Assembly: GCA_035578175.1 (NCBI GenBank)
Contig: JAQMRL010000002.1
Span: 80,075,325 to 80,139,324 of the forward strand
From: Catonia carolina
Lineage: Eukaryota; Arthropoda; Insecta; Hemiptera; Achilidae
DNA: 64,000 nucleotides
Reading direction: 5' to 3'
The position numbers and the translations under genes were made by a program. The notes beneath the pieces are model-generated. The model saw only the letters and a list, made by a program, of their open reading frames with translations, was not told the DNA's origin and searched no databases. Below, piece by piece: positions 1 through 64,000 of the stretch (the stretch's first letter is position 1; each line of letters begins with the position of its first letter).

Positions 1-100
1 TCTTTTGGGAAGCTAAAAGGAGGAACAGAGCCACCACCAACAGCTAGATTTTTGTGTTTTTAGCGCTCTCCTTAAGGGGACTGTACGCAAATAATAAAAA

Positions 101-1023
101 TCTGGTGTGAAACACTCACACAACTTTCTCTTGCCAATGAAAAAATTTACAATAAATCTAACATTATTAATAAAACATTAGAAATAAACAAAAAACTAAC
201 CTCAATAAACATAACCTAATTTTAAAAATGAGTGAAAGACGCAAAATGAAAATCAACCTCAGTTTAGCTTAAAAATACGGAAAATCACTCTTTCACGCTA
301 AACTAAGCTTTGTAGAGAAAAATACTTAAAATAAAAGTTGTAGATCTTTTAATTTTCTATAAATTTAATTATATACGCTTTTGTCGTAAAGTGCATACTA
401 AGGCCGAAATCTTAAAAAAAATCGATTTTCACACGTTTTCGTGAGAAAAAAAAACAGAAAATTGCTAATTACCGCTAAACTAAGCGTTATACAAAAAAAT
501 GTTTGAAATAAAAGTTGTAGAATTTTACATTTTCTACAACTTTTATTATATAACGTTTTGCGCTAAAATGCATATTAAAGCCGCAATCTTAAAAAGAAAA
601 TGTTTTTACGTAAAAACAGCCTTACGCAGAATTTCAGCATACATGGCGCCTACCCTATCTTGTAGAGAATAAAACATTGAGTAAACCAGGCGATTTTAAA
701 AAAAATCGTAGGACCAGTTTTTGAGAAAATCGCAAAAAAGTGAAAAATTATACGAATAAACTACTACTTCCGGTTGACCGATTTTGATGAAAATGTTTGT
801 GTCGGGTCCGGTAGTGGTATGCAACTTAAGTTTCAAGTTCGTACGATGTTCCGTTCTTGAGATATTCTGTTCACACACAGACACACACAGACCAATCGCT
901 AAAAACATGTTTTTTGGGTTCAGGGGGTCTGAAAACGTATAGATCCGGTGAAAACTCGATTTCGAAAAATCGACATGAAAACAATACTTTCCTTCCTATA
1001 TATTCATATAGGCAAGAGAAAGT
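101..1023 (-). mobile_element. Family H repeat (HINE/DINE-1-like), copy 1
   Basis: A near-complete copy read on the minus strand. It runs from the hairpin end (TCTGGTGTGAAACACTCACA, which folds as GTGTGA/TCACAC) to the other end, GGCAAGAGAAAGT. The matching subterminal repeat ACTTTCTCTTGCC lies just inside the hairpin. The internal CA tract has shrunk to about 20 bp (874-892). Non-coding; same family as the copies at 2255, 8748, 11887, 14357 and 42813. Confidence 0.75.
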
Positions 1024-1063
1024 GAAAATGTAAATAATATTTTGGAACCATTTATTTTAGCTA

Positions 1064-1391
1064 AACCCACCGGGTTGGTCTACAGGCAAAGTCGTCGCCA
1101 AAATCAGCTGTTTAACAGCTGATTTTTGGAGACGAAGGTTCTGGTTCAAATACTAGTAAAGGTAGTTACTTTTATACGGATTTGAATGCTAGACAGTGGT
1201 TACCGGTGTACTTTGATGGTTGGGGTTCAATTAACCATACTCTCACAGGAATCGTCGGCCTGAGTCCTGTACAAGACTACACCTCATTTACACGTCATAC
1301 ACATCATCCTCATCTCATTGTTACATGGGGTTGCTTATTGTTCTGAATTGAACAGATTGCAACGTACACATATTAGGAATTAAAAAAAAGA
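1064..1391 (+). mobile_element. SINE family C, tRNA-derived, full-length
   Basis: Begins with CCACCGGGTTGGTCTACAGG, which resembles a tRNA 5' end and A box. A B-box-like GGTTCAAATACTAG follows about 80 bp on. An inverted CAGCTGTTTAACAGCTG lies between the two boxes. A body of about 230 bp ends in an A-rich tail. Other copies lie at 6176, 13866 and 47045, with fragments at 19425 and 40490. Inferred to be a Pol III-promoted SINE. Confidence 0.7.
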
Positions 1392-1411
1392 TATATAAGA
1401 CATTATTGTAT

Positions 1412-1550
1412 TTTACACCTGTTCCTCTTCTGTTCTTATATATTTCAGTCATATAATTGGCTGATTATATGATAAGAAAAAGAACTATTTTTTGTAACCG
1501 TGAAACCAACAGATTGAGTGCAATTAATTTAACACTCCACCTGCTCGTTA
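1412..1550 (+). repeat. Family B repeat, 3' third
   Basis: Matches the 3' part of family B (ACACCTGTTCCTCTTCTGTT through the 'cacctg...gttat' end) found in full at 9842 and 44069. The 5' two thirds are absent, so this is a truncated copy. Confidence 0.65.
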
Positions 1551-2090
1551 TAAGCGTTTAATATTACTACGTTCATCAAAATCGCGCTAATTTAAAATCG
1601 CGTAAGTTGAATTCGCGTAAGTTGAGGCCTTTTTGTACCTATTATCTTTATATATTTTATAAGCCACTCATTGGCAATAATAATTGTTAGCACTGGTATT
1701 AAAATAAATAGGCCTACTTTCGAAATTTCTCCTTCATACATTTAATTTATTTTATGCGCGGTCGTTGATCCGTAACATATTAATTGAATCATTCTTATTT
1801 CCACGTTTGTAGCTAACTGAAGACGACGATGGCCGCCGCTATACGCTATTTAATTGATTTACTCAATTCTTCACATTTTTGTTGGAATATTTTATATAAT
1901 TACCACTTGCTGTAATCAGTTAAAGGGCACACCAAATATATCAGTTGATCGTCTTATGTAACAAATTACTCATATTACTTTAATTTTCAAGTTTCTAATT
2001 TTACAACGAAAATAAATGGCTCCAAAATTTTACATGTTCAAATTTATTCAATTTATTGCAGACGTACATTATTGTTTTATAACTTTCTCA
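1551..2090. other. AT-rich stretch with no recognised feature
   Basis: About 540 bp of AT-rich sequence. I see no coding frame, RNA gene or repeat family used elsewhere in the window. Confidence 0.5.
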
Positions 2091-2092
2091 TA

Positions 2093-2215
2093 AAGTAGTT
2101 GGTAACGTGCTCGCCTCTCATCATGCGGTCTTGTGTTCGAATTTCATTCAGGCACGGCATATTATCATACGTTACGAAAAACATTTCATACTTCACCGTC
2201 TGCATTAGCAGTAAT
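2093..2215 (+). mobile_element. SINE family F, tRNA-derived, partial
   Basis: Contains an A-box-like TAGTTGGTAACGTG and a B-box-like GTGTTCGAATTTC about 40 bp downstream, spaced as in a tRNA. The same head is found inverted at 9001-9195 and as a fragment at 55905. The body decays into flanking DNA after about 80 bp. Confidence 0.6.
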
Positions 2216-2254
2216 TGCAGAACAGTCGGACGTTGAACTAAAAAAAAAAATAAT

Positions 2255-3373
<1,119 letters not shown>

Positions 3374-3404
3374 TTTTTTTAAAATTAATATGCTGGACGT
3401 ATGA

Positions 3405-3495
3405 GTGATGAAAAAATCCCCGGCTTTACCGGGAGTCGAACCCGAGACCTCGGCGTAGAAGCCAGTTGCGTTAACCAATGCATCAACGGGCCGGC
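3405..3495 (-). mobile_element. SINE family E, tRNA-like head
   Basis: Read on the minus strand: a GGCCGGCCCG start, an A-box-like TTGGTTAACGCAACTGG, and a canonical B box GGGTTCGACTCCCGG that forms a TΨC-like stem-loop. The acceptor stem does not pair cleanly and related copies (15266, 26487, 35443) vary, so I call it tRNA-derived rather than a working tRNA gene. Confidence 0.6.
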
Positions 3496-3497
3496 CG

Positions 3498-3908
3498 AGG
3501 GACGAAGAGGTATGATCATAATTGTATAGTTACGCACGCCAATTTACAGTCCAGCCTTTCTTAGTTTGCTCCTAATGTAAACAAATAATGACGTCATTGA
3601 GCATGCGCATTACGTAAAAATGTGTACACAATGATTAAAAAGTAACAACAAAATAATTCCAAAATTATTTAAATACAAAATACTTTTAAAAGTATTTTTA
3701 TAAATGAAATTGTTATGCCTACATCATATCATGACTGATGTTTTAAGTACTTATAATTTAAAACATAGTTAACTTAATAGGAATGCGACATCCATAAAGT
3801 CGTGTACTCTAGCGTGCACCCTGTAGCAGCTGGCTTTGGTTTGTTGACAGTAGGAGCAAACTAACAACGGCTCAACTGTAGATTGGCCAAACTATACCTC
3901 TTTCGACA
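3498..3908. mobile_element. MITE with inverted repeats of about 65 bp, copy 1
   Basis: Both ends carry the same sequence in inverted orientation. The best-kept block is TTAGTTTGCTCCTA near 3561 against its complement near 3850. The similarity extends outward through AGCC, ACAGT and GAGGTAT blocks. The interior is AT-rich and non-coding and includes a palindromic TGACGTCA. A second copy is at 15345-15716. In both cases it directly follows a family E SINE. Confidence 0.6.
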
Positions 3909-5755
3909 GAAAATGTGGATTTATAAATTTCTAAAATATATTTACAAATCCTGTGGTACATATGCGTAGAAAGTGTGAAAAAAAATATTAATGTCACGTT
4001 TTTTGGTGGTTAATTTTAAAGAAATGTAACAAAATATTAATGTGCACATAATTTGTTTATTACAACTGTTTCTGTTTACTAAATTCTGAAATAGAGCAAA
4101 CTGGGATGTTTAATATAAATACGAGCATATTTATACGTATTGTCTATTCAAAATAGCATGATAGTATTACTGAAATGGAATAAAGAAGAGAGGGAGGGAA
4201 TTTTCTAATGTGCTCATGCGTCAGTGCTATAGTCATTTGAGTCACGAGTTTGCCTTTGTTTGCAACGAGGGGTAAAGAAGGGAACAGCAGTGCGCATGCG
4301 CGACTGCTGAATCCTGAATCCTGAATCCTGGTTGAGAGGGCTAAGAAGCCCTATGATGGCGACATCGTGTTAAGGAACACCTGGTCGCTCGGGGAACAAT
4401 ATAACAGAATAATTGCAACCTCAAGAAATTTAGGGGGAATTTTATAGTTTAAATAGGAAATAGGATTCTGGTTCGTGGGACATTGGAACTGGGACTTGAA
4501 AGGAGGTAATTTATTTTTAGAAGTTATTTGTGGAAAATTTAAATTAAGGGACAAGTGGGTTTAAGAGCGGCTCTTTTATTTTATTTTATTTTTCAGTGGC
4601 CTTTTTTCAGTTTTGTGGGAGGCCTGTTATCTTGGTGAGGGGAAGGCATGCATTTTACTGAACGTGGACTAAAGGTATAATTTAAGGTAGGGGTTAGTTT
4701 ATGATTTCAGGGGAGACGGAAAGGGTAGAGTTTGGCATAATCACCGGCCTTTTTATCTTCTGAGTGTTTATTAATTTAAAATGGCGCGACTGCTTTAATT
4801 TCAGTACGACAAACATAAAAACTTATACTATACCCAGAGCATAGCCTATACAGTATATCGCGGAACCTTTTGCAGGTAAACGGTACGAATATAACTGTTT
4901 GTTACCGTAAACAGAAATGTTAGTCACTCGATAATGTGGCCAGACTATTTACAGTGCTGAACGAAATCTAATACGCAGTGTTATAAAATGCTGTGAAGTT
5001 GAAACTAAACAAAAATGCCTTTCAATGCCTTTTAACAAAAGCCATGAGCGAGTGGCTAACTACTTTGCTCTTTCTCTTCCCACAATTTGAAAAATAAAGA
5101 AGGAAATTAAAGACGTGAAGAAGCTATTCTTCAACAGTTTTGTTGCCACCTGGTAAAAAAAGGAAACAGTTAGATAGATACTAGTGAGACTGATAGTGAA
5201 GACGCCGGTGACAGCGATAGTAAACAAGGTGATTCATTCGTAGAAAATTTGTTCCAGTGGAAAAAGGTAGCTGGTAATTACAGTAAATAAATCATTTCTA
5301 GTTATGTAATTAAGGTATAGGCAGCATTACAAGTCAGATTTATTTCTTATAAGGTTTATTGGCCTCCGGGCCAGCCCAGTCAGTCAGCTGGTAGTAAGTC
5401 GCTATTATTTGTTAAGTAACACCGGTTGGGCAAGCGACTTTGTATGGTTATCCAGCTGACAGCCATCCATGAACCAACTCTACTGGGAATCCCTGTTCAA
5501 ATTCACGCTTAATCCAAGTCCAATAATACAGCAAAGCAGCGATCAAATTGGGTAGTTGTCAATAATGTACAGTTCCCGATAACAAATAAAAGCTAAAAAA
5601 AAAGTTTATGAAGAAAATTTTCTCGGATTAAACCACAGCTTACAAAATGTACGTAGAAACTGTACGAGTAGTGTTTTACTGTTGAGGTTGGCAGCACTGT
5701 CATATTTACAGTTCCCTTCCTCACAACCCATCCATATGCAAAAGGCAATCTCGTG
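3909..5755. other. Unassigned intergenic stretch
   Basis: About 1.85 kb without a supported gene. It holds a short direct repeat, TCCTGAA in tandem three times (about 4309-4330). A 40-codon open patch near 5165-5290 is rich in Asp/Ser/Glu and could be the remains of a transposase N-terminus or an exon. I cannot assign either. Confidence 0.4.
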
Positions 5756-5756
5756 G

Positions 5757-6145
5757 TAGGCGATCAGCCGAAAGGCTGGTTTGAACCTGTAGAGGTTTTA
5801 CTAAGTAAAGCGAGGAGTAAGGTGGTTTACAATTGCCTTCCTCACCGAGTAGAAAAGTATGCTTATCAGCATGCCGGGCCCTCTGAAAAGCACATATTTT
5901 CTACTCTGCAAATTACACCTTCACTTCATTTACCACAGGGTCTGGCTGTATAATGAAATTCATTACTTTCAGAGGAGATAACTCTGATTAGTGTCACAGT
6001 ACACCTCTACCTCTTCTGTTCTTAAATGATTCAGTCATTTAATTGGCTGATTATGTAATAAGAAACAGAACTATTTATTTTAGCCCTGCAATGAACAGAT
6101 TGAGTGTAAATAATTTAACACTCCACCTGTCTGTTATGGGCAAAA
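5757..6145 (+). mobile_element. Family B repeat, near full-length
   Basis: Family B is about 390 bp. It begins with GTTGTTTAGGTCATCAGCCG, contains AGCCGAAAGGCT and GGTTTGAACC dyads, and ends with CACCTGYCYGTTATGGGCA. This copy starts at the GATCAGCCGAAAGG segment. Non-coding. The 5' dyads could be a degenerate B box, which would make it a SINE, but that is not established. Confidence 0.7.
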
Positions 6146-6175
6146 AATACCACTAAGAATAAATAATTTTTTTTT

Positions 6176-6455
6176 ATTCGTAATTTGTGTACGCTGCTGT
6201 ATGACCGAATGAGATGAGGATGATGTTTATGACGTGTAAATGAGATGTAGTCTTGTACACACCCAGGCCGACCATTCCTGAGAGAGTATGGTTAGTTGAA
6301 CCCCAACCATCAAAGTACACCCACAACCACTGTGTAGTATTCAAATCCGAATAAAAGTAACTACCTTTACTAGGATTTGAACCAGGAAACTTCGTCTCCG
6401 AAAATCAGCTGATTTTGGCGACGACTTTACCTCTAGACGAACCCGGTGGGTTAAA
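6176..6455 (-). mobile_element. SINE family C copy
   Basis: Minus-strand copy ending in the tRNA-like head (complement of CACCGGGTTCGTCTAGAGG). One CAGCTG dyad arm is missing compared with the copy at 47045. Confidence 0.65.
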
Positions 6456-6462
6456 ATAAATA

Positions 6463-6815
6463 ATTAAAAGGGAAATTTTAATTTTGAAAAGGGATTTTTT
6501 ATTCAGAACAGTTACCACTATTCAGAGTCTTACTATCATTCTATTTCGATTTAAAAGGGAAATTTTACTTTCGAAAAGGGATTTTTTATTCAGAACAGTT
6601 ACCACCATTTAGAGACTTAATATCATTCTATTTCGATTTAAAAGGGAAATTTTACTTTCGAAGAGGGATTTTTTATTCAGAACAGTTACCAGTATTCAGA
6701 GACTAACTATCATCATTCTATTTCGATTTAAAAGGGAAATTTTACTTTCGAAAAGGGATTTTGTATTCAGAACAGTTACCACCATTTAGAGACTTACTAT
6801 CATTCTATTTCGAAT
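6463..6815 (+). repeat. Four-copy minisatellite, 87-90 bp unit
   Basis: Four tandem units start at about 6463, 6551, 6638 and 6728. Each begins with TTAAAAGGGAAATTTTA and contains TTTATTCAGAACAGTTACCA. Units differ by a few substitutions, and one carries a 3-bp insertion. No coding frame is maintained. Confidence 0.85.
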
Positions 6816-7019
6816 GGACGGTAAATAGGATTGAAGATGTAACAGAGCAAGATGTGTTGGTTGTTGATTATATTACTTAATCGTACAATTCAATCCCATA
6901 TTTGGATTTAAACTACAATCTTGAACACAACTTATGCTGTAATAAAGTACATTATAAAAGAAATTGTAAACGTGATTTTATTTATTTTTTATTATTTAAC
7001 TGCACACCGTAACTGTATA

Positions 7020-8374
7020 GGGTGATTCAAAAAGAGCGCCGGTTTTGATATATCAAATTAAGAGATTTATTTTATTGAAAAACTGAAAATAAATACATCA
7101 ACAAGTTCATCTTACCTTCCGATTTCATGTATGAAAAATGATGTCATGCATGTGTCCTCCTCTACTGCGCTGGCACGCATCAACTCTGTCCATGAAATTG
7201 GATATTACTGCACGACAAGTTTCGACTTCCATTTGCCCGATAACCCGTCGAATTTCCTCCTTCAAGTCATTGATGTTTCGGGGTTTATTGGGATACACCA
7301 ATGACTTCAGATGACCCCAAAGATGAAAGTCACAAGGCGTCAAGTCACACGACCTTGGTGGCCATTGATGGTCGGAATTACGAGAAATGATGCGATCCTG
7401 GAACCGTTCACGGAGCAACAACATTGTTTCTCGTGCAGCGTGACAGGTGGCACCAACCTGCTGAAACCACAACTCGTCAATGTCCATTCCATCCAAATGA
7501 CGCCACAAAAACTCTCTAATCATCGTACGGTATCGGTCTCCATTTACTGTCACGGCTTGTCCTTCTTGATTTTCAAAAAGTAAGGGCCGATGACACCGCC
7601 CGACCAAAAGCCGCACCAAACTGTCACTCGCTGTGCATACATTTCCCTTTCATTAACCACGCGAGGGTTTTCTAAACCCCACATACGGCAGTTCTGTTTA
7701 TTAACAAAACCGTTTAAGTGGAAGTGCGCCTCATCACTGAAAATGATTTTGTTTGCGAAGGTGTCATCATCCTGCCGTTTACTCAATACCCAGTCAACAA
7801 ACTGTCGTCTCTTCTGGTGGTCTGCCACTTTCAAATGTTGCGTCAACTGAATTTTATACGGGTGATATTGGAGATCGTACCGAAGAATTCTCCGTACAGA
7901 AGAACATCGTAAACCCAACTGTTGAGAACGGCGACGTATTGATTTTGCTGGGCTAACAGCCACACTGTCACGAACCAACGCAACGTTCTGCTCAGTTCGG
8001 CCAGAACGACGACGTCCAGAACTTTTAAGGTCGACTGTTGAACCCGTCTCAAAAAACTTTTTCAAGAGGCTGCGAACTGTTGATTCATTCGGTGCTTCAT
8101 TACGTCCTAGAGTACCGCGAAGTCGCCTGACAGTAGCCGCATAACTCTCTCCACTGTGGTAAAATGTTTTGACGATTAACACTCGTTGTGCAATAGTAAA
8201 CTTCTCCATGGTTAGACACAGACTGCGAGAGTACTACACTGCGAACAAGAGAAACTACAACTGAATCATCAATCGGAATGTTCTCCGAAATAGAAATGAG
8301 GTCTAACAATGTTGCCAACCGATAAACAAAAATTTACCAGCCGTTTAAAAACCGGCGCTCTTTTTGAATCACCC
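7020..8374 (-). mobile_element. Tc1/mariner-superfamily transposon (DD41D type), 1355 bp
   Basis: Bounded by a perfect 27-bp terminal inverted repeat that starts GGGTGATTCAAAAAGAGCGC. TA precedes the left end (7018-7019). The right end is followed by GT, so the TA duplication has been lost by mutation or the insertion was atypical. The single gene inside runs on the minus strand. The match between the ends suggests a fairly recent insertion. Confidence 0.9.
7125..8209 (-). pseudogene. Transposase of DD41D mariner-like element, frameshifted
   Basis: Would catalyse cut-and-paste transposition of the element at 7020-8374. The ATG at 8209 opens a 219-codon frame with an N-terminal helix-turn-helix region (about residues 1-60), then the first catalytic Asp in IFSDEAHF. 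The frame is lost near 7573-7580, where an A-run (T-run on the coding strand) is one base short; the frame then continues to the stop at 7125. The second catalytic site reads QQVGATCHAA, with Val where the family has Asp. The third is DLTPCDFHLWG. From that Val to the last Asp there are 41 intervening residues, hence DD41D. Two independent lesions make it inactive; otherwise it is full-length (about 350 residues). Confidence 0.9.
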
Positions 8375-8747
8375 GTTATTTTAACAATTATTATTTATTT
8401 TATATTAAACAACAAACTGTATTATTTAAGAAGAAATGAAATAGTCCTTGAAGGTACGACATAAATTTACTTTTAACAATCTCTTCTTCGTTGTTTAATA
8501 TATTTTTGCACACTCATTTAATCACTTTTTTAATCCAATCGAGATTTACTGCTTTTCCGGTAAATCACTTTAATAAAGCGATCGATATCTTATAGGATTT
8601 TTATTGCAATATTACGGTTTAATGATTGATGATTATTAAAATCTATGGCTTCAAATTTAACGGAAATAATCTTCAAATCTTTATAATTAATTTCTCCCTA
8701 AATTAAAATTTTTTGATCGATTTCGTTTTGCAATATTTAAAAAAAAA
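8375..8747. other. AT-rich stretch, nothing recognised
   Basis: About 370 bp of AT-rich sequence between the mariner-like element and a family H copy. No coding or repeat signal seen. Confidence 0.5.
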
Positions 8748-9710
8748 TCTGGTGTGAAACAATTACACGATTTTCTTTAAAATGCTTAAACATCAGAGGT
8801 GTAGATTTTCAATTTTTTATAAATTTGATTGTATACACTTTTGTCGTAAAATGCATACTAACGCCGAAATCTTAAAAAATTTCATTTTTACTGATTTTTA
8901 TGGAAAAAAAACAAAAACAGAAAATCACTAATTACCGCTAAACTAAGCCTTATAGACAGAAATCTTTTAGATCAACATTGTAAATTTTTAAATGTTTTAA
9001 AACTTTTTTTTTGTTTATTTAACGTCGCGATAACTACAGGGATCATTAGCGGCCACATTGGGTTGAAACTGTGAAGATGAAATGACTTTTTGTAAGGTGT
9101 GAAAATATGCTGTGCCTGAGTGGAATTCGAAACCAAGACCGCATGATGAGAGGCGAGCACGTTACCAACTACGCCAATGCGGCCCGCTCTACAACTTTTT
9201 TTGTATACAATTTTGCCCTAAAATGCATATTAAGGCCGCATATTATTTTTAAAAAAACCGTTCCCTTATGAAAGCACAGCCTTCCCAAGAATTTCAGCAG
9301 ACATGGTGCCTAGCCTATCTTGTAGAACATAACAAATGTAGTAAATAGGCGATTTTAAAAAAAACATCGTAGCCGTTTTTGATAAAATCACAAAAGAGTG
9401 AAAAATTACACGAATATACTACTACTTCCGGTTAATCGATTTTGATGAAAATGTACGTGTCGGGTTTACTGGTAATACCTACTGAAAGTTTTAACTTTCA
9501 ACTACGTACGATGTTCCGTTCATGAGATATTTTCACTCACACTCACATACACACACGCGCCCGCACGCACGCACACTTATTTCTAAAAACATGTTTTTTG
9601 GGTTCAGGGGGTCTGAAAAACGTGTATATCCAGTGAAAACTCAATTTCTTAAAACCGATATGAAAACAATATTTTCCTTCCTATATAGTCGTATAAGCAA
9701 ATAGGAAAGT
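8748..9710 (-). mobile_element. Family H repeat interrupted by a SINE
   Basis: A minus-strand family H copy from its hairpin end (TCTGGTGTGAAAC) to a diverged GTATAAGCAAATAGGAAAGT end. The CA tract is reduced to about 30 bp with GC-rich interruptions (9533-9570). SINE F is inserted at 9001-9195. Confidence 0.7.
9001..9195 (-). mobile_element. SINE family F, full-length, inserted in family H
   Basis: On the minus strand: GGCCGCATTGGCGTAGTTGG head, A box TAGTTGGTAACGTG, B box GGTTTCGAATTCC, a body of about 90 bp, and a 3' end CGCGACGTTAAATAAAC followed by an A-run. An ACTTTTTTT-type sequence lies on both sides, consistent with a target-site duplication within the host repeat. Confidence 0.75.
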
Positions 9711-9841
9711 AAAAAATTGTGACATCTACTCCGGGTTCTTTATGAATCTGATTGTTAATAAAAGGATAAAACTCCCTTTTAAACTTATAAACATCTATTT
9801 ATTAACAAATTAATAATATACGTTATAATTACAATTTAATT

Positions 9842-10232
9842 GTTGTTTAGGTCATCAGCCGAAAGGCTGGTTTGAACCTGTAGAGGTTTTACTAAGTAAA
9901 ACGAGGAGTGAGGTGGTTTATAATTGCCACAACTCACTGAGTGGAAAAGTACACTTATCAGCATGCCAGGCCCTCTGAAAAGCACATATTTTCCACTCTG
10001 CAAATGACACCTTCACTTCATTCACCACAGGGTCCAACTGTATAATGAAATTCATTACTTTCAGAGGAGATAACTCTGATTAGTGTCTTTTACACCTCTA
10101 CCTCTTCTGTTCTTAGATGATTCAGCCATTTAATTGGCTGACCATGTGATAAGAAACACAACTATTTATTTTAGCCGTGCAACGAACAGATTGAGTGTAA
10201 ATAATCTGAATCTCCACCTGTCTGTTATGGGC
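9842..10232 (+). mobile_element. Family B repeat, full-length
   Basis: Complete from GTTGTTTAGGTCATCAGCCG to CTGTTATGGGCAGA. Good reference copy for the family together with 44069-44459. Confidence 0.75.
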
Positions 10233-11186
10233 AGACAATTTAATTACTTAACTTTATTGTAAACTGAATTTTCTTTCCTCGTATAGCGTCAAATTTAGAC
10301 TATGTGTGGTGACTTCAGATCATACGTTTCTCGAAGCTCTTTTTGCAACCCACATTCTCAGCTTTCCCTTACTGCAGGTTTTTCTCCTTTTTTCTGTCCA
10401 TTCGGTATTCTGTTTTTACTTTTCATGGAAGCCCTTTAAGTCCGTAATTATTTGTCTGAATTCGGTTCGGTTCATTAACTTTTCTCAGTTTTCTTAATAT
10501 TATATTTTCTGACTTCTTTAACCATTTATAGGAGAGTATAGTACATTTGTTTTAGGAAGAAGCTTGTAAGGGGAGGGCGAGTAGGTAGAGTAGGGATAGT
10601 TTCAACGGGGCAAGTGTTGTCTCCTTCTCACTTAATGATCATTCCCTCTCTTTCTAACTGTATACTACTGTTACAACTACGAGGTGCTTCCCCCACCACT
10701 AAACAGAACAGCTCAGTGGCACACAGCGTTGGAGGGAAAGCTTCTAGCTAAAACAAATGACCTATACTACGGGGGAAAATATACATGTTGTAAAATGTTA
10801 AATTTTGCTTTATAAGGAACTTAAATAATGTATTTCTTGTGCCAGAACAGTAATATTTCTTTAGCCCTGGTAATTATACTTACTAAGGAATGTTTATTGA
10901 AATGGGAATCACATAATGTTTAGTAATAAGAATGCTTATTAAAACAACTTGTAGCCCTATATAACAGAAAGATTGAAAGTTAACTTATCTTAACTTTGTA
11001 TTAGCATGAATGCTTGGTTTCCCGTAAAAAACTGGAATTTTCTAAGCACTGTACATAAGTAACAACAAAAAAACATGGTAGCATACGCTGGTATGAATCC
11101 TTACCACATTCGTGTAACTCACGAAGCAAATTGTCACTGCGCACTAATTTCAATATGTGGATAGCCTACTTACCAAAGAACATCTT
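10233..11186. other. Unassigned stretch
   Basis: About 950 bp of mixed AT-rich DNA. A 63-codon open frame at 10306-10497 shows no recognisable domain and is probably chance. Confidence 0.4.
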
Positions 11187-11579
11187 GTTGTTTAGGTCAA
11201 CAGCCGAAAGGCTGGTTTGAACCTCTAGAGGTTTTACAAAGTAAAAAACGAGGAGTAAGGTGGTTTACCATTGCCTTCCTCACTGAGTTAAAAGAGTATG
11301 CTTATCAGCATGCCAGGCCCTCCGAAAAGCACTCACTTTCCACCCTGAAAATGACACCTTCACTTCATTCACCAGAGGGTCTGGCTGCATAGTGAAATTC
11401 ATTACTCTCAGAGGAGATAACTCTGACTAGTGTCTTTTACACCTCTACCTCTTCTGTTCTTAAATGATTCAGTCATATCAGTGGCTGACTATGTGATAAG
11501 AAACAGAACTAGTTTTTTTAGCCCTGGACCAAACAGATAAGAGTGCATTAAAATAACACTCCACCTGCCCGTTTTGGGC
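11187..11579 (+). mobile_element. Family B repeat, full-length
   Basis: Complete copy from GTTGTTTAGGTCAACAGCCG to CCCGTTTTGGGC. Confidence 0.75.
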
Positions 11580-11886
11580 ATCTATAAGAACATCTATAAA
11601 ACCTTAAAATGCCAATAAGGTTCAACTGCATTGCTTATTCTTACAAAAATCGACCTTATTGCCCAGTGGTAAGTATACTTACCACAGACCTACAAAGGGT
11701 TAAATCACTTGTGTCAACCGGTCAACATTAAAATTTATTCGATATGAAATATCTTTTCAATCGAACAAGTTAGCCTAAAGTTGTTTCAAACTATGAAGAT
11801 TGACTTTTCCCCCCCGAGGGAAATTTTAGAGTATTTTTTTAAACCATTTCCCTGTTTGAAATTAAAAATTTCCCTTAACAAGTTGT
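11580..11886. other. Short unassigned stretch
   Basis: About 300 bp, AT-rich, between family B and family H copies; no feature seen. Confidence 0.4.
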
Positions 11887-12928
<1,042 letters not shown>

Positions 12929-13604
12929 TTTTTTTTATTGAATGTATCTTAATGGGCATAACAATCACGAGCTGGAAAGAAATCTTTTGATAAAAATATT
13001 ATTAATAACGCTTCAATAGTTTAATATTAGTTAAAAAAAAAGTATGGAACAAGTATAAAGTGTTCCTTCATACTTGAGCGTTGTTCACGCTGAACACGAA
13101 AACATTCCTCGTGTTAGAAAAAAACATTTTAGTAAAAAAATAATCGTAAAATATCTTTTTATTTTATCATTTAACAGACAGTTGATATAGTGTTTACATT
13201 TATTTATTAAAATTGTTATTTGGTAAGTTACTTTCATCAAAAGAAAGTTTTTAAAGGTGAGAAGAAAATAAACTATCTCTGGTAATAGTTTTACAATTCT
13301 AATATTTATAAACAAATATACAAATGAATTGCTCCTCGTTGGGGTTAGCTCGTTTTTTTTCAGATGTACTTCAATTTAATCACAAAATAATACAAATTAT
13401 ATAACAAAATATTTCTATTTTGTGGTCAGAGTATAAATAAAAAAAAAACAAAATTAGAGAAATTTAATAAGAAGTGCGGTGAAGAACAATAAAGATTTTA
13501 CTAAATGGATTTCTTGTATTTCAAGGCGATTAAAACCACTAGAGGTTTTTGTCTAAAAAAATTTCAAGTCGGTTGTAGTTTTTATAATTTTCTATTTTTT
13601 TTTA
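12929..13604. other. AT-rich stretch, nothing recognised
   Basis: About 675 bp, strongly AT-rich. A 76-codon minus-strand frame at 13085-13315 has no identifiable domain. Confidence 0.4.
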
Positions 13605-13862
13605 AGCAAAAACACGAGGTTGAAGTTTTATAAACGAATAGCAGTGCCGACCCTACTTTATGGCAGTTAAACTTGGATGATATCAAAGCGAGGGGAGAGT
13701 AGATTGCAAGCATCTGAAATGAAATTTCTTCAACATACGTATGGGTATAGTAGGGAAGATCGTTACAAGAAAAACCGAGATAAAGAAAGAAGTCAACGTC
13801 TTCTTTATAAACAACAAGGGATCCCAGAACAGAATGCAGTGGTTAGAGCATGTAAACCGAAT
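13605..13862 (+). pseudogene. Non-LTR retrotransposon relic, C-terminal part of the RT protein
   Basis: The frame reads FYKRIAVPTLLYGS, a stop, then TWMISKRGESRLQASEMKFL. This is the conserved stretch just after the reverse-transcriptase palm in many arthropod LINEs (LYGSETW...AEMKFLR). After a frameshift near 13788 another frame gives NRMQWLEHVNR, matching the family's 'W.EH..RM' block. A short, dead 3' fragment directly abutting SINE C. Confidence 0.75.
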
Positions 13863-13865
13863 TTT

Positions 13866-14262
13866 TTTTAAATTCCTAATATGTGTACGTTGCAATCTGT
13901 TCAATTCAGAACAATAAGCAACCCCATGACCCAATGAGATGAGGATGATATGTATGACGTGTAAATGAGGTGTAGTCTTGTACAGACTCAGGCCGACCAT
14001 TCCTGAGAGAGTATAATTAATTGAACCCCAACCATCAAAGTACACAGGTAGCAACTGTCTAGCATTCAAATCCGTATAAAAGTAACTACCTTTACTAGGA
14101 TTTGAACTAGGAACCTTCGTCTCTGAAAATTACTGTTAAACAGCTGATTTCAGCTGTAAACCCAAACAACAGCTGAACAGCTGTAAAGTCGTCTCCGAAA
14201 ATCAGCTGTTAAACAGCTGATTTTGGCGACGACTTTACCTCTAGACCAACCCGGTGGGTTTG
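13866..14262 (-). mobile_element. SINE family C with internal duplication
   Basis: Minus-strand copy ending in the tRNA-like head (complement of CACCGGGTTGGTCTAGAGG at about 14240-14262). The region between A and B boxes is expanded: CAGCTG dyads and the 'gtcgtctccgaaaatcagctg' segment occur twice. Tandem growth of the CAGCTG motif recurs in the fragment at 19425. Confidence 0.7.
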
Positions 14263-14356
14263 TAAACAGAATGCCAGATTTTATGGTTGTACGTCCGACT
14301 GTTTTGCATTTAGGTACTGCTAATGCAGAAGGTGAGAAGGATGCTAGATGAAAAAA

Positions 14357-15258
14357 TCTGGTGTGAAACACTCACACAACTTTCTCTTGCCAATGAAAAT
14401 AATTAACAATAAACCTAACATTAGTAATAAACAAAAAACTTACTTCAATAAACATAACCTTATTTTAATCACGAGTAAAAGACGCAAAATGAAAATCTAC
14501 CTCAGTTTGGCTTAAAAATACAAAAAACCACTCTTTAACGCTAAACTAGGCTCTGTAGAGAAAAATGTTTTGAATAAAAGTCTTTTAATTTTCTATAAAT
14601 TTGATTATATACACTTTTGTTGTAAAATGTATACTAAGGCCGAAATCTTAAAAAAATCGACTTTTTACACTATTTCGTGAGAAAAAAACAAAATCGCTGA
14701 TTATTACCGATAAACTAAACGTTATACAAAAATGTATGAAATAAAAGTTGTAGGATTTTAAATTCTCTACATTTTTTATTATATAAACTTTTGCGCTAAT
14801 ATGCATAATAAAGCCGTAATCTTAATAAAACAATTTTTTACGTAACGACAGCTCTCCAAGAATTCCAGGAAACATGGCGCCTACCCTATCTTGTAGAGCA
14901 CAAAAATTTAGTAAACCAGGCGATTTTAAAAAAATCGTAGGACCACTTTTTGAGAAAATCGTAAAAAGTGAAAAATTACACGAATAAATTACTACTTCAG
15001 GTTGACCGATTTTAATGAAAACGTTCGTGTCGGGTCCGGTAGTGGTATGTAACTTAAGTTTCAAGTTTCAAGTTCGTACAATCAAGCGTTCTTGAGATAT
15101 TCTGTTTACACACACACATAAACAGACCAATCACTAAAAACATGTTTTTTGGGTTCGGGGGGTTCGGAAACGTGTAGATCCGGTGAAGAGTGTATTTGTT
15201 AAAATCGACATGAAAACAATACTTTCCTTCCTATATATTCATATAGGCAAGAGAAAGT
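14357..15258 (-). mobile_element. Family H repeat, full-length, short CA tract
   Basis: Minus-strand copy from TCTGGTGTGAAACACTCACA to GGCAAGAGAAAGT. The CA tract is nearly gone (about 15109-15118). Confidence 0.75.
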
Positions 15259-15265
15259 AAAAATG

Positions 15266-15343
15266 CCAGACCTGACCGGGAATCGAACCCGTGACCCCGG
15301 CGTAGAAATCAGTTGCGGTAAACACTACGTCAACGGGCCGGCC
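15266..15343 (-). mobile_element. SINE family E, tRNA-like head
   Basis: Minus-strand GGCCGGCCCGTTGACGTAGT start, A-box-like segment, and B box GGGTTCGATTCCCGG. It is followed by the MITE at 15345, the same order as at 3405-3908. Confidence 0.6.
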
Positions 15344-15344
15344 A

Positions 15345-15716
15345 AAACGAATGAGGGAGGATAGAATACCTAAATTCCAGTCTTTCTTAGTTTGCTCCTA
15401 ATGTAAACAAATAATGACGTCACTGACCATGAGCAATATAATAAAAATGAATACACGCTGATTAAAAAGTAACAACAAAATACTTTCAAAAGCATTTAAA
15501 TACAAAATACTTTTAAAAGTATTTTTCTAAATGAAATTTTTAGGCCTAAATCATATCATGACTGATGTTTTAAGTAGGCCTACTTATCATTTAAAACATA
15601 GTTAACTTAATAGGAATACGACATCCGTAAAGTCGTAGACTCTAGCGTGCACCCTGTAGTGGTTGGCTTTGGTTTGTTTACGGTAGGAGCAAACTGAGAA
15701 CGGCTGAACTGTAAGC
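15345..15716. mobile_element. MITE with long inverted repeats, copy 2
   Basis: Collinear with 3498-3908, sharing TTAGTTTGCTCCTAATGTAA, TGACGTCA and GTAGGAGCAAACTGAGAACG. The left inverted repeat has a small deletion relative to copy 1. Confidence 0.6.
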
Positions 15717-15819
15717 AAACCCTAGGCTATAAACTGGAGGGAAAGAGAGAACGACGACACCCGAGAAAGAGATAGGCAGATTTGAGAGGTTCGGAACAGG
15801 CAGAGATGCCTAATTCGTG

Positions 15820-15920
15820 AAAGGCAGAAGAAGGAGAAGAAGAAGAAGGAGGAGGAGGAGGAGGAGGAGGAGGAGGAGGAGAAGGAGGAGGGGAAAAAGA
15901 TGAAGAAGAAGAAGAAGATC
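15820..15920 (+). repeat. Purine-rich (GAA)n/(GGA)n microsatellite
   Basis: About 100 bp of almost pure purine on the plus strand: GAAGAAGAAG, then a GGA run of about 40 bp, then GAAGAAGAAG. Capable of triplex formation in principle. No coding role is evident. Confidence 0.9.
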
Positions 15921-16939
15921 TACTGTCTTTAGCAACCAATGTAGTGTAATATGAGACATCTCCACAGACACACAACAAACAGTATAAACACATTAATAAC
16001 ATTCTAACGTAAACATAAACATAACTTTACAGCATTAACACACATACCAGATGATCTCAACTACAGATGTGAGAGGAACATTTTGATTTTGATCTAAAGA
16101 TATGAGAAGAAGTAAAAAAAAAAAATTTTATTAAATTAATAAATTGGATTGTTGAATTCATTCCTTTTTAAACTTTTAAAGGAGTGAAGTGACATATACA
16201 AGTTTTTATAAACAAAATAATTTTTGAAAATTTATTAATATACAGAATTGTATTAATATTTAGAACAAATATTTTTTAGAAGATTTACGGAAAAAGATTT
16301 AACATTTTTAAATAAGTTTTTAAAGAATTTTAAAGATTTTAATTGTTTTTTTAAATGTTTTTAAATATTCATCTATAAATTTGTGAATAAAACAAAATTG
16401 AATTTGTGAAGACAAAACCTTTCAGATTGATTGTTTTTTTTTTACGAACCTGGTACAGTAGTAGCTAATAATTTATGCTGGAGTTAATTTATTAACTTTT
16501 TTATTTAAAGGTAAGAGGATAATTAAAAGTAAAAATTTTAATTGTTTAATAATTTCCTTTCAGTTTTTTATTAATTTAAGTATAATTAATTATGTAAAAG
16601 TTTCTATAAAACATTATTGTCTAAATTCATTGTCGTTTAATGAGTAAAATAAATTTATGTTAACATGAAGATGTCGCTAATAATTATGTTTCATCAAATA
16701 TTTAAGACTAAAATGATTTATCTGCTACAAAAACTTTACAACCATTTTGAAAACGAACGGAGAAAAGTTCTTTAAGCAGAAAACAAATAATTTTCATTTT
16801 CAACATTTCTATATTAAGATAGTGTAATTATACTATCCTATTATGAGTAGAAACTGTTCTCACGAATTTGTATCACCTGAGATAGTTTTCAAATCGGTGT
16901 CTCCTAAATTAAAATTTCATTTTTGGTGGCTATTTTTAT
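15921..16939. other. AT-rich stretch, nothing recognised
   Basis: About 1 kb of very AT-rich DNA with no convincing frame or repeat. Confidence 0.45.
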
Positions 16940-16986
16940 TTTCTCTTGCTTATATGAATGTATAGGAAGGAAAGTATTGCTTAGTA
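16940..16986 (+). repeat. Family H 5' end abutting the palindromic satellite
   Basis: TTTCTCTTGCTTATATGAAT, a TATAGG dyad and GGAAAGTATTG match the 5' terminus of family H. Beyond this the family H body is replaced by unrelated DNA leading into the poly(A) and satellite block. HINE-type elements are known to keep conserved ends around variable interiors. Confidence 0.6.
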
Positions 16987-17047
16987 GAGGAAGAATGTCT
17001 GTACTGGGACAACCTTGACCTTTGACCACCGGAGATAGGATGACCTT

Positions 17048-17052
<5 letters not shown>

Positions 17053-17133
<81 letters not shown>

Positions 17134-17704
17134 GCCAAATATTTTTTTCCCGCCAAATTTTCAAACTCAATTTTCTCCGCAACCACTGGGCCGATTTTGA
17201 TGCGGACGGCACCCACGTGACCGGGAGATCGAGATCTACAAGATAAGCCCTAAAACTCGTCGATCCGATAACCAGGTCACGTGTTACAAGCTATCTCAGG
17301 TTCCATAGGGGATACGGCTACGGATTAGGGCTTATCTTGTAGATCTCGATCTCCTGGTCACGTGGGTGCCGTCCGCATCAAAATCGGCCCAGCGGTTGCG
17401 GAGAAAATCAGGTTTGAAAATTTAAAAAAATAAAAAAATGGCAAATTTTCAAACCCGATTTTCTCCGCAACCGCTGGTCCGATTTTGATGTGGACGGTAC
17501 CCACGTGACCAGGAGATCGAGATCTACAAGATAAGCCCTAAATCTCATCGATCTGATAACCAGGTCACGTGTTACAAACGATCTCAGGTTCCATCGGGGA
17601 TACGGCTACAAATTAGGGCCTATCTTGTAGATCTCGATCTCCCGGTCACGTGGGTACCGCCCGCGTCAAAATCGGCCCAGCGGTTGAGGAGAAAATCAAG
17701 TTTG

Positions 17705-17747
<43 letters not shown>

Positions 17748-17750
17748 CTC

Positions 17751-17788
<38 letters not shown>

Positions 17789-18979
17789 GGTAAATTTTCA
17801 AAGTCGATTTTCTCCTCAACCGCTGGTCCGATTTTGATGCGGGTGGTATCCACGTGACCAGGAGATCGAGATCTACAAGGTAAGCCCTAAACCTCATCGA
17901 TCCGATAAACAGGTCACGTGTTACAAGCTATCTCAAGTTCCATAGGGGATACGGCTACGGATTAGGGCTTATCTTGTAGATCTCGATCTCCTGGTCACGT
18001 GGGTACCGCCCGCGTCAAAATCGGCCCAGCGGTTGCGGAGAAAATCAGGTTTGAAAATTTAAAAAAATAAAAAAAATGGCAAATTTTCAAACCCGATTTT
18101 CTCCGCAACCGCTGGACCGATTTTGATGTGGGCGGCACCCACGTGACCAGGAGATCGAGATCTACAAGATAAGCCCTCAATCTTATCGATCTGATAACCA
18201 GGTCACGTGTTACAAACGATCTCAGGTTCCATCGGGGATACGGCTACAAATTAGGGCTTATCTTGTAGATCTCGATCTCCCGGTCACGTGGGTACCGCCC
18301 GCATCAAAATCGGTCCAGCGGTTGCGGAGAAAATCAGGTTTGAAAATTTAAAAAAATAAAAAAAATGGCAAATTTTCAAACCCGATTTTCTCCGCAACCG
18401 CTTGGCCGATTTTGATGTGGGCGGTACCCACGTGACCAGGAGATCGAGATCTACAAGATAAGCCCTAAATCTCATCGATCTGATAACCAGGTCACGTGTT
18501 ACAAGCTATCTCAGGTTCCATCGGGGATACAGCTACGGATTAGGGGTTATCATGTAGATCTCGATCTCCTGGTCACGTGGGTACCGCCCGCATTAAAATC
18601 GGTCCAGCGGTTACGGAGAAAATCAAGTTTGAAAATTTTAAAAAATAAAAAAAATGACAAATTTTCAAACCCGATTTTCTCCGTAACCGCTGGACCGATT
18701 TTAATGCGGGTGGCACCCACGTGACCAGGAGATCGAGATCTATAAGATAAGCCCTAAACCTTTTTGATCTGATAACCAGGTCACGTGTTACAAGCTATCT
18801 CAGGTTCCATCGGGGATACGGCTACGGATTAGGGCTTATCTTGTAGATCTCGAGCTCCTGGTCACGTGGGTACCGCCCGCATCAAAATCGGCCCAGCGGT
18901 TGAGGAGAAAATCGAGTTTGAAAATAAAAAAAAAAAAAAAAATAAAAAAAAAAATAAAAAAAAAAAAAAAAAAACTCGC

Positions 18980-19031
<52 letters not shown>

Positions 19032-19205
19032 GGGTCAATTTTCAAACTCGATTTTCTCCGCAACCGCTGGGCCGATTTTGATGCGGCTGGCACCCACGTG
19101 ACCGGGAAATCGAGATCTACAAGATAAGCCCTAATTTGTAGCCGTATCCCCGTTAGAACCCGGGATCGCTTGTAACACGTGACCCGTGGATCGGATCGAC
19201 GAGGT
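17053..19205. repeat. Palindromic-unit satellite, about 290 bp period, 6 full units and one partial
   Basis: Each unit has a left arm of about 85 bp (starting GATTTTCTCCGCAACCGCTG), a spacer of about 71 bp, the right arm as the inverse of the left, and an AT-rich junction of about 48 bp that is itself partly palindromic. Left arms start at about 17170, 17457, 17804, 18095, 18384, 18673 and 19050, so the basic step is 287-291 bp. It is larger where the junction has grown into poly(A)/poly(T) (about 17053-17130, 17708-17787 and 18926-19030). Arms contain GATAAG and CACGTG, and the spacer contains CACGTG; I count 20 CACGTG sites. In the last unit (19133-19205) the spacer is inverted. Confidence 0.9.
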
Positions 19206-19424
19206 TTAGGTGCTCGCAGGATCCGGACATTCCGTAGAACGCGTTACGTCTGGTTTTGGGTCGTAGGTTCTTTCGGGATCCGAACAATCGGTAATTTTGG
19301 TAATTTCGTTTTGAGACGCCCTATGCAACTTGATTACTGCAAATTTGAATGTACAGTTAATTTAGATGATGCAACTCTATTCTTTTAATTTTGACAATGT
19401 CACATGTTGTTTGTTACGAGTCAC
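19206..19424. other. GC-richer stretch between satellite and cassette
   Basis: About 120 bp of GC-rich DNA (to about 19325) and then AT-rich DNA. A 69-codon frame at 19179-19388 has no recognised domain. The composition resembles the cassette downstream, so this could be the remnant of its left flank. Confidence 0.35.
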
Positions 19425-19570
19425 GCTGCTTTACTAGGATTTGAACCAGGAACCTTCATCTCCGAAAATCAGCTGTTAAACAGCTGATAAACAGCTGTTA
19501 AAAATCAGCTGATAAACAGCTGTTAAAAATCAGCTGTTAAACAGCTGTTAAAAATCAGCTGTTCAAAATC
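19425..19570 (-). mobile_element. SINE family C fragment with expanded CAGCTG repeats
   Basis: Begins with the SINE C segment complementary to its B box (AGGATTTGAACCAGGAACCT). It then has six to seven tandem CAGCTG dyads separated by TTAAAAAT or ATAAA. The rest of the SINE head is missing. It stops about 15 bp before the first promoter-like motif of the cassette. Confidence 0.6.
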
Positions 19571-19585
19571 CCTATTTAACCTAGA

Positions 19586-19591
19586 TATAAG
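19586..19591 (+). promoter_or_regulatory. TATA-like motif upstream of the integrase gene
   Basis: TATAAG, 32 bp before the ATG at 19618. Related motifs precede the other four cassette genes at a similar distance, which argues for a shared promoter type. Confidence 0.5.
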
Positions 19592-19617
19592 CAGTGTCGC
19601 TCTCAGTGCATCGCACG

Positions 19618-20544
19618 ATGAGCTTGAGAAGTGGTATAGCGCGCGAGCTTCACAAGCAAGCCCGCAGGAACTATCCCACCAGAAACGTAGAGCTGAAGGG
19701 TATCGACGACTTGTATCAGGCCGATCTGGTAGAGATGATCCCATACGCCAGAGTCAATAAGGGCTACAGATACATAATGACAGTAATTAATTGTTTTTCT
19801 AAATTTGCTATTGCCGTACCGCTCAAGAGCAAGACGGCTGAAGAAGTCGCTAGCGCTCTCGGTCCCATACTGGAAAAACACAAGATGCGCCATTTTCATA
19901 CCGACGAGGGTAAAGAGTGGTATAACGCGTCTGTAAGGTCTCTGCTGTCCAAGCACGGGATCAACCACTACTCCACTTACTCTCCGAAGAAGGCCTCGAT
20001 AGTAGAGCGGTTCAACAGGACGCTGAAGGAGATGATGTGGAGAAAGTTTACAGAACGGGGCAATTACGTTTGGGTAGGTCTTTTAGACGACCTCCTGTCT
20101 CAGTACAATAACAGGTCTCACAGGACTATAGGTTTCAAACCTGTAGATGTAAATAAGAGGAACGAAGGTGAGGTGCTAAGAAATATATTGTCCAATACTC
20201 GTAAGAAACGCGCCCCCCAAACCGTCAAGTTTGAGCCGGGAGATAAGGTCAGGATCAGCAAGTACAAAAAGACTTTCGACAAGGGTTACATACCGAATTG
20301 GACCAATGAGGTGTTTACCGTAGATCGTATTTTGCACACCCGTCCCGTCACATACTCGCTCAAAGACGAAAAAGGACATGTGATCAAAGGTAGTTTTTAC
20401 ACACAGGAACTGAGTAAGACGAAATACGGTGACGTATTTCTCGTCGAGAAGGTATTGAAGAGAAAAGGTGACAGGTTGTTGGTCAGGTGGTTAGGGTATG
20501 ACGAGAGTCACGATTCATGGATCGACAAGAAAGACCTTATATAA
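19618..20544 (+). CDS. Polinton/Maverick-type DDE integrase with chromodomain
   Basis: Predicted to join element DNA ends to the host chromosome. It has 308 codons from the ATG at 19618; an in-frame TAA lies 30 bp upstream (19588), so this is the first usable ATG. A retroviral-type integrase core spans about residues 25-195, with candidate triad Asp36 (in YQADLVEM), Asp96 (in HTDEGKEW) and Glu130 (in SIVERFN); 33 residues separate the last two. A basic, SH3-like stretch follows, with 'FEPGDKVRISKYK' at about 213-225. The last 38 residues form a chromodomain (start VFLVEKVLKRKG; aromatic WLGYDESHDSW). The family is what databases call transposon-derived F54H12.3-like. The N-terminal zinc-binding region usual in relatives is absent. 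No lesion is visible in the core. Confidence 0.9.
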   Translation: MSLRSGIARELHKQARRNYPTRNVELKGIDDLYQADLVEMIPYARVNKGYRYIMTVINCFSKFAIAVPLKSKTAEEVASALGPILEKHKMRHFHTDEGKEWYNASVRSLLSKHGINHYSTYSPKKASIVERFNRTLKEMMWRKFTERGNYVWVGLLDDLLSQYNNRSHRTIGFKPVDVNKRNEGEVLRNILSNTRKKRAPQTVKFEPGDKVRISKYKKTFDKGYIPNWTNEVFTVDRILHTRPVTYSLKDEKGHVIKGSFYTQELSKTKYGDVFLVEKVLKRKGDRLLVRWLGYDESHDSWIDKKDLI

Positions 20545-20545
20545 G
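20540..20545 (+). promoter_or_regulatory. TATA-like motif upstream of the ATPase gene
   Basis: TATATAAG overlaps the integrase stop codon and lies about 41 bp before the ATPase ATG. Confidence 0.5.
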
Positions 20546-20580
20546 AGCTGTAATGTAGGTTTATCGGTTACTAGCGCAAA

Positions 20581-21294
20581 ATGAGGTGTAGGGAGCAGAA
20601 AGAGAAACTCCCTGTCGTCAACTTAGATGTGCTTATCGAGTCGGGAGAAATAGGCGAAACGAGAAACAGACACGGTCGCCTCTTGCCGAATAGTATCAGA
20701 TGTTTGGCCGTAGGTCCGTCGAATTGTGGCAAGACAAACGCAATAATCAACCTGCTGTTCGACCCCAACGGGCTGAGGTTCTGCAATGTGTACGTATTTT
20801 CAAAATCTCTGCACCAACCCAAGTATAGGTTTTTGGAGCGCGTGTTTCATGATATGGAGGGTGTAGACTATCACGAATTCAGCGACAATGCGCAAGTCCC
20901 GCCTCCGGAAGAGGTAGAGCCCAATTCCGTGATGATGTTTGACGATGTTGTATGCGAGAAACAACACAACGTGGTAAAATACTTTGCTATGGGGAGACAT
21001 AACAACCTGGACGTATTTTACCTATGCCAGACATATAGTAAGGCGCCTAAACAGCTCGTTAGAGATAATGCAAATTTTTTACTCGTGTTCCGTCAGGACG
21101 AGCGCAACCTACGCCATATCTTTAACGATCACGTAGTCCCTGATATGACTTTTGGGGAGTTCAAGAATCTGTGCGGTGAGGCGTGGTCTCGAAACATGAA
21201 CGGGTTTCTAGTAGTCGACAAGGAGAGAAAAACCCTCGGCGGCCGCTATAGATTTAACTACGATACGTTCATCACCGAACTACGACCCGTTTAG
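20581..21294 (+). CDS. A32/FtsK-HerA-like genome-packaging ATPase
   Basis: Predicted to power translocation of the element's DNA into a capsid, as the A32-type ATPases of Polintons, adintoviruses and related dsDNA viruses do. It has 237 codons. Walker A GPSNCGKT is at about residues 45-52 and Walker B VMMFDDV at about 117-123. A polar sensor-like segment YLCQTYSK at about 147-154 is followed by a hydrophobic strand (FLLVF). The whole domain is present at the usual length with no stop or frameshift. It lies 36 bp after the integrase stop in the same direction. Its presence sets this cassette apart from a plain integrase-type transposon. Confidence 0.9.
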   Translation: MRCREQKEKLPVVNLDVLIESGEIGETRNRHGRLLPNSIRCLAVGPSNCGKTNAIINLLFDPNGLRFCNVYVFSKSLHQPKYRFLERVFHDMEGVDYHEFSDNAQVPPPEEVEPNSVMMFDDVVCEKQHNVVKYFAMGRHNNLDVFYLCQTYSKAPKQLVRDNANFLLVFRQDERNLRHIFNDHVVPDMTFGEFKNLCGEAWSRNMNGFLVVDKERKTLGGRYRFNYDTFITELRPV

Positions 21295-21301
21295 ACCGAC
21301 A

Positions 21302-22030
21302 TACAGCAGGAAAAAGCTGCGCAGCTAGCAGGAATAAGCAGGAAAAAGCTGCGCAGCTAGCAGGAATAAGCTGGAAAAAGCTGCGCAGCTAGCAGGAATA
21401 AGCAGGAAAAAGCTGCGCAGCTAGCAGGAAAAAGCAGGAAAAAGCTGCGCAGCTAGCAGGAATAAGCAGGAAAAAGCTGCGCAGCTAGCAGGAACAAGCA
21501 GGAAAAAGCTGCGCAGCTAGCAGGAAAAAGCAGGAAAAAGCTGCGCAGCTAGCAGGAATAAGCAGGAAAAAGCTGCGCAGCTAGCAGGAATAAGCAGGAA
21601 AAAGCTGCGCAGCTAGCACGAATAAGCAGGAAAAAGCTGCGCAGCTAGCAGGAATAAGCAGGAAAAAGCTGCGCAGCTAGCAGGAATAAGCAGGAAAAAG
21701 CTGCGCAGCTAGCTGGAAAAAGCTGCGCAGCTAGCAGGAAAAAGCTGCGCAGCTAGCAGGTCAGTCGACTGCGCAGCTTAGGGAGCAGGTCAGTCGACTG
21801 CGCAGTCGACTGCGCAGCTAGCAGGTCAGTCGACTGCGCAGTCGACTGCACAGCTTAGGGAGCAGGTCAGTCGACTGCTCAGTCGACTGCGCAGTCGACT
21901 GCGCAGCTTAGAGAGCAGGTCAGTCGACTGCGCAGCTAGCAGGAATAAGCAGGAAAAAGCTGCGCAGCTAGCAGGAATAAGCAGGAAAAAGCTGCGCAGC
22001 TAGCAGGAAAAAGCTGGAAAAAGCTGTACA
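21302..22030. repeat. Phased palindromic repeat array (32-bp unit)
   Basis: The 12-bp palindrome AGCTGCGCAGCT recurs at 21315 and then every 32 bp exactly through 21699 (13 copies). Two more follow at 22-bp steps (21721, 21743). After a middle block built from GTCGACTGCGCAG dyads (about 21760-21935), two more copies lie 32 bp apart (21958, 21990). Linkers read CAGGAATAAGCAGGAAAA with small variants. It sits between the ATPase stop and the promoter of the 438-aa gene and codes for nothing. Steps of 32 and 22 bp are close to three and two helical turns. Candidate replication origin, packaging site or enhancer. Confidence 0.95.
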
Positions 22031-22043
22031 GTCGCAGGTCGTG

Positions 22044-22050
22044 TATATAT
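22044..22050 (+). promoter_or_regulatory. TATA-like motif upstream of the 438-aa gene
   Basis: TATATAT, 46 bp before the ATG at 22090 and just after the repeat array. This gene lacks the exact TATAAG form. Confidence 0.45.
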
Positions 22051-22089
22051 TGACGGTAGTGGAAAGGTACTGCGTTAATAGACGATGAG

Positions 22090-22383
22090 ATGGCTTCGAG
22101 ACAGGTCGACGAGAATCTAGTGCTGGAGATCGCAGAGTTACGCAGGAGGATTAGAGAGAAGCAACTAGTTCTGAAGCATGGCTTGACTGAGGAAGATCTC
22201 AGGATACAGAAGCAGCTCAAACCGCTAACCGACCCACTATCGAAGCTGTTGAACGAGAAGAAAGCCGAGACCGACCCTTCCTCAACGAGCGAACCGTTGA
22301 AGGGTGTAAAGCGTAGGGAGACATTGAAGCCTTTTAGGACGAAACCTGAAAAGCGGCCTTTTAGCCGGGTTAAAGCTCTTGAC

Positions 22384-22421
<38 letters not shown>

Positions 22422-23406
22422 CGAAGAAGACAGAGTCGCAGGTAAAAGTATCGACGACTCATGGAAGGATCTGATGACCGGACCCTACAGGTATTCCAAT
22501 CTGAAGAGGAGTAGCGACGGGTTCGGACCTCGGCATACTAAGAAGAAGACCTCGGACGAACCGATGGATGCGGGAGACCCCCATAGGATGGATGAGATGG
22601 ATACGAGCGTCAGCCTCCCAGTGGAGTTCACGGAGGACGATGCAACTGTCGGGAATTCCGCTGAGATGAGGGACGCTTCCAGACCTCACGCCACCCCGGC
22701 GAGGACTTTACCTCGCGAGGAGGAGTTTAGCACGCCTACCACTATAGAGGAGATGCTTTCGACGCCTCTAGGTAAGGTTCGAGCTTCCGTATGGGTCAAG
22801 AACACGTTTCCCGGACGTCTGGCCCGTCAGTACATGCATGAGGCCATCACAGACTCCGACAACAATACGGATTCTACATACGGGGTACACTTCGAAGGCA
22901 GCGAATTGGTGATGGGTGATTCTACGGTACAACTCAAGCCTGACGACTCGATAATCGTCGGAGACGTATCGTACCCAGGCACGCACGGTCTGTACGAGCT
23001 GATATTCAAAAGGAAACCCGATCCGTTCATCTACTCGGAAGAAGACTTGGAGGAGTACAAAAACTTATTGGAAGCCACAAGCGCCCACAGAAGGAACAAC
23101 TCGGCGCTAGGTCAAGTGAAGGCCAACACAGGGAAAAAGTACGTCTCAATCATAAGCCGGCTTTTCCCTCCGAAGCCGGACCGACCGAAGCGCGGTAAGG
23201 GTATACGAGCCGGACCTATGATGGAGCTGAACGGAAACAGGAAGACCGAGTACGTATATTTCGACGATCCCAACGAGCTTTGCGACAGGCTTAGACTCCT
23301 CGTAGCTTCTAAAGACTCGGGCCATACGGGTCACGACAGCGAGATAAATTCAATAGTCGAGGAACTCAAAGAGCTGGGGCTTATAAGAGGAGATCTACGT
23401 CTGTAA
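22090..23406 (+). CDS. DUF8207-like protein of the Polinton-type cassette
   Basis: 438 codons, intact. Residues 1-40 are charged and helical, probably a short coiled coil. A run of 14 aspartates lies at about 98-111, encoded by a GAT repeat (22381-22421). A low-complexity, acidic and Ser/Thr-rich stretch extends to about 215. A globular region at about 255-352 contains YGVHFEG, a 'VGD..Y.GT.GLYEL.F' block and 'NNSALGQVKANTGKKY'. I recognise this as the arthropod family called DUF8207, usually found beside integrase and ATPase genes of this kind. Function unknown. A structural or DNA-binding virion protein is an inference from position only. A competing out-of-frame ATG lies at 22085. Family name given from memory. 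Confidence 0.75.
23382..23387 (+). promoter_or_regulatory. TATA-like motif upstream of the 150-aa gene
   Basis: TATAAG inside the 3' end of the 438-aa gene, 39 bp before the ATG at 23421. Confidence 0.45.
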
Positions 23407-23420
23407 CCCTCATTCTCGCT

Positions 23421-23873
23421 ATGGACACTGGAAGATCCGTACGTCGTTTTCTCACCCCTTACAGGGTTACCGCAGATGGAGATATGGACATGAGAGACCG
23501 GAGAATCTGTCGCGTAGGCGTAGCCCAGTCGTATACGGACGCGGTCAACGTCAACGAATGCATGAGGCTCATCCAAGCTTACGCTGAAGATTACGGTGTC
23601 CTCGAGGTCTTGGAGGAGGGCGGTGGCGAACCTTACTACGACCTTTACGGTCGCAGGATGGCGCAAGTAGGAGATCCGATCGAAGAAGAAGACGCCATCA
23701 ACCTCAAGTACTTGAAAGAGTACCTTTCCTCCCACGCCGAAAAGATGAAAGTTTCAGATCCCGTCAAAGACGAGCGAGTCGACGAAATGTTGAAAATGCG
23801 CGATGAGGTCCAAAAGCTGCGCAAAGAGTTTGAGGACGTATCGTCACGCCTGGAGGGAAAAAGCGCATCATAA
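23421..23873 (+). CDS. Small fibre-like / coiled-coil protein
   Basis: 150 codons, intact, starting 14 bp after the preceding stop. Residues about 18-45 read 'DGDMDMRDRRICRVG' then 'SYTDAVNVNECM'. This recalls the 'dm...rI..vg.P....DAvN' collar motif of phage and virus tail or spike proteins; a second such hit is 'GDPIEEEDAINLKYLKEYL' at about 80-98. Residues about 105-145 are a likely coiled coil (heptads of L/V/M with many K/E). The pattern suggests an oligomeric stalk or fibre, but that is inference from motif resemblance. No close relative identified. Confidence 0.65.
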   Translation: MDTGRSVRRFLTPYRVTADGDMDMRDRRICRVGVAQSYTDAVNVNECMRLIQAYAEDYGVLEVLEEGGGEPYYDLYGRRMAQVGDPIEEEDAINLKYLKEYLSSHAEKMKVSDPVKDERVDEMLKMRDEVQKLRKEFEDVSSRLEGKSAS

Positions 23874-23878
23874 ATAAG
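23870..23878 (+). promoter_or_regulatory. AATAAG motif upstream of the PLA2-like gene
   Basis: ATAAATAAG overlaps the previous stop codon, about 42 bp before the ATG at 23915. Weakest of the five promoter-like motifs. Confidence 0.35.
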
Positions 23879-23914
23879 GAAACACGGGTCCTCGAGCTTC
23901 ATTCCGACCTTAAA

Positions 23915-24145
23915 ATGGGGAGATGCAACACGTTTCGCAGCAGATCGCATTCAGGAGCCGGACTGGTAGGGAGCATCGCGAGCGGAGTCTTAGGAGCTGC
24001 AGAGAACGTCGTAGGAACCGTATTGAACAAAGCGATAGACGTTTTACCCGTGGAACTCCACATACCGGGCTATCAGTACTGCGGACCGGGGACGGACCTG
24101 CAGAAGAGATTGAGAAGAGGAGACCCGGGCAGTAGGGGAAAATAG
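23915..24145 (+). pseudogene. Parvovirus-type phospholipase A2-like protein, 3' truncated
   Basis: 76 codons, of which the last three or four appear foreign. Residues about 14-40 form a glycine/alanine-rich segment (SGAGLVGSIASGVLG), as in membrane-active N-termini. Residues about 48-72 match the start of the secreted-PLA2-like domain of parvovirus VP1 and similar virus proteins: an LPVELHIPGYQYCGPGT core with the calcium-loop YCGPG, then the RRGDPG segment. The family next requires the catalytic His-Asp pair. Here the similarity stops at GDPG, a stop codon follows, and the downstream DNA is a dispersed T-rich repeat. The protein as encoded cannot be catalytic. In viruses this domain helps particles leave endosomes. 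Confidence 0.8.
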
Positions 24146-24469
24146 GGTTGTTCTACCCAAAATGGTTTTGGATTTGTTTTATTTTAGTTTTCTGTTGTCA
24201 GATTGTGATTGTGATGGGTTTGGGTATCTGTATTTGTATTAGGTCCAATCAGCTCAGAAAATGTTTTTTGGGTTTGTTTAGGGTTGGTTGTCTTTGGTCA
24301 GATTATGATAGGTTTGGTTTTCTTTATTTGTGTTTGGTGTTATGGTCAGATTTGTTGTTGTTGTTGTTGTTGTTGTTTAGTTGGTTGGTTGGTTGGTTGG
24401 TTGGTTGGTTGGTTGGTTGGTTTGGTTGGTTTTGTAGATGTTGGTGTAGTTTGTGGGATGTGGGTTGTG

Positions 24470-24500
<31 letters not shown>

Positions 24501-24650
24501 GAGTGTTAGATTATAGTCATGTAGTCAGATTTTTTTTTTTATGGTCTTGTAGTCGGATTGTATAGTGAAAGATAGTCAGATTTTTTTTTTTAAGTCAGAT
24601 AGTGGGATTGTATGGTTAGATAGTCAGGTTTTTTTTTAGTCATGTAGTCA

Positions 24651-24688
<38 letters not shown>

Positions 24689-24990
24689 TGGTGGTGGTGG
24701 TCAGGTAATCAGATTGTATAGTGAGAGATAGTCAGATTTTTTTTTTAATTCAAGTAGTCAGATTGTGTGTGTGTGGTCAGATTGTGTGTGTGTGTGGTCA
24801 GGTAGTCAGATTTTTTTTTAGTGAGGTATGCAGATCGTATAAAGATAGAGTTAGATTGTATGGTCGGGTAGTCGGATTGTGTGTGTGTGTTTGGTGGTCA
24901 GATAGTCAGATTGTATAGTCAGGTAGTCAGAAGTCTATGGGTAGTGATTTGAATTCACTATTTTTTTTTTAAGTTGTAGAGTTAAGCAGA
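24146..24990 (+). repeat. Low-complexity T/G-rich block, family D
   Basis: Starts with AAAATGGTTTTGGATTTG (repeated at 39575). It contains (TTG)n and (GGTT)n runs at about 24355-24430, a T-run at 24472-24500, (GT)n at 24655-24685, and many AGTCAGATT...TTTTT motifs. Similar AGTCAGATT blocks lie at 27283, 36776 and 45955. Frames here are compositional artefacts. Confidence 0.8.
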
Positions 24991-25001
24991 TCTTGTAGAT
25001 C

Positions 25002-25090
25002 TCCTCTGAGAGTAATGAATTTCATTATACAACCAGACCTTGTGGTGAATGATGTGAAGGTGTTATTTGCAGGGTGGAACGTAGATGCTT
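25002..25090 (-). repeat. Family B fragment next to family D
   Basis: Minus-strand family B segment (CTCCTCTGAGAGTAATGAAT to TTTGCAGGGTGG), truncated on both sides and joined to a family D block. Confidence 0.6.
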
Positions 25091-25717
25091 GGTTTGGTTT
25101 AAATTGTGAATTGGGTATAAAGAAACTAATAGAACGGGAGAGATAAATTAACCAACCGCTTTTTTTTTTTCAAGGTCGTCTAATAAGAAATAGGCATGCC
25201 AATATATTATTGTGCGGTTAAAATGGTTACATAATGCTGTAAGGTCCCGGTATGTATTTCAACTGCAGATACCAGGAAAATTAACCAATAATAATATATA
25301 GTAATAAAATAATTCTTACTACCACTCCTACCACTTTACTATTCCTACCACTAGCCTACGTTATTGGTAGTGGTAGGGCTAGGTTATTCCTATCAGTTAT
25401 TGGTCTGTGTGCCAGTACTTGTTAGCAGAAACTAAGCCACGAGTAGTTGTAAGCGGTAAAAAACATTAGTCTCTATTTGATCCTAACGTCCTGTCTCTCA
25501 GGTTCTAAAACATCAGGGTTGAAATTCTTTGTTACAGAAAATTGATAATCAGAATTATCATTTGAATATTTTGCAACATTATGGATTATCGTGCAACACA
25601 AAATTAATTTTGGAATATTTTTTTCCAGAGACATTCCACAGTATTTCCAAGAATTAGAAATATTTTTTTCAGCTGCCCAAATATGCGTTCTATTACAACT
25701 CTTTCTGTGAAATGCAA
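25091..25717. other. Unassigned stretch with a hairpin-forming segment
   Basis: AT-rich. At about 25318-25390, TACCACTAGCCTACG and TTGGTAGTGGTAGGGCTAGG pair as an inverted repeat; a close copy is at about 46700-46770. Confidence 0.45.
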
Positions 25718-26655
25718 GTTATTAAATATTTCAAGAACGAAGTATTGTACGAAGTTGAAACTTTGAAATTATGTTAGGTACCACTAGAAGAACCGACATG
25801 AAGATATTCATAAAACTCAGTCAACCAGAAGTAGTAGTTTATTCGTGTAATTTTTCACTTTCTTGCGAATTTCTCAAAAACGGATCCTACGATTTTTTTT
25901 AAATCACTTCTTTTACTAAATTTTTTATGCTCTACAAGATAGGGTAAGCGCCGTGTCTCCTAAAGTTCTTTGAGAGGCTGTGCTCTCCTAGAAAATAATT
26001 TTTTTTTAGATTGCCGCCTCATAAATGATGAGTGTTAGGGCAAAAGTGTAGCCTATATTATCAGAGTTGTAGAAACTTTAGAAACCTACAACTTTTATTT
26101 TTTGATATGTTTTGTAGTATAACGTTTAGTTTAGCGGTAATCAGTGATTTTCTGTTTTTTCACCAAAATCTGTAAAGAAAAATCAGAGTTTTTAAGATTT
26201 CAGCCATTTTACGACAAAAGTGTAAATTACATATAATCAAATTTATAGAATATTAAAACCTACAACTTTCGTTGAAAGCATTTTTTCAACAGAACCCACT
26301 TTAGCGTCAAAGAATGATTTTCCGTATTATTGCTAAACGGAGATTGGTTTTCATTTTATATCATATAGGCTACTCATGATTAAAATTAGGTTGTTTTTCA
26401 GTTTTTTGTTTACTTTAAGTCGCATCATTAGCAACTACGGAGGGTTAAGAAACTGTAATGATGCGTTTTCGCACGAAACAATTTCCAGACCTAGCCGGGA
26501 ATCGAACCCGGGACTTTCGCTTAGTAGGCTAGCGCGCTCTCCAAACGTTACGTAGGCGGCCATTTTTAATTTTACGTTGTTTACTAATGTTAGTATATTG
26601 TTCATTAGTTACACTGACACGAGAAGGTCGTGTGAATGTTTTACATCAAATTCTT
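25718..26655 (+). mobile_element. Family H repeat, 5'-truncated, with SINE insertion
   Basis: Starts inside the family H body (TATTTCAAGAACGAAGTATT) and ends at a diverged hairpin (GTGTGAATGTTTTACATC). A tRNA-like SINE is inserted at about 26405-26570. Confidence 0.65.
26405..26570 (-). mobile_element. SINE family E/F-like, tRNA-derived, full-length
   Basis: On the minus strand: head GGCCGCCTACGTAACGTTTG, B box CCCGGGTTCGATTCCCGG with full stem pairing, and a 3' end resembling that of SINE F (TAGTTGCTAATGATGCGAC). TTGTTTAC flanks both sides, a plausible 8-bp target duplication. Shares its tail with F and its B-box context with E. Confidence 0.65.
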
Positions 26656-26769
26656 TTCTAATTTTCTTTATTATTTTCATTTACATTAATTTTGGAATGT
26701 TAAAAAACTTCTCGAAAAAATATTTAAATGCAAATTTTGATGTATTAAATTATACAGGCTAATTTATAA

Positions 26770-27200
26770 AAAAATTATTAAAAATACAGAATATCACTCT
26801 TTCACGCGAAATTAAACTCTGTAGAGAAAAATGCTTTAAATAAAAGTTTTAGATCTCTCAATTTCCTATAAATTTGACTATATACACTTTTGTCGTAAAA
26901 TGCATACTAAGGCCGAAATGTTAAAAAAATCGATTTTTCTCACGTTTTCGTGAGAAAAAAAAAACAGAAAATCGCTAAATACCGCTAAACCAAGCGTTAT
27001 AAAATAAGTATGTTTGAAATGAAAGTTGTAGGATTTTAAAGTGTCTACAACTTTTATTATATACATTTTTGCGCTAAATGCATATTAAAGCCGCAATCTT
27101 GAAAAAACAATTTTTTTGCGTGAAAACAGCCTCCCCAAAAATTTCAGCAGACATGGCGCCTATCCTATCTTGTAGAGCATAAAAAATTTAGCAAAATTTT
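26770..27200 (-). repeat. Family H fragment, inverted relative to the preceding copy
   Basis: Body of family H on the minus strand (from the CACTCTTTCACGCG segment to TTGTAGAGCATAAAAAATTT), lacking both ends. Confidence 0.6.
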
Positions 27201-27545
27201 AGTGTCATTTGCAGGGTGAAAAATAGATGTTTTTTTGAGGGCCTGACATGCTGATAAGCATACTTTTCAACTCAGTATATATTGTGATATTTTTTTATGG
27301 TCAGATACAGATTGTATGGTCAGAGAGTCAGATTTTTTTTATGGTGTGGTAGTCAGATTGTGTATAGTCAAGTTGTCAGATTGTGTGTGTGGTCAGATAG
27401 TGTGATAGTCAGTTAGTCAGATTTGTTTTTATGGTCTGGTAGGCAGATTGTGTATAGTCAGGTTGTCAGATTGTGTGTGTGGTCAGATAGTCAGATTTTT
27501 TTTTCAGTCAGGTAGTCAGATTGTATAATCATACAGTCAGATTTT
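27201..27545. repeat. Family B fragment followed by family D repeat
   Basis: 27201-27280 is a minus-strand family B segment (GTGTCATTTGCAGGGTG to CTGATAAGCATAC). 27283-27545 is AGTCAGATT-type family D. Confidence 0.55.
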
Positions 27546-27547
27546 TT

Positions 27548-27750
27548 TAAGTTAAAGCCATCATTGCTTGTTGAATCCTTGTCATGTCGCTCCATCAACA
27601 ATTTTCTAACGTCATTACACTTATTTTCCATGTTGGCACACAGATTCGCCGTAAAACTTATTTTTTCTTTAAATGTTTCTAATTTGGCTGCAAGTTGAAT
27701 ACTCTCCTCTATCGTAAAACTCTCACACGGAATGAAGTACTGTGTCTTTA
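27548..27750 (-). pseudogene. Open protein fragment without start codon, unrecognised
   Basis: About 68 codons are open on the minus strand, reading from TQYFIPCESFT through a charged helical stretch (SIQLAAKLETFKEK) to NKCNDVRKLLMERHDKDS. There is no ATG at the upstream end and a stop precedes it. The composition (Cys-spaced, amphipathic helices) is protein-like, unlike its surroundings. Probably part of a transposon-encoded protein; I do not recognise the family. Confidence 0.4.
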
Positions 27751-28847
27751 TTAGTCTTTATTAAAATCGTCTAGATCAGTTACCCATTTTGTAAGCGGAG
27801 TTATTTATAAGGGCGATCCAAAAAGTTTAGCAGTTTTGCAGGAACTGACTTGAACTGATTAATTTTTTTTAGCATCACGACTAATATTTTTGTATGGTAC
27901 ACACCAACAAAGGACATATGGTTTCGGTTATTTCATGGATTGTACTAAAAACATCATAATAGTACCATTAGGATTGCCATGTACAAGTTCTTTAAAAAAA
28001 AATTTACACCCTATAATTTACGTGTTTCCGAAGAGCAGGACTATTTTCAGGCATTTTAAATCATACAAAATTAAACTTACAAAACAAATGAAAATAATAA
28101 AAAAAATCGGTGAAAACTCGATTTCGGAAAATTGACATGAAAACAATACTTAAATAATATAACGGACTCACGGAATGGCCAGTTAAACCATAGCTCGTAC
28201 TAATAATGTCCAGTAAACCGTAAACTGAACCGTGCGAAATAATAATTTCACGAAAACATTATAAAGACTAAAATACATCTAATAAATAATTTTATTATAT
28301 TTCCGTGTAATTTAATTAAAAAATGACGTCATGGATAAATTTTATACACGTTATAAAAATATAATGTACGTTTGTTTACTTAAAACAGCGCATGATAAGT
28401 AGGCTACTGACTGCATAAGACGCCTGGTTGTGATTGTAAATGAGGAAAACTTTAACCACACACGGGAAAGAATACCATTTTAAATTCCATAAATACAATC
28501 TGTACCTCATGTGTTTTAACGTTTGCAATCTTTTTTACATTTTAAAATAGACCGTTTGTTCACTATATCGAGTGTTTGTAGGCCAGTGGGGTAGACTGGT
28601 TTCAAAGACTCAACGACCTTCTTCAAGGTCATGAAGTGGCTTTTTGCCTCTTGACTACATATTTAATTTTCTTAAAGTTTCTTTCGCAGAACTTCCTCCA
28701 GTTTATTAAAGCTTACGTCATTTATTATAACACTCTTGATATTTTAACACCTGTGCATTTATGACCAACTGCAGTGTGTTCATTATACCATATTTACTGA
28801 TTATAACTTTTATAATCAGTAAATATAAATTTACTTATAAATTTATA
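27751..28847. other. Unassigned stretch with a small family H remnant
   Basis: About 1.1 kb. Only 28108-28152 is recognisable (the family H segment GGTGAAAACTCGATTTCGG, minus orientation). Nothing else supported. Confidence 0.4.
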
Positions 28848-29275
28848 TAAAGTCTATAACTTTTATTTCAAAGATTTTTTGTATAATGCTTAGTTTAGCG
28901 GTAATTAGCGATTTTCTGTTTTTTTCACGAAAACGTGTGAAAATTCGATTTTTTCAATATTTCGGCCTTAGTATGCATTTCATGACAAAAAATATATAAT
29001 CAAATTTATAGAAAATTAAAAGATCTACAACTTTTATTTAGAGCATTTTCTCTACAGAGCCTAGTTTAGCATGAAAGATTGATTTTCCGTATTTTGAAGC
29101 CCAACTGAGGTCGGTTTTCATTTTGCGTCTTTCATAAATGATTAAAATTTTGTTATGTTTATTGAAGTTAGTTTTTTGTTATTTTAAATGTTTTATTACT
29201 AATGTTAGGTTTATTGTTAATAATTTGCACTGGTAAGAGAAAGTTGTGTGAGTGTTTCACACCAGATTTTTCTTT
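28848..29275 (+). repeat. Family H, 3' half
   Basis: Collinear with the second half of the copy at 2255, ending in the GTGTGAGTGTTTCACACC hairpin. Confidence 0.65.
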
Positions 29276-29571
29276 CCTAACCAATTCCTCTCCATGAGTT
29301 CATCGTAATCCCTTTTTCATTCCTCTGTCCATTAGCTTCCTCTTCTCACTGTGTTTTTTCATGTTATTTCTGATATTTTCCGATTGTTCACGCCACTTTT
29401 TGCTGTGTTTAGTTGTTTGAGGTCTTCTTCTGTTTCAGTTATCTATATTGACTTATTTTTGGTGGTGTTTTGACTTAATATTTTATATTATATTATGTTA
29501 TTTTGTATAAATAATATTTATTTATAATTTACTTTTCTTTTCTTTTGTTATTTTTGTCTTTTTATTCCTGT

Positions 29572-30000
29572 CAGGGATCAGACCTTCCAACCCGTTTCGA
29601 CTTCTTTGCCCATCTTTTTCATGGTCCACCTACATCTCTTCGTCCAGCAGTTCGTCCATCTATCTTCACTCATGAGTATTAAATGTTCCTCCCACTTCTC
29701 TTTATATTTTTCAACTGTTTCTAATAGAGGGAGTCAATTAAATGGGCTCGGATTTCCTCATTTTTAATGTGATCTATCAAATTACACCCTGAACTCTTCT
29801 CAAGAACCGTATTTCTGCCACCTGGATCTGACGCTCATCCCTCTTCCTTAGCACCCAGGACTCACCACCGCACTGGAACTCTGGAACAACAAGAGTCTTG
29901 TAAAATTTCAACTAGGTATCTTTCCGAACTCTTTACCCAGTGACTGCGCTATCGTCCCTCAGATATATCGAAAACAACTCAATTTATCGATCATGTCTGT
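29572..30000 (-). pseudogene. Non-LTR retrotransposon relic, C-terminal RT region
   Basis: Minus-strand reading gives KFYKTLVVPEFQCGGESWVL then RQIQVAEIRFLR, the same conserved block as the relic at 13605. It continues through frameshifts to 'KWEEHL', 'GRRDVGGP' and a final 'GRSDP' followed by a stop, typical of the C-terminus of these LINE proteins. Several stops and shifts make it dead. Confidence 0.75.
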
Positions 30001-31004
30001 ATTACGTCATTATTATTAATAGTTATTTTTGTATTATTATATAATAATGTAGGTAGTTTTAATTTATCATGTATCTATTCCAGTGGAGTTTTAGTCACCT
30101 TTCTGGCATTCGTAGTAATTATTTTTAATGCTGACGTAAAGTTTAAAATTTTTTTAATGTCCATAGGATTTGTTAACAGTTTCTCGATTAGCTCTATCGT
30201 GGAATGTAGCTTGTTGGTATACCTAGAGGTTTCCGATTACATTTGATACACGTTACAACTTTCTGCATAAATCAATGTATATTAACATGTGTCATAGACC
30301 GATTGTGAATATTGTTAGATATTATAAAACGAAACAAAAAAAATCAACAAACAATTGTGCCATATATTCTCTACCTCATGTAAAAAAATTGATAGCCATA
30401 AAATGTTATGTTAAAAAATATATAATAAAACTACTAACTGCCCATGAATTTGAATTTATCGCTTTTTCAAAGCAGTTGAACCCACGCTATTTGTGTACAC
30501 CTGGTCCGAATTGTACACCAACTACTTTTTTATTTTTCTGTTTTATATTATGTGTCTAACTGTCCGCTTGAGTTGGCATAGAGACTGTGTATACTACATC
30601 TTAACAAGTAACTTGTTTCCATCACACATAAGAACTTTATTTTCCTTTTATCTTTTCCATATGATGAAGCAAACGCTTTGTATTATGTTGGTTGGTCTTG
30701 TATTTGTTTTTTGTTTGACACAAGTAACTGTGATAAGTGTATGCATGTACTATCCAATATCAGTGTATCACAGAGTAATGTGCGGGCTCTAGTGATTATC
30801 ATAATTTACTATTCTATTATTGTTTTCTTGTAGACCTATTCTCATTAATATACATTACCTCAAACGCGACCATCAATAAATTTTGCCATTAGACTTTGAC
30901 GCATTCTGACGAAGTAGAAAAATACTATTATCATATTTCAGATAATACATGTGTTGATGAAATTTCTTTTATAACAAATTTATTGAGTGTTTAGAATAAG
31001 TTAT
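30001..31004. other. Unassigned stretch
   Basis: About 1 kb, AT-rich. Two overlapping plus-strand frames at 30275-30792 have hydrophobic, low-information translations and no domain; I do not call them genes. Confidence 0.4.
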
Positions 31005-31396
31005 GCCCATAACGGGCAGGTGGAGTATTAAATTAATTACACTTGATCTGTTGGTTCCGGGGCTACAAAAATAGTTTGGTTTCTTATCACATAGTCAGCC
31101 AATTATATGACTGAAATGTTTAAGAACAGAAGGGGTAGAGGTTTAAAAGACATTAGTCACAGTTATCTCCTCTGAGAGTAATGAATTTTACTATACAGCC
31201 ACACCCTGTGGTGAATGAAGTGAAGGTGTCATTTGCAGGGTGGAAAATAGGTGCTTTTTGGAGGGTCTGGCATGCTGATAAGCACACTCTTTCCACTCAG
31301 TGAAGAAGGCAATAATAAATCACCTCACTCCTCGTTTTTACTCAGTAAAACCTCTACAGGTTCAAACCATCCTTTCGGCTGTTGACCTAAACAAGA
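31005..31396 (-). mobile_element. Family B repeat, full-length
   Basis: Minus-strand copy from GCCCATAACGGGCAGGTGGA to TGTTGACCTAAACAAG. Confidence 0.75.
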
Positions 31397-32309
31397 ACAG
31401 AATCAGTTAATAGAAATATTTTAAAATTACTAAATGGTTCCCAAGCATGATTTACTTGCTTGAGCTTGCTGTCATAACTACAGTTTTAAAATAAATCCTT
31501 CCTAAGAAGATTTTTTTAGCCAGAAGTGTTTTATACATCTATCCTGTAACCAGTATCACCCTAGTGAACATGTTTATACTGCCGCAAACCAAGCTCTAGG
31601 CTAAAACAGTAGAAGAGATCAAATAAGCGTTTCAGGTGATAGAACGTATTTTGAGTTTGTGACGGGTATGTTAAATATTTTTTTTAAGTGTTAACCTAGA
31701 TAGAATGTTTGAGTTTTGTCTTGCAGCAGAATCCTATAGGTATACGTCAATTTGGCGTATGTATGTTTGTATGTTCAACTCTTCTCTCGAAAACGGCTCT
31801 AACGATTTTCCTGAAAATTCGTGTAGTTTATAGGAGTTTTTAGGATCTACATATCGATTGCGATAGATCTCGTATTAGTAAAAATCGTTAACTCACTAAA
31901 TTAAGGAAAATAACTAGAACAATAGGCTGGGTACAGATGTAATCTTGAAGTACCCAGCTCCTAAATTTTTCTACGAGCGATCAGTTGGGAACCCCCAAGG
32001 AATCACCATCGTATAATCTTCAATACGGATTCAGATTCATTCAGTTGTAATAAACAGTAACAGATGATATATTAAACAAATACAATAAACAATAACAGAA
32101 TAGTAAACAAATACACGGTATTTTAAATGTAAAGACTACGTCAGAACTTTATCAATGGCTTATCTATTATCAACCCTTTGTTTTACCATTCTTTTCGGAA
32201 ATTGATCATATAATCTGCAACCGAGCAAAGCTTGATAACCCCGTATATTACTAATGTAAACAGTTTTACCAGATGGTAAGCTTGAGAGGCGTGGGGTAAA
32301 ATTACTTAC
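31397..32309. other. Unassigned stretch
   Basis: Contains a segment at about 31745-31970 (GTATGTATGTTTGTATGTTC and the following GAAAACGGCTCTAACGATTT) of a type common in insect dispersed repeats; family not determined. A GTAAGT donor on the minus strand ends at 32309, used for the exon candidate below. Confidence 0.4.
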
Positions 32310-32655
32310 ATGTTTGGAGGGCCCTGAAAAGAGCTGTTTAGGTGGCTCGTGCGTCTAAGTGGGAAGAGCAGGTCGGTAGGTGGCTGTGGCGGTTGAGGAG
32401 GTAGACGACACGGTGATCCGTCGTCCAGCGGAGACATCATCTTCTTCCTTCGTGTATCGATGAAGTCGTTACTTTGCCGGGACTCGATGGGCGCAACGCT
32501 AGGTTGAGTTACCGTTGTGCGCATCGCGATGATGGTTCCGGTCGACAGTGGATACGGTGTCGGGTCGGCACGCGGCACCATCAACTTCTTCTCTCTTGTG
32601 GGATTGTTGATGGGTTTTCGTCGGAGTCCAGTAGCTGTGTACCGATGAGTGTTAT
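32310..32655 (-). CDS. Candidate host exon, unrecognised protein
   Basis: One minus-strand frame is open from about 32689 to a near-consensus splice donor: the exon would end at 32310 and the intron begins GTAAGTAATT. A possible acceptor (pyrimidine-rich stretch then CCAG) puts the exon start at 32655. The roughly 115-residue translation is basic and proline-rich, with 'RRKPINNPTREKK' early and 'PPQPPQPPTDLLFP' late, and GC content well above the flanks. No domain recognised. An overlapping frame at 32581-32781 starts with ATG and gives an alternative 66-aa reading. The call rests on composition, frame length and splice signals only. Confidence 0.35.
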
Positions 32656-32921
32656 CTGGTCGGAGTTGTTGAAAGGAATGACGATCGAATCAATCCAAAG
32701 CGTCTTATAGTAACCAGAGGAACTGTTAACTCTGCATTTCTGACAAAGGTTTGTCAGCCTTGTTGGAAGTATTGTCGGCATCTCTTTGTCGGTTTATCGG
32801 AATCATTATCAGCCGGTAGCACAATACCTAATAAAAGGAGGTGACGGTGACAATAGTATGATACTTACATTGTTTAGGAGTGAACATTATGTTACCATTA
32901 AATTTGATTAATTCTTATATA

Positions 32922-33028
32922 TATATGGCTGACTATGTGATAAGAAACATAATTTTTTTTTTTGTAGCCCTGGTACCTGCAAATAGAGTGTAGATAATTT
33001 AACACTCCACCTGCCTGTTATGGGCAAA
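32922..33028 (+). repeat. Family B, 3' end fragment
   Basis: TGGCTGACTATGTGATAAGA through CACCTGCCTGTTATGGGCA. The 5' part is absent. Confidence 0.6.
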
Positions 33029-33029
33029 T

Positions 33030-33452
33030 ACATTGCTATTTATGCCTAACTAATTTATGAGTCTACTTCCATATTGGATTGGTGATTGGCATTTATAATG
33101 CATAGGAGGGGGGCGCAATTGCTTCAGAGAGGTGTACTAAATAAAATGGTTTGTTGTTTTTTTTTTCGGTGTCACGGTGTACTTCACTTCACTAGGTATC
33201 TTTTAATTAGAAATTACGCATGCCGAAGTTTAGTACTGTATTCATTCGGGAAAGATAGATGAGTATTTCTTTAAAGTACTTACCTCTGTGTACCGCTCAG
33301 GGTTAAAGATGAAAATATAAATGGTTTAGTTTTTTTATTTACCCTCTAAGGGAAAAAAATTGGAATTCCAACCCTCTATGTGATCAGGATGTTAGAGAGA
33401 CAATCAGCGAGTCAGTGAAGATTTTGTACAGAGATTATTACTAAAAAATTCT
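33030..33452. other. Unassigned stretch
   Basis: About 420 bp with no supported feature. Confidence 0.4.
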
Positions 33453-33803
33453 GCCCATAATAGACAGTGGAGTGTCAAATTATTTACACTCAGTCTGTTC
33501 GTTGCAGGGCTAAAATAAATAGTTATGTTTCTTATCACATGGTCAGCCAATTGAATGACTGAATTATTTAAGAACAGAAGAGGTAGAGGTGTAAAAGACA
33601 CGAATCAGAGTTATCTCCTCTGAAAGTAATGGATTTCATTATACAGCCAGACCCTGTGGTGAATGAAGTGAAGGTGTCATTTTCAGAGTGGAAAGTGGGT
33701 GCTTTTCAGAGGGCCCGGCATGCTGATAAGCGTATTTTTCCACTCAGTGAGGAAGGCAATGGTAAACCACCTCACTCCTTGTTTTACGTAGTAAAGCCTC
33801 TAG
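33453..33803 (-). mobile_element. Family B repeat, near full-length
   Basis: Minus-strand copy from CTGCCCATAATAGACAGTGG to the GTAAAGCCTCTAGAG segment; the outer 5' end is missing. Confidence 0.7.
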
Positions 33804-33925
33804 AGTAGAGGTTCCCAAACTTTTTTTTTCTCGTAGACCACTTTAAAATTTTACTGGTTTCGGTGGACCCCCTGCTGCGACATTTCGTTAGTATAAATTT
33901 CTTTCAATTGCGCTTAACATGTCAT
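33799..33925. mobile_element. hAT-like transposon end, fragment
   Basis: TAGAGGTTCCCAAACTTTTT followed by TCGTAGACCACTTTAAAA and GTGGACCCCCTGC resembles the terminal region of hAT elements (family ends of the CAGNGGTTCTCAAAC type). Only one end is seen, directly abutting family B. Confidence 0.45.
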
Positions 33926-34123
33926 TTCCTCTTGCTGTATTCATTATAAAATAAGCTAGTTTTCAAAACTTAAGTTCATAAATTCATCGAGTAGACTATT
34001 ATATAAAGAATTAAAAAGGAAAAACAACGAAATTGTAGAGGAAAATTCTTCATTCGGTTAAATTGCTAAAAATTTTTCATTAAGTAGAATAAATTATCTT
34101 AATTTTAAAGTGAAGTAATTTAA

Positions 34124-34897
34124 GTTGTTTAGGTCATCGGCCGAAGGACTGGTTTGAATCTCCAGAAGCTTTACTAATTAAAACGAGGAGTAAGGTGGTT
34201 TACCATACCTTTCTCACTGAATGGAAAAGTATGCTTGTCAGCATGCCGGGCCCTCTGAAAATCATCCACTTTCCTCCTACGAATGATACCTTCACTTTAT
34301 TTACAACAGGGTCTGGCTGTGTTTACGGCATCCGCCGAAAAGTTTGTTTGAACCTCTAGTGGCCTTAATAAGTAAAACGAGGAATGAGGTGGTTTACAAT
34401 TGCCTTCCTCAATGAGTGGAAAAGTATATTTATCAGCATGCAGGGCCCTCTGAAAAGCATCTACTTTCCACCCTGTAAATGACACCTTTGCTTCAATCAC
34501 TACAGGATCAGGCTGTATAATGAAACTCATTACTCTCAGAGGAGATAACTGTGTCTAGTAAGTTTTACACCATTACTTCTTTTGTTCTTAATTAATGCAG
34601 TCATAAAATTGGCTGACTATGTGATAAGAAACAGAACTATTATTGTAGCCTTGGAACCAACAGATCGAGTTCAATTAATTTAACACTCTACCTGTCCGTT
34701 ATGGGAATGAATTTTTATTAAGTAGAAAAATTATCTTAATTTTGAAGTCGCTAAGTAATTGTATATTATTTAGGCAATTAGCCGAAGGGCTGGTTTGAAC
34801 CTCTAGAGTCTTTACTAAGTAAAACGAGGAGTGAAATGGTTTACCATTGCCTTACTCATTCAGTGGAAAAGTATGCTTATCAGCTTGCCATGTGCGC
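34124..34897 (+). repeat. Cluster of three family B copies
   Basis: Three same-strand copies: 5' half at 34124-34318, full-length at 34319-34706, and 5' third at 34761-34897. The second begins where the first breaks off inside GGTCTGGCTGT, suggesting insertion of one copy into another. Confidence 0.7.
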
Positions 34898-34960
34898 TTC
34901 TTTTTCAACTCGCGATGCGACATCGCATGCGTTTAGAGGCATACCACCTTTCCGCATTCG
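34898..34960 (+). repeat. Dispersed repeat G, orientation 1
   Basis: CTTCTTTTTCAACTCGCGAT with GAGGCATACCACCT nearby. The reverse complement is found at about 40405-40465. Confidence 0.5.
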
Positions 34961-35442
34961 TTTAAAGAGTTTTATCTCAAAAAAAAACTTATAATTGTTG
35001 TTATAATTGTATATTATGGCATAAATGTTGTTTGCATAAATTACCATAATACAATCCTTTACCGCTACCAATACCGCGGCTACCACTACCACTATCCACT
35101 ACCACTACCGGAATAAAATAGTAGTATAATGAAGTCTGTATCAAATTCATTATAGTGATGTCATACACTCGTCAATTCATTACATTACAACGTCAACGCA
35201 AAATTTTACCAACACCATCTCAATTTGAAATCAAAATAATAATTCACATAATAAACCACGTTTAGTATACGTTTGCTAAAAGTTATTATCTTCCATTTTC
35301 AAGAATTTAATCGTAAAAAATAATATTGTTTCTTAAAATTTCTAAAGCCAATATTCTAAAGCAAAAATTACAAGAGTTTAACGAAACTTAGTCCCAATTT
35401 AAAAAAATATGAAGTGAAACACACACGACTTTCTCTGGAAGA
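34961..35442. other. Unassigned stretch with CTACCA-type microsatellite
   Basis: Near 35060-35115 there is a short CTACCACTAC-type simple repeat; the rest is AT-rich without features. Confidence 0.4.
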
Positions 35443-35500
35443 ATTGTAAGACCTGACCGGGAATCGAATACGGGACTTTTGGTGTACTAGTAGTAAAAGA
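35443..35500 (-). repeat. SINE family E fragment
   Basis: ACCTGACCGGGAATCGAATA matches the B-box side of SINE E; the head is lost. Confidence 0.5.
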
Positions 35501-36117
35501 GATCTTTGCAACAATAGATTCTCGGCGTAATGGAATCAGCTGTCGTGTTACGTGAGAAATGATACTTCTCCTTAAAGCGATGTTTTTCGTAATAGTATTT
35601 GGCGAATGATGTAAAAGTGTATTTTCAAGGTGAAAAAATGAGAACTTCACAAGAGGTTCCGATTATTAGCAGGCTTAAAGCATCCCAAATGCATCTAGTG
35701 ACTAGAAGGAATGGAATTTTAACTTTTATGGAAAACCAATCTTTGCATTAAGTATTTGTGCGCTGGTATTTTAGGATAACCATGTATCGATTTAAAAATT
35801 TTAGGCTATTGAAAAATGTAGCAGAAGTTTATTTTTCTAAAAAAAACGCAGTTTATTATCAACTTAAATTCATTAACTTTTACAATTTGTATAATTTTAT
35901 AAATGTAGTTTTAATTTTAATATAGAGAATATTCGGTTTTTGCACTCTCAAAGTAGCAAACAGAAAAGTTATTTGAAATAAACTAAAACAACATATTTGT
36001 TTCTAGAAAATACAATGCAAAAACTACACGTAAAAATAAAATATGTCGTCTGTTACCAGAAATTTTTAATTTGGCAAATAAAACTACCCTATGTTATTGT
36101 CATTCAATTTCAAAAAT
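35501..36117. other. AT-rich stretch, nothing recognised
   Basis: About 620 bp, no supported feature. Confidence 0.4.
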
Positions 36118-36775
36118 CTGGTGTGAAACATTCACACGACTTTCTCTAGTCAATGCAAAAATTGAACAATAATATAACCTAACGTTAGTAATAAAACATT
36201 AAAAAAACTAACCTCAAAAAAACCTTATTTTAATCATGAATGAATGATGCAAAATGAAAATCAACTTGAGTTAGACAAAATACGGAAAACCACTCTTTCA
36301 CGCTAACTAGTGTCTGTAGAGAAACATTCTCTGAATAAAAGTTGTAGATCTTTTAATTTCCTATTAATTTGATTAGGCCTATACACTTTTGTCGTAAAAT
36401 GCATACTAAGGCTGAAATCTTAAAGAATCTATTGTTTTACTGATTTTCATGAGGAAAAAACAGAAAATCACTAATTAACGCTAAACTAAGCGTTATACAA
36501 AAAAATGTTTGAAAAAAGAGTTGTAGGATTTTAAATTCTCTACAACTTTTATTACATACACTTTTGCGCTGAAATGCATATTAAGGCTGCAATCTTCAAA
36601 AAACATTTTTTTTACGAGAGAATAGTTCCTAAAGAAATACAGCAGGCATGGCGCCTACCCTATGTAGAACATACAAAATGTAGTAAATGAGACGATTTCT
36701 AAAAAATCTAAGAGCCGTTTTTGAGAAAATCGTAAAAAAGTGAAAAGTTACACGAATGAACTACTTCCGGTTAAC
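36118..36775 (-). mobile_element. Family H, 3' two thirds, left arm of an inverted pair
   Basis: Starts at the hairpin end (TCTGGTGTGAAACATTCACA) and runs to CTACTTCCGGTTAACC, where it meets a family D core. Confidence 0.65.
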
Positions 36776-36880
36776 CAGTCAGATTTTTTTTATGGTTAGA
36801 CAGTCAGATTTTTTGGTAGTCAGATAGTCAGATTGTAAGGTCAGGTAGTCAGATTTTTTTTAGTCAGTGAGTCAGATTTG
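36776..36880 (+). repeat. Family D core between inverted family H halves
   Basis: AGTCAGATT-T-run motifs, about 105 bp, placed where family H copies elsewhere carry the (TG)n tract. Confidence 0.6.
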
Positions 36881-37606
36881 AAACTTAAGTTAGATACCAC
36901 TAAAGGACCCGACACGAACATTAAATTCGGTCAATCGAAAGTAGTAGTTTATTCGTGTAATTTTTCACTTTTTCCGATTTTCTCAAAAACGGGTCCTATT
37001 ATTTATTTTAAAATCGCCTCATGTACTGAATTTTTATGCTCTACAAGATAGGGTAGGCGCCATGTCTGCTGAAATTCTTTGAGAGACTGTTTTTACGTAA
37101 AAAAATGTTTTTTTAAGGTTGTAACTTTAATATACATTTTAGCGCAAAAATGTAAATAATAAAAGTTGTAGAAAATTTAAAAACGTACAACTATTATTCC
37201 AAACATTTCTTTGTATAACGCATAGTTTAGCGATAATTTGTGATTTTCTGTTTTGTTTTTCTTGAAAATCTGTAAAAAATTTGATTTTTTAAGATTTCGG
37301 CCTTAGTACGCATTTTATAATAAAATTGTATTATAAAATTTATAGGAAGTTAAAAGATCTACAACTTTTATCTAGAGCATTTTTCTCTACAGAGGATAAT
37401 GTAGCGTGAAAGAGCGATTTTCCGTATTTTTAAGCCAAACTGAGATTGGGTTTTATTTTACATCTTTCACTCATGATTAAAATTAGTTTATGTTTATTGA
37501 GGTTAGTTTTTTGTTTATTTCTAAGTTTTATTACTAATGTTAGATTATATTGTTCATTATTACCATTGGCAAGAGAAAGTCGTGTGAGTGTTTCAACCCA
37601 GATTTT
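36881..37606 (+). mobile_element. Family H, 3' two thirds, right arm of an inverted pair
   Basis: From TTGAAACTTAAGTTAGATAC to GTGTGAGTGTTTCAACCCAG. Mirror image of 36118-36775. Confidence 0.65.
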
Positions 37607-39247
37607 TTAAGATGGCAGCCTTAACACTTTTGCTGCTGAACACGCAACAGTTGTGCGCAGGTGACGTGCAAACTGTTAATATGCGTTTTAGAACAAAATC
37701 ATGTCTGGGTGTCCCACGGAATTTGAACCATAGGGAAAAATAATTAATTTTTGTTACGAATTTCAAGTTGTATTATTGAAAAAAGCTATTAAAGTCACTA
37801 ATGTAAACTATTGAATTAAATAAATTAATACTAACTATTGTACAATAAAATTTATTCTTGTCTAACAATGTATTTCACTTACAGAAAACAACGTAAGTTA
37901 GCATTTTACTGCAATTTATTTTAGAAACACCTTTAATCTAAATTTTCAATATAACATGGCTTATTTTTTTAAAGACAAAAGTGTACATTTTATTTTAAGG
38001 GGAAACTGTACTTTGTATCCCGCCAATGTTAAATTTGCTATATTTAGGTACATTTTTCATAGGATTGGTAAAATATAGCGAAATTAAACTTTACACACTA
38101 TAGGTGTCGGGTTCCTTCTAGAGCTACTGACATTTTTTTCAATTTAATCTTTGAACCATACCATTTTTTTTTAAATATTACGAATAAGATAAAATTTTTA
38201 CAAATTGTTTTCTACGTTATTTGCGTATTACTAATTTTTGGTGCACCTGAGGAAGTCATAAAAATGTTGGTACAGTATATGTCGATATACAAGATAATTA
38301 ACTGGTAAAAATTTCAGCCTGGTAGGTTTATTGGTTTCTGAGAAAAATGTACCTAGTGTCAAAAATCTAAATTTACGGGAAAACGCAAGAAACAAGAAGG
38401 CACAAACAAAAACAAGAAAAATTCCCATCAACAGTTGTTTATACAGCTGAGAATACAAAAAACCGTGATGCAGATATTTTAAAAACTAAAATTCTCTTTG
38501 CACTAAATCGAGCAGTAAAAAATTGTGAAAAATATTCGTTCTTTGGAACATGATAATTTTTCTGTGTAAACTTGATAAAAACTTAACTTTTTCATAAAAA
38601 TTTATTTTTTTGACGTAATTTAATGTTTTTCTCTGGTAGATCTAGGCCTAAACTATTGAAAAACATAAAAAACCAAAAATTGAAATTTTGAGTTAAAACC
38701 ATCGTGCCATCTTCCCTTAAAAGGGACAGTCCTCAGAACAAAATTATATTTTTAATATTATATTTTATTGAAACGTAGCACTAGTTTTTAAATTTTCCGA
38801 AAGTTAGTTTTTTTGAGTTATGGGCTTTCTCTGAAATGGCCGATTCATTAAATAATTTAAATGTTTGTGTCGGGTCCTCCAGTGGTACCTAACCTAACTT
38901 AACAAAGGCCGATCGAATTTTATTTTTGTTTGTATATACGCTGTATGTGAACTTAGTCCTTTGTAATGCAGTCTGTTCGGCAGCCATTATGTGTCCATTG
39001 GGTACGCGTCGGCGCACTGAACAAAACCTGGCGACGTGGATTATTTCATTTTTTTTCTATTCGCTGTTGTACGTTATTTTTATCCTATATACGTAAATAT
39101 ATCAAAGAGGGGACCCTATACTACGAGAAGAATTCGATCGGGCACTTAAGGATATGAATATGAATAAGACACAACAATATATAAAATATAAATATAATAT
39201 AGAATATAAAAGGTCAACAAATTTAATTGTTAAGGAATATTTTTTAG
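37607..39247. other. Unassigned stretch
   Basis: About 1.6 kb. A segment at about 38250-38420 shares short blocks (GTACCTA.TGTCAAAAA) with about 58650-58740 and may be an old dispersed repeat. Frames here are not convincing. Confidence 0.4.
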
Positions 39248-39537
39248 TTGTTGTTTAGGTCAACAGACGAAAGGCTGGTTTGAATCTCTAGAGGTTTGAC
39301 TAAGTAAAACGAGGAGTGCGGTGGTTTACCATTGCCTTCCTCACTGAGTGTAAAAATACGCTTATCAGCGTACCCATCAGGCCCACTGATAAACATCTAC
39401 TTTCCACCATGCAAATGACAAATCCACTTCATTCACTAAAGAGTCTGGCTGTATAATGAAATTCATTACTCTCAGAGGAAATATTTGTGACTAGTGTCTT
39501 TTGCACCTCTACCTCATCTGTTTTTAAATACACATGA
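39248..39537 (+). mobile_element. Family B repeat, 3'-truncated
   Basis: From GTTGTTTAGGTCAACAGACG to CACCTCTACCTCATCTGTTT. A second 5' end, GTTGTTTAGGTCATCAGCTG, follows immediately at 39540. Confidence 0.65.
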
Positions 39538-39569
39538 TGTTGTTTAGGTCATCAGCTGTATTTGTGGTT

Positions 39570-39645
39570 GGAGTGTTTTGCCTCAAAATGGTTTTGGATT
39601 TGTTTTGTTTTAGTTTTCTGTTGTCAGATTGTGATGGGATAATTA
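39570..39645 (+). repeat. Second copy of the sequence that borders the cassette
   Basis: Matches 24155-24215 (AAAATGGTTTTGGATTTG, TTTAGTTTTCTGTTGTCAGA), showing that the DNA directly 3' of the PLA2-like fragment is a dispersed repeat and not cassette sequence. Confidence 0.7.
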
Positions 39646-40227
39646 TTATTAAAGAAAATTAGTTGTGTTCTTATTTCTTTTAGACAAGGTTAGAAAAATT
39701 GATTTCATACTCTATTGGCAAGTCTCCAAAAGCAAACTGGTATTCTCTACCGAGGCGCCGGCTGTTACATGCATAATATGTTTATTATAAGGTATTGGAA
39801 ATTTGTTTAACACAAATAAACCAGACTCTTTTAATGTTAATTATCTGGGTAGGTAAATTATATAATCTTATTCTAATGTTAATACATACATAAACATTCT
39901 AAAAAATAATAACACGCAATTAACTAACATTTTTAAATGGTTTATTACTGTATTAAACATCCATGTAATTGATAAATAGATAATATAATATCTCACTTTT
40001 TCATTTAATGGTAATTCCAATTTAATAAAAATATAATTAACAAAAATGGGTTAATACATGCGTTCCGTATATAGGCCTACGTATATCTTGCCCCTCTTCT
40101 GTGTACATGTTTATTCCACATTATTCATAATTATTATGATTCGATAAAATGTATGTATGTAAATGGATTAAACTGATGGATTTTTTATGAATTCCGTTAC
40201 GTTACAAAATCGTCAAAACAATAAACA
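39646..40227. other. AT-rich stretch, nothing recognised
   Basis: About 580 bp without a supported feature. Confidence 0.4.
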
Positions 40228-40545
40228 ACTTCCTACGATTTTTTTAAAATTGCCTTATTTACTATATTTTTCATGCTCTACAAGATAAAGTAGGCACCAG
40301 GTCTACTGAAATAAAATAGGTTTTTTTAAGATTGCGGCCTTAATACGCAACTTAGTGCAAAAATGTAATAGTAAAAGTTGTAGAAAATTTAAAAATCTAC
40401 AACCTTAGAAGGTGGTATGCCTCTAAGCGCATGCTACATCGCAAGTCGAATCGCAAGTTGAAAAAGAAAACACACGAGTGTGGAGATACTGACCAACCGG
40501 GCTGGTCCAGAGGTAAAGTTGTCGCCGTGAGTTGCCGCAGTGCCA
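40228..40545. repeat. Mosaic of family H, repeat G and SINE C fragments
   Basis: 40228-40405 is a family H body fragment. 40405-40470 is repeat G in the orientation opposite to 34898. 40490-40545 is a SINE C head fragment (CCAACCGGGCTGGTCCAGAG). Confidence 0.55.
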
Positions 40546-40675
40546 CTTTTATCTGATTTGCAACTATTAACTTCTCTTGTTCTCAAAATTCCTTAAAGTA
40601 ACTTATCTTTTGTTTCCCGGTAGAAAATCTTACAAAATGCTTTGACTAAATTTCTTTATAGTACTGTATCTGTAA

Positions 40676-40765
40676 TTTCATTCTTCTTTTATTAATCGTT
40701 CATTTTCCTTGTACAGTTCTCTCGAACTCGTTATCTGTATTGTCTGACTACTAACTTTGAGCCCA
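40676..40765 (+). repeat. Direct repeat flanking the 914-bp mariner element, left copy
   Basis: TTTTCCTTGTACAGTTCTCT and the following TCTGTATTG-TTGACTAC-type stretch recur at 41807-41890 in the same orientation. Confidence 0.65.
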
Positions 40766-40870
40766 TTATCTTGCAAAGGATCTTTCTCGCAAATTTCTCG
40801 TGTTTCTCTTCCCAAGTATTGTAACGCACTCACTCGCATACAAACACACAGGTTTAAACCACAGCATATA

Positions 40871-41784
40871 CGAGGCATGGCTATTACATAATGAGACTGA
40901 TGTAAAAATTTTATTTTCATTTTATACATAATCACTTATTGTCACCTTCAATGTACACTCCTTCTCTATTCTTACAACGCTCCATGCAAATTTTCCACAG
41001 TTGGAAACAGTGCTGGAAGTCATCTTCTGGCAGCTCCTAAAGGACACGTGCCACTTTCTATTTTACAGCTTCCACAGACTCAAATCTTGTCCCTTTTAAT
41101 GCGTATTTCACCTTAGGGAACAGGTAGAAGTCACATAGTGCAAGATCTGGTGAATAAGGTGGATGTTTTAACACTGAGGTGCTGTACTTGGCTAGGAACC
41201 TCTTGACAGATAACGCGGAATGAGGTGGTACATTGTCCATGATTTGTCCTTCCACATTTCGGGGCATTTTTTCTTTACTCTTTGACGTAGTTTAGAAAGT
41301 ACCTCAAGGTAGTAATATTGATAAATTGTTTGACCTTCAGGAACCCAGTGAAGGTACACAATCCCATGGATATCAACAAAAAAACAATCATCATTGCTTT
41401 AAATTATTTTGATATGCTCATTCAAGCTTTTTTGGCTCTTATAGTGCATGGATTGGCGCTTCGTTTCAAGATCATAAGTTAAAAACCACGTTTCATCACA
41501 TGTTATTATCATTTCCAAAAAAATTTGGGTCATTTTCAATCGCATACAAAGTGTCAGTACAAACATTTTTGCGAGCTTCATTTCAAACATTTTTTAGCGG
41601 CACGTGTCCTGAAGGAGCTGACGTAAGATGACTTCCAGCCCTGTTTCCAACAATGGAAGATTCGCATGGACCGTTGTAGGGATAGAGAAGGAGTGTGTAT
41701 TGAAGGTGACAATAAGTAATTATGTATAAAATAAAAATAAAATTTTTCACAACGTCAGTCTCATTATTTAATAGCCACACCTCG
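40871..41784 (-). mobile_element. Mariner element derivative, 914 bp, with inverted repeats of about 200 bp
   Basis: Ends start CGAGGCATGGCTATTA (left) and CGAGGTGTGGCTATTA (right, complement), each flanked by TATA, consistent with a TA target duplication. The inverted similarity continues about 200 bp inward (GTCACCTTCAATRYACACTC, GGAAGTCATCTT). The interior holds two remnants of one transposase. Confidence 0.9.
41058..41590 (-). pseudogene. Mariner (DD34D-type) transposase relic
   Basis: Minus strand: first block MITCDETW-like (ITCDETWFLTYD, about 41500-41460), then YLFPKVKYALKG preceded by HPPYSPDLALCD (about 41165-41100). These match the first and third catalytic Asp regions of mariner. 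The second is damaged (reads IMDNVPPHSA where HDNA-type is expected). The N-terminal helix-turn-helix part is absent. Reading frames change between blocks. Confidence 0.8.
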
Positions 41785-41806
41785 TATAAACGTGTCCATA
41801 AAATTT

Positions 41807-41890
41807 TATTCTTCGTTTTTTAATCATTCGTTTTCCTTGTACAGTTCTCTCGAACTTGTAATCTGTATTGGCTTGACTACTATCTTTGAG
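41807..41890 (+). repeat. Direct repeat flanking the mariner element, right copy
   Basis: Second copy of 40676-40765 (GTTTTCCTTGTACAGTTCTC), starting about 22 bp outside the mariner end. Confidence 0.65.
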
Positions 41891-42420
41891 TTACCTTCCT
41901 ATATATTTATATAGGCAAGAGAAAGTAAAAATAACCTCAATAAACATAACCTAATTTTAATCATGAGTGAAAGACGCAAAATGAAAATTAACCTCAGTTT
42001 GGCTTAAAAATACGGAAAATCACTCTTTTACGCTAAACTAGGCTCTGTAGAGAAAAATGCTCTAAATAAAAATTGTATATATAGATCTTTTAGTTTTCTA
42101 TAAATTTAATTATACACTTTTGTCGTAAAATTCATACTAAGGCCGAAATGTTTAAAAAATCAATTTTTCACACGTTTTCGTGAGAACACCGTTAGTTTCT
42201 TTGTTCAATTTAGAGAATGTGGAGACTGTTTACAACAAAGAAATGGGTTAAAACATATTTTGTGAAGGTTTGAACCTTGAGAAACACGGTCTCGTGAGAA
42301 AAAACAGAAAATCGCTAATTACCTAAACTAAGCGTTAAACAAAAAGATGTGAAAAAATAATAGGTGTAGGATTTTAAATTCTCTGCAATTTGTATTAAGT
42401 AAATTTTTGCGCTTAAATAC
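41886..42420 (-). mobile_element. Family H copies in tandem, with a MITE insertion
   Basis: 41886-41928 is an isolated family H 5' terminus (minus). 41930-42420 is a second minus-strand body fragment interrupted at 42187-42292. Confidence 0.6.
42187..42292. mobile_element. 106-bp hAT-like MITE with 8-bp target duplication
   Basis: CGTGAGAA occurs on both sides (42179-42186 and 42293-42300), and removing the insert restores the family H sequence. The ends (CACCGTTAGTTTCT and complement of GAGAAACACGGT) are an imperfect inverted repeat. An 8-bp duplication is the hallmark of hAT elements. Confidence 0.7.
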
Positions 42421-42778
42421 TAAGTACTAAGTAAAATCGAGGAGTACAGTGGTTTACCCGCGCCTTCCTTACCGAGTTGAAAAGTGTGCTTATCACCATG
42501 CCAGGCTCTCTGAAAAGCACATACTTTCCACCCTGCAAATGAAACCTTCACTTCATTTACCACAGGTTCTTGGCTGTATACGTATCAACTCATTACTCTG
42601 AGAGGAGATAACTCTGACTAGTGTATTTTACACCTCTTTCTCTTCTGTTCTTAAATGCTTCAATCACATAACAGGTTAACCAAGTGATAAGAAACAGAAC
42701 TATTTTTTTTTGGTAGCAGTGAAACTAGCAGATCGATTGCAATTATTCTAACATTCCACCTACCTGTAATAGGGAGTA
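42421..42778 (+). mobile_element. Family B repeat, 5'-truncated
   Basis: From CTAAGTACTAAGTAAAATCG to CACCTACCTGTAATAGGG. Confidence 0.65.
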
Positions 42779-42812
42779 ATGTTACCTACATACTTGAAAC
42801 ATATTAAAAAAA

Positions 42813-43722
42813 TCTGGTGGAAACACTCACACAACCTTCTCTTGCCAATGTAAATAGTTAACAATAATCACAACATTAGTAATTACAAATAAACAAAAAA
42901 CTAACCTCAATAAACATAATCTTATTTAATCATGAGTGAAAGACGCAAAATGAAAATCGACCTCAGTTTGGCTTAAAAATACGGAAAATCACTCTTTTAC
43001 TCTAAACTAGGCTCTTTAGAAAAAAATAATCTAAATAAAAGTTGTAGATATTGTAGTTTCCTATAAATTTTATTACCGCCACTTTTGTTGTGAAATGCAC
43101 ACTAAGGCAGAATTCTTAAAAAAATCAATTTTTCACACGTTTCCGTGAGAAAAAAAAGAAAATCGCTAATTACCGCTTAACTAAGCGTTATACCAAAAAA
43201 TGTTAGAAATAAAAGTTGTAGAATTTTAAGTTCTCTACAACTTTTATTATATAAATGTTTGCGCTATATTGCATATTAAAGCCGTAATCTTAAAAAAAAA
43301 CAACGTTTTTACGTGAAAACACCCTCACCAAGAATTTCAGCGAACATGGCGTCTACCCTATCTTGTAGAGCATAAAAATTGTAGTAAACCAGGCGATTTT
43401 TAAAAAAATCGTAGGAGCAGTTTTTGAGAAAATCGCAAAAAAAATGAAAAATTACACGAATAAACTACTACATCCGGTTGATCGATTTTGATGAAAATGT
43501 TCGTGTCGGGTCCGGTAGTAGTATGTAACTTAAGTTTCAAGTTCGTACGACGTTCCGTTCTTGAGATCTTCTGTTTACACACACACAAAGACCAATCGCT
43601 AAAAACATGTTTTTTGGGTTAGGGGGTCTGAAAACGTGTAGATCCGGTGAAAACTCGATTTCGAAAAATCCACAAGAAAACAATACTTTCCTTCCTATAC
43701 ATTCATATAGGCAAGAGAAAGT
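42813..43722 (-). mobile_element. Family H repeat, full-length, short CA tract
   Basis: From a hairpin end with a small deletion (TCTGGTGGAAACACTCACAC) to GGCAAGAGAAAGT. Confidence 0.75.
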
Positions 43723-44068
43723 AAAAATAATAATTTAATTAATATTATGAGAAAATTATTTTAAAACAAATAATTTGAACGAAGCATATTCCTAAAGTAA
43801 GGGCCGTTTTGTCATTTAAAAACTCGTGAGAAAAGGTTTTTATTGACAATATTAATTTAATAGATCCTATCTTACTTTTCCACATAATCGCCATTCAGTT
43901 CTCAACATTTTTGTAACAATGCACCTGTATCAAACTATTAAAGCTTCTTCAACAGGTTCACTGCTATTCAAATGATGGCAGACTTATCAGAAACGCTACA
44001 ATGGTTTTTTTCATTTTCAGTAGGCCTATACTGTAAAAATCATTTACTATGTAGTAACAGAAATTGTG
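43723..44068. other. Unassigned stretch, possible mariner end
   Basis: The segment TTTTCCACATAATCGCCATT at about 43875 resembles the 3' coding end common to some mariner-like elements, but no catalytic motif is present. Confidence 0.35.
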
Positions 44069-44459
44069 TTGTTTAGGTCATCAGCCAAAAAGCTGGTTTG
44101 AACCTGTAGAGGTTTTACTAAGTAAAACAAGGAGTGAGGTGGTTTACAAATTGCCTTCCTCACTGAGTGGAAAAGTACGCTTATCAGCATGCCGGGCCCT
44201 CTGAAAAGCACATATTTTCCACTCTGCAAATGACACCTTCACTTCATTCACCACAGGGTCTGGCTGTATAATGAAATTCATTACTTTCAGAGGAGATAAC
44301 TCTGATTAGTGTCTTTTACACCTCTGCCTCTTCTGTTCTTAAATGATTCAGTCATTTAATTGGCTGACCATGTGATAAGAAACAGAACTATTTATTTTAG
44401 CCCTGCAACGAACAGATTGAGTGTAAATAATTTGACACTTCACCTGTCTGTTATGGGCA
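44069..44459 (+). mobile_element. Family B repeat, full-length
   Basis: Complete from GTTGTTTAGGTCATCAGCCA to CTGTCTGTTATGGGCAGA. Confidence 0.75.
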
Positions 44460-44705
44460 GATTTAACTATAGTGCTCTTAAAATGTATTTATACTTTCTG
44501 GTACTCTATAATATAATAAGCTCTACATAGTAAAGGAAAGTATTGTTTTCTTTTTGATTTTTTTAAAATCGAGTTTTCACCGGAAATACACGTTTTCAGG
44601 CCTTGTAAATACAAAAAAAAACATGTTTTCAGCGAATGGTCTGTGTGTATGTAAACAAAATATCTCAAGAGCGGAATATCGTACGCAGTTTAAACTTGGA
44701 ATTTA

Positions 44706-45066
44706 GGCCGAGCGCAAGTTGAAACGCAGCTCCGTGACGTGAGGTGAGGTGACTCACCAGCAGTTTCTGTGAACCCCTGAAATTGATACAACAGCGCATG
44801 TTGACACGCAGGGTGAGGTGATAGCGAAATAGCGAAAGATATTGGAGTTTTTCATCAGAAAATGCATCCTTAAGGACGAATTCTTTGTGGCTGTTTCTTT
44901 TTCTTAAATGGTTGCTTTTCGGAATCTTTTTAGGAAATAATTTTCCAATTAATTCGTCTTCGTGTAATTCATCAGAATCCGATTCTGAACTTAGTAATGA
45001 ATTAATATACGAGTACAGACACGCAGTGACTACTGAACTGCGCCTCAACTTTCGCTCTCCCTGCAC
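44706..45066 (-). pseudogene. N-terminal fragment of a Harbinger-type transposase, unconfirmed
   Basis: A minus-strand frame from ATG at 45066 gives a Ser/Asp/Glu-rich start (SSESDSDELHEDE) and then 'HKEFVLKDAFSDEKLQYL', which resembles the region preceding the nuclease core of PIF/Harbinger transposases. The frame then degrades into the element end. No catalytic residues lie within the fragment. The assignment leans on the TTA duplication. Confidence 0.5.
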
Positions 45067-45103
45067 GCAGTCGACTCTGTCCTGCGTTACCCTGCGTCCG
45101 GCC
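44706..45103 (-). mobile_element. PIF/Harbinger derivative, 398 bp
   Basis: Flanked by TTA on both sides (44703-44705 and 45104-45106), the 3-bp TWA-type duplication of PIF/Harbinger. Ends pair imperfectly as GGCCGAGCGCAAG and GGCCGGACGCAGG. Contains part of a minus-strand gene (see next entry). Confidence 0.75.
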
Positions 45104-45330
45104 TTAAGTTAGATATCATTAAGAGACCCGATATAAACATAACCTCTAAGATCAGCTAATAAAAGTCACTCTGAATTCCTTACGTTTGGCAAACGACTTA
45201 GTATAGTAACTAGTTGACAGCTGTATATTTGAACAGACACACAATGTCCTTGTCTACAACGGACGTAAAGTCAAAATTCCAGCAGAAAGTAGTGTCATTC
45301 ATAATTAATCGTGTTGTCGTTTTTTATGCC

Positions 45331-45663
45331 TCATTGGACCACTTGAATCAAATTTAGAAATCCTTCTTGGTTTGATTTTTCGCAATAATTCTTCATACTT
45401 TGGGATCTGATCTGTCTGATTTTATCTGTACAAATCATTGACAACAGAGCTCGAGTTTTATCGACGAATCTTTTGCCTTTATCTTTAAGCAACTTAAGCT
45501 GTTCAGCTTTTTCTGTAAAATCTTGTTCTGCAATGTTAAGTTCTTGCATATCTAGCTTTATTTCGGCCAACCACCTTGGACTCTCCTTTTTTTATATTTT
45601 TGGTTCATATTTAAGTATTTGCCCACCGGTAAAGTTGAAGGTGGTGCAAGTTTTAAAGTCCAT
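45331..45663 (-). pseudogene. Unrecognised coiled-coil protein fragment, frameshifted
   Basis: From an ATG at 45663 the frame gives 'MDFKTCTTFNFTGGQILKYE' and a stop. One frame over, it continues as 'PRWLAEIKLDMQELNIAEQD', then a Lys/Leu/Glu-rich helix (KAEQLKLLKDKGKRFVDKTR) to a stop at 45331. Protein-like composition, likely a transposon ORF remnant; family unknown. Confidence 0.45.
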
Positions 45664-45954
45664 TTGAATTGTTAGTTTGGTTTACTGAAAGAAATATTAA
45701 GTCTTTAATTACTAAGAATTCATCAGTATTTCAGGTTGAATATTTTTTGTGGATTTTATATTTATTCCGTAAATTTCACTTGTAATATAATTTTTTCTTG
45801 GATTTTACTGTAATAAAACCAATCTTAAATTGACTTTTAAATGACCAAATTGACTCTTGACTGTTAATTTTAACAAACAATGGAAACAAATTTTACATAG
45901 TCAATGACTGCATCACTGCACAGGCAGTGGTGCATAGCACCAAGTTGATGGTGT

Positions 45955-46215
45955 AGGATGTAGGTTTTTTTTTGGAGAGTCAGATAGTCAAATTGTGTGT
46001 GGTCAGATAGTCCGATTTTTTTTGTTAGGTAGTGAGATTTTTTTGGGCAGTCAGATTGTGTGTGGTCAGAAAGTCAGATTTTTTTGGCAGTCAGATAGTC
46101 AGATTTTTTTTATGGTTAGACAGTCAGATTTTTTTGGCAGTCAGATAGTCAGATTGTAAGGTCAGGTAGTCAGATTTTTTTTAGTCAGTGAGTCAGATTT
46201 TTTTAGTCAGACTTT
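45955..46215 (+). repeat. Family D block
   Basis: Repeated AGTCAGATT and TTTTTTT motifs with GTGTGTGGTCAGA variants, joined directly to a family B copy. Confidence 0.75.
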
Positions 46216-46217
46216 TT

Positions 46218-46490
46218 TTAATCAGAGTTATCTCCTTTGAGAGTAATAAATTTCACTATACAGCCAGACCCAGCCAGAGTACAGCTATACAGCCAGAGTG
46301 AATGAAATGAAGGTGTCATTTGCAGAGTGGAAAATAGGTGCTTTTTTGAGGGCCTGGCATGCTGATAAGCATATTTTTCACTCAGTGAGTTGTGGCAATG
46401 GTAAACCACCTCACTCCTCGTATTACTTAGTAAAACCTCTACAGGTTCAAACCAGCCTTTCAGTTGATGACCTAAACAACATTATTATAA
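46218..46490 (-). mobile_element. Family B repeat, 3'-truncated, joined to family D
   Basis: Minus-strand copy from AGAGTTATCTCCTTTGAGAG to GATGACCTAAACAAC. The usual 3' third is replaced by the family D block at 45955. A small internal duplication (ACAGCCAGA-type) lies at about 46258-46295. Confidence 0.7.
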
Positions 46491-47044
46491 ATATGTAGGG
46501 AAGAGAAGTATTACTTTCATGACGATTTTTCGAAATTGAGTTTTTACCAAAAGTGGCCGATGTCAAATCATTGCTGCCTTACTTTATACAGGAAAACAGA
46601 AAATTTTATACCGATTTGTTCGGAGAAGAGAATAACCTGGTTGGATTAAAATTATAACATTCTATCTCTGTTGTTTTATAATTTAACCTTGAACATTTAC
46701 TATTCCTACTTTACTATTCCTACCACTACCCTACGTTATTGGTAGTGGTAGGGCTACGTTATTCCTATCAGTTATGTATCCGGGTAATTTATTCAGTACT
46801 GGTTATAAGAATTCCGGTAGTAGTAGTTGTGGTAATGTATGCAGACGTATGTATGCAAAAGTGGTAATTTATGCAAAAAATCCAACATTCATTTATAATA
46901 ATTTCAAACATATCTGTTCATAAGATCGTATTAGTTGTTTGATATTCCAACCGCTTCTTAAGTTTGTATTCCAACCGTAAATAAATAACAAGCTTGGATA
47001 AATACCTATATAATTTTCCAGTATTTTAGCCTAAGAATATATAT
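46491..47044. other. Unassigned stretch with hairpin-forming segment
   Basis: About 46695-46775 repeats the CTACCACTA.CCTACGTTATT hairpin seen at 25318-25390. Nothing else supported. Confidence 0.45.
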
Positions 47045-47366
47045 TCCTATTCCTAATTTGTGTGTACGTTGCAATCTGTTCAATTTAGAACAATAAGCAA
47101 CCCCATGACCCAATGAAATGAGGATGATGTATATGGCGTGTAAATGAGGTGTAGTCTTGTACAAAACCAGGCCGACCATTCCTGAGAGAGTATGGTTAAT
47201 TGAAACCCAACCATCAAAGTACACCGGTAACCACTGTCTAGTATTCAAATCCGAATAAAAGTAACTACCTTTACTAGGATTTGAACCAGGAACCTTCGTC
47301 TCCGAAAATCAGCTGTTAAACAGCTGATTTTGGCGACGACTTTACCTCTAGACCAACCCGGTGGGT
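47045..47366 (-). mobile_element. SINE family C, full-length
   Basis: Minus-strand copy ending in the complement of CACCGGGTTGGTCTAGAGG. A box, CAGCTGTTAAACAGCTG dyad and B box (GGTTCAAATCC) are all intact. Best reference copy of the family. Confidence 0.75.
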
Positions 47367-47376
47367 TAAAGAATAT

Positions 47377-47432
47377 ATATAACACAAGAAAAATTGTTTC
47401 ATCATTTAGTTTCAATTATTTGTTTCTTTATT
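47377..47432 (+). repeat. 56-bp direct repeat, left copy
   Basis: ATATATAACACAAGAAAAAT through AGTTTCAATTATTTGTTTCTT recurs with a few mismatches at 51773-51828, on the other side of the TTAA element. Confidence 0.7.
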
Positions 47433-47443
47433 TTACAATGTTT

Positions 47444-47608
47444 TTATGAAATACTTGGTGAAGCTGTTTTCACGTAAAAAAATTGTTTTTTTGTAAGATT
47501 GCGGCTTTATTATGCATTTTAACGCAAAAATGTATATCATTGAAGTTGTAGAGAATTTAAAATTCTACAACTGTTATTTATAAAGTTTTTTGTATAACGC
47601 TTAGTTTG
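47444..47608 (+). repeat. Family H body fragment
   Basis: GCTGTTTTCACGTAAAAAAA through GTATAACGCTTAGTTT matches the centre of family H and stops at the TTAA element. Confidence 0.6.
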
Positions 47609-47829
47609 ATTTAAGAAACAACCTAAGTCCACTTTTTTCTCATTTTCACATTTTATGTATTTCTGTAATAATATACATAGATGCATCATTTGCTTAAGAA
47701 ACAACTCAAGTCCCATTCATTTAACCTACAAAACTGAATGAACAAAAATTTGTTTACTTAAGAAACAACCTATGTCCTGCACATAGGTTGTTTCATAACT
47801 AAACTTTGATCATCAGCTGACTTTTAGCT

Positions 47830-48905
47830 TAGGTTATTTTGAGGTTATGTTGTTCGTGAATATGCACATGGTGCAAAATTGAACATCGAAATTATGCATC
47901 AGTTGTTTCAACAAAAATATCAGGACTCTCCTATCAAATATAGTTTCTATAGACAATATTTTAAGGGTCATTTTTATTATCAATTTGGTAGGCCTCAGAT
48001 TGATATGTGTGGAACCTGTGAGGACCTAATGGTGAAGATAAAAAGTCAAACTTTAAATTACTCTGGAAAACAAATTGCTGCAGCTGAATTACTTGTGCAT
48101 AGAAGGCGAGCCAAGAAATTTTATAGTGAACTTAAAACTATACAAGAAAAATGCAAATCTGACAAAAGTGTTTTAGGGATTTCATTTGATTACATGGCAA
48201 ACCTGCCTCTTCCTAATATTCCTGTACAGGAATTACTTTATTATAATCAAGTAACAGTGAATGTGTTTTGAATCCACAATTTTTATGATGAATCAGCAAT
48301 GTTTTATCTATACCATGATAGTGTAGCAAAAAAGGGGGCCATGAAGTGTGTTCCTTTCTATGGGATTACATAAAAAATTATGTTTCTGATTCTACTTCTG
48401 AAATCAGTACTACCCATTCCGAGGACATTCTTGGTTACCATGTGACCTGGATTTTGCATGTGCAAAAAGATTAATTCGTCGCACTGATAGCATATATTCC
48501 ATTAAACAATATTGTGAGCTGTTAATATCTTCACCAGTAAACAGATGATTCATGGTTACTCTGGTTTCTTTAGAAATTATTTTTAATTTCAAAGTTTGGG
48601 GTAACCATTATTATAAGAAAAATGCCATTTCTGTTGAAATACAGTTCAAAAACATTCCAAGAAATCAAAAAATGACTTTTACAGTTTCTACATACAAATA
48701 GTTTTTATATCTCTCTGGCCAAAGAGCTGGCACTGTTCGAGTCAAACCTTTTATTAAAATAGGTAGTGTTGTTACACATACATTCCTCCTACGAAGCAGT
48801 CCATTTGGAAATAAAGTATCTTTACCAGATGCAAATCCATACCCTGATGGAAAAGTGGCTATTTATAAGAAGAAGATTGAAGATTTGAATAAACTAATGC
48901 ATTAA
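47830..48905 (+). pseudogene. Transposon-encoded protein of unfamiliar family, degraded
   Basis: The main open stretch ends at 48271; its apparent N-terminus at 47879 is TTG, so no true start is fixed. It reads YSFYRQYFKGHFYYQFGRPQ, then CGTCEDL with a CxxC pair, a Lys-rich helix (HRRRAKKFYSELKT), and GISFDYMANLPLPNIPVQEL. After the stop it continues as IHNFYDESAMFYLYHDSVAKK. Then, past a gap and shift, come GHSWLPCDLDFACAKRLIRR near 48420-48470 and a C-terminal 'NPYPDGKVAIYKKKIEDLNK' near 48835-48895. I have seen this architecture in uncharacterised insect and cnidarian proteins from dispersed repeats, but I cannot name a superfamily. Several stops; not functional. Confidence 0.6.
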
Positions 48906-50119
48906 ATACCACATGAATACAAAGAATTTTACCAAAACATTTTGCTTTCGCCAGTTTATGAAAGATGAGTATTAATCAAGAGCGAAAATATTTTTTATTT
49001 TGCGTATTATTTCATTAAAATCATTATTATAACATAAGAAGTAGTTTTATAAAAAAATAAATCGTGTATTATAACAATTTTTTTTAAAATAAGATATGTT
49101 TACTAATATCAGCTGTGATTTTTTTGGTGTTTAGTCAAGAAACAACCTAAGTCCAAATTTAAATATTAAAATATTTCTTGCAGTTTTAATTTCAACTTTT
49201 CAAAAACAATTTCTGCTAATGAAACTAGTCATTGCACATATCGCACTCCTAATGCAAGACTATTGTAACTCAAAAATTTTCATTTTTCTGTTTATTCATG
49301 AATTGGCTGTTATTTCTCATTATCTTCCTAGTGCCAGACTATCATAACTCTAAATAGACTATAATTGTTTATTTTGAACATTGTGATAGTAATTTTTTTT
49401 CTAAAAATGTTCTCTCATCACATGCAAGACTAACACAACTTCAGTTAGTATAGTCTTGCACATGGCTGGTAACATTTCTGTCATTCAAGACTATCGTAAG
49501 TCGAGATACGATAGTCTAGCATTGAGTAATATTCTTCGAAACGTTTAGAAGCATAGTGGAAGACAATCGCAACTCGGCAAACACAATGCCCTCTATACTA
49601 AAAACGAAAGATTTAGGCACTGTTTTTACGTGTTAGAATAAATAGAAGTAGTTTATTCACTATACCTACTATTTATTTACTGCAGTATTATTATTAATGT
49701 AAGAATAATTCTATTATTCTACAATTATTGTAGTACACCAGGTATTCCGATGAGATAATCATGATATATAAATAAAAATTAATTAGCCCTTTATAAAAGT
49801 TAATAAAAGTAATGAGGAAATAATCACAACCAAACCGAATAACTCTTAAGGATAAAATTACCAAACTAAACTTTACATCCAATATTCTTTTCAAGCCTAA
49901 ACGCCAACAGCCCTACAGCTTCTTGTTGGCTATAATCAATTGTTTTGTTTTCTGTTATAATATTTTTGATTATTTTATAGTACCGAAAATCTATGAAGTA
50001 TAATACCGTACATAATAAAGAAATTGTAGCATATAGAAGCACAGAAGACAATAAATTATTGATGTAGACAAAACTTATCATGTCTGGGCGACTGGAAAAT
50101 AATAAACAGCCTTCCGTAT

Positions 50120-50830
50120 TTTATTTTCATTTTGATATTTTTTCCTGATGGTTCTTGGGCGACTACCAATAAAGAGAAAGCAGAAATGCTTGCTCAGCAC
50201 TTGCATAACACATTCCAACCACACAACCTACAACACGAAGATCATTCAAACATAGAAAATTTCATTAATGGTGCTCTGCAACTTAGCCTTCCTCCAAAGC
50301 CAGTTTCCCCCGGGGAACTCTTCCAAGCAATTCACGATCTGCCATTAAGTTAAGCCCCGGGATATGATCTTATTACTTCAATACTTTTTTGCCATCTTTC
50401 TAGGAAAAATCCATTGTACTCTTAACTCACATCCATAATTCCATACTCCGAGTCGCTCACTTCCCTATTCAGTGGAAGTATTCTTATCATAATTCATTCC
50501 TTAAAACCAGACAAGCTACCTCACCAACTAACTGCTTACAGACCAATTAGCGTACTCTCTATTCTCTCTAAACTACTTGAGAAAGTCCTTCTACCACGCC
50601 TATCCTGATCATCAGTTCGGATTTCATTTATCTCATTCCACACTTCAGCGATGTCACCGCATTATTGATATAATCTCTTCAGCTCTTGAACACTCAATAC
50701 TGTTCAGCCGTGTTTCTTTATGTAGCTCAAGCCTTTGATCGGGTCTGGCATGATGGACTCCTATACAAATTGAAACTAATACTTCCAGATAGCCTGTACC
50801 TAGTAAAAAAGTATTTTCTAGTGGAACGTT
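50120..50830 (+). pseudogene. Jockey-like non-LTR retrotransposon relic (RT region)
   Basis: Reads 'KEKAEMLAQHLHNTFQPH', then 'SLPPKPVSPGELFQAIHDLP', a stop, and APGYDLIT; then, after shifts, AYRPISVLSILSKLLEKVLL, which is the conserved start of the reverse-transcriptase fingers (YRPISLL...K..E). Later pieces run to about 50830. It lies inside the TTAA element and is heavily mutated. No polymerase active site (YADD-like) is visible. Confidence 0.8.
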
Positions 50831-51149
50831 ACCGTAGGGTATGAAACAAAATGTAATTTAAATCTTGTTTTAATTTCTGTACGAAATATGAAGTCTAAAG
50901 GTAATAAAATATTTATACGTGCAGTAGTTCTGTACAACCAAATACGATAAGCTAATTTGTAAACACGAAAAAATAGAACAGGTCAAACTTTTCACTTTTT
51001 AATTTGAATTCTTTCTTCATTTTTTGAGCGTAAAAGGCGAAGTAAACTTTAAAATAAGGTATAAGATTCTCAGTCAATAGGAGCAGTAAGAGAGAAGAAA
51101 TTCCAATACTGTATTTTCATTTTACAATCCTATTTATGATGTATGAAAT

Positions 51150-51661
51150 GTATTGATTCACTGTTTTGTTTCAATGCGAGACAATCGCATATGCAATTTT
51201 AATGTCAATTTTTGTTTAAAAAGGAAACTTGACCAATTAACTTACATTCTTACGGTAAAATAAATAATATCCCCAAATTTCATATCTGTAACTTATTTGA
51301 GCGAAAAGTTAGAATCAATTAAAATTTGAGATAAAAATTTGATTGTCGTTTTCTAAAAATATAGGTTTTTTGACTTAGGATAGTCTTGCATTAGGGGTTC
51401 GATGTGTTAATTCACTGTTTTGTTTCAATGCAAGACTAACACATATGCAATTTTAATGACAATTTCTGTAAAAAAAGCAAAATTGACTAGTTCACTTATA
51501 TTCTTAGGGTATAAGAAATAATGTCCCCAAATTTCATATCTGTAACTTATTTGAGGGAGAAGTTAGAATCATTTAAAGTTTTGGATAAAACTTTGATTGC
51601 TGTTTTCTCAAAATATAGGTTTTTTGACTTGTGATAGTCTTGCATTAAGGGTGCGATATGT
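51150..51661 (+). repeat. Tandem duplication of about 255 bp near the right end of the TTAA element
   Basis: Two units begin with TTCACTGTTTTGTTTCAATG (about 51158 and 51411) and end with GATAGTCTTGCATTA. They share CCCCAAATTTCATATCTGTA. They differ by scattered substitutions. Confidence 0.8.
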
Positions 51662-51772
51662 CTAAAAAATTTCAGAAAAAAAAAATTAATTTTTAAGGCT
51701 TGAGATAGTTTTTTGTCGTTTACCGTAAAATACAGAAAGTGGACATAGGTTGTTTCTTAAATAACCGATTCA

Positions 51773-51828
51773 TATATAACACAAGAAACATTGGTTCATA
51801 ATTTAGTTTCAATTATTTGTTTCTTATT
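51773..51828 (+). repeat. 56-bp direct repeat, right copy
   Basis: Counterpart of 47377-47432 (AGTTTCAATTATTTGTTTCTTA). Confidence 0.7.
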
Positions 51829-51879
51829 GAATGTTCTACAAGAATATTCATTTTCTTACAGATTAGAAAAATTTCTTAA

Positions 51880-52150
51880 AACATTGGAGTGTAGCACTAT
51901 ACGGAAGTGAAACGTGGGTGATAGGGGTTGTAGAAAAGAAGAGGATAGAAGCTTTTTTTTGAAATGTGGTGTTATAGGAAAATGTTAAAGATTAGGTGGG
52001 TGGACAAAATAAGTAATTTAGAGGTTCTTAGGCGAGTGAATATAAAAATGTATATGGAAAGATCTTACCAGAAAAAGGAATAGGCTAGTAAGGCATATCT
52101 TAAGATATCCAGATATTGCTCTATCAATAATGGAGAGTAATATTGATCAC
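51880..52150 (+). pseudogene. Non-LTR retrotransposon relic, C-terminal RT region
   Basis: Reads ALYGSETWVIGVVEKKRIEA, then MWCYRKMLKIRWVDKISN and LEVLRRVN. This is the conserved post-RT block of a second LINE group (EMWCYRRMLKISWVDR...EVLRRV), distinct from the relics at 13605 and 29572. One frameshift lies in a T-run near 51958. Confidence 0.75.
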
Positions 52151-53245
52151 GATAACCCACGGAATCACGATAACGCTTACTGCTCCACAGTTAAAGCACG
52201 CGCGCTAAACTTTTTTTTATCGTGAAGATGTTAATAATTATTAAATATTTTTTATTGATTTAAAAAAAACATCTTAGGATGTGGCCCCTTTTCTTCTGTG
52301 GCCCGGGGTAATCTGCCCCATTTGCCCCCCTCTCGGCGGCCCTGATCCTGTACCGTAAAGCGGCCACATTTTTACAAATTATTTCCCATCAGAGACGGCG
52401 TGTGATCTCATTTTAGAATTTTTTAACCAGTATATTTTGAATAATATAATATTATAACATAATTATCTCAATTACAGGGCACACCATTCTACCCAGTAAG
52501 AAACCAAAAGTAAATTGTTTAGTCTTTTAAATATATTCATTTTTAAACTATACATAGTGAATAAATTGAGCTTTGATCAGTAAGAGGCAAAAGAATCGAT
52601 GTCCTAAGACGCTGGTGCAAAAGGCGCCGCCTACTATCAAAAAATATTTTGCTCTGTCTGAAATAAAATGAATCATAATAAAACGCCGGTTGATTATGAA
52701 TATGGTGGAGGTTGATAGGCGAAAGAAAACGATAGGTAATGACCCTGAAACACTTAACATAATAAATGCCACCCACGCTTACGACGTGACGTAATGTGTA
52801 CACAACTAAAGATGTTCGCCTGTTCTTGCATGGAGAAATAAAATTCATTATGGTCGGTAATAAATAGTATGTTACTTTTGTTTAACTGGAATTAGAGGTT
52901 AAAAAAAATTAATGATTACATCTGGAAACGATTATCAAAATAAAATTAACGTTTACGAACACCTGTGTAGAATGGACGACAACCGGTAGAAAAAACAAAT
53001 TTTTAAGACGCTAAACAATAGAACAAATGTGTCGGATAAATGATTTAAACAAGCCAGAAAGGATATTGGGAATATCTACAGATAGATATTTACAGATTCT
53101 AGCCAGGAATTAAACCAAGAAACTTCGACTTAGAAGCTCAAATTGGTACAGAAATTAGGTAATATTTTTCCTTCAATATAAAACTATAGTGGATATGAAA
53201 CTATTTGCTAGAAGATTAATAGTATTTGTAAATTACATTTATACA
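52151..53245. other. Unassigned stretch
   Basis: About 1.1 kb. A GC-rich patch at about 52270-52350 (CCCCTCTCGGCGGCCCTGAT) stands out but has no assignable origin. Frames at 52543-52848 lack recognisable domains. Confidence 0.4.
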
Positions 53246-53249
53246 CATT

Positions 53250-54107
53250 GAATCTACACGTTTTCAGACCCCCTGACCCCAAAAACATATTTTTAGCGAT
53301 TGGTCGATGTGTGTTTGTGTGTGAATAGAATATCTCAAGAACGGAATATCGCACAAACTTCAAACTTGAAACTTAAGTTACAAATTACGAAACTTAAATT
53401 ACCGGACCCGACACGAACATTTTAATCTAAATCGATCAACCGGAAGTATTTGTTTATTCGTGTCATTTTTCACTTTTTTGCGATTTTCTCAAAAACTGCT
53501 CCTACGATTTTTTTAAAAATCGCCTGGTTTACTAAATGTTTTATGCTCTACAAGAAAGGATAGGTGCAATGTCTGCTGAAATTCTTGGAGAGTCTGTTTT
53601 TACGTAAAAACGTAGTTTTTTTAAGAATACGGCTTTAATGAGCAATTCAGCGCAAAAATGTATATAATAAAAGTTGTAGAAAATTAAAAATCCTACAAGT
53701 TTTATTTAAAACATTTTTTGGTATAACGCTTAGTTTAGCGGTAATCAGTGATTTTCTGTCTTCTTCTCACGAAAACGTGTAAAAAATCAATTGTTTTAAG
53801 ATTTTGGCCTTATTAATGCATTTTACGACAAAAGTGGCGGTAATAAAATTTATAGGAAACTACAATATCTACAACTTTTATTTAGATTATTTTTTTCTAA
53901 AGAGCCTAGTTTAGAGTAAAAGAGTGATTTTCCGTATTTTAAAGCCAAACTGAGGTCGATTTTCATTTTGCGTCTTTCACTCATGATTAAATAAGATTAT
54001 GTTTATTGAGGTTAGTTTTTTGTTTATTTGTAATTACTAATGTTGTGATTATTGTTAACTATTTACATTGACAAGAGAAAGTCGTGTGAGTGTTTCACAC
54101 CAGATTT
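53250..54107 (+). mobile_element. Family H repeat, 5'-truncated
   Basis: From the GAATCTACACGTTTTCAGAC segment through a very short TG patch (53306-53322) to GTGTGAGTGTTTCACACCAG. Confidence 0.7.
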
Positions 54108-55354
54108 TTATTTATTAATTTTTTGTATTGATAAACAAGAAAAAAGGTTTATATATAGATACGAATATAACTGCGATGGCTGTGTTGGTGTGGATAATCG
54201 AGTTACATTTATCGATAGATACATAGATGGAGTGGACGGCGTACTGTAGACCGGTCGCTCCAGCAGGAGACTAAGTCTAAGGCATCTGTAAGTTGAGTAT
54301 GTATTTATTTGTAAGTATATGTACGATTGTTTGTAAGTGTTGGTTTTATTTCTTATATTAACTGGTGGGGGAACTGGCTGGTGTTTTGTACCGAGCAAGA
54401 TGTTACCGGTTGATCCTACCTAGACCATAGGTGGTAACAATTATTGTTGTGCTCTGGGTATGTTTATATCTTTAGTTAAGATCAAATGTTAATTTGACCT
54501 TAACCAAACTATTTATCTCTGTTGAAAGTAATTTATATTATTTATCCAAGGCCACATCACTATAATTAACTTAAAATCTACATTATTTTATTATGTTATA
54601 AACGGATAGTTGCCATTATTTAACGAGAATATGGTTTAACATAAATTTTTCCTGTATTGTGTTTTCCGCATTTAGTACATAAATGTTAGTCAATAAATAC
54701 ATTGGTCGCTATTAAGTCTTTCTAACCAACCAAATTCATTTTGGTTAAATTTATTTATTGTAAACAAAACAGTATTTAAACTAAACCAAATTATAATATA
54801 TCTCTATAAATTGAGGTCAGTTTAGTTTATAGTTCAGTATTTATTGAAGAGGCTATAAAGGGCTTCTGTCGTCAACTGGAAGGAGACCCCTTAATTCCTT
54901 TTACAAAAGGATTAAGGGAACCAGCCGGGATAGAAGGCTAGTGTCCTATCCATACATTCACAATACGTTGTGTGCCCTGTTAGTAACCATATGACCGCTC
55001 ATTAGCACGATAACCGGCTCATGGTGATCGGAACTGGAAGGGTTGCCCATTCCACCCTGGCAGACGGTGGCTTGGGGCACTCAGTCTACCAACCAAAAAG
55101 CTGAAAGCAACAGTAAACTACAGTTTTTTCTGTCTGACTAGAATTATCGTAAAGAAGCCAAAATGATTTGGTTAGAATATATAATAAGTTATTATTATTT
55201 CTTCGTATAAATAGAGTAAAATGTTTAGACATCTACCCACTCCTGAAGTAATTCTCAAGGTGATACATTCCTATATATTTAACTTTATAAAGTTACATTC
55301 ACACTCCGCTTTAAACAAGGTAGGCAGTCATAATTTAATTTAATATATTTTTAA
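54108..55354. other. Unassigned stretch
   Basis: About 1.25 kb. A moderately GC-rich segment at about 54850-55090 (AACTGGAAGGAGACCCCTTA onward) may belong to an unsampled repeat. No coding frame supported. Confidence 0.4.
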
Positions 55355-55579
55355 TATGTTATATTTATTAGTTGGAACCATTGTATATCTTTTTAAGAAT
55401 CGACACCGGTTAATGAAGTGTGGAACCCCACCATGTGTTAGAGAGTGGTGGAGAATCTTGTGTGAGAATTTTGTTCCTCCTTTTTCAGTTGGTTCTTTTC
55501 TGCAAGAAAAAACAGTCTTATCAGTCCACGATTTCTTAACCGTGTGACCGGAATTAACCCACGTCTCATCAATGAACAT
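55355..55579 (-). pseudogene. DDE transposase fragment (Tc1/mariner-superfamily-like)
   Basis: Minus strand begins MFIDETWVNSGHTVKKSWTD, the first catalytic Asp region of a DDE_3-type transposase (F.DETWVN..HT...W.D). It then reads SCRKEPTEKGGTKFSHKILH with its end degenerating. Less than a quarter of a transposase; other motifs are absent. Confidence 0.6.
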
Positions 55580-55617
55580 AATTTTGTTGAAATCTCAGGT
55601 TCTGCGTCTATGTATTT

Positions 55618-55838
55618 AATAGCGCGCGTCCATTTATTTAATAGCGTGCGTACACTTATTTAATAGCGCGCGTATACTTATTTAATAGCGCGCGTCCATT
55701 TATATAATAGCGCGTGTCCATTTATTTAATAGCGCGCGTCCATTTATTTAATAGCGCGCGTCCGTTTAGTTAATAGCGCGCGTCCATTTATTTAATAGCG
55801 TGTACATTTATTTAATAGCGCGCGTACATTTATTCGGA
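55618..55838 (+). repeat. 22-bp minisatellite, 10 copies, GCGCGC core
   Basis: Unit AATAGCGCGCGTCCATTTAT plus TT starts at 55618, 55640, 55662, 55684, 55706, 55728, 55750, 55772, 55794 and 55814. The step is exactly 22 bp except the last (20). It follows the transposase fragment directly. Confidence 0.9.
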
Positions 55839-55904
55839 ACGGTTAGAATGGTCTCCTCATAGAATGGTGCCCTAGAAGGGTTCAGAATCCCGCTGTGTGT
55901 TTAG

Positions 55905-55980
55905 GCATGTTGTGGTTACGTGCTCGCCTCTCATCATGCAACTAAATAAAGCTCTACAACTACGCCAATGCGGCTGGCAA
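55905..55980 (+). repeat. SINE F fragment, rearranged
   Basis: TTACGTGCTCGCCTCTCATC matches the A-box side of SINE F. It is followed by CTACGCCAATGCGGC, the opposite end of the same head in the reverse sense, so the fragment is a broken inverted piece. Confidence 0.45.
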
Positions 55981-56847
55981 TGTTCTGTTTATTCTGTATG
56001 TTAATATTCTAAAAATAGGTATTGATGTTTATTGTTTCTTAATTGGTAATATCTCCGTTATTGTGCATGAAAATGAAAAACTTTACATAATCAAACTTAT
56101 TTGTCTTTAAACGTTTCGTAATTTCGATTATATAACATTTTTTGATACATTGACTTTTAACAGAGATATTCGTAGTTTTTTGTTCATCCCTCCTTTTGTA
56201 CTACCTCATCCCTTTGTGATATTAAAAAAATGTAATGTCTATTTTCATTTCGGTTACGTCCAGAACATAAATACCAAAATTCTTTGAATTTGGTTAAGCG
56301 GTTCTTGCGTGATGCCGTAACGTACAAACAGACATCAGACAAACAGATAGACAGACAGACAAAAATTTAGCTTAACTTATTTTCGGTGTTTACTTGATAG
56401 ATCTGTCGTAGAAACAAAATTTGGGGCATTTTGAAAAATTGTACAGACAAAATCACAATTTTATTTATGTAGATGAGATAAATAATATATCAAATAAAAT
56501 ATTATTAATGATACACAAATTTCAATTGATCTTCAAATCTCATGGCCTCCTAAAGCCAAAAAGTAGTGTTAAGCGGGTATGATATCTTTTTGTGTTCAGC
56601 CCTAAAGCCAAAACTATTCGTATAGTCTATTAGCTATGCAGTTTCAAATTTGAGGATAAGATCTGTCAAAATTTTCTTCATGGCTAATTATTTTGAACAC
56701 GTTGTCCGTTTCATGCTGGTGCACGGGACGGGTAAGAGAAGTGGAATGGATACACAACTATAACTATATATTTGTTAATAAAGAAACATATTTGTGTATG
56801 TTTGTACACATTTATATAAAAAAAAACAAGGAAGCAGCTCCACCATC
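55981..56847. other. Unassigned stretch
   Basis: About 870 bp. Contains a short (ACAG)n microsatellite at about 56325-56362 after a GTTAAGCGGTTCTTGCGTGA segment common to some insect repeats. Confidence 0.4.
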
Positions 56848-57246
56848 ATTTTTGTTGAATAGGTCAATAGCTAAAGGGCTGGTTTGAAACTCTAAAGGTT
56901 TTACTAAGTAAACCTAGGAGTGAGGTGGTTTACAATTGCCTTTCTCACTGAGTATAAAAGTAACTTATGCTTATCAGCATGCCAGGCCCCCCGAAAAGCA
57001 TCTACTTTACACCCTGCAAATGACACCTTCACTTAATTCACCAAAGGGTCTGACTGTATTGAAATTCATTACTTTTAGAGGAGATAACTCTGACTAGTGT
57101 CTTTTACACCTCTACCTCTTCTGTTTTTAAATAGGTTAGTCATATAATTGGCTGACCACGTGATATGAAACAGAACTATTTTTTGTAGCTCTGAAACTAG
57201 CAGATCGAGTGCAAATAATTTAACACTCCATCTGCCTGTTATGGGT
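56848..57246 (+). mobile_element. Family B repeat, full-length
   Basis: From TTGTTGAATAGGTCAATAGC to ATCTGCCTGTTATGGGT. Confidence 0.7.
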
Positions 57247-59212
57247 GTCCATTATCATTATTACACTATTAATGAAACAGTTAAAAAGTTGAGGTTTTAT
57301 TCAAAGGCACACATGGTATAAGGACCATGGTAACATGGACTACTAGAGGGCAGATAACCACATCACAATGGTGGTGATGATTTACAAATAAACATTAAAT
57401 CCTCGCTATATCTATTAATTGATCTTTTCGACAGTTCGTATTCAAGTTGTTTATTTGACTCACTTAAAATGTTTCGTAAATAATGAAGATATTTATTATT
57501 ATGCCATAAAAATGTGCAACGCAATTTTCAATTTTTGATATAAGCATTTCTGGTTTTTGGTCTTCCTTTTCTTGAAAACGTTCATTACATAAAAAAAATA
57601 AAAAATAAATATTGGTTTATCTACCATGGATATACCAAGGGATTACTGTCAGTTTTCGAAAACTTTTTTTTATGAACTATAATTTTTTTAGTCTTGTACC
57701 GAATAATTAATTAATGCATATTCCATCATAGCGGGTTGGTAACTATTGAATATTTAGCTATATAGTTTTTAAGCGTTCTAATAGTGGATTACTTCCAGAG
57801 TAGCTGAGAATAGAATCCATCAAGGTTTTTCAATCAGTAACCTGGCGACCAATTTTTAATTCCCTTCAGTATTTTTTTTAATTTATGCCTGAAATTAAGG
57901 TTTATTAAAAACGTTAAAAACTGTAATCAGAGAGTTCTTGAACTTTTTCACTGAAATATGTACAAAAATTAATTATAATATAATTTTTTAAAAAGTAACT
58001 CATTGTATCATACAAATAATGGAGTATTATTTACTGTTTATAGCATTACTCAATAAAAATAGAATGTTTTTAAGGATCTAGTAGTAAATGTTGGTATATA
58101 ATTAATTATGCACATGTGCAAGTTTTAAGAATAGTTCAACTAAAGTTTTAATACTTTTATTTGAAAAAAAGGTTTCATCTTTTTTTCGAGGAGTCTTTTA
58201 GGCGTGGATATATCTCGATTAAATATTGTGTAATCGACCCAAAATGTTATATACAGTTAGTAATTATCTTAGACCAATCGATTTTTGATCAATTAATTAA
58301 GAAAAAGTAGTTTATATCTTCAAATGTTATGATTTGTACTATTAAGCCTTCATAGTAACTGTTAGGCAATAAGTTAAACAGAACGGTTTGACAATTGCAG
58401 CAGTTGTATTGTAGGCGCTATGGAATTATTATTACGAGAAATTTTTTTTGTTATAATATTGCATAATTTATTACAAGAGTATTTACCAGAGTTTTTTTTC
58501 ATTTATCTTTATCTAATTTAAAAATGATTTTTGTTCTCAAAAAATGTTCAAATGTAGCCTAAATTTTTTTTATTAAAGACACCCAAAAATAAAACCTCCA
58601 AAATTTTTGAAATGCTATTGGAGAAAATACACCCTTAATACTATAATAATAACGTAGTGTGCGAAATTTCACTCTCATATGTGAAATGGTCCCTGAAATA
58701 AGCGTACCTAAAGTCAAAAAATACAACATGCGAAAAATGCGGATATAGTAAAAGCATAATACCGCAACTGAAACATTTATTGGCAACTGGAATTAATTTC
58801 CAAACAAAAACACACCAATACATCTTACGTTAAAACTGATTACTATGCGTTTTAGATATTATGGTTTTTTATGTGAACGCGATCTCCATAATATAAGAGC
58901 AGTAACATCATTATATTAATCCCAAATTACATGAATGAAAAACGTGAACAATTTTGTAGTATACAACAGTACGTACCCAAACAATGTAAAAACATAATTT
59001 TTTCTGAACAGAAAAAGCAATTAACGCCGTGTTATAACACGACAATAATTGCTTTTTCAATTAATTATATATAAATTTAAATAAGGAAAACGATCTATCA
59101 ATACATAGTAAAATTGAAAAATCAATATATTTTATTAAAATCAGTCTGCTCTCCTTAATGCAATCAACTAAATTATAATGTGTGAAACAGAAAACTGAAA
59201 AATACTATTCCA
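57247..59212. other. Unassigned AT-rich stretch
   Basis: About 2 kb with no supported gene. Frames at 58559-58823 are AT-rich and share short blocks with 38231-38458, probably an old repeat. Confidence 0.4.
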
Positions 59213-59345
59213 ATGTTGTTTAAGTCATCAGCCGAAAGGCTGGTTTGAACCTCTAGAGGCTAAGTATAATGAGGAGTGAGGTGGTTTACCAGTACTTTTC
59301 TTTCTAAGTGGAAAATTATACTTATGAGCATGCCAGACCTACCAA
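59213..59345 (+). repeat. Family B, 5' third
   Basis: From GTTGTTTAAGTCATCAGCCG to GAGCATGCCAGACC, then unrelated DNA. Confidence 0.65.
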
Positions 59346-61010
59346 TAAAATTATGTAGGTCAAAATCCGTTAATTTTCCTTGAGGTTAAATACAGAATAA
59401 TTTTCATAGTTTGCAATACTAATGCATAAACCACTAAAGTAAGACGATTGTTTATGCTAACGCTAATAATTAACTGAGAGTGACAGCTCTAATATAAAAA
59501 AATGACATAGTTTTGATTTTAGTCGACGTGTCTACCGTAAATTCGTTAATTTATAAAATAAAATATATATTTTCTTACTCTCATTAACCATTTCTTCAGT
59601 TGTTATTTAAATAAATGGGTTTTGTTATTATTTTAAAATTACTGACTTAAATCAACCGGTGAAATTGAGTATTTAGATCATGTAAGGTTATGGCACTGTT
59701 TACGCTGTACTACCGCTCACTATAGGCAGGTACCGAGAGGATTGTACCTTGACAGGACCCGCCTTTCTGACCGGGTAGTTCGACTGTGTTTTAAAAATGG
59801 TTTAAAGAATTCACGATAAATAACCAAAAATAATTGAACAATGTGGCTCTGAGACAAAAAACTAATACAAGTTTTAGTTCCATCTTCTTACAGTTATGTC
59901 ACTTCATATAAATAACATTAACCGCTCTAAATAAATATCTTTATAAGTTTAAAGATGCTAGTAATGTTTATTAAGTAAGCCTACATCAGAATGTACCAGT
60001 TAGCGTAGTAATTATTCTTTGATAAAAAAAAAATAGGGCATCATATCCTGATTAGGGTTTATTTAAAATGGTCAGTGCATGCAAAACACACCGAAATGAA
60101 AGCCTTCACTTTTCCTAAATCCACTGTTCATCGAGGCACAGATAGTTAATACTAAATTGATTTACAATGTTTAAAAGCTCTATGTACTCACTTTCACCAG
60201 TTATCACTGACAAACGGCGTTCAGATAACTGTTGTAAAGCCATGATTATGTTCCTCTGCTGAACTTAGCGGAAACGATCGCTAATACAATATCACAGCTA
60301 ACAAATACAAACAGAAATTAAAAATTTATTGACAACTAGTTGAAGTACTTTTAAGAGTTTGTAAACAACTTCATTCAAAAATTCCCTGTTTACCGAAAAA
60401 GATCCCGCTGCTTCAATTTTGTTAAAAATCTTACTACGTTTGTTTTAACTAAAATTTTAAACACCTAGAACTTATTACACTATTTGTCAACAACTTGTCC
60501 CTTTTCTTAGAGAGCACGTCAACGTCAGCTGATAACTATTCATATCCAAACAACATAGTTTTTAAATACCTACATCATTACTAGTACACAGTACTGGTAA
60601 CTGTAAAAAGTGATTGCAAACTTGACCATCGTATATAAATTTGATAGTTAATAAACAAATTAGTGAGTAAAAAAATCGTACTCGATTGTAACGCCGATTT
60701 TGAATATTACCGTATTACAATACTTATTATGAGTACAACTTGCACGGGCTTCGTGAACTTTAAAACCAATTGAGTTCTAAATTTTACTTTATCAACACGC
60801 TTTTAATTCGGCGTAAAACTTTATAAAAACAGATTCTCTCTCCTGCTTCAGATACTAACATATTCTGGACCATAGAACAAATTCATTTGTTAAGTTAATT
60901 TCTAATACGACGAAATAAAATAAAATGTATTAATTAACTATTATAACTGACATTCTGATGTTATCCATATCACCAAAACATTTGCACTCTTACCTAATTC
61001 CCACGGAAAT
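59346..61010. other. Unassigned AT-rich stretch
   Basis: About 1.66 kb. I see no coding frame, RNA gene or known repeat. Confidence 0.4.
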
Positions 61011-61011
61011 T

Positions 61012-61675
61012 GGTCAATCGGAAGTAGTAGTTTAATCGTGCAATTTCTCATTCTCTCCAATTTTCTCAAAAACAGAACCTACGATATTTTAAAACGCCTC
61101 ATTTATTACATTATTAATGATCTACAAGACAGGGTAAGCGCCATGTCTGCAATAATTCTTGAGTATATAAACTATACTTCGTGATAAAAAAATGTTTTTA
61201 TTTCAAGATGCAGACTTAATATGCATTTTAGGAGGAATTGTATGTAATTAGAGTATAGTAGAAAATTAAAAAACCTTCACCTTTAAATTCATAATTTCTT
61301 TCTGAAACGCTTAGTTAATCGCCAATTAGTGACTTTCTGAATTTCGCTCATAAAATCGGTAAAAATGGGATTTTTAAGATTACGGCCTGAGCATATGCAT
61401 TTTACGACGTATTTTATAATCAAATTTACAGGAAGTAAAAAACCTACAACTTTTAATTCAAGCATTTTTTCTACAGAACTTAGTTAACGTCAGTTAATGA
61501 TTTCCCGTATTTTCAAGTCGAGTCGGAGGTTGATTATTATTTTGTCATTCACTGATGATTATAATTGGTTATGTTTTAGGTATTGCATTGTTTACTCATG
61601 AATAAAAAAAATAGTTTATAGGCATTAGTTACATTGGCAAGATAAAGTCTTGTGAGTGTTTCATACCAGATTTTT
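61012..61675 (+). mobile_element. Family H repeat, 5'-truncated and diverged
   Basis: From GGTCAATCGGAAGTAGTAGT to GTGAGTGTTTCATACCAG. More diverged than the copies in the first half of the window, so probably older. Confidence 0.65.
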
Positions 61676-61993
61676 ACAATTAGTTAATTTGTAAATAATA
61701 TTTGTATTCTAAATCTATTAGGCAAGACGACTTAAATTATGTTATGTAATTGAATTTTTCCTCTTGAGTACCTATGTCAAGTGATTTTAAGTAATTGTTT
61801 CTCAGATAAAGTTCATTACCCTTGTATAGTATTAAGTTTTACGGACATAATATTATCTAACTCCTTAACCTAAAAATTATTTTACCCAGTTGACTCAGTT
61901 TGAATAGACATTATTATTAAGGCATTGATTATTATTATTATAAAGGCATTATGTTGGGGAACATGAGGTAGAAATAGTAATTTTTCCTAATAA
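61676..61993. other. AT-rich gap between two family H copies
   Basis: About 320 bp with an ATTATTATTA run near 61915-61940; nothing else seen. Confidence 0.4.
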
Positions 61994-62345
61994 TAAATCT
62001 GGTGTGAAACACTCACGCATTCTCTTGCTAATGTAAATAATGAACAATGAGCTGTAATCTGTTTAATCATTTTAGTAAAAAATGTAAAACATAACCCAAT
62101 TTTAATCATGAGTGAATGATGCAAATGAAAATCAATATCCGTTTGACTTAAAAATGTGGAAAATCACTAATTGATGTCAAATTGGTCTCTGCTTGAAATA
62201 ATATGAATATCTGCTATTGAAATATGATGATATCTGCTTGAATAAACATGCTTGAAATAAAAGTAGTAGCTTTTTAATTTTCTGTAATTTTGATTACATA
62301 CAATTTTGTCGTAAAATGCATACTAAGGCTGCAATCTTTAAGAAA
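61994..62345 (-). repeat. Family H, 3' part, diverged
   Basis: From TCTGGTGTGAAACACTCACG to TACTAAGGCTGCAATCTTTA. Stops at a transposase relic. Confidence 0.6.
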
Positions 62346-62349
62346 ATTG

Positions 62350-62696
62350 CTTAGAAGATTATCATCGCAAGCTGGGCTAACATTAACTACTGTTTTCAGA
62401 GTTACGAAAAAGTTACCTTTGCATCCTTAGTTAATGCAATTTTTTAGGTGATTAAGTCAAACGATTTTTCAAATCTTCGAGGACTTCTGCGGTTAACTTT
62501 GTTGGCTGACGAGGTGGTTTCTCATCAAGTACCTCCCAGTTCTATGGAATTTATTTATCAAACGCAATATTGATGATTTATTCGGAACGGTAGAACAGGG
62601 AAATTTCAACTGGAACTTATCTTGCACACATTTGTAAGATTTACTCACTATGTCAGTCTCTACAATAAACATGCGTTCTTCCTCGGAAAAAACCAT
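62350..62696 (-). pseudogene. Transposase N-terminal relic with DUF4817-type helix-turn-helix
   Basis: The minus-strand ATG at 62696 opens MVFSEEERMFIVE, then YKCVQDKFQLKFPCSTVPNK and SILRLINKFHRTG. This matches the HTH/DUF4817 start of a Tc1/mariner-superfamily transposase group (M.FT.EQRVFIVE...FP...VP.KSTI..L..KF..TG). The frame then breaks, with later pieces 'LNHLKNCIN' and 'TLKTVVNV' still alignable. No catalytic domain present. Confidence 0.7.
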
Positions 62697-62884
62697 TGCT
62701 GACCCAATATAACAAAACGACTGCAGTCACCACACTAATGCTTGACTGGAACATTTAACTGTCTTAGTAGTTGGCCTTGAGTACACTGTTGCCAACATAC
62801 CAATTGGGGGACAGAAAATTTACTGATGTATTACTTCTATCTTCTTATAATCAGGGTTGCGTCCTTAATAAAACACCTGTTATA

Positions 62885-63115
62885 TAAGACGTCAGAGTTG
62901 TCTCCTCTGGAAGTAATGATTTTCATTTTACAGTCAGACCCTATGGTGAATGAAATGAAGGTATCATTTGAAGCGTGAAAGTAAATGTTTTTCAGAGGGC
63001 TTGGCATGCTGATAAGCATACTTTCCCACTCAGTGAGGAAGGCATGATAAACCACTTCACTCCTCGTTTTACTTAGTAAAGCGAGTTTCAAACTAGCTGT
63101 TGACCTAAACAACAA
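62885..63115 (-). mobile_element. Family B repeat, 3'-truncated
   Basis: Minus-strand copy from AGAGTTGTCTCCTCTGGAAG to TGTTGACCTAAACAACAAC. Confidence 0.7.
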
Positions 63116-63477
63116 CAGTTATATTTATGTAATTGAAATAAATAAATAATTCATTTAAAAATAGTTTTGTGTATTTTAATAGTTTATTATCTTTGTCAGG
63201 TGGTTAATGACAATACTTTTACTGCGATATTATGTTATCTAAAAAAAACTAATATTATACAATTATGTCGTAACTAATGCGGGAAAAAGGTTAATAACTA
63301 ATGAGAAACTATTATTTCTTTTTTTACCTTTTATTGATAAGGAATTTAAACTGATAAAAATGTAGTAAAATAAATCTTAACAAAAATTACTTGCTCTTTA
63401 AGATGCATTAAAGAAACAATTATATTCACTAATACTTTTTAAAATACAGTAGTTATGTTCTTTTGCTCGGAAAATCT
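63116..63477. other. AT-rich stretch, nothing recognised
   Basis: About 360 bp without a supported feature. Confidence 0.4.
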
Positions 63478-63770
63478 TGGTAAGGTAAAAATACATAAAA
63501 CTACTTATGTAGTTTTACTCAAGTCACATTTCACTTTCATCACATTTTTTGGTTGTGTTAAAGTGCATAAGTACACATACGTAGTTTTACTCATGTCACA
63601 TTTCACTCTCATCACAAAATTTTTCGTTGGGTAAAAATACATAAGTATACATACGTAGTTTTACTCATGTCATGTGTAAACATTTTCTTCACATCTCGAA
63701 TTCATCACAACATTTTAGGATGGTAAAAGTACATAAGTATACAAATGTATTTTTGCTAACGTTTGTAACT
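63478..63770 (+). repeat. Tandem repeat of about 85-bp units with internal hairpins
   Basis: Three and a half units contain ACGTAGTTTTACTCATGTCA (about 63581, 63653) and variants (63510, 63735), followed by CACATTTCACTYTCATCACA. The third unit carries an extra insertion of about 20 bp. CATAAGTATACATACG lies before each hairpin. Confidence 0.75.
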
Positions 63771-64000
63771 TATGTTTTCTGGTTAGGTCTGATTTAGAGA
63801 ATGTGCACAAGTTTATATTCTATAACTTAATTTTTATTTGGTAATTGTATAATTTTTATTGAGTAAGTTTACAATTATTGTTAACATAACTAATCGGTTT
63901 TTTTATTAATACAAAACTGAATGATATGCAAGTAGTAAAACATTCAGAAATACAAAATGATTGTTATAAAGTTTATAAAATATCATATTTTATGTTCAAA
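63771..64000. other. AT-rich window end, nothing recognised
   Basis: About 230 bp of AT-rich sequence with no feature. Confidence 0.4.

Follow-up and report, generated by a model that had tools for sequence, protein, structure and literature searches.

Five co-oriented genes in a 64,000-nucleotide stretch of the Catonia carolina genome (hereafter the window) raise the question of whether they are what is left of a larger mobile element or a compact element in their own right. We conclude that positions 16983-24131 (7.1 kb) are almost certainly a 3′-truncated copy of a young and very abundant Polinton/Maverick family. The cassette is the left part of a broken ordinary Polinton, and the reading as a new miniature element is ruled against. 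The features on which this conclusion draws are collected in the table.

Features of the truncated copy and of its two borders, in window positions
Feature	Position	Strand	Basis or remark
TTGCTT, presumed left half of 6-bp target-site duplication	16977..16982		directly 5′ of AGT terminus
Left terminal inverted repeat, starting AGT	16983..19566		inverted match to L046 6717-9842
Array of ~289-bp units with internal inverted repeats, within terminal repeat	17090..19210		also in arms of other copies
62-bp piece of dispersed host repeat, captured in terminal repeat	19427..19488		longer repeat at four other places in the window
CAGCTGTTAAA-type minisatellite, from host-repeat piece to integrase promoter	19465..19566		repeat analysis
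TATA-box-like site, 32 nt 5′ of integrase ATG	19586..19591	+	sequence pattern
Integrase, rve core and C-terminal chromodomain, 308 aa from first ATG	19618..20544	+	PF00665, PF00385
A32-type genome-packaging ATPase, 237 aa	20581..21294	+	Pox_A32 PF04665
Non-coding minisatellite, interval between ATPase and 438-aa genes	21305..22046		repeat analysis
438-aa protein without family match	22090..23406	+	Pfam search
150-aa fibre-like protein	23421..23873	+	PF03906 and tail-fibre PHROGs
PLA2 gene, first 72 aa	23915..24130	+	PF08398; alignment to other copies
Break point, where homology to other copies ends	24131..24132		12/12 copies match to 24129-24131, then diverge
Host repeat immediately right of break	24149..24209		94% match to window 39574-39635

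The five frames lie where the original prediction had placed them, all on the + strand. They are separated by short gaps, as described there, apart from the 795 bp between the ATPase and 438-aa genes, which are mostly non-coding minisatellite. The frames are not a product of chance: those of at least 100 aa (438, 308, 237 and 150 aa, 1133 aa in total) were never approached in 1000 simulated sequences of the same dinucleotide frequencies, where the longest frame was 191 aa and the largest total 495. Searches of the window for tRNA and Rfam families found none.

The first two genes are those expected of a Polinton-like element. The integrase frame (19594-20544, first ATG at 19618) matches the rve core (PF00665, E 4.1e-10), with a triad D44-D104-E138 whose D-to-E spacing is 33 residues, and carries at its C-terminus a chromodomain match that lies below the family cut-off (PF00385, E 4.4e-4); the predicted DDE integrase with chromodomain is thus borne out. 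The A32-type packaging ATPase is upheld by a match marginally over the cut-off (Pox_A32, PF04665, E 5.4e-5, 23.2 bits, cut-off 22.8). Matches of the ATPase and of the 438-aa protein to PDB sequences were weak only and were taken as chance, and a structure prediction for the ATPase and one distant relative (pLDDT 30.0) was too poor to use. Scans of viral contigs with the ATPase, the integrase, the 438-aa protein and a Walker A pattern led nowhere, as did an ATPase scan of genome contigs and a look at phage records. One contig brought in by an integrase pattern (L002) was set aside, as it gave no integrase match and its frames resemble tailed phage by eye.

The 438-aa protein had been labelled DUF8207, a label that we did not confirm: the protein has no family match, and DUF8207 did not come up in Pfam searches that admitted E values of up to 1 (entire protein) or 10 (its two parts). 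A literature search under this name returned nothing. The structure prediction for its C-terminal part (pLDDT 37.5) was too poor to use. The 150-aa protein resembles tail fibres, with a T7 tail fibre match below the cut-off (PF03906, E 2.2e-4) and several matches to tail-fibre PHROGs, the best of them at E 2.6e-6. The PLA2-type fragment recognized at the outset is a genuine piece of the domain, covering model positions 2-20 of 80 of PF08398 (23.1 bits, cut-off 23.9), but its frame is cut in mid-domain: the open frame 23915-24145 has 76 residues, of which 72 are the gene's own and 4 are foreign to it. The piece retains the Ca-loop and has lost the His-Asp pair. In complete copies the full domain is recognized at E 5.3e-14.

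The original prediction started the element at 19586. The left terminus is actually at 16983, so that those coordinates omit a terminal repeat of 2.6 kb. This repeat matches, inverted and in several overlapping pieces, the right arm of a further copy (L046), and the AGT terminus of the window aligned with both ends of the two copies that we read completely, C1 and C2. The TTGCTT hexamer has the position that CACATT and TACCTA occupy in these copies, its right half being lost in the window. An insert starting near 19570 and cut at both ends is ruled out, since other copies show 16983-19566 to be terminal repeat; a host satellite origin of the 289-bp array is ruled out by its presence in their arms. 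The 62-bp piece within the repeat derives from a dispersed host repeat, which we take to be tRNA-derived and SINE-like, and was seen in 5/30 left arms and, among the 8 right-hand pieces extending into an arm, in 5.

At the other end, the break at 24131 is sharp and falls within the phospholipase A2 domain. We read 12 other copies through this position, and all of them run on into the remaining PLA2 domain. In 11 of them the right flank holds a complete PLA2 gene of 206 aa, followed by a protease-like frame that is open over 138-139 aa. The exception (L041) is interrupted 172 bp beyond the break: its PLA2 frame has 151 aa, the protease and 335-aa frames are absent, and it matches another copy (L042) only to its position 476, followed by unrelated DNA. 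Three copies are especially close to that of the window, L006 and L008 with no difference and L004 with one over 1674 bp. Their right pieces (L033, L034 and L035, for L004, L006 and L008, respectively) carry complete PLA2, protease-like and 335-aa frames, and L054 and L055, which belong to the L004 and L006 copies, have right terminal-repeat sequence as far away as expected.

These observations bear on two other readings of the locus. The first is that of a reduced, non-autonomous element with integrase, ATPase and a few virion genes, which spreads as a short unit and depends on a full-length helper for replication and capsid functions. The frames of the short copy are open, its left end is complete and potential helpers are present in the same genome. 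However, the cut at the right end lies within PLA2 and has removed the catalytic His-Asp region of this domain, the right terminal repeat was not found after the cassette in the window, and none of the 12 copies read across the break has the short form, which makes this reading highly improbable. Of the two options left by the original prediction, a remnant or a helper-dependent element, the findings favour the remnant and count against the helper-dependent element, as all 12 other copies continue past the break. The second reading is that the whole element is present at this locus and that an assembly collapse or misjoin occurred at 24131. Misjoins are invited both by the low complexity and repetitiveness of the DNA that follows the break and by the high copy number of the family. 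Against this, the window contains no N, the sequence after the break is of host type and recurs in part at another place in the window, and the 12 other copies were assembled through the same point; we consider such an error very unlikely. Truncation accounts for the length of only 7,149 bp; what the window copy still has is the left terminus with its terminal repeat and four of the five genes.

Longer versions such as the original prediction proposed to look for, here with capsid and PolB-like genes, exist in the same genome. We read two natural copies, C1 and C2, in pieces to both ends. They measure 18,600 and 18,412 bp, i.e. complete copies of the family are ~18.5 kb long, within the 15-25 kb given beforehand for Polintons. 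Both have AGT at their ends and perfect 6-bp target-site duplications (CACATT and TACCTA, 2/2). Their right half holds the rest of the PLA2 gene, a protease-like gene, a 335-aa gene, a capsid gene, a 262-aa gene, a PolB-like gene and the right terminal repeat; when compared with the window, the right-half proteins gave no match except PLA2 residues 1-72. The capsid of C2 is assigned by a family match (PF21738, E 9.6e-99), with the C1 region 97.7% identical, and this double-jelly-roll protein is absent from the window copy. The PolB-like frame has 1375 aa in both copies and contains, in C2, DANNLYGWAM, KLLNNAVFGK and YMDTDSF, which we read as PolB motifs. Searches with this protein against Pfam and PDB gave no polymerase match, and the frame is a putative PolB, so named from its motifs alone. 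Polintons also encode an adenain/Ulp1-type cysteine protease and a minor capsid (penton) protein. Here the 138-aa protease-like protein matches the ASFV S273R protease weakly (E 0.019) and no Pfam family, the 335-aa gene between the protease and capsid genes has no convincing family match, and C1 is without most of the 262-aa gene. The original prediction had stated that the cassette would be just a truncated copy if all close copies were standard Polintons of 15-25 kb with polB and capsid. The copies that we read, two of them to both ends, agree with this, and so the window cassette is a truncated copy.

Terminal inverted repeats starting with AGT and 6-bp target-site duplications are hallmarks of Polintons/Mavericks. 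The present family shares with this group (Polintoviricetes) the rve integrase, the packaging ATPase, the double-jelly-roll capsid, the PolB-like gene and, more tentatively, a cysteine protease-like gene, and, in complete copies, the AGT termini, long terminal inverted repeats, 6-bp duplications and size of ~18.5 kb. The AGT terminal inverted repeats are found at both ends of C1 and C2 and at the left end of the window copy, which differs from the group in being without the right half. The family itself differs in its 289-bp arrays in the terminal repeats and in a PLA2 gene with a basic tail. A cyclin-like gene, present in some copies, is a further difference.

Polintons and their relatives are known to swap genes, and such exchange would favour a separate kind of element that shares just the integrase-ATPase cassette with Polintons. 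We find this scarcely credible: in every complete copy read, the termini and the 6-bp duplications agree with Polintons, as do the overall length, the family of the capsid and the presence of a PolB-like gene. The predicted placement near Polintons and adintoviruses is correct. Adintoviruses, as described in PMC11071296, likewise encode an rve integrase with C-terminal chromodomain, together with a PolB-like protein and a capsid of the hexon type; their family Adintoviridae, according to PMC12451622, has been renamed Eupolintoviridae by the ICTV. A PLA2-bearing, virus-like IMG/VR contig (3300007522_001028) shares the PLA2 domain family, similar C-terminal ATPase motifs and a large fibre-type protein. 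The relationship is distant, with tblastn E 7e-5 for PLA2 and E 0.005 for the ATPase, and its examined stretch gave no match to the window integrase (best E 3.5).

Besides the coding regions, TATA-like sites similar to that of the integrase gene are present 39-46 nt upstream of the ATPase, 438-aa and 150-aa ATGs, i.e. at a set distance for four of the five window genes, a regularity noted post hoc. It does not extend to the element as a whole, since none of six further genes has such a site, and we reject it as a general rule. The sites are kept among copies (integrase 30/30, ATPase 30/30, 438-aa gene 28/28 with the start found), but with copies so nearly identical this conservation is no independent evidence.

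A first look at the 1.47-Gb host genome gave 611 ATPase candidates. We scored 150 matches: each of them spans the full length at 96-100% identity, and 148 contain no stop. Copies examined in detail are the 30 best-scoring, a choice that favours intact ones. For these best 30, the non-synonymous/synonymous ratios are 0.07 and 0.16, and selection between copies, judged from sequence comparison, is strongly purifying. Lineages appear to swap terminal arms and to capture host DNA, namely the repeat piece and the cyclin-like gene.

Complete Polinton copies replicate their DNA with a self-encoded protein-primed polymerase, their ATPase packages it into a capsid of their own double-jelly-roll protein, and their integrase inserts the element, producing the 6-bp duplications. 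By analogy, a complete copy of the present family would use its own polymerase, ATPase, capsid and integrase in the same way, and its fibre-like and PLA2 proteins would belong to the virion, serving attachment and the crossing of membranes. The window copy may have integrated as a full element and later lost its right part by deletion or recombination; alternatively, it may have been already broken at insertion. In either case, it could not replicate or package itself alone.

Taken alone, the locus is of little import, being one broken copy of an element type already known. The family behind the fragment is possibly, and we say so tentatively, a Polinton virus still moving in a living animal, as suggested by copies identical over 1674 bp, by integrase and ATPase frames open in nearly all those scored, by the purifying selection and by the apparent swapping of arms and capture of host DNA. 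With at least 150 near-identical ATPase genes, open frames and low ratios, this host is well suited for asking whether animal Polintons still move and form particles.

This locus holds a truncated copy of an element that is new within a known kind, the Polintons. The original prediction had read 19586..24135 as a compact five-gene cassette, either a remnant or a reduced element dependent on a helper, and its five + strand frames were recovered at these coordinates. They encode an integrase, an A32-type ATPase, a 438-aa protein, a 150-aa fibre-like protein and the start of a PLA2 protein; the integrase has the predicted DDE triad and chromodomain (rve core, chromodomain, D44-D104-E138), and a search for a family match to the 438-aa protein returned none. 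The observed frames were never approached in 1000 simulated sequences with the same dinucleotide frequencies. The G+C content of 19570-24148 is 50%, and that of 2-kb stretches of the window outside 18001-24000 ranges from 28.6 to 39.1%. A non-coding minisatellite of ~740 bp separates the ATPase and 438-aa genes. The + strand of 19570-24148 contains five matches in all to TATA[AT][AG], at 19586, 20538-20540, 22044 and 23382, each 32-46 nt upstream of an ATG (integrase, ATPase, 438-aa and 150-aa genes); this rule fails for the PLA2 gene and six genes farther right.

Homology to other copies ends at 24131, inside the PLA2 domain. Right flanks were fetched for 12 other copies (11 of the 29 other loci plus one more of the 149 other scored places), picked to span different left-arm types and identities. 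All match the window to 24129-24131 and then run on through the PLA2 active-site region; 12/12 continuing past 24131 supports the first of the two readings in the original prediction, a remnant with genes lost at its 3' end. Eleven flanks contain the whole 206-aa PLA2 frame and, after it, an open protease-like frame of 138-139 aa; the 335-aa frame that comes next is complete in seven of them, and in four it stays open as far as the piece goes. The twelfth flank (L041) agrees with the others for 172 bp past the break before unrelated DNA begins, which looks like an insertion because PolB sequence (L050) is found farther right in the same copy. In this copy (L018, L041 and L050), the unrelated DNA interrupts PLA2 from L041 476 on and is probably another mobile element. 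The window PLA2 frame keeps 72 residues, including the YCGPG calcium loop, and has lost the CKQHDIAY active-site region. Apart from PLA2 residues 1-72, no right-half protein matched the window, and for two right-arm pieces, L045 and L046, DNA matches to it were confined to the left terminal repeat and host-repeat places. Past the break lies host DNA, of which 24149-24209 recurs at 39574-39635; elsewhere, at 7125-8209 on the - strand, are two overlapping frames that we take to resemble a mariner-type transposase.

Over 1674 bp, the window copy shows no difference to its relatives L006 and L008 and one to L004. Their right flanks (L034, L035 and L033, respectively) carry complete frames across the break point, and right arms lie at the expected distance in the L006 and L004 copies (L055 and L054). 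Because these near-identical copies run intact through the break point, the truncation is recent and not common to these closest relatives.

Longer versions with capsid and PolB genes, as envisaged in the original prediction, were found in two natural copies, C1 and C2, PolB being recognized by motifs. Both were read in separate pieces to both ends (18,600 and 18,412 bp, respectively), carry AGT at each terminus, and sit between perfect direct target-site duplications, CACATT and TACCTA. When the two arms of one copy are aligned, the best stretch in C1 (1416 bases) is 97.5% identical and that in C2 (1099 bases) 92.4%. Beyond PLA2, both carry a protease-like gene, which weakly matches the ASFV S273R protease (E 0.019), a 335-aa gene, whose last few residues fall outside the C2 piece used for frame listing, and a capsid gene, whose product in C2 is 400 aa long and contains a double-jelly-roll domain (E 9.6e-99); the C1 capsid region is the same at 97.7% identity. 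A 262-aa gene present in C2 is mostly missing in C1, which is therefore not fully intact. On the opposite strand of both lies a 1375-aa gene, which in C2 has an endonuclease VII-like domain (E 2.3e-7) and, from its motifs, is presumably a family B polymerase; searches of Pfam and PDB with this protein found no polymerase. Within the N-terminal part of the gene, a stretch of at least 300 nt is duplicated at 79% identity (L045 5342-5641 / 5960-6259), and L046 shows this duplication too. Among seven further right-arm pieces, PolB sequence occurs in three (L050, L051, L053) and right-arm terminal-repeat sequence in four (L049, L052, L054, L055).

Between PolB and the right arm, three of the eight right-arm pieces reaching the arm carry a cyclin-like gene; the other five have a different arm sequence at this position, L046 retaining only the last 23 residues, and L050 ends short of it. 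The gene looks like a captured host gene, and may be spliced or a pseudogene because its upstream part lies in a different frame.

Cyclin-like gene in right-arm pieces
Piece	Position	Strand	Match
L045	6984-7355	-	Cyclin_N PF00134, E 7.1e-13
L051	271-642	-	
L053	605-976	-	

To the left, the element extends beyond the integrase: window 19566 to ~17001 aligns in inverted orientation, as overlapping segments, with a right arm that belongs to a different copy (L046 6717-9842). End alignment of the two complete copies places the left terminus of the window copy at 16983, AGTAGAGGAAGA, directly preceded by TTGCTT. The terminal repeat contains, at 17090-19210, tandem 289-bp units, each composed of inverted halves; that the units at 17.1-19.2 kb form a separate satellite is ruled out by their presence in the arms of other copies. 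A 62-bp host-repeat piece (window 19427-19488) lies in 5 of 30 left arms (the window, L004, L006, L008, L028) and in 5 of the 8 right-arm pieces reaching the arm (L046, L049, L052, L054, L055), and was not found in the three carrying the cyclin-like gene. C1 has it in its right arm (L046) and not in its left (L003, L047), a distribution suggesting that one arm captured the piece and that arms later exchanged sequence.

Searching the host genome with the ATPase yielded 611 first-look candidates. All 150 scored matches are full length and 96-100% identical, 148 without a stop, these copy counts being lower bounds. Integrase and ATPase are both open in the 30 best places, the window among them, with non-synonymous/synonymous ratios per site of 0.070 among 20 ATPase haplotypes and 0.157 among 22 integrase haplotypes; as top hits, these places over-represent intact copies.

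The family Adintoviridae is now named Eupolintoviridae, according to PMC12451622. The defining features that gave a clear outcome here all fit Polintons; the protease-like gene, with its weak match and no Pfam match, and the 335-aa gene between it and the capsid gene, with no convincing family match, are candidates for the protease and the minor capsid (penton) protein. The fibre-like and PLA2 proteins most likely belong to the virion; L001 (IMG/VR 3300007522_001028), a distant virus-like contig that bears PLA2, has an ATPase and a large fibre-type gene as well. Polintons self-replicate by a protein-primed polymerase, are packaged in their own capsid and integrate through their integrase. By analogy, a complete copy would replicate, package and integrate in this same way, and the window copy, having neither capsid nor PolB genes, can most likely no longer act as an autonomous element.
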